Shown here one piece after another: positions 1-20,294 of a stretch of DNA of 20,294 bases. The position numbers and the translations under genes are program-made. Within the stretch, counting starts at the first letter, position 1. Every line of letters begins with the position of its first letter. Location: IMG/VR virus record IMGVR_UViG_3300027752_000144, positions 1 to 20,294 of that record. One strand, written 5' to 3'. The notes under the pieces are model-generated. The model worked only from the letters and a program-made list of their open reading frames with translations, did no database searches and was not told the origin of the DNA. This DNA is from a virus.

Positions 1-92
1 AAACATTTTGACTTTGGGTTTCTACGAGGGGGGAAGAGCGAATCCCACCCAAACTTTACAATTCCAAATCTGGGTACCCAAAACCCCCTATT

Positions 93-162
93 TTAAGAAC
101 ATTAGAACATTCCTTATATATCAATGACTTACAGACCCACCTGTTAGAACAAATTAGGAACA
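93..162 (+). repeat. Four iteron-like TTA(A/G)GAACA words
   Basis: TTAAGAACA (93-101), TTAGAACA (102-109), TTAGAACA (144-151) and TTAGGAACA (154-162) lie in the same orientation within 70 bases of AT-rich DNA. The first two are back to back. They could be binding sites for a replication initiator or a repressor. Short AT-rich words can recur by chance, so confidence is moderate. Confidence 0.4.
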
Positions 163-165
163 TTA

Positions 166-185
166 CAGTACAAATCAGTACAAAT
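166..185 (+). repeat. Tandem CAGTACAAAT duplication
   Basis: Two exact, contiguous copies of CAGTACAAAT lie 46 bases upstream of the -35 box of the first promoter. Each contains GTACAA, the half-site of the dyad repeated at 305-320, 481-496, 817-832 and 7034-7049. The 10-bp period puts both half-sites on the same face of the helix. A regulator-binding role is inferred. Confidence 0.45.
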
Positions 186-231
186 TAAAACATCCCACTA
201 TTTGGTACGAAACTACACTAAACTACGCCAT

Positions 232-260
232 TTGACATTTAACTTCTTATATGTTACAAT
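232..260 (+). promoter_or_regulatory. Sigma70-type promoter of the first operon
   Basis: The -35 box TTGACA (232-237) matches consensus perfectly. A 17-base spacer, the ideal length, separates it from TACAAT (255-260), which matches 5 of 6 consensus -10 bases. A TG at 252-253, one base upstream of the -10, makes it an extended -10 promoter. Transcription should start near 266-268, giving a leader of about 70 bases before the ATG at 336. It is the strongest promoter seen in the window and implies use of host RNA polymerase for early expression. Confidence 0.8.
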
Positions 261-296
261 AGGTGACGTTTTCCAAATTTAATTTTTTGGAAAGTC

Positions 297-321
297 AAAG
301 AAGTTAGTACGTACGTACAAG
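297..321 (+). repeat. 25-base repeat copy A with GTAC dyad (5' leader)
   Basis: This copy lies in the untranslated leader between promoter and ribosome binding site. Its core TAGTACGTACGTACAA (305-320) is a near-dyad of the form TTGTAC-N4-GTACAA. Copy C at 809-833 matches 24 of 25 bases and copy B at 473-497 matches 22 of 25. It may be an operator or stoperator-like site; this is inferred from repetition and position. Confidence 0.55.
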
Positions 322-335
322 GTAGGAGGCAGACG

Positions 336-602
336 ATGCCACGTAGATACAAGATGCTCCGCAAGGTCAGGCGTGCGCCTAGACCCTTTACTCCGATGGT
401 GCATACGCCAACGGCAGGATTGCTTGCGAGTGCGGAACACCGAGTGACTTACCCAAGCCACGAGGTTGCAGCTAAGAAGTTTGTACATACGTACAAGAAA
501 CCAACTGGGCATACCACTGGGAAGTTCACAGTGGCTATCGCCTACAACAAGGGTGCGTATCAGGTCATACCTGATGCAGACATCCAACACATAGGAAAGT
601 AG
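336..602 (+). CDS. Small basic protein of unknown function
   Basis: This 88-residue protein is the first gene of the operon driven by the promoter at 232-260. The start is supported by a strong AGGAGG Shine-Dalgarno sequence about ten bases upstream. The N-terminal half is rich in Arg and Lys (MPRRYKMLRKVRRAPRP at the start), which suggests nucleic-acid or acidic-partner binding. No signal peptide, membrane segment or catalytic motif is seen, and I do not recognise a family. Copy B of the GTAC dyad lies inside the coding sequence at 473-497. The stop is two bases before the next start, so the two genes are probably translationally coupled. Function is unknown; being first gene after a strong promoter fits an early phage protein, but that is inference. 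Confidence 0.7.
   Translation: MPRRYKMLRKVRRAPRPFTPMVHTPTAGLLASAEHRVTYPSHEVAAKKFVHTYKKPTGHTTGKFTVAIAYNKGAYQVIPDADIQHIGK
473..497 (+). repeat. 25-base repeat copy B with GTAC dyad (inside first gene)
   Basis: The core TTGTACATACGTACAA (481-496) is a perfect 6+6 inverted repeat, TTGTAC and GTACAA, separated by four bases. The flanking AAGAAGTT also matches copies A and C. The repeat is read in a different frame from copy C, so the shared DNA does not come from a shared peptide. Confidence 0.55.
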
Positions 603-604
603 AT

Positions 605-1867
605 ATGGAATTCAAAGATCTTATAACTGAGGAGCCAGCAATGGACAAAGTAGTAGAGATGCAAAGCATCAACAAGGAGCGTACCGAGCAAGAGATCATT
701 AACGATCTCAAAGAGCTTGCGCGTGTGGAAGGTGAGTTGGTAAGTGATGGGCCTATAGATTTCCCAACCTTTAACGTGGCGGCAGACTACTGCATAAACG
801 AGGGGGTTAAAGAAGTTAGTACGTCCGTACAAGAAGACGCAACCACAGGTGTGCAGAACACAGTAGTAGGTTCGGATGAAGGTCTTGGGTGGTTAGAGAC
901 TGTGTTTCACGGTGGTGAAGATTCAACACCTATAACGGGTGACGCACATCTGCAAGAAGCCATGTACCCAGAGCCAGAGATCGAGCGGATCACAGGTGCG
1001 ACAGTACAAAGTTCTGCGTCAAAGGTATCGTTTACGTGCGGGGTGTGGACAGCAGCAGTAACAGACAAACGTGCTACCCAGCAGGTAGAACACGCCAACA
1101 ACAAGAGCAACGTAGGTAAGTTCAAGAAAGAGCTGCTTGTGAAGTTTCAGCCAGTCAAAGACCTTAACTACTTAGGTGGTCTAGGGCGCACCACTCACTA
1201 CGGGCTAACGTATCCGTTCGGTAAGAGCGGGGAATACGTCGTGCCTACTAGAGATCTGCCTAAGTACGTGAAAGAAATCAGCGGCATAGTGCATAGGTTC
1301 GATGCTGCCAAGGACAGTATAACCGAAAGTAGTTATGACGATGCGCTTATTGATGAGCAGCTAAGGCTTGGCCCGTTGTACAACGCGGACGACTACCCGA
1401 CGTTTGAAGATCTTAAAGATAAGTACCACATGAGTTGGTGCTTGTACCCCGTACCTGACAGCTTTGTCACTAACTTGGAGGCATCACAAGCCGAAGAGAT
1501 CAATGACTACTATCAGCAGCAGCACGCCGAGCGTATGGAGAAGTTCAGCAACGCGGTGTTTGCCGAGTCATTGAAGCACATTAAGAAGTTACGTGACTCA
1601 CTCGACTACTCAGGTGAGAGCAAGAAGTCCAACCCTGATTACAAGGTGTTCAAAGAAAGTACGTACGCACACGTAGAGGACACGATCAGGGTATTGGAGC
1701 GATTCAATTTTGGTGGCGATGCACGTATGCAAGCTGCCCATAAGATCTTACGGGATGCCTTCGTAGGTAAGTCCGTTGAGATGCTAAAGCACAGCGAGGG
1801 TCTACGCGAAGAAGCGAAGAAGTCCTTGGATGATGCAATAGCAGCACTACCGTCACTAGACATTTAA
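605..1867 (+). CDS. Companion protein of the MoxR-VWA cassette, unknown function
   Basis: A 420-residue soluble protein without signal peptide or membrane segment. The start at 605 follows the previous stop by two bases, with AGGAAAG upstream. An in-frame ATG at 641 with GAGGAG upstream is a possible alternative. The first ~130 residues are acidic and low in recognisable structure. The middle (about residues 240-305) has an aromatic and proline pattern, DDYPTFEDLKDKY followed by PVPDSF. The C-terminal ~110 residues are charged and probably helical. Similar proteins sit beside MoxR/VWA pairs in phages and some resemble DUF3150; I recall this pattern but cannot verify it. Copy C of the GTAC dyad lies at 809-833. 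Being directly upstream of the ATPase, it may be an adaptor or substrate-recognition partner; this is inference. Confidence 0.7.
   Translation: MEFKDLITEEPAMDKVVEMQSINKERTEQEIINDLKELARVEGELVSDGPIDFPTFNVAADYCINEGVKEVSTSVQEDATTGVQNTVVGSDEGLGWLETVFHGGEDSTPITGDAHLQEAMYPEPEIERITGATVQSSASKVSFTCGVWTAAVTDKRATQQVEHANNKSNVGKFKKELLVKFQPVKDLNYLGGLGRTTHYGLTYPFGKSGEYVVPTRDLPKYVKEISGIVHRFDAAKDSITESSYDDALIDEQLRLGPLYNADDYPTFEDLKDKYHMSWCLYPVPDSFVTNLEASQAEEINDYYQQQHAERMEKFSNAVFAESLKHIKKLRDSLDYSGESKKSNPDYKVFKESTYAHVEDTIRVLERFNFGGDARMQAAHKILRDAFVGKSVEMLKHSEGLREEAKKSLDDAIAALPSLDI
809..833 (+). repeat. 25-base repeat copy C with GTAC dyad (inside second gene)
   Basis: It differs from copy A (297-321) at one base in 25. 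The core is TAGTACGTCCGTACAA (817-832). It is read here as KEVSTSVQ, whereas copy B is read as KKFVHTYK in the preceding gene, so the similarity is at DNA level. Confidence 0.55.
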
Positions 1868-1895
1868 TAAATAAATAAACAAGTAAGGAAATATT

Positions 1896-2990
1896 ATGAA
1901 CGCAGCACATTCAATGTACGCACTTGGCCTAGACGAAACAGCAGACCTTATCGGTACTGTGGGTCACTTACGATCAGTTATCGTGGAAGGTCACATCGGT
2001 ACGGGTAAGACATCCATTGAGAAGTTACTAATGGAGAAGTTCCCCGACTACACAATGGTGCGGTTCGACTGCACCAACAAAGGGCTAGGTGATTTGTTCC
2101 TGCCTAACATGGCTGACCTAAACGGTGCACCTTATGTACGGTTCGTACCTAATGAAGAGCTAGGTGTGCATCTTGACAAGCCCATCATCCTAAACTTCGA
2201 TGAGATCGGTAAGGCTGACAAGTCAGTCATCAAAGGCGTACGACGGGTACTACTTGAGCGTATGGTTGGTACTCAGAAGTTACACCCAGACTCTATCGTG
2301 TTTGCCACTACTAACTTAGGGCTAGAAGGTCTAGGTGATTTGCTCCCAGCGCATACGCGCAACGCGGTGACTATCGTACAGACACGTAAGCCATCAAAGA
2401 TGGAGGCTATAGCATACGGGCTGAAGCATAACTTTGATCCGATTCTATTGGGGTGGTACAGCCAAGAGCCTAAGTTGTGGCAGACATTCGACGAAGTAGC
2501 GAACCCAACAGAGAACATGTTCATCTTTCACCCGCAGGATAAGGCGCGTACATCGTTCTTTACCCCACGGTCAGGTGAGGCAGCGTCTGACTACTTAAAG
2601 CTACGCGACAAGTTGAGCGACAACCAACTATATGCAGCGTTGATCGGTACGATTGGTGCACACGCCGCACAAGATTTGATGGCGTTTGTTCAGTTGTTCG
2701 ACCAGCTACCGTCACTAGAATCTATTAAGAACGACCCACACGGTGCGATTGTACCTACCAGCGCCAGCGCGATATGTATGGTTGTATATAAGGTCTTAGG
2801 TAGTTTGGACAGACAGCTACTCAATTCGTGGATGACATACAGCAAACGAATAAGTGAGGAGGCACGAGCTATGTTCGTGCAGTCAGCTATGCACCCAGAG
2901 TACCCACACTTGGATATGGTTACGCAGAACGCAGACATAACGCAGTACGCGATAGCCAACAACTACATGTACCAAGCAGACAAGGTTTAA
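1896..2990 (+). CDS. MoxR-family AAA+ ATPase
   Basis: A cytoplasmic AAA+ ATPase of the MoxR type (364 residues, normal for the family). Walker A is GHIGTGKT (residues 32-39), Walker B is IILNFDE (97-103), and sensor 1 is the Asn of ATTN (140). The Arg of HTRNA near residue 155 could be an arginine finger. The C-terminal ~150 residues form the helical lid and a phage-specific extension. MoxR ATPases are oligomeric chaperones that use ATP to load or remodel partners carrying VWA domains (for example RavA with ViaA). Here the VWA protein is encoded nine bases downstream, the arrangement expected for a functional pair. AAGGAAAT precedes the ATG. The cellular target is unknown: virion or host-complex remodelling and counter-defence are both possible. 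Confidence 0.88.
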   Translation: MNAAHSMYALGLDETADLIGTVGHLRSVIVEGHIGTGKTSIEKLLMEKFPDYTMVRFDCTNKGLGDLFLPNMADLNGAPYVRFVPNEELGVHLDKPIILNFDEIGKADKSVIKGVRRVLLERMVGTQKLHPDSIVFATTNLGLEGLGDLLPAHTRNAVTIVQTRKPSKMEAIAYGLKHNFDPILLGWYSQEPKLWQTFDEVANPTENMFIFHPQDKARTSFFTPRSGEAASDYLKLRDKLSDNQLYAALIGTIGAHAAQDLMAFVQLFDQLPSLESIKNDPHGAIVPTSASAICMVVYKVLGSLDRQLLNSWMTYSKRISEEARAMFVQSAMHPEYPHLDMVTQNADITQYAIANNYMYQADKV

Positions 2991-2999
2991 GGAGATAAC

Positions 3000-4244
3000 A
3001 TGTTAGGACTAGGAACAGAGTTGACCGCAGAGCAGCGGTTGACCAAGAACGTGGTTAAGATAATGAACGCGCCTCGCTATCGTGCCTTAGCGGGTATCGT
3101 AATGATTGGCGAACGTAGTGTGTCCGATGATATACCCACAGCGTGTACCAATGGGCGCGATGAGTGGTACGGGCGTACATGGATTGAAGAGCATACCGAC
3201 GCAGAAGTACGGTTCGGTATTGTTCACGAGTGCGGTCACAAGATGTACAAGCACAATAAGTTGTTAAGGCATCTGTGGGACAAGGATGCACAGTGCGCGA
3301 ACATGGCTGCTGACTACATCATCAATCTGGAGATCGTAGACGAGAACCCCGATGGGTTCTGCAAGATGCCCGAAGGTTGCCTGTACGACGAGCAGTACCG
3401 AGGTATGGATACTACTAAGGTCTTCTGGCTACTGTACGACGCACAAGAAGATGACGGCGAAGACGATGGCGATGATGACGGTGAAGGTGGCAGTGGGCAA
3501 AGCGGTAGTGGCAGCGGCAAGCCAAGCTCCCCTGTTTGGGACGAACACCAGTGGGATAAGGATCTTCTCTCAGAAGAAGAGACTAAGGACTTAGACCGTG
3601 AGATCGACCAAGCGATACGCCAAGGCGCGATGGCGGCAGGTAAGATGGGTGCCGATGGTGGAGCACGTAATCTCGACGAGCTACTACAGCCCCAAGTTGA
3701 TTGGCGGTCAGTGATGCAGGAGTTTGTACAAGACTCTTATGCTGGCAACGACTACGCCACGTACGACAAGCCCAACCGTAGGTTCATTGCTTCGGGTATC
3801 TATATGCCAAGCGGTGTGTCAGATCAGATGGGTGAGTTGGTCAACGCCAATGATATGTCGGCATCAGTGGGTGACAAGGAAGTTCAGATAATCAAATCCG
3901 AATTGGTTGATATGGCGGTAGCCGTTAGCCCTGAGAAGTTACACGTACTGTACTGGGACACAGAAGTTATGCGTCACGAAGAGTACAAGCAGGATGAGCT
4001 TGAGGACTTAGAGCATCAGACCAAGCCCCACTACGGTGGTGGTACGGACGTAAGATGTGTACCTACGTACATAGAAAACAAAGACATCCACGCTCAGTGT
4101 GCGGTGGTGATAACCGATGGCGATCTCTACTGCGGCTGGGGTGAATGGGACTGTCCAGTGCTGTGGGTAATCATCGACAACAAGAACGCAACACCTGACT
4201 GCGGCACAGTGCTGCACGTTACATCATCACAACTAAGATCTTAG
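3000..4244 (+). CDS. VWA-like protein with HExxH metallopeptidase domain (DUF2201-like)
   Basis: 414 residues in two domains. The N-terminal part carries a zinc metallopeptidase motif, HECGH (76-80), followed by a helix with DAQCANMAADYIIN (96-109) that could supply a further ligand. An acidic, then Gly/Ser-rich linker (about 148-175) separates it from a von Willebrand A-like domain. This domain has an intact metal-dependent adhesion site: DMSAS (285-289, the DxSxS motif), GGGTD (346-350) and ITDGD (371-375). This order matches the DUF2201 'VWA-like domain plus putative metallopeptidase' family found beside MoxR ATPases. AAGGAG precedes the start, and nine bases separate it from the MoxR gene. 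Expected role: metal-binding client or effector recruited by the ATPase. Proteolytic activity is predicted from the motif only. Confidence 0.85.
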   Translation: MLGLGTELTAEQRLTKNVVKIMNAPRYRALAGIVMIGERSVSDDIPTACTNGRDEWYGRTWIEEHTDAEVRFGIVHECGHKMYKHNKLLRHLWDKDAQCANMAADYIINLEIVDENPDGFCKMPEGCLYDEQYRGMDTTKVFWLLYDAQEDDGEDDGDDDGEGGSGQSGSGSGKPSSPVWDEHQWDKDLLSEEETKDLDREIDQAIRQGAMAAGKMGADGGARNLDELLQPQVDWRSVMQEFVQDSYAGNDYATYDKPNRRFIASGIYMPSGVSDQMGELVNANDMSASVGDKEVQIIKSELVDMAVAVSPEKLHVLYWDTEVMRHEEYKQDELEDLEHQTKPHYGGGTDVRCVPTYIENKDIHAQCAVVITDGDLYCGWGEWDCPVLWVIIDNKNATPDCGTVLHVTSSQLRS

Positions 4245-4253
4245 GAGTTAGAT

Positions 4254-5252
4254 ATGTTCAGACCGAATTCATTTGAGGCAGTTGAACGCCTCTACGAAAG
4301 CATCAGGCCGGTGGTCAGTAAGAACCACACCATTGGTGATGACATTAGACCTATTAGTTCGAGACGTAAGAAGCACGAACGTGTAGAGAAGTTAACCAAT
4401 AACTGCTACGCGCTGATGGAAGGCTACGGCAGGGGTGATGCAGTGTTTGGTTTCGGGAACGGAGAAAGCCCAACGGTAGATGAGACGCAAGAGCTATCCA
4501 CTATTGTGTGGGAGCGGCACCCCGATAGGCTAGACAAGTTCGGCAGCCCTGTTGAGACGATCAAGCTACGGCATGGCACTGTGGGGTCTATACCTATGGC
4601 TAAGTATAAGTTCTTACGTCAATGGCTGCCTGAGTCACTACCCCTGCGTACCGAAGGAGGTAAGCATTGGGTAGGTGGGCAGTTCTTTCCGCAGACTAGG
4701 TACGTAGGTGGTACGTGGTACACGTATCTAAAGAGCACGCCGAGCGGGTACGACATTATAGAGCACTACGGGTTTACTGATGAGGATGACGGTAAGTTCT
4801 TACTGTTTGAGCGCAGCTACGATGCTTGGGCAGATCATCAATTCGTGTACGTAGGTACAGAGTTTAAGCCACCCAAGGTAACTAGCTCAGTGGATAAAGA
4901 TCTTAAAGCAGAGCTTAAACCACACTACGAAAAGCTATGGGAGTTTGCGTGCGCTATGGCTCCACTACTACCAACAGGTGAATGGCAGTTCCGTAAGGCT
5001 ATGGCGGTTAAGCGTAATGACAGTGGGTTGTCCGTTATGTGGAGACACTACGACCACAAAAAAATCATAGATGCTATACGCAGTGAGAACGTGGAGCTAC
5101 GCACCGCACTAATCACAGACTTCTTAACGAATGGCGGTAGGTTTATGAAGACTATGAGAACCAAAGAAGATCTTAAAGCAGCACGTATGGCATTCAATCA
5201 CTGGATCAACAAAGCGTGTGGCCTAGTAACTAAAACTAAAACAGAACAGTAG
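4254..5252 (+). CDS. Unknown protein of the MoxR-VWA operon
   Basis: A 332-residue soluble protein with TAGGAG before the ATG and nine bases from the VWA gene. I do not recognise a family. The N-terminus (about 1-60) is basic. A central region (about 110-210) is rich in Tyr, Trp and Gly (KHWVGGQFFPQTRYVGG, WYTYL), suggesting a beta-rich fold. The C-terminal ~115 residues look helical and charged. No catalytic motif, cysteine cluster, signal peptide or membrane segment is seen. Its position suggests a function connected to the ATPase cassette, but there is no direct evidence. Confidence 0.7.
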   Translation: MFRPNSFEAVERLYESIRPVVSKNHTIGDDIRPISSRRKKHERVEKLTNNCYALMEGYGRGDAVFGFGNGESPTVDETQELSTIVWERHPDRLDKFGSPVETIKLRHGTVGSIPMAKYKFLRQWLPESLPLRTEGGKHWVGGQFFPQTRYVGGTWYTYLKSTPSGYDIIEHYGFTDEDDGKFLLFERSYDAWADHQFVYVGTEFKPPKVTSSVDKDLKAELKPHYEKLWEFACAMAPLLPTGEWQFRKAMAVKRNDSGLSVMWRHYDHKKIIDAIRSENVELRTALITDFLTNGGRFMKTMRTKEDLKAARMAFNHWINKACGLVTKTKTEQ

Positions 5253-5261
5253 GAAATAAAT

Positions 5262-6227
5262 ATGAACTATATAAACCCTTTTAACTCATCAAAAGCGCAA
5301 GACGATATACCTGACTACCTTTATCCTGTATCAGGTATGTCAGATGTACGCGAACGTCTAAGCCAAGCAGTACTTGATGGTCAACCTAGAGATTGGTACA
5401 GCGAAACAGAGCATCGACTAGTAGAGATGATGCGTGCGCTTAAACAAGTTTGGCCTGATGTAACTTTCAAGCATTGGACTAGCATGAGTAAGGTATGGCT
5501 ATGTTTTCCAGACGAGTTGTACCCTCGCGGCTGGGTAGGCTGGGGCAACCACGATAATTCCGAAGCAGCGGCTAGGTATATGGTCAGTAGTCTGGCGGTG
5601 CAGCAGTATAGATACAAAGAGTCACAATATAAAAGGCACGTCGTACTGACCACGGTAAGAGATAAGTTCGTTAAGTTAGCCAAGGAATTTATGCAACCTA
5701 TAACTTCTCAATTGGTAGCTGTCAGGGCTGACGGTAATATGCGTACGCAGTACAGGATCGTCAAAAGAGCGAAGTACAACACTGTGTCGAATGCGTTCAA
5801 AGCAGTGACAGGTGTTTCTGATATAGGTGCGTCGTACAGAGGGGATGTAGAGCCTGACGTGATTAAGTTCATTAACAAGCTCAAAGAAGATATACCTTTG
5901 GATAAAACGAACGCGGAGTATACCGCGCTGTTCGACAGCTTTGCTGATTGGAGCGCGACTACAAAACACGAGCGGAAGTACATCACATTACTTTGGACGG
6001 ACGCACAAAGAATTAAGGTGTTAGATCTAGGCGTACTAGGTGTTAACGAAAAAGCACTCAAACAATTCGCGCAGGGTATGGGTGTTCGTGAAACTACCTA
6101 CCCAGACTTCAACGCACTGCCCGAAGAGTACAAGGGTAAGGTGTCCATGCTACACATAGCAAAAGAAGATACGTTCGTACCTAATGTGGGCTGGCGTAAG
6201 GGGGAGGTGTACTGTGTACAGAATTGA
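5262..6227 (+). CDS. Unknown protein of the MoxR-VWA operon
   Basis: A 321-residue soluble protein with AGGAAATAAAT before the ATG. No family recognised. The N-terminal ~110 residues are rich in aromatic residues (WYSETEH, WPDVTFKHW, GWVGWGNHDN). The middle is basic and probably helical. The C-terminus contains YPDFNALPEEYKGKVSML. A similar aromatic/proline pattern, EMPKWMQGKLALL, occurs in the next gene, a possible distant similarity. The end overlaps the next gene by 14 bases, indicating translational coupling. Confidence 0.7.
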   Translation: MNYINPFNSSKAQDDIPDYLYPVSGMSDVRERLSQAVLDGQPRDWYSETEHRLVEMMRALKQVWPDVTFKHWTSMSKVWLCFPDELYPRGWVGWGNHDNSEAAARYMVSSLAVQQYRYKESQYKRHVVLTTVRDKFVKLAKEFMQPITSQLVAVRADGNMRTQYRIVKRAKYNTVSNAFKAVTGVSDIGASYRGDVEPDVIKFINKLKEDIPLDKTNAEYTALFDSFADWSATTKHERKYITLLWTDAQRIKVLDLGVLGVNEKALKQFAQGMGVRETTYPDFNALPEEYKGKVSMLHIAKEDTFVPNVGWRKGEVYCVQN

Positions 6228-6552
6228 TGGTCTAGCAGGGCATGATACAATCTACCGAATAACGGTACACGATGCGCCCATACAGTACCAAGTACAATGT
6301 ATTGGCACAGAATGTGTTGACAGGGGTGGAGCAGGTGAGTATTCTTCACTACAAGAGATGCCGAAATGGATGCAAGGTAAGCTGGCTCTACTTTACATGG
6401 TAGACCCACTGGATACTCAGGGGGTAACAAACTGGCCTTCCACGGTACATCAGACGCGAGAAGGGTTCCCGCGTTTAGATAGAGATAATTCTTTACAGAT
6501 AAAAGGCATAGGCAGTAGACAAAGTGTCGATACCTTCTGGGTCATAGAATAG
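6214..6552 (+). CDS. Unknown protein, GTG start
   Basis: 112 residues from the GTG at 6214. This start is preferred over the upstream in-frame ATG at 6184 because GGGGAGG (6201-6207) lies six bases before it; the ATG at 6184 has no clear ribosome binding site. The protein begins with VYRIDGLAGHDTIYRI (Met at initiation). It is probably a small beta-rich fold. It contains EMPKWMQGKLALL, similar to LPEEYKGKVSMLHI near the C-terminus of the preceding protein, so the two may be distantly related. It is the last gene of the first operon; a 199-base segment without a clear gene follows. Function unknown. Confidence 0.65.
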   Translation: MYRIDGLAGHDTIYRITVHDAPIQYQVQCIGTECVDRGGAGEYSSLQEMPKWMQGKLALLYMVDPLDTQGVTNWPSTVHQTREGFPRLDRDNSLQIKGIGSRQSVDTFWVIE

Positions 6553-6564
6553 TAGAATTTGGAA

Positions 6565-6716
6565 GTGAGCTATGAATGTCGGGGGAGCGGTGGCCTCCGA
6601 CCTCCTACACTGGGTACGTCAATGGCCCAGTCGAAAGAACGGATAAGATGAAGTGCTGGCTCACGCCCTTAGTTTTGTGGGGGTCATAACGGCGAATCTT
6701 ATCAACCACCGCACTC
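6565..6716 (+). ncRNA. Candidate structured RNA with possible pseudoknots
   Basis: This gap contains many complementary segments: GTCGGGGG/CCTCCGAC (6578-6585 with 6594-6601, one G-U); ACTGGGT/GCCCAGT (6609-6615 with 6625-6631, one G-U); GATAAGAT/ATCTTATC (6642-6649 with 6696-6703, perfect); GCGGTGG/CCACCGC (6587-6593 with 6706-6712, perfect, extendable past an A-A mismatch by three pairs); and GTGAGC/GCTCAC (6565-6570 with 6659-6664). Three of these nest; the others cross them, so the RNA would be pseudoknotted or bistable. Individual 6-8 bp matches can arise by chance over 200 bases. I do not match it to a known riboswitch, ribozyme or tRNA. It lies just upstream of the gene at 6752, so a cis-regulatory leader is also possible. 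Confidence 0.4.
6572..6646 (+). CDS. Possible 24-residue leader peptide
   Basis: An ATG at 6572 with GGAAGTGAG just upstream opens a 24-codon frame ending in TAA at 6644-6646. The peptide begins MNVGGAVASDLLHWVRQW and ends basic (RKNG). Its stop lies inside the 5' arm of the GATAAGAT helix, so ribosomes completing it would disturb the proposed RNA fold, as in attenuation leaders. It may equally be a chance frame. Codon evidence is too short to decide. Confidence 0.25.
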   Translation: MNVGGAVASDLLHWVRQWPSRKNG

Positions 6717-6751
6717 AGGGGCTTAGGTAACAATTTTTAGGAGATACGAAA

Positions 6752-7003
6752 ATGCGTAACAAGGATAACGAGACACCATTGGATGCTGCAAGGGCAAGAA
6801 TCCTGACTAACCTCTGGGCTAGGGGTCAGTGGGGTGACAATCAAAAAGGTAGCGGAGAGGACACCGACAGCTTTGACCTAGAAGTGCAGAAGCACTACGC
6901 CAAGATCCACAACCAGTTAGCCGATAAGTGGGGTTTTGACCCGATAGACTTTGAGGTGCTGCACATAAGACCGCTGGCTGACTTGCTTGAAGAGACAGCG
7001 TAA
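6752..7003 (+). CDS. Small acidic protein of unknown function
   Basis: 83 residues with a good TAGGAG ribosome binding site. The protein is hydrophilic and probably helical at the N-terminus (DAARARILTNLWARGQWG). The C-terminus is acidic (DPIDFEVLHIRPLADLLEET). No family is recognised. It follows the structured gap 6553-6751, so its expression may depend on whatever that segment does. Confidence 0.65.
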   Translation: MRNKDNETPLDAARARILTNLWARGQWGDNQKGSGEDTDSFDLEVQKHYAKIHNQLADKWGFDPIDFEVLHIRPLADLLEETA

Positions 7004-7030
7004 CAATTCCAACTAACTAATTAGGGCTAA

Positions 7031-7052
7031 ACCTTGTGCGTTCGTACAAGGT
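7031..7052. promoter_or_regulatory. Palindrome copy D of the GTAC dyad in an intergenic gap
   Basis: The arms ACCTTGTGCG and CGTACAAGGT are complementary except at one position and flank a TT centre. The 16-bp core TTGTGCGTTCGTACAA (7034-7049) matches copy B, TTGTACATACGTACAA, at 12 of 16 bases. It lies between the gene ending at 7003 and the ribosome binding site for 7083. An RNA hairpin is possible, but no U-tract follows, so a terminator is unlikely. A protein-binding operator is the simplest reading. Confidence 0.45.
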
Positions 7053-7082
7053 TTGAAGCCAGCTCCCACAAAAGGAAACGGT

Positions 7083-7340
7083 ATGGCGAAGATGACACTA
7101 GAGATGGAAGTAGACGAAGACACCATGCAAGAAGTTTTAGATAGCATAAAGTCAATATCTTCACTGACCCGCGCTACGGATGACCTGTGCCAAGACTTTA
7201 CTTACCTTAGTAAAGCGATAGAGACAAACCAGCGTGAAATAAAGAAGTTAACCACAAGCGTAACTAAACTTTTGAAGGAGACCAAGAATGGCAATGACAC
7301 CGGAAGCCAAGGTAAAAGCGGTGGTAAAGAGTCAGCTTAA
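7083..7340 (+). CDS. Small coiled-coil protein of unknown function
   Basis: 85 residues from the ATG at 7083, chosen because AAAGGAAA lies just upstream; the longer frame from TTG at 7053 has no good ribosome binding site. The protein starts with an acidic stretch (MAKMTLEMEVDEDTM). A long helix with a heptad-like pattern follows (about 20-72), ending in a Gly/Ser/Lys-rich tail. It looks like an oligomeric coiled coil. The last 53 bases overlap the VRR-NUC gene in another frame, and the low-complexity tail is what that overlap encodes. Partner and function are unknown. Confidence 0.65.
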   Translation: MAKMTLEMEVDEDTMQEVLDSIKSISSLTRATDDLCQDFTYLSKAIETNQREIKKLTTSVTKLLKETKNGNDTGSQGKSGGKESA

Positions 7341-7605
7341 AGGCTTAGGCGCGTACTTCTTTTTCCCCGCTACGGGTGGGTATGGTAGGAGCGGCGTACC
7401 AGATATTGTCGGGTGTTACCAAGGAGAATTCTTCGGTATTGAATGCAAGGCAGGTAAGGGTACGACAACGCCCTTACAGAAAAAGAACTTAGAGGACATA
7501 GACACCGCTGGTGGCTTGGCCTTAGTAGTGAACGAAGAGAACATGCACGATGTGAGTGGTCTGTTAATAGATAGGCGACTCAGTACCAGTGCGGTGAACA
7601 GCTAA
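7288..7605 (+). CDS. VRR-NUC domain nuclease
   Basis: A 105-residue single-domain nuclease of the VRR-NUC (PD-(D/E)XK) family. The motif order is clear: GRSGVPD (33-39, with Asp39), IECKAGKG (51-58, Glu52 and Lys54), and a downstream Gln in TPLQKKN (residue 64). Stand-alone phage members of this size are common in replication regions and act as structure-specific or Holliday-junction-type nucleases in replication and recombination intermediates. The start has GAAGGAG at 7274-7280, seven bases before the ATG. It is coupled to the preceding gene by a 53-base overlap and lies 17 bases before the next. All active-site residues are present. Confidence 0.88.
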   Translation: MAMTPEAKVKAVVKSQLKGLGAYFFFPATGGYGRSGVPDIVGCYQGEFFGIECKAGKGTTTPLQKKNLEDIDTAGGLALVVNEENMHDVSGLLIDRRLSTSAVNS

Positions 7606-7622
7606 ACGGAAAGGAGAACCAA

Positions 7623-8075
7623 ATGGCTAAACCCTCAGTGAAACGTGAGTTGGTGTGGAAGTACTTAGATGAGAATTGGCCCTTTGCTAAAAAGGATTCG
7701 ATAGTCAGAGACACAGGCGTAAACGCAGCTTTTGCCTATAAGTTGTTACGTGAGTACGAGTTAATACAAAAAAGCCTAGGGAATGTACATTCCAGCGGTA
7801 GGACAGAGGCGAAACCAGCTCCCACGGCCCTACAAAAACAACGAATTAGTGTCGCGCCTAATGTGAGCGATGGTAGCACTGCTAGCTACTACGAATTGCC
7901 CGACGGTGCGGCTGAATTGCAAGACCTTATATCCCACAAGAACATGAACGCACAGATTGGTGAGATCTTCCGAGCGGCGTACCGCTACGGCGAGTCAAGC
8001 CACAGCAATGAGCTACGTGATGCCAAGAAGATTAAGTTCTATGTTGATGCTGAGATCAAGCGACTAGGGGGTTGA
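7623..8075 (+). CDS. HTH-like plus DUF3310-like protein
   Basis: 150 residues in two parts. The N-terminal ~50 residues look like a helix-turn-helix (KRELVWKYLDENWPFAKKDS, then DTGVNAAFAYKLLREYE). A Ser/Pro/Gln-rich linker (about 52-85) follows. The C-terminal ~60 residues have the DUF3310-like pattern of a Tyr-rich start (YYELPDGAAELQDLI), a conserved RAAYRYG, then RDAKKIKFYVDAEIKRL. DUF3310 proteins are small phage proteins of unclear function near nucleotide and replication genes. The fusion suggests a DNA-associated role. AAAGGAGAACCAA precedes the ATG. Family assignment is by memory of the pattern. Confidence 0.65.
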   Translation: MAKPSVKRELVWKYLDENWPFAKKDSIVRDTGVNAAFAYKLLREYELIQKSLGNVHSSGRTEAKPAPTALQKQRISVAPNVSDGSTASYYELPDGAAELQDLISHKNMNAQIGEIFRAAYRYGESSHSNELRDAKKIKFYVDAEIKRLGG

Positions 8076-8076
8076 T

Positions 8077-8256
8077 ATGCCGAAGTTTGAAGTTATGTAC
8101 CACACCCTAATTGAAACTTGTGTGCTGATTGAAGCCAAGAACGAAGAGCAAGCTAGATTCGCTGCCGAAGATGGTGAAGGGATAATTCTACGTATACCGC
8201 AGGAGTTGTTCGTTGAGATTAAGAAGGTCAAGCAGCGGGAGCCTGAAAATGGGTAA
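8077..8256 (+). CDS. Small 59-residue phage protein
   Basis: An ATG at 8077 directly follows the stop of the previous gene (TGA 8073-8075), with AGGGGG at 8066-8071 as ribosome binding site. The product begins MPKFEVMYHTLIETCVLIEA and continues with KNEEQARFAAEDG. This beta-strand-then-helix pattern recalls small DpnD/PcfM-like phage proteins, an uncertain comparison. It ends in TAA at 8254-8256, overlapping the next gene by eight bases, as its neighbours do. Good ribosome binding site, tight packing and protein-like composition support it despite its size. Confidence 0.65.
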   Translation: MPKFEVMYHTLIETCVLIEAKNEEQARFAAEDGEGIILRIPQELFVEIKKVKQREPENG

Positions 8257-8515
8257 GGCGCTTGAGGAGTTAGTGATTGAGAAAGGGGTACTGCTGTTCG
8301 ATAAGCAGTACAACAACCAAGGCGTATATGAGATTACGTTAACTAAGATGGATCTTGGTGATTCGTTTGTAGTGGTTGACCCAGACGGATACAGGGTACG
8401 TGCATTTCGTTCGGTAGCTAAACGTAAAGGTTGGAACATCGCCAGCCGTAAGTTAGATAGTGAGGGTAATTACCGTATCTGGTTAACAGAGAAGGACGGT
8501 AAGACGTGGATTTAA
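8249..8515 (+). CDS. Small conserved-looking phage protein
   Basis: 88 residues from the ATG at 8249, which has GGGAG seven bases upstream; the longer frame from 8213 would begin inside the previous gene without a site. The C-terminal half has a pattern seen in many small phage proteins of unknown role: LGDSFVV, then RAFRSVAKRKGW, then SRKLDSEGNYRIWLTE. This suggests a small mixed alpha/beta fold. It overlaps both neighbours (eight bases before, ten bases into the polymerase gene), so it is likely co-translated with DNA polymerase. No catalytic motif is seen. Confidence 0.7.
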   Translation: MGKALEELVIEKGVLLFDKQYNNQGVYEITLTKMDLGDSFVVVDPDGYRVRAFRSVAKRKGWNIASRKLDSEGNYRIWLTEKDGKTWI

Positions 8516-10341
8516 TAACGCTAGACTTTGAAACGTACTACGATAAAGACTTCTCACTTACTAAAATGACTACTGAATCCTACGTACGTGACTCTCGTTT
8601 TGAGGTGATAGGCGTAGGTGTAAAGGTAAACAACGGCCCTACGGAGTGGGCATCAGGAACGCATGAAGAACTTAAAGGGTATCTACAAGGATTCGATTGG
8701 GCCAACAGTATGTTATTGGCTCACAACACTGTGTTCGACGGGGCTATATTGTCTTGGTTATACAATATTCGGCCTCGCGTTTGGGCTGATACTCTGTGTA
8801 TTGCCCGTGCTGTACATGGGGTGGAGGTTGGTGGAAGTCTCAAAGTACTTGCAGAACGATACAACATTGGTGAGAAAGGAGATGAGGTAGTTAACGCATT
8901 AGCGAAACGCCGCGAAGACTTTACTGAAGAAGAATTAGATAAGTACGGTGACTACTGTGTAAACGATGTGGAGTTAACCTATAAGTTGTTTGCGCTAATG
9001 AGCAAGCACTTCCCACGACACGAGTTGAAAGTCATAGATGTGACCCTGCGTATGTTCTTAGAGCCTATACTAGACTTAGATCTTGGACTGCTAGAGCAGC
9101 ACTTAGAAGACATACGTGACCGTAAGGACAGACTACTAATCGAAGCGGGAGTAGATAAGTCAGACCTTATGAGTAACGACAAGTTCGCTGAACTGTTACG
9201 CGGTCAGGGAGTAATACCCCCTACGAAGATAAGCCTCACTACGGAAAAAGAGACATATGCGTTTGCCAAGACCGACGTAGAGTTCAAAGCATTAGCGGAA
9301 CACCACAACGCTAATGTACAAGCATTAGTAGCAGCTAGGCTGGGTAACAAGAGCACGTTGGAAGAGACCCGTACGCAGCGGTTCATAGATATATCCAAAC
9401 GTGGATTACTGCCTGTACCTGTTAAGTATTATGCAGCGCACACGGGTAGGTGGGGCGGTTCCGATAAAATTAACTTACAAAACCTACCGAGTCGTGGGGC
9501 TGACGGTAAAGTATTGAAGAAGAGCATCATCGCGCCAGAAGGCTACACCCTAATCGACTGCGATTCCTCTCAGATAGAGGCTAGGGTATTAGCGTGGTGG
9601 GCTGGGCAGGATGACCTGATAGAAGCGTTTGCTAATAAAGAAGATGTTTACATCAAGATGGCAGCGCGTATCTATAACATCCCAGAAGACCAAGTAACTA
9701 AAGACCAGCGGTTTGTAGGTAAGACCACTATCTTAGGTTGTGGCTATGGTATGGGGGCAGACAGGTTCAAAGATCAGCTAAAGAACTTTGGTGTAGAGGT
9801 AAGCCGTGATGAGTCTGCGCGTATCATACGTATCTACCGTGATGCCAACGGCGAGATAACCAAGCTGTGGAGAGATGCGGGGCGTTTGATTCAGGAACTC
9901 TCTAACAAGAACTCAGTGATGATAGGGGTGCCACCAGTGGTAGAGCCAATAGCTTTATTACAAGCGATACAACTACCATCTAACTTATTAATGCGTTACG
10001 CCGACCTAAAGGTTGGTAAGTCAGAAGAAGATGGGCGTGCGGAGTTTACGTACAAGAGTAGAAGAAGCCGAACCCGTATCTACGGTGGGAAGCTAGTAGA
10101 GAACGTCTGCCAAGCAGTTGCGAGATGTATAATTGCCGAGCAGATGGTACACATAGCCAAGTATTACCGTGTAGTTATGACCGTACATGACTCTATTGTG
10201 TGCTGCGTTAAGGACAAAGAAGTTAAAGACGCGCAAGAGTACATAGAGAGTTGTATGCGGTGGGTTCCAGCTTGGGCAAAAGGAATGCCGCTTGATTGTG
10301 AAAGCGGAGTAGCAAAATCATATGGAGAATGTGAAGCATGA
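8506..10341 (+). CDS. polA: Family A DNA polymerase with 3'-5' exonuclease
   Basis: The replicative polymerase, 611 residues, lacking the 5'-3' exonuclease domain. It starts at GTG 8506, with AAGGA nine bases upstream and the exonuclease motif beginning at once. Proofreading domain: Exo I DFETYY (Asp7, Glu9), Exo II NTVFD (Asp78), Exo III YCVND (Tyr150, Asp154). Polymerase domain: HTGRWGG and NLQNLP (about 312-328), motif A DSSQIEAR (Asp353), motif B with Arg402, Lys406 and Tyr414, and motif C HDS (561-563). The position equivalent to E. coli Phe762 is Leu410, a variant reported in marine viral polymerases. ENVCQAVAR (532-540) is typical of phage members. All catalytic residues are present, so it should be active. 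Its stop overlaps the next start as ATGA. Confidence 0.95.
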   Translation: MDLITLDFETYYDKDFSLTKMTTESYVRDSRFEVIGVGVKVNNGPTEWASGTHEELKGYLQGFDWANSMLLAHNTVFDGAILSWLYNIRPRVWADTLCIARAVHGVEVGGSLKVLAERYNIGEKGDEVVNALAKRREDFTEEELDKYGDYCVNDVELTYKLFALMSKHFPRHELKVIDVTLRMFLEPILDLDLGLLEQHLEDIRDRKDRLLIEAGVDKSDLMSNDKFAELLRGQGVIPPTKISLTTEKETYAFAKTDVEFKALAEHHNANVQALVAARLGNKSTLEETRTQRFIDISKRGLLPVPVKYYAAHTGRWGGSDKINLQNLPSRGADGKVLKKSIIAPEGYTLIDCDSSQIEARVLAWWAGQDDLIEAFANKEDVYIKMAARIYNIPEDQVTKDQRFVGKTTILGCGYGMGADRFKDQLKNFGVEVSRDESARIIRIYRDANGEITKLWRDAGRLIQELSNKNSVMIGVPPVVEPIALLQAIQLPSNLLMRYADLKVGKSEEDGRAEFTYKSRRSRTRIYGGKLVENVCQAVARCIIAEQMVHIAKYYRVVMTVHDSIVCCVKDKEVKDAQEYIESCMRWVPAWAKGMPLDCESGVAKSYGECEA

Positions 10342-11024
10342 AAAATGTATTAAGGACGATAAAAGATCAAGATACTTTAGAATTGAATGATGAGAAGTTA
10401 GCACCGGAACCTAAACAGAAAGGGAGTAGGTCTTTCTACTTGTACGACATAGTACGTAGTTTAGGAGGCACCACTACCTTAAACGATATATGGAAACTAA
10501 TACCCGCTAGTGACTTAGCTATACCAAAAAAGAAGCAAGAACTACGGGATTGGATAAGTTCAAGTTGTGTAAGCAAAGGCTACATACATAAGGTATCTAT
10601 GGATGTGTACCGCATAACAACCTTACAAGAGTACGAGCGTATAATAGCTAGAAATAGAGCAACGGCTAGGAAGTACTCCGTTAGGGTAAAGGCTAAGGAA
10701 CTACGTGCCGCTAGACAGGAAGCCAAGAAACAGGAGCGTGCAACACAAACTACCCTAGAAGCAGAAGCTAAGGACACCATGTTAAAGCAAGCCGCATGGA
10801 AAGCAGCCAAGGAAAAAGCGCGGGAAGAGTTGTCCGTGGGGATAGAGAGCGTTATGCCACCTCGCGCACCGACACCGACTAAGCCCGTAGGTAGGCCAGT
10901 TGTTAAGCAGCCAGAACCTAAGCAGCCAGAGCCTAGTAGGTCGTTTGCTAACCAGTATTTAGGGTCGCTGTTGGGTACGTCAGTTGCTATCGTATTGTTC
11001 TACGTGATCGTGCGGGTAATATAA
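10338..11024 (+). CDS. Winged-helix-like, coiled-coil protein with C-terminal membrane anchor
   Basis: 228 residues in four parts. About 30-95 resemble a winged helix (LYDIVRSLGGTTTLNDIWKL, ending in a beta-like YIHKVSMDVYRIT). About 98-175 form a long Ala/Lys/Arg/Glu-rich helix, probably a coiled coil. A Pro-rich linker has a duplicated KQPEP (about 180-203). The last ~22 residues (207-228) are a single hydrophobic segment, GSLLGTSVAIVLFYVIVRVI, ending at the stop. There is no N-terminal signal peptide, so it looks tail-anchored with the DNA-binding-like part in the cytoplasm. Being co-translated with DNA polymerase, it could tether replicating DNA to the membrane. Role inferred from architecture only. 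Confidence 0.75.
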   Translation: MKNVLRTIKDQDTLELNDEKLAPEPKQKGSRSFYLYDIVRSLGGTTTLNDIWKLIPASDLAIPKKKQELRDWISSSCVSKGYIHKVSMDVYRITTLQEYERIIARNRATARKYSVRVKAKELRAARQEAKKQERATQTTLEAEAKDTMLKQAAWKAAKEKAREELSVGIESVMPPRAPTPTKPVGRPVVKQPEPKQPEPSRSFANQYLGSLLGTSVAIVLFYVIVRVI

Positions 11025-11350
11025 TGAGTAAAGTTCAAAACGGGCCGCTACTAAACTATAAAGACATGTACAAGATTTCGAGAATGCGTGTTTTGGGGCA
11101 TACTTGGAAAGACATTAAGGCAGCTATGCCGCATAAAAATATCTACGAAAAGTATGTGAGGTTAGCGTACATAATGAACCACGTAACTTCAAACGGGCAA
11201 GACTGCACCGAGTGCGGGGCTAAAAGAGATATAAGTACTTATACTTATAAGGGTACGGATGAGGAGGAGGCCCGATACCTACGTGCGGAACGGTTTGAAG
11301 AACTTGAAGATTTTAAAGAGTTTATGGCACGGCTAGAAGAAGAGGACTAA
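11024..11350 (+). CDS. Unknown small protein with HTH-like start and a CxxC
   Basis: 108 residues starting at a TAATG overlap with the upstream gene. The N-terminal ~50 residues (KISRMRVLGHTWKDIKAAM) resemble a helix-turn-helix. One CTECG motif follows (about 62-66), with no second pair, so a complete zinc site is not evident within one chain. The C-terminus is very acidic. Its last bases carry AGAGGA, the probable ribosome binding site of the next frame. Function unknown. Confidence 0.65.
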   Translation: MSKVQNGPLLNYKDMYKISRMRVLGHTWKDIKAAMPHKNIYEKYVRLAYIMNHVTSNGQDCTECGAKRDISTYTYKGTDEEEARYLRAERFEELEDFKEFMARLEEED

Positions 11351-11353
11351 TCA

Positions 11354-11461
11354 TTGAGCATAGCCCCGTGGAGTTTTAGTAAGATCAAGGCGTTTCAGCA
11401 ATGTCCTAAGCAGTTCTACCATGAAGAAGATACTCAAGCAGTATCCGTTCAAGGAGTCTGA
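11354..11461 (+). pseudogene. Out-of-frame N-terminal piece of the Cas4/RecB-like nuclease
   Basis: A TTG at 11354 with AGAGGA about eight bases upstream opens 35 codons beginning SIAPWSFSKIKAFQQCPKQF (after the initiator), then FYHE. This is the classic N-terminal signature of phage Cas4/RecB-type PD-(D/E)XK nucleases and includes the first Fe-S cysteine. It ends in TGA at 11459-11461. The rest of the nuclease continues in the +1 frame from about 11423. Removing one base in the GAAGAA at 11423-11428 would join FYHE to KILKQYPFKES, the expected order. The break is a real frameshift, a sequencing indel, or a programmed shift. Confidence 0.7.
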
Positions 11462-12026
11462 GGCTACGTTGTATGGGACAGCCTTCCACGAAGCAGCGGA
11501 GATATACATCCGCGACGGTGGTGAGCTAGACCCACGGTTCAGTTATGCACAGGGTATGCTGGACGCACTTAATGATAAGCAGGGTGAGAAGCTGTGCGAG
11601 ATCAAGATGGGACTGACTGAGAACTTAGAGGCATGTAGCTTCTTTGATAGTAACGTGTGGTTCCGTGGTATAGCTGACTTAGTTATACTAGACAGAGAAA
11701 ACAAGCTGGCTTGGGTGATAGACTACAAGACCGGCAAGTCTGCAAGGTACGCAGACAAGGGGCAGCTAGAGCTTATGGCTTTGGCTACCTTTAAGCACTA
11801 CCCCGAAGTAGAGACTGTTCGGGCTGGACTGTTGTTTGTGGTGAGCGAGGATCTTGTTAAAGACCGATACACCATAGAAGATGAAAAGAAGTTATGGGCT
11901 AAGTGGCTGGGTAAATACAGCGACATGGACGTAGCCTTTAAGAACGACAAGTGGGTTCCTAACCCTAGCGGGTTGTGCAAGGCATGGTGCCCTGTACTAG
12001 AGTGCTCACATAACGGAAGAAACTAA
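11421..12026 (+). CDS. Cas4/RecB-like PD-(D/E)XK nuclease, frameshifted at its N-terminus
   Basis: 201 residues from the ATG at 11421, which has no ribosome binding site and lies inside the upstream fragment's frame. Nuclease motifs: GTAFHEAAE (19-27, His23), RGIADLVI (Asp86), VIDYKTGK (Asp101, Lys103) and KGQLEL (Gln115). Three C-terminal cysteines (186, 190, 195) match the Fe-S cluster pattern of Cas4/AddB-type nucleases; the fourth should come from the CP in the out-of-frame piece at 11354-11461. Members process DNA ends in phage recombination or replication. As written, the product would lack its N-terminal helix and one Fe-S ligand, though the catalytic core is complete. The intact gene would probably run from TTG 11354 to 12026. 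Confidence 0.85.
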   Translation: MKKILKQYPFKESEATLYGTAFHEAAEIYIRDGGELDPRFSYAQGMLDALNDKQGEKLCEIKMGLTENLEACSFFDSNVWFRGIADLVILDRENKLAWVIDYKTGKSARYADKGQLELMALATFKHYPEVETVRAGLLFVVSEDLVKDRYTIEDEKKLWAKWLGKYSDMDVAFKNDKWVPNPSGLCKAWCPVLECSHNGRN

Positions 12027-12307
12027 TGCCGTATAAGAACAAAGCAGATCGTAAGAAGCAGAAGAACCCACCAGTGGGTAGTCCAGCGCACGAAGCCCGT
12101 ATGGAGAGACAACGTGCTAGGCGTGCTGTGGATAGGGCTGGTCGTGATGCTAATAACAACGGTAGGGCTGACAAGCGTGAGGGTAAAGATGTCAGCCACA
12201 ACAAGATGTTAAGTAAGGGTGGCAGCAATGCAGATGGCTATAGAGTAGAAAGTAGCAGTGCCAACCGTAGTCGCAATGGTAAGAGACCAAAGCGTAGGAC
12301 AGTTTAG
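12026..12307 (+). CDS. Small basic HNH-like phage protein
   Basis: 93 residues, strongly basic, starting at a TAATG overlap. The N-terminal half is a Lys/Arg-rich helix (MPYKNKADRKKQKN, then EARMERQRARRAVDRA). The C-terminal half has GKDVSHNKMLSKGGSNADGY followed by SSSANRSRNG. This matches the small phage proteins whose GKDVDH...LSKGG...NRS pattern is a minimal HNH/treble-clef-like motif. Here the usual Asp before His is Ser, so nuclease activity is doubtful, although the His and the final Asn are present. It may bind DNA without cutting it. The stop is followed by a 192-base non-coding stretch. Confidence 0.65.
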   Translation: MPYKNKADRKKQKNPPVGSPAHEARMERQRARRAVDRAGRDANNNGRADKREGKDVSHNKMLSKGGSNADGYRVESSSANRSRNGKRPKRRTV

Positions 12308-12344
12308 TACGACCCATCCCCTCTCCTTTGGGTGTCCACCACGC

Positions 12345-12426
12345 GCCGTCCGTGGGTACGAAGACGGCATTATTTAGACCCACAGGTATGTGCATCGTAC
12401 CTGTAACGGCACGTTCCCGTCCGTGC
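12345..12426 (+). ncRNA. Candidate structured leader RNA with H-type pseudoknot
   Basis: GCCGTC (12345-12350) pairs perfectly with GACGGC (12363-12368). GTGGGT (12352-12357), within that loop, pairs perfectly with ACCCAC (12378-12383) downstream. Connecting loops are 1, 5 and 9 bases, the last AU-rich, a geometry that fits a classical H-type pseudoknot. Two more hairpins follow: AGGTA/TACCT (12384-12388 with 12398-12402) and GCACG/CGTGC (12409-12413 with 12422-12426). A strong terminator comes next at 12453. The order (folded domain, then terminator, then gene) is that of a riboswitch or attenuator. I do not recognise a known class, and the ligand, if any, is unknown. Confidence 0.45.
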
Positions 12427-12452
12427 GGTCGAAGGCGGGGCTAATTTAGTTT

Positions 12453-12485
12453 GCGTGTTGGGGGAGACCCCCTTCACGCCTTTTT
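12453..12485 (+). terminator. Rho-independent terminator directly upstream of the alpha-CTD-like gene
   Basis: The stem has two blocks: GCGTG (12453-12457) with CACGC (12475-12479), and GGGGG (12460-12464) with CCCCC (12468-12472). A TT/TT internal loop separates the blocks and AGA closes the loop. C and five T (12481-12485) follow. It is one of the strongest hairpins in the window. The next ATG is only 15 bases after the T-run, leaving no room for a promoter, so downstream genes need read-through, antitermination or a promoter further upstream. Confidence 0.85.
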
Positions 12486-12499
12486 GCATGGGAGCAATA

Positions 12500-12706
12500 A
12501 TGAAAATAGAAGAATTAAATATAGATATTCGTGTTAGAAATGGTCTCTGGTCAGAGGGTATTTACGATGTAGAAGACCTAAGCCTTTGGACAGCTAAGGA
12601 TTTAGCAACTATTCCTAACTTCGGGTGGAAATCTCTTATAATCTTAATAGACGCTTTAGCCAAGGAGAATCTTTGTTTTATAGGAAGCGGTGTTAAATGC
12701 AGATAG
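12500..12706 (+). CDS. Stand-alone RNA polymerase alpha C-terminal-domain-like protein
   Basis: 68 residues from ATG 12500 (GGGAG upstream); a longer frame from 12455 would start within the terminator and is rejected. Residues 6-58 align without gaps to E. coli RpoA 260-312 (recalled), with about 20 identities by eye. The DNA-contacting residues are kept: Arg11 (R265), Asn14 (N268), Gly42 (G296), Lys44 (K298) and Ser45 (S299), in IRVRNG and PNFGWKS. C269 and E302 equivalents are changed. The fold should be the helix-hairpin-helix of alpha-CTD, which binds UP elements and activators. With no alpha N-terminal domain it could compete for UP elements or activators, or redirect host polymerase; this is inference. 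It overlaps the SNF2 gene by ten bases. Confidence 0.85.
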   Translation: MKIEELNIDIRVRNGLWSEGIYDVEDLSLWTAKDLATIPNFGWKSLIILIDALAKENLCFIGSGVKCR

Positions 12707-14232
12707 TAGATAACAGAGCAGTATTACTCAAACTTAGGAACCCAGCGAAGGTGACGCAGATCATTCCTAAGAGTAAAGAGTTGTCTGGCAACAGAGTGGT
12801 AGTTAATTGGGGCGTAGAAGAAGCCCGTGTGTTAAAGAACTTAAATATAAACATACCTTCCCCGATACGTTCTAGGTACGAGTGGACAGGTAAGTACGAA
12901 CCTATGAAGCACCAGAGAACAACTTCTGAGTTCTTTACGTTGCACAAACGCGGGTTCTGCTTTAACGAGCAGGGTACGGGCAAGACCGCCAGTGCTATAT
13001 GGTCTGCGGACTACCTGCTGAACGAGGGCCACATCAACCGTGTATTAGTGATATGCCCTTTGTCTATCATGCACTCGGCGTGGGTAGACGATCTGTTTAC
13101 ATTCGCCATGCACCGTACAGTAGATGTTGCTTATGGCCCCGCCCCCAAGCGTAGGGAGATCATAGAACGTGGAGCAGAGTTCGTGGTCATTAACTACGAC
13201 GGTGTAGAGATAGTAGCTGACACCATAGCCAACGGTGGGTTTGATCTAATTATTGTAGATGAAGCTACCCACTACAAGAACCCACAGACGAAGCGGTGGA
13301 AGACCCTTAACAAGTTATTAAATTCAGATACGTGGCTGTGGATGATGACCGGCACACCAGCAGCGCAAAGTCCGTTGGATGCCTATGGTCTGGCTAAACT
13401 TGTTAACCCTAATTCAGTGCCACGGTTCTTCAGTGCGTTCAGAGATCAAGTCATGTACAAGGTGACTAACTTCAAGTGGGCGCAGAAAGATACGGCAACC
13501 GATACCGTATATAACGCACTTCAACCTGCCATACGGTTCACCAAGGAAGAGTGCCTAGACCTACCAGACATGGTTTATGTAAAACGAGAAGTAGAACTTA
13601 CTCGACAACAGACTAAGTACTACAAAGAACTTAAAAATAAAATGGTCATGCAAGCTGCGGGAGAACAGATAACTGCTGTAAACGCAGCGGTAGGTATGAA
13701 CAAGCTGTTACAAATATCAGCCGGTGCTGTCTACACCGATGACGGAAGTTCTTTAGAGTTTGATATTAAGCACAGGTACAAGGTGCTGCGCGAGGTCATA
13801 GATGAATCGAGTAAGAAGGTACTTGTGTTCGTACCGTTCAGGCACGTTATAGACATACTATCTGAGAAGTTAACGGCTGATGGTATATCCACTAGCATAA
13901 TTCGCGGTGATGTGTCGGGCGCAAGACGTACCGAAATCTTCAAACAGTTTCAGCAGACAGACACACCACAAGTTCTTGTCATACAACCGCAAGCCGCTGC
14001 CCACGGGGTTACGTTAACCGCTGCGAATACAGTGGTGTGGTGGGGGCCGACCAGTTCTTTAGAGACGTACGCACAAGCTAATGCCCGTGTTCACAGGAAG
14101 GGGCAAGACCATAAGTGTACGGTGGTACAGCTACAAGGTTCAGCGGTAGAGAAGCGAGTGTACTCACTATTAGATAATAGAATTGACGTACATACAAAAA
14201 TGATTGATTTATACAACGAAATACTTGATTAA
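12697..14232 (+). CDS. SNF2-type DEAD-like helicase
   Basis: 511 residues, a compact SNF2/superfamily 2 ATPase. Motifs in order: KHQ (71-73), Walker A QGTGKTAS (92-99), motif Ia VICPLSI (118-124), motif II VDEATH (187-192), motif III MMTGTP (216-221), motif V HGVTLTAANTVVWWG (436-450) and motif VI QANARVHRKGQ (460-470), which supplies the arginine finger. All ATPase motifs are intact. Phage members of this size translocate on double-stranded DNA in replication or recombination, but the exact role is rarely known. AGGAAG precedes the start, and the gene is coupled to the alpha-CTD-like gene. A promoter for the next block overlaps its 3' end. Confidence 0.92.
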   Translation: MQIVDNRAVLLKLRNPAKVTQIIPKSKELSGNRVVVNWGVEEARVLKNLNINIPSPIRSRYEWTGKYEPMKHQRTTSEFFTLHKRGFCFNEQGTGKTASAIWSADYLLNEGHINRVLVICPLSIMHSAWVDDLFTFAMHRTVDVAYGPAPKRREIIERGAEFVVINYDGVEIVADTIANGGFDLIIVDEATHYKNPQTKRWKTLNKLLNSDTWLWMMTGTPAAQSPLDAYGLAKLVNPNSVPRFFSAFRDQVMYKVTNFKWAQKDTATDTVYNALQPAIRFTKEECLDLPDMVYVKREVELTRQQTKYYKELKNKMVMQAAGEQITAVNAAVGMNKLLQISAGAVYTDDGSSLEFDIKHRYKVLREVIDESSKKVLVFVPFRHVIDILSEKLTADGISTSIIRGDVSGARRTEIFKQFQQTDTPQVLVIQPQAAAHGVTLTAANTVVWWGPTSSLETYAQANARVHRKGQDHKCTVVQLQGSAVEKRVYSLLDNRIDVHTKMIDLYNEILD

Positions 14233-14253
14233 GTCATTACTTGCCACTATAGT
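14225..14253 (+). promoter_or_regulatory. Probable sigma70-type promoter for the replication block
   Basis: TTGATT (14225-14230, four of six consensus bases) is followed by a 17-base spacer and TATAGT (14248-14253, five of six). The -35 overlaps the last codons of the SNF2 gene, and the start would lie near 14260, about 20 bases before the ATG at 14281. This is one of few gaps in the second half of the window, which supports a promoter here. It is weaker than the promoter at 232-260. Confidence 0.45.
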
Positions 14254-14280
14254 ATCTTATAAGGCATATGGAGAACCTAA

Positions 14281-14682
14281 ATGACTGATACTGAGCAGAG
14301 TATGCTTACTAAGCTGACTGGAACATACATTAAAATCAGAGATAAGCGTAACGAAGTTAAAGCTGCTTTTGAGGAAGAGTATGAACGGTTGGGTGAACAG
14401 CAAGACCTTATAAAACAAAAACTTATGGATCACTGTAAAGAGCATGGGGTGGAGAGTGTAAAGACAGGCGCAGGTTTGTTTTACCGCACCACAAAAACTA
14501 AGTACTGGACGAACGACTGGGAGCAGATGCACCAGTTCATCGTTGAGGAAAACGTACCAGAGTTATTAGAACGCCGCGTTTCGCAGAAAGCTATAGCGCA
14601 GTACTTAGAAGAGAACCCAGATAAGTTACCTAAAGGGCTTAACAGTGTTACCGAATACACAATAAACGTGAGGAAAAAGTAG
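14281..14682 (+). CDS. Conserved phage protein with N-terminal coiled coil, function unknown
   Basis: 133 residues, TGGAGAA before the ATG. Residues ~10-55 form a charged helix, probably a coiled coil (YIKIRDKRNEVKAAFEEEYE). A conserved block follows: EHGVESVKTGAGLFYRTTKT, then a Trp-containing helix (DWEQMHQFI), then ELLERRVSQKAIAQYLEEN and a basic end (YTINVRKK). This order (coiled coil, GxxSVKTxxG, LLERRVS, PxGLN) recurs in phage replication and recombination regions, from memory, and its function is unknown. The stop overlaps the next GTG start by one base (TAGTG). Confidence 0.7.
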   Translation: MTDTEQSMLTKLTGTYIKIRDKRNEVKAAFEEEYERLGEQQDLIKQKLMDHCKEHGVESVKTGAGLFYRTTKTKYWTNDWEQMHQFIVEENVPELLERRVSQKAIAQYLEENPDKLPKGLNSVTEYTINVRKK

Positions 14683-14930
14683 TGGAACTAGAACCATTAG
14701 TAGAAATAGAAGACGTAGCGAAGCACCTGCGGGTGTCCGTGTCTACGGTTCGGGCATGGCTAAGGCAGAACAAGATACCTAGTAACACATACGTGAAGAT
14801 AGGTAAGACCTATAGGTTTAAGTTGTCAGCCGTAGATTCAGCCTTACTAAACTCTGCAACAGACAGAGCAGCCGATGCGGTGGACTTCGATACCATTGCT
14901 GATGTAATGTCTGAATTTGAGGATCAATAA
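14682..14930 (+). CDS. Helix-turn-helix DNA-binding protein, excisionase-like
   Basis: 82 residues with a GTG start that overlaps the previous stop. Residues 6-55 are a MerR/excisionase-type winged helix-turn-helix: LVEIEDVAKHLRVSVSTVRA, then WLRQNKIPSNTYVKIGKTYR with the typical RF after the wing. A short acidic tail follows. Proteins of this shape include Xis/Cox directionality factors and small regulators, but no integrase is seen here, so a regulatory or replication-accessory role is more likely. It ends with a TAATG overlap into the next gene. Confidence 0.8.
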   Translation: MELEPLVEIEDVAKHLRVSVSTVRAWLRQNKIPSNTYVKIGKTYRFKLSAVDSALLNSATDRAADAVDFDTIADVMSEFEDQ

Positions 14931-15613
14931 TGTCTGAAGGTACTTTTAGGCGTATCAGTATCAGAGGTGGAGAGTTCCGCAAAGTAATTAAAGGTGAAGA
15001 ACACCTTATAGAGTCCGATAGCCTAAACGTAGTTATAGTCAATGCCGCAGGTGTAGGGCGTATGTTCTACAACAACGAGTATGGTAGCGGTAAGTCATCA
15101 TCTCCCATCTGCTGGTCGTCTGATACTACTGTACCTGATCCAGAAGTCCCCGAAGATACTAGGCAGTCTGGGCGGTGCATGGACTGTACGCAGAATATAA
15201 AAGGTTCTGGCAATGGTAATGCCCGTGCCTGTAAGTTTTCTCAGCGGATAGCTGTCACTTTAGATGGCGCACCCAATGAGATTTACCAGATGCAGTTACC
15301 AGCAAATGCTTTGTTTGGTGACGCAACGCGAGGGTGGATGAGTATGCAAGACTATGCAAAACATCTTGCTAAACATGACACCTCCGTCATAACCGTAGTC
15401 ACCAAGATACAATTTGAGGACGATGGTTATATCCCAAAACTTCGGTTTAGACCTGTAAGGGTACTCAAACCAGAAGAGCTAGAAGAAGCCGTGGAAATGA
15501 GCGAACACTCAGATACTGCACGGGCGTTGGCTATGTTACCCCCACCAAAGCGTTGGGATAACGAGTCGCCGTTTGGCGTGGTAGAAGGATTTGTTTACGA
15601 CGCGACAATTTAA
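14930..15613 (+). CDS. Four-cysteine zinc-ribbon-like protein, replication accessory
   Basis: 227 residues starting at a TAATG overlap. The core has four cysteines that could bind zinc: PICWS (Cys61), GRCMDC (Cys83, Cys86) and ACKFSQR (Cys101). The pattern of Asp/Pro-rich turns between Cys61 and the CxxC, then a Gly/Ser/Asn loop, is known to me from phage proteins located beside SSB and primase genes. Their function is not settled. The C-terminus carries SPFGVVEG (213-220), also found in the SSB encoded next. The gene pair and the shared motif suggest a common partner in the replication complex. The next gene is 16 bases downstream. Confidence 0.7.
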   Translation: MSEGTFRRISIRGGEFRKVIKGEEHLIESDSLNVVIVNAAGVGRMFYNNEYGSGKSSSPICWSSDTTVPDPEVPEDTRQSGRCMDCTQNIKGSGNGNARACKFSQRIAVTLDGAPNEIYQMQLPANALFGDATRGWMSMQDYAKHLAKHDTSVITVVTKIQFEDDGYIPKLRFRPVRVLKPEELEEAVEMSEHSDTARALAMLPPPKRWDNESPFGVVEGFVYDATI

Positions 15614-15629
15614 TTAAGGAGAACTAAAA

Positions 15630-16373
15630 ATGAGCGAAGTCTCAATGACCTACATGATAAGTGATGTAGAAGCGATGTACCCCAAGCTGAATAGAACCTA
15701 CAAGTTTGATAATAAAGAGCAGCGTAGTGTTCCCTGCGAACCTTTGGATGACGGTTCGGAATACTCAGTAAATTTTCGTATGTCTCAGGATCAAGCTAAG
15801 AATCTGTTTAAGGCTATGTCTGCGGCTTATAAGGCCAAGAGAGAAGATAGCTGGCCTGAGAAGATTGAAATACCATTTAAGAAAGAAGAAGACGGTACAT
15901 TTACCCACAAAGCCAAGCTAAAGGGTGCGTACGGTAAAGATGTTACTCGTGCTCCTATGCAGGTAGATTCTACAAATGTTAAGTTGGGTGGTGATTTCTT
16001 GTTGACCACAGGTAGCACCATTAACATCAGCATGGCTCTAAACCCCTATACTGGGTCTATGGGCACAGGCGTATCGCTACGTCTAAAGGCCGTGCAAGTT
16101 ATCACTTATAAGCCTATGGAAAACACCTCTCCATTTGGTGTTGTCGAAGGCGGTTTTACCGCTGAAGCTGCCGAGGATGTAAGTCCGTTTGGAGAAGTTG
16201 CCACTACTGTAGCTCCCCCTGCCCCACCTGCTGCTGTAGCTGATGAGGATGATTGGGGTGATGATACCGCTGATACTGCGGTAGCCGAACCTAAGAAGGT
16301 TGTTAAGAAATCTACACCCGCCAAGGTCGAAAAAGAAGATCTGGCTGGTGTACTGGCGGATTGGGACGACTAA
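15630..16373 (+). CDS. Single-stranded DNA-binding protein (phage type)
   Basis: 247 residues, TAAGGAGAA before the ATG. The N-terminal ~160 residues form the binding domain. KLKGAYGKDVTRAPMQVDST and GTGVSLRLKAVQVI are typical of phage SSB-like proteins of the DUF2815/gp2.5-like group, by memory. The C-terminal ~85 residues are a disordered, Pro/Ala/Asp-rich tail ending in the acidic LADWDD. Such acidic tails in phage and bacterial SSBs dock polymerase, helicase and primase. The tail contains SPFGVVEG (167-174) and SPFGEV (185-190); the first is identical to a motif in the preceding protein. It should coat single-stranded DNA at the fork and recruit the primase-helicase encoded next. Confidence 0.8.
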   Translation: MSEVSMTYMISDVEAMYPKLNRTYKFDNKEQRSVPCEPLDDGSEYSVNFRMSQDQAKNLFKAMSAAYKAKREDSWPEKIEIPFKKEEDGTFTHKAKLKGAYGKDVTRAPMQVDSTNVKLGGDFLLTTGSTINISMALNPYTGSMGTGVSLRLKAVQVITYKPMENTSPFGVVEGGFTAEAAEDVSPFGEVATTVAPPAPPAAVADEDDWGDDTADTAVAEPKKVVKKSTPAKVEKEDLAGVLADWDD

Positions 16374-16389
16374 CCGCTAACAACTTATT

Positions 16390-16440
16390 CCGTGGCTAGT
16401 ACTTACGAAGAGGGTGTTTCGGCACCCCTGCCACGGTGCC
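16390..16440 (+). promoter_or_regulatory. Bistable RNA leader upstream of the primase-helicase gene
   Basis: One fold pairs CCGTGGC (16390-16396) with GCCACGG (16430-16436), enclosing the hairpin GGGTG/CACCC (16412-16416 with 16423-16427), which has a UUCG-containing loop. The alternative pairs GGCACC (16421-16426) with GGTGCC (16435-16440), using bases of both helices, and is followed by TCTTGGTTTT, a poor terminator-like tract. The two are mutually exclusive, as in attenuators. The following gene at 16463 lacks a strong Shine-Dalgarno sequence, so control of its translation or transcription by this leader is plausible. Confidence 0.45.
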
Positions 16441-16462
16441 TCTTGGTTTTGGATAAATAAGT

Positions 16463-19303
16463 ATGGATACAAATACATTTTTGAGGAGGGCAGTTAGTGA
16501 TGAGGGTCTCTACTGCATGTTTACTTCTCGTATGTCGGATCAACGTCGGGTTCAAAAATTTTATGATTCACTAGATGAATTAGCAACAGACGCAAAGCAA
16601 TTTGATGGTGATGGGTACGATGTATACTTCGCCCTCGCTTCTTTTACTGAAAGTGGTTCTCGTAAAGTAGGTAACGCTAAACTTCTTAAAGCGTTCTTTT
16701 TAGATTTAGACTGTGGGCCAAGCAAAGATTTCGTAGACCAGAGAGCGGCTTTAGATGCGCTGCGTGCGTTCTGCTCGGTTACTAAGTTGCCCAAGCCTTA
16801 TGTAGTTAACTCTGGGCGTGGGGTGCATACCTATTGGTTCTTGCAAGAAGCTGTCTCTAAAGATGACTGGGTTCCCGTTGCCGAACAGTTAAAGAAGTTA
16901 TGTAGAGAGCACGGGTTTTTAGCTGACCCTGCGGTAACAGCAGATGCGGCTAGGGTGTTACGTGTAGTAGGTACTCACAATCACAAGTCATCTCCCCCAT
17001 CACCAGTACTAGGTATAGGGGTCAACCCACCTCCAGCGGTAGACTTTGATGAGTTTGCCAAGCTGTTGGGTATGGACGAGATACCAGTTCCTAAGAAATA
17101 TACCCCTGCTCCAGCAAGTGCAATGATGCGTGCGCTGATGGGCAACACCAATACTTCGTTTAAAGAGATTCTAAACAAGACTAGCCAAGGCAAAGGGTGT
17201 GAGCAGATTAAACTTATCTACACGGATAGGGACAATTGTTCTGAGCCTTTGTGGAGAGCGGGGCTGTCTATAGCTAAGTTCTGCACCGATGCTGACAAGG
17301 CAATGCACAAACTATCTGACGGACATGAAGGTTATTCGGCAGGGGCTACTACTGAAAAAGCTGCTCTGATAAAAGGCCCGTACCTATGTAACAAGTTTGA
17401 CGAGTTTAACCCTGACGTATGCAAAAACTGTATGCACTGGGGGAAGATAAAGTCCCCTATAACACTAGGCAACACTATTATAGAGGCCACTGCGGAAGAC
17501 AATGTGGTCGAATCTCACTCCGCTACGTTGGCTAATGCACCAGTGCAGAGCTACATAGTACCTACATACCCCAACCCATATTTTAGGGGGGCTAGTGGCG
17601 GGGTGTACGTACGGTCATCCAATGCCGATGGTGACATTGATGAGAAGATCATCTACCACAATGATCTATATGTAGTTAAACGGGTACGTGATGCAGAGAT
17701 AGGTGAAGCTATAGTTATGCGATTACATCTACCCAAAGACGGGGTGAGTGAGTTCACCGTACCTTTAACCGCAGTTACTTCCCGCGAAGAGTTCCGCAAG
17801 CACATGTCTATGCGGGGGGTCGCTGTAAGCAAGATGGATGAAATAATGCAATACACGACAACTTGGGTTAACGAATTACAGGCTACTGTAGTAGCTGATG
17901 AAGCCCACCGTCAGTTTGGTTGGACGAGCGACAAGATGGAGTCGTTCATAGTAGGTAATCAAGAGGTGTTTGGAGATCGTATATCGTTTAACCCTCCAGC
18001 CTCTACTACAGTTGCTATGTTCCCCGCCTTTGACCCAAAAGGTACGTTAGACGCTTGGGTAGAAATGGCTGACTTCTTAAACGTAGATGGGCAGGAAGCG
18101 TATCAGTATATTATGGGGGCATCTTTTGGGTCTGTGCTGATGGAGCTTATGCCCGTAGCATGTTCTGCGTTTCACATTCATAGTAAAGATTCCGGTCTAG
18201 GTAAGACCACTGCATTAGAAGCAGCCCTTACTCCTTGGGGCGACCCGTCAGAGTTGTTACTGGGTAAAGAAGACACCTACAACACCAAGATGAATAGGGG
18301 TGAGGTCTACCACAGCATACCGTTGTTCCTAGACGAGCTTACTAACCTATCCCCTAAAGAACTTAGTAACTTAGCGTACCAGTATGTGAGTGGTAGGCAG
18401 CGTAGACGACTGACAGGTAGTGCAAACGTAGAGCGTTATAACGGATCAGCTTGGAGCTTCACTTCTGTATCTACTGGTAACGTCAGCCTTATTGAGAAGA
18501 TAGGGTTATACAAGCAAGCACCGAAAGCAGAGGCACAGCGGATACTAGAGTATAAGGTAGACCGCTTGTTTAAGACCGCTGGTAGCAAGAGCAGCACAGA
18601 TAAGTGGGCGCTAGACGTTCAAAAGAACTGGGGCCATGCAGGTATACCGTTCGTACAGTACGTTATAAACAATTTGGACGAGGTTAAAAAGCTATTAAGT
18701 GCCGTACAGAAGCGTATAGATAAACGTGCCGTACTCACATCTGAAAACCGATTCTGGTCAGCAGGTGCTGCGTGCTCTATCACAGCTTTGATTCTATGTA
18801 GGCGTATGGGGTTGTTAAGTTATGACCCAGAGAAGGTATGTGCGTGGATAGTGACTGTACTGAAGCGCAACAAGAACGCGGTTACTGACATGAACGAGTC
18901 AGTAGAGCAGATACTCAACGATTACATGGCTGAACACTGGAATAACGTACTGTGGATCAAGAGCACGGATGACCGGCGTAAACAGAACGGCAACGGTATT
19001 GACTCGTTGATAATACCTGACGCAGTGCCCAAGGGTAAGTTTGTAGCTAGATACGAGACTGATGTGAAGAAGGCATACTTGTTACCTAAACCTTTGAAGG
19101 AGTGGTGTGGTAAGCAGCAGATAAACTTTTCATCTTTCTACGACGACCTAAGTAAGAAGCTAGGCGCTAAGAAGTCTAAGATACGTTTGAGCAAGGGTAC
19201 GCACATGGACTTGCCCCCTACCGATGTAATCGTAGTTGGGTTTACCGTAGAAGAAGTACAAGAAGGGGTAGAGTTTGATATGGAGAGTGCGGACGATGAG
19301 TAA
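16463..19303 (+). CDS. Primase-helicase: AEP primase fused to DUF927-type helicase
   Basis: 946 residues. The N-terminal archaeo-eukaryotic primase domain has the DxD metal site in FFLDLDCG (Asp81, Asp83), the SGRGVHTYW motif (117-125, His122) and ARVLRVVGTHNHK (163-175). A cysteine cluster (Cys309, Cys320, Cys323) may form a zinc site before a beta-rich linker. The helicase has Walker A SKDSGLGKTT (574-583), Walker B IPLFLDE (619-625) and a following GRQRRRLTG (644-652), as in DUF927-type replicative helicases. It should prime and unwind DNA at the fork with the polymerase at 8506. All primase and ATPase motifs are intact. The start at 16463 has a weak ribosome binding site, and the C-terminus is acidic. 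Confidence 0.9.
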   Translation: MDTNTFLRRAVSDEGLYCMFTSRMSDQRRVQKFYDSLDELATDAKQFDGDGYDVYFALASFTESGSRKVGNAKLLKAFFLDLDCGPSKDFVDQRAALDALRAFCSVTKLPKPYVVNSGRGVHTYWFLQEAVSKDDWVPVAEQLKKLCREHGFLADPAVTADAARVLRVVGTHNHKSSPPSPVLGIGVNPPPAVDFDEFAKLLGMDEIPVPKKYTPAPASAMMRALMGNTNTSFKEILNKTSQGKGCEQIKLIYTDRDNCSEPLWRAGLSIAKFCTDADKAMHKLSDGHEGYSAGATTEKAALIKGPYLCNKFDEFNPDVCKNCMHWGKIKSPITLGNTIIEATAEDNVVESHSATLANAPVQSYIVPTYPNPYFRGASGGVYVRSSNADGDIDEKIIYHNDLYVVKRVRDAEIGEAIVMRLHLPKDGVSEFTVPLTAVTSREEFRKHMSMRGVAVSKMDEIMQYTTTWVNELQATVVADEAHRQFGWTSDKMESFIVGNQEVFGDRISFNPPASTTVAMFPAFDPKGTLDAWVEMADFLNVDGQEAYQYIMGASFGSVLMELMPVACSAFHIHSKDSGLGKTTALEAALTPWGDPSELLLGKEDTYNTKMNRGEVYHSIPLFLDELTNLSPKELSNLAYQYVSGRQRRRLTGSANVERYNGSAWSFTSVSTGNVSLIEKIGLYKQAPKAEAQRILEYKVDRLFKTAGSKSSTDKWALDVQKNWGHAGIPFVQYVINNLDEVKKLLSAVQKRIDKRAVLTSENRFWSAGAACSITALILCRRMGLLSYDPEKVCAWIVTVLKRNKNAVTDMNESVEQILNDYMAEHWNNVLWIKSTDDRRKQNGNGIDSLIIPDAVPKGKFVARYETDVKKAYLLPKPLKEWCGKQQINFSSFYDDLSKKLGAKKSKIRLSKGTHMDLPPTDVIVVGFTVEEVQEGVEFDMESADDE

Positions 19304-19604
19304 GAATTTTTTAGCAGCAATACGCGCCCAGAACAAAGCATTGGAGATGGGTAAAGAACGCGGTAAACGTGCGTACGCAGATGAGCCGAACATAACGCCA
19401 ATACCCCGTGAAGAACACGGTAAGTTCAGACGCAACCTAACGCCAGAAGAAATTATGCTGGTGTTAAACGCGCAGGGGGAAGGTATACCAAGAGCTAAGA
19501 TAGCCCAGCAAACAGGTATGAAACCCGCTGCGGTGTACAACATATCGCGCAGGTACGAGTTAACTCGCGTTGGTGGGTACAGGGTCTTAGGTAAAGGTGG
19601 TTAA
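19296..19604 (+). CDS. Helix-turn-helix protein of unknown function
   Basis: 102 residues from the ATG at 19296, which overlaps the primase stop; the earlier in-frame start at 19275 lies deeper in the primase gene without a clear site. GGAG lies about 11 bases upstream, a long spacing. The N-terminal half is basic (KNFLAAIRAQNKALEMGKER). The C-terminal half has a resolvase-like helix-turn-helix: LTPEEIMLVLNAQGEGIPRA, then KIAQQTGMKPAAVYNISRRY. It is likely a DNA-binding regulator. It overlaps the next gene by eight bases. Confidence 0.7.
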   Translation: MSKNFLAAIRAQNKALEMGKERGKRAYADEPNITPIPREEHGKFRRNLTPEEIMLVLNAQGEGIPRAKIAQQTGMKPAAVYNISRRYELTRVGGYRVLGKGG

Positions 19605-19842
19605 GAAAGGCACTGTAAGCAGGGGGGTTATCAAGCACGATGACCTTAACCCAGACGGTGTTCGCGTAGTAGTAAACTGGGAAGCTATGGTGGTAGGGGC
19701 ATCTGTGTTCGTACCCTGCATCAATACCGTACTAGCCACTAAAGAACTTAAACGTATAGTAGGTTCCAAGGGCTGGGAATCAGAGACTCAAGTACGTATA
19801 GAGGACAATAAACTAGGCGTGCGTCTGTGGAGAACTCTGTGA
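19597..19842 (+). CDS. Small protein of unknown function, GTG start
   Basis: 81 residues with a GTG start overlapping the preceding gene by eight bases. It starts with a basic segment and has DGVRVVVNWEAMVVGASVFV, a hydrophobic beta-like run; this is probably too interrupted for a membrane segment. The C-terminus looks alpha/beta (TKELKRIVGSKGW). Charged ends and the CI pair (VPCINT) recall small phage proteins, but no family is recognised. It is the last gene of the + strand block, followed by a terminator 45 bases on. Confidence 0.65.
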   Translation: MVKKGTVSRGVIKHDDLNPDGVRVVVNWEAMVVGASVFVPCINTVLATKELKRIVGSKGWESETQVRIEDNKLGVRLWRTL

Positions 19843-19886
19843 TAGCATTATCGGGCAGTGCAACGCTGCTGGTTCTCCATAACCGG

Positions 19887-19908
19887 CCCACCCTTCGGGG
19901 TGGGTTTT
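19887..19908 (+). terminator. Rho-independent terminator ending the + strand block
   Basis: CCCACCC (19887-19893), loop TTCG, then GGGTGGG (19898-19904) followed by TTTT (19905-19908). UUCG tetraloop and GC-rich stem make it a strong terminator on the + strand. On the - strand no T-run follows the hairpin, so it is not clearly bidirectional. It lies at the junction with a convergent gene, whose stop codon overlaps its last bases. Confidence 0.85.
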
Positions 19909-20293
19909 AATCGTTCATAAACCAAGGTTCCTCTTCAAGCCTTCTCTCGGTCTCTCGTGCGTAAGCTCTTAAAGCAGGGCTTAGTGTTACGCCGTTATAC
20001 ATAGTTACAGAAGTCTTGGCGTGCATCTTCAGAGACCGATTGATAGAGTCGGGCGTGATTACTGCCTCTTTACCTTTACTAGAGTGTCTTTGATTGTGTG
20101 CCATGATCTCTTCCATTATATCAGACGGGTTTTCTCCCATACGTATAGCGGTGTATAGCTGCTTTAATAACCTAGATTTGTTCTTAGATACTGTGGTGTC
20201 TATCTTCTTCAGGTCTTGGTTACGCTCTTGTGCGTTTGAGTACTTGGCAGGAGCATACCCAAAGAACTTAGCGGTTAACTCCCCAGCGTTCAT
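19907..20293 (-). CDS. C-terminus of a large PLxRFG-type polyvalent protein (partial)
   Basis: The last ~128 residues of an open frame that reaches the right edge of the window, so the gene very likely begins further right; the Met at 20293 is probably internal. The sequence has ELTAKFFGYAPAKYSNAQER at its left, then helical charged repeats, AIRMGENPSDIMEEIMAHNQ, and ITPDSINRSLKMHAK. This order resembles the C-terminal PLxRFG region of very large phage 'polyvalent' proteins (often over 1,000 residues, probably virion-delivered), where helix, FGxxP, NQ and ITPDSLxRSL elements recur. Assignment is from memory of that pattern. It is convergent with the replication block, implying a separate, probably later, transcription unit. 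Confidence 0.55.
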   Translation of the reverse strand: MNAGELTAKFFGYAPAKYSNAQERNQDLKKIDTTVSKNKSRLLKQLYTAIRMGENPSDIMEEIMAHNQRHSSKGKEAVITPDSINRSLKMHAKTSVTMYNGVTLSPALRAYARETERRLEEEPWFMND

Positions 20294-20294
20294 A

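Follow-up and report, generated by a model that had tools for sequence, protein, structure and literature searches.

The C-terminal domain of the alpha subunit (alpha-CTD) is the part of bacterial RNA polymerase that grips A/T-rich DNA on the upstream side of promoters, and activators, CRP and Spx among them, are known to dock on it as well. Described phage factors act on host alpha itself: Alt and ModA of T4 ADP-ribosylate Arg265 of alpha (PMC2988021), and Rac of phiKMV-type phages leads to cleavage of alpha (PMC7552054). Phage genes that encode an alpha-CTD domain of their own are already known by annotation, among them ORF 40 of Erythrobacter phage vB_EliS-L02 (PMC9127768), gp005 of Bacillus phage Goe8 (1959-2591, about 2 kb from the genome end; the Goe8 record holds a second alpha-CTD match elsewhere, two matching places in all), gp26 of Microbacterium phage Mazun, and genes of a Microcystis phage and a Morganella phage. 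Many further alpha-CTD matches in INPHARED were set aside, as they have the appearance of contaminating bacterial rpoA or of complete rpoA genes. A functional study of a phage alpha-CTD was not found in the open-access literature, where these proteins appear as annotation only. The original prediction, which could name no characterised phage protein of this exact form, agrees with this, but several phages do have relatives identified by annotation.

The window, that is the whole stretch of viral DNA analysed here (20,294 nucleotides), contains an open reading frame for a 68 amino acid protein at positions 12500-12706 on the plus strand. It starts with ATG, is preceded by the ribosome-binding site GGGAG, and its stop codon falls inside the next gene. 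In a Pfam profile search the protein matches RNA_pol_A_CTD (PF03118) with 39.9 bits (E 3.4e-10; cut-off 23.8 bits), and it is the sole PF03118 match within the window. A better match to another helix-hairpin-helix (HhH) family was sought and not found: the next Pfam family, HHH_5, reaches 16.7 bits, under its cut-off of 27 bits, and no RuvA or ligase HhH family is listed at E values up to 10. Searches against NCBIfam matched the protein to the C-terminal parts of rpoA models and gave no stand-alone family above cut-off; PHROGs gave zero matches for phage alpha-CTD proteins. The solved sequences matched by phmmer are nearly all RNA polymerase alpha. The gap-free alignment to alpha-CTD that had been predicted is thus borne out by the profile match, as is the missing N-terminal assembly domain, since the 68 residues make up the bare domain. 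The protein is not an RpoA subunit, because it lacks the domain that dimerises and binds beta/beta'.

Relatives of the gene fall into two clades. Clade 1 comprises eight close relatives in viral contigs, the window included, which are 83-100% identical; clade 2 comprises eight contigs with 38-42% identity to the window protein. The PF03118 scores of the relatives range from 27 to 40 bits, and clade 2 scores 45.6 bits. Between the two clade-2 lineages dN/dS is 0.14-0.16, and the protein is therefore under selection; the clade-1 values (0.2-1.2) come from substitution counts that are too small. An alternative GTG start at 12455 (83 amino acids) was rejected, as the extension is not conserved and its frame differs between relatives. 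Because the ATG is shared by the relatives, the upstream extension is not conserved and dN/dS in clade 2 is low, the reading frame at 12500-12706 looks like a genuine coding sequence. When the phage alignment was used to search genome contigs, the only matches were actinobacterial rpoA genes. Some marine phages carry a bare alpha-CTD as a swappable 68-residue gene.

A first structural model, built from six near-identical phage sequences only, was poor (mean pLDDT 56.9). It was replaced by a model from a wide alignment consisting of phage clades 1 and 2, the domain of a Ruegeria phage and seven rpoA C-termini, which has a mean pLDDT of 88.6. Comparison with Foldseek and VIA-align 2 showed that the best solved matches of this model are alpha-CTDs, with Z up to 10.7 and 1.3 A over 62 residues; from the E. 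coli alpha-CTD the predicted fold differs by 1.3 A. The matches include complexes with UP DNA (3n97) and with A/T-rich DNA (9zum); PDB entries 1lb2 and 1z3e are also among them. The unrelated HhH domains of Dmc1 and Rad51 score lower (Z about 8). The predicted four-helix HhH fold supports the alpha-CTD identity, yet the rpoA rows of the alignment pull the model in that direction, and it is support rather than independent proof. The independent evidence is the profile match of the sequence itself, which points to the same identity.

The gap-free alignment equates R11, N14, N40, G42, K44 and S45 of the window protein with R265, N268, N294, G296, K298 and S299 in E. coli numbering. These residues and E302 form the UP-DNA face of the E. 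coli alpha-CTD. Six of the seven are present in the window protein, the equivalent of E302, a further DNA-face residue, being Ile. The prediction that R265, N268, G296, K298 and S299 are kept is correct for the window protein, but only in part for its relatives: R265, N268, G296 and S299 are invariant across both clades, and likewise in the phage and rpoA sequences, but K298 is replaced by Asp in clade 2, where N294 is replaced by Gly. Positions 259, 261 and 286-288 are altered compared with E. coli and vary between relatives, whereas the DNA face is kept. In the E. coli alpha-CTD, 259/261 and 285-288 are the sigma and activator contacts. The residues W284, T285 and K287 are common to both clades.

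The next gene (12697-14232, plus strand, ATG at 12697) encodes a SNF2-family helicase (phrog_62, 378.6 bits); its first 10 bases are shared with the end of the alpha-CTD gene. The alpha-CTD gene lies directly upstream of a SNF2 helicase in both clades, either overlapping it or within a few bases. It is carried by four of the 80 helicase loci closest to that of the window. Two contigs (L148 and L149) have a helicase that is 99.4% identical to that of the window and no alpha-CTD gene; here the hairpin of the leader described below runs directly into the helicase start. In four other contigs (L003, L004, L006 and L007) the alpha-CTD genes are 91-99% identical in DNA and the adjoining helicases 70-72%, and near-identical alpha-CTD copies adjoin helicases of 75% protein identity. 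The gene is absent from isolate phages with this helicase; in Rollin, RHph_TM, Effie and Xp15 the helicase is preceded by small genes, none of which encodes an alpha-CTD. At five loci (L154, L173, L181, L187 and L214) the same slot before the helicase is occupied by other small, unrelated genes with no assigned function. The G+C content of the alpha-CTD gene is 36% (30% at third positions), compared with 47% for the window. Given the phages with an empty site, the divergent helicases beside near-identical copies and the low G+C content, the gene moves between phages independently of the helicase, and the comparison identifies it as an accessory cassette that is exchanged between related marine phages. 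We take such behaviour as evidence that the protein is not a dedicated subunit of the helicase but functions in trans, and it probably acts on DNA or transcription without depending on the adjacent helicase. The comparison also shows that alpha-CTD domains travel as cassettes among abundant marine phages.

Upstream of the gene, on the plus strand, lies a leader of 192 bases (12308-12499). It contains two H-type pseudoknots separated by a hairpin, followed by a G+C-rich hairpin with a T run. The first pseudoknot (12339-12368; stems CCACG/CGTGG and GCCGTC/GACGGC) was found in a scan and in the alignment of relatives, the second (12409-12439; stems GCACG/CGTGC and CCCGTC/GGCGGG) in a scan and by covariation of the family. 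The general layout is a first stem of five pairs, TT, CCCGTC, the second strand of stem 1, a loop that often ends with CGAA, and GGCGGG. Among 107 places in viral contigs selected for a match to the second stem plus GAA only, the first stem is complete and in the expected register in 34, compared with an expectation of 0.8; most other registers have 0-1 cases, and registers that slide along the same helix have 5-11. In 22 aligned pseudoknots, two-sided changes were observed in all five stem-1 pairs and in three of the six stem-2 pairs, with a score of 0.425 versus 0.121 for shuffled alignments, this set being preselected for pairing, so that the register count at the 107 places is the unbiased test. 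Of the 75 leaders examined for this helicase, 20 carry pseudoknots, compared with zero among 240 control pieces. They also occur before other marine phage genes, often in tandem, and are about 31 nt long; members of the family were seen at L002-L007, L034, L050, L142 and other relatives. Rfam gave no match for the leader or the pseudoknots, and the 31-nt pattern was not found in isolate phages of the group. The family is possibly an undescribed phage regulatory RNA, and the covarying pseudoknots may be more novel than the alpha-CTD gene.

The terminator-like hairpin with its T run (12452-12487, plus strand; identified by scan and folding) immediately precedes the ribosome-binding site and lies 12 bases from the ATG of the alpha-CTD gene. 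It is kept in relatives with and without this gene, in the latter before the helicase. The T run is too near the start codon for a promoter to fit in the gap; RNA polymerase would therefore have to read through the hairpin to reach the alpha-CTD and helicase genes, and this suggests that the hairpin acts in attenuation or is under antitermination control. Elsewhere in the window, a 28-nt repeat around AAGTTAGTACGTACGTACAAG is present in three copies (294-321, 470-497 and 806-833) that are 82-93% identical; these copies are possible candidates for binding sites.

Since the DNA face is kept, the other surfaces are lost and the gene behaves as a cassette, a trans-acting DNA-binding factor is favoured. 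Our first choice for its role, made because host polymerase uses this domain at A/T-rich DNA and held tentatively, is that the free alpha-CTD competes with tethered host alpha-CTDs at A/T-rich, UP-like DNA. The cassette, inserted between the structured RNA leader and the helicase gene, would have its protein made together with the replication proteins. The protein, most likely working in trans, would sit on UP-like, A/T-rich stretches in promoters of the host or the phage, and this occupancy would bring it into competition with the tethered alpha-CTDs of the host polymerase. We infer DNA binding by the 68-residue protein from its sequence and, less firmly, that its targets are promoters and its effect is competition. 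That it mimics alpha-CTD at UP elements, as originally proposed, is possible. A point against competition is that one alpha-CTD without a tether should bind DNA weakly; the loss of K298 and N294 in clade 2 and the Ile at the E302 position of the window protein also count against this explanation. A more far-reaching proposal, which we consider improbable, is that the free minimal alpha-CTD is an exchangeable transcription weapon: made under the pseudoknot leader, it would displace host alpha-CTDs from UP-type DNA and lower the activity of rRNA and other strong host promoters, while UP-independent phage promoters continue. With two natural clades, of which one lacks K298 and N294, and with L148 and L149 as natural counterparts of the window that do not have the gene, the question becomes testable with a protein of 68 residues.

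Alternatively, the protein might be a generic HhH DNA-binding protein with a role outside transcription, in DNA protection, packaging, replication or counter-defence. This reading is doubtful; in its favour, alpha-CTD-like domains occur in unrelated proteins and the gene is located within a replication cluster. As a control, 119 genomes of one phylum, the Actinomycetota, were searched with PF03118. The non-RpoA matches above cut-off were long open reading frames with 25-56 bits. Four were examined and identified by reading their sequences: one is a beta' subunit whose tail resembles alpha-CTD, another is kinase-like, and the remaining two carry segments similar to sigma region 4. The beta' frame (L246, complement strand, 1485 amino acids) is actinobacterial and has the domain near its C-terminus; similar long frames are present in about ten of the 119 genomes. 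L248 and L249 are the proteins in which alpha-CTD-like domains are joined to sigma-region-4-like segments, and the kinase has a NERD-like N-terminus. Together with a phage pyrophosphatase fusion, the kinase is an example of the domain in an unrelated setting. The two short frames (84 and 129 amino acids) each lie at the beginning of a contig and probably represent truncated rpoA genes. Several of the non-RpoA proteins keep R265, N268 and G296, and the named residues are therefore not diagnostic of UP elements; they mark the alpha-CTD-like HhH group and probable DNA binding. Against a generic HhH protein stands that both the sequence and the predicted fold are nearer to the RpoA alpha-CTD than to other HhH families.

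That the protein is a DNA-binding accessory of the SNF2 helicase, with the HhH domain helping the helicase to find or hold DNA during phage replication, is unlikely. Proteins of replication and repair often make use of HhH domains, and the genes overlap or abut in both clades, but the empty sites beside a nearly identical helicase, the near-identical copies beside divergent helicases, the four carriers among 80 loci and the isolate phages without the gene all speak against it. The suggestion that the HhH fold is merely reused for DNA binding near the helicase is weakened likewise, as the gene is not co-inherited with its neighbour. Least likely among the alternatives is a decoy for host proteins that bind alpha-CTD (an activator, sigma region 4 or some other factor), which would need no DNA and for which the docking role of the domain and the matches to 1lb2 and 1z3e count, but capture of a CRP-like activator, as originally proposed, is disfavoured by contact surfaces that differ and vary between relatives while the DNA face is kept, even if W284, T285 and K287 could form a docking patch of another kind.

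Compared with known systems, the window protein resembles the C-terminal domain of RpoA in its gap-free alignment, its predicted fold and the residues R265, N268, G296 and S299 (in clade 1 also K298 and N294). It differs from RpoA in that it has neither assembly domain nor linker, in its 259/261 and 286-288 surfaces and in being a phage gene. With the annotated phage proteins it shares an alpha-CTD domain in a phage gene that is not a full RpoA, but the named ones are mostly 111-240 amino acids long with extra sequence, whereas the window protein is the minimal, bare-domain form, located at a SNF2 helicase locus. Gene 23 of Ruegeria phage vB_RpoS-V16 is 40-43% identical over the conserved part and keeps R265, N268, N294, G296, K298 and S299; it differs in being 288 amino acids long, with the alpha-CTD-like domain fused to a pyrophosphatase-type domain (L014:4923-5786). 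T4 Alt and ModA and Rac are likewise phage factors that target the function of this domain, but they are enzymes that modify or cut host alpha and not copies of the domain. If competition by the free alpha-CTD is indeed its role, supplying the domain in free form would give phages another way to reach the target that T4 attacks by modification of R265 and phiKMV-type phages by cutting alpha.
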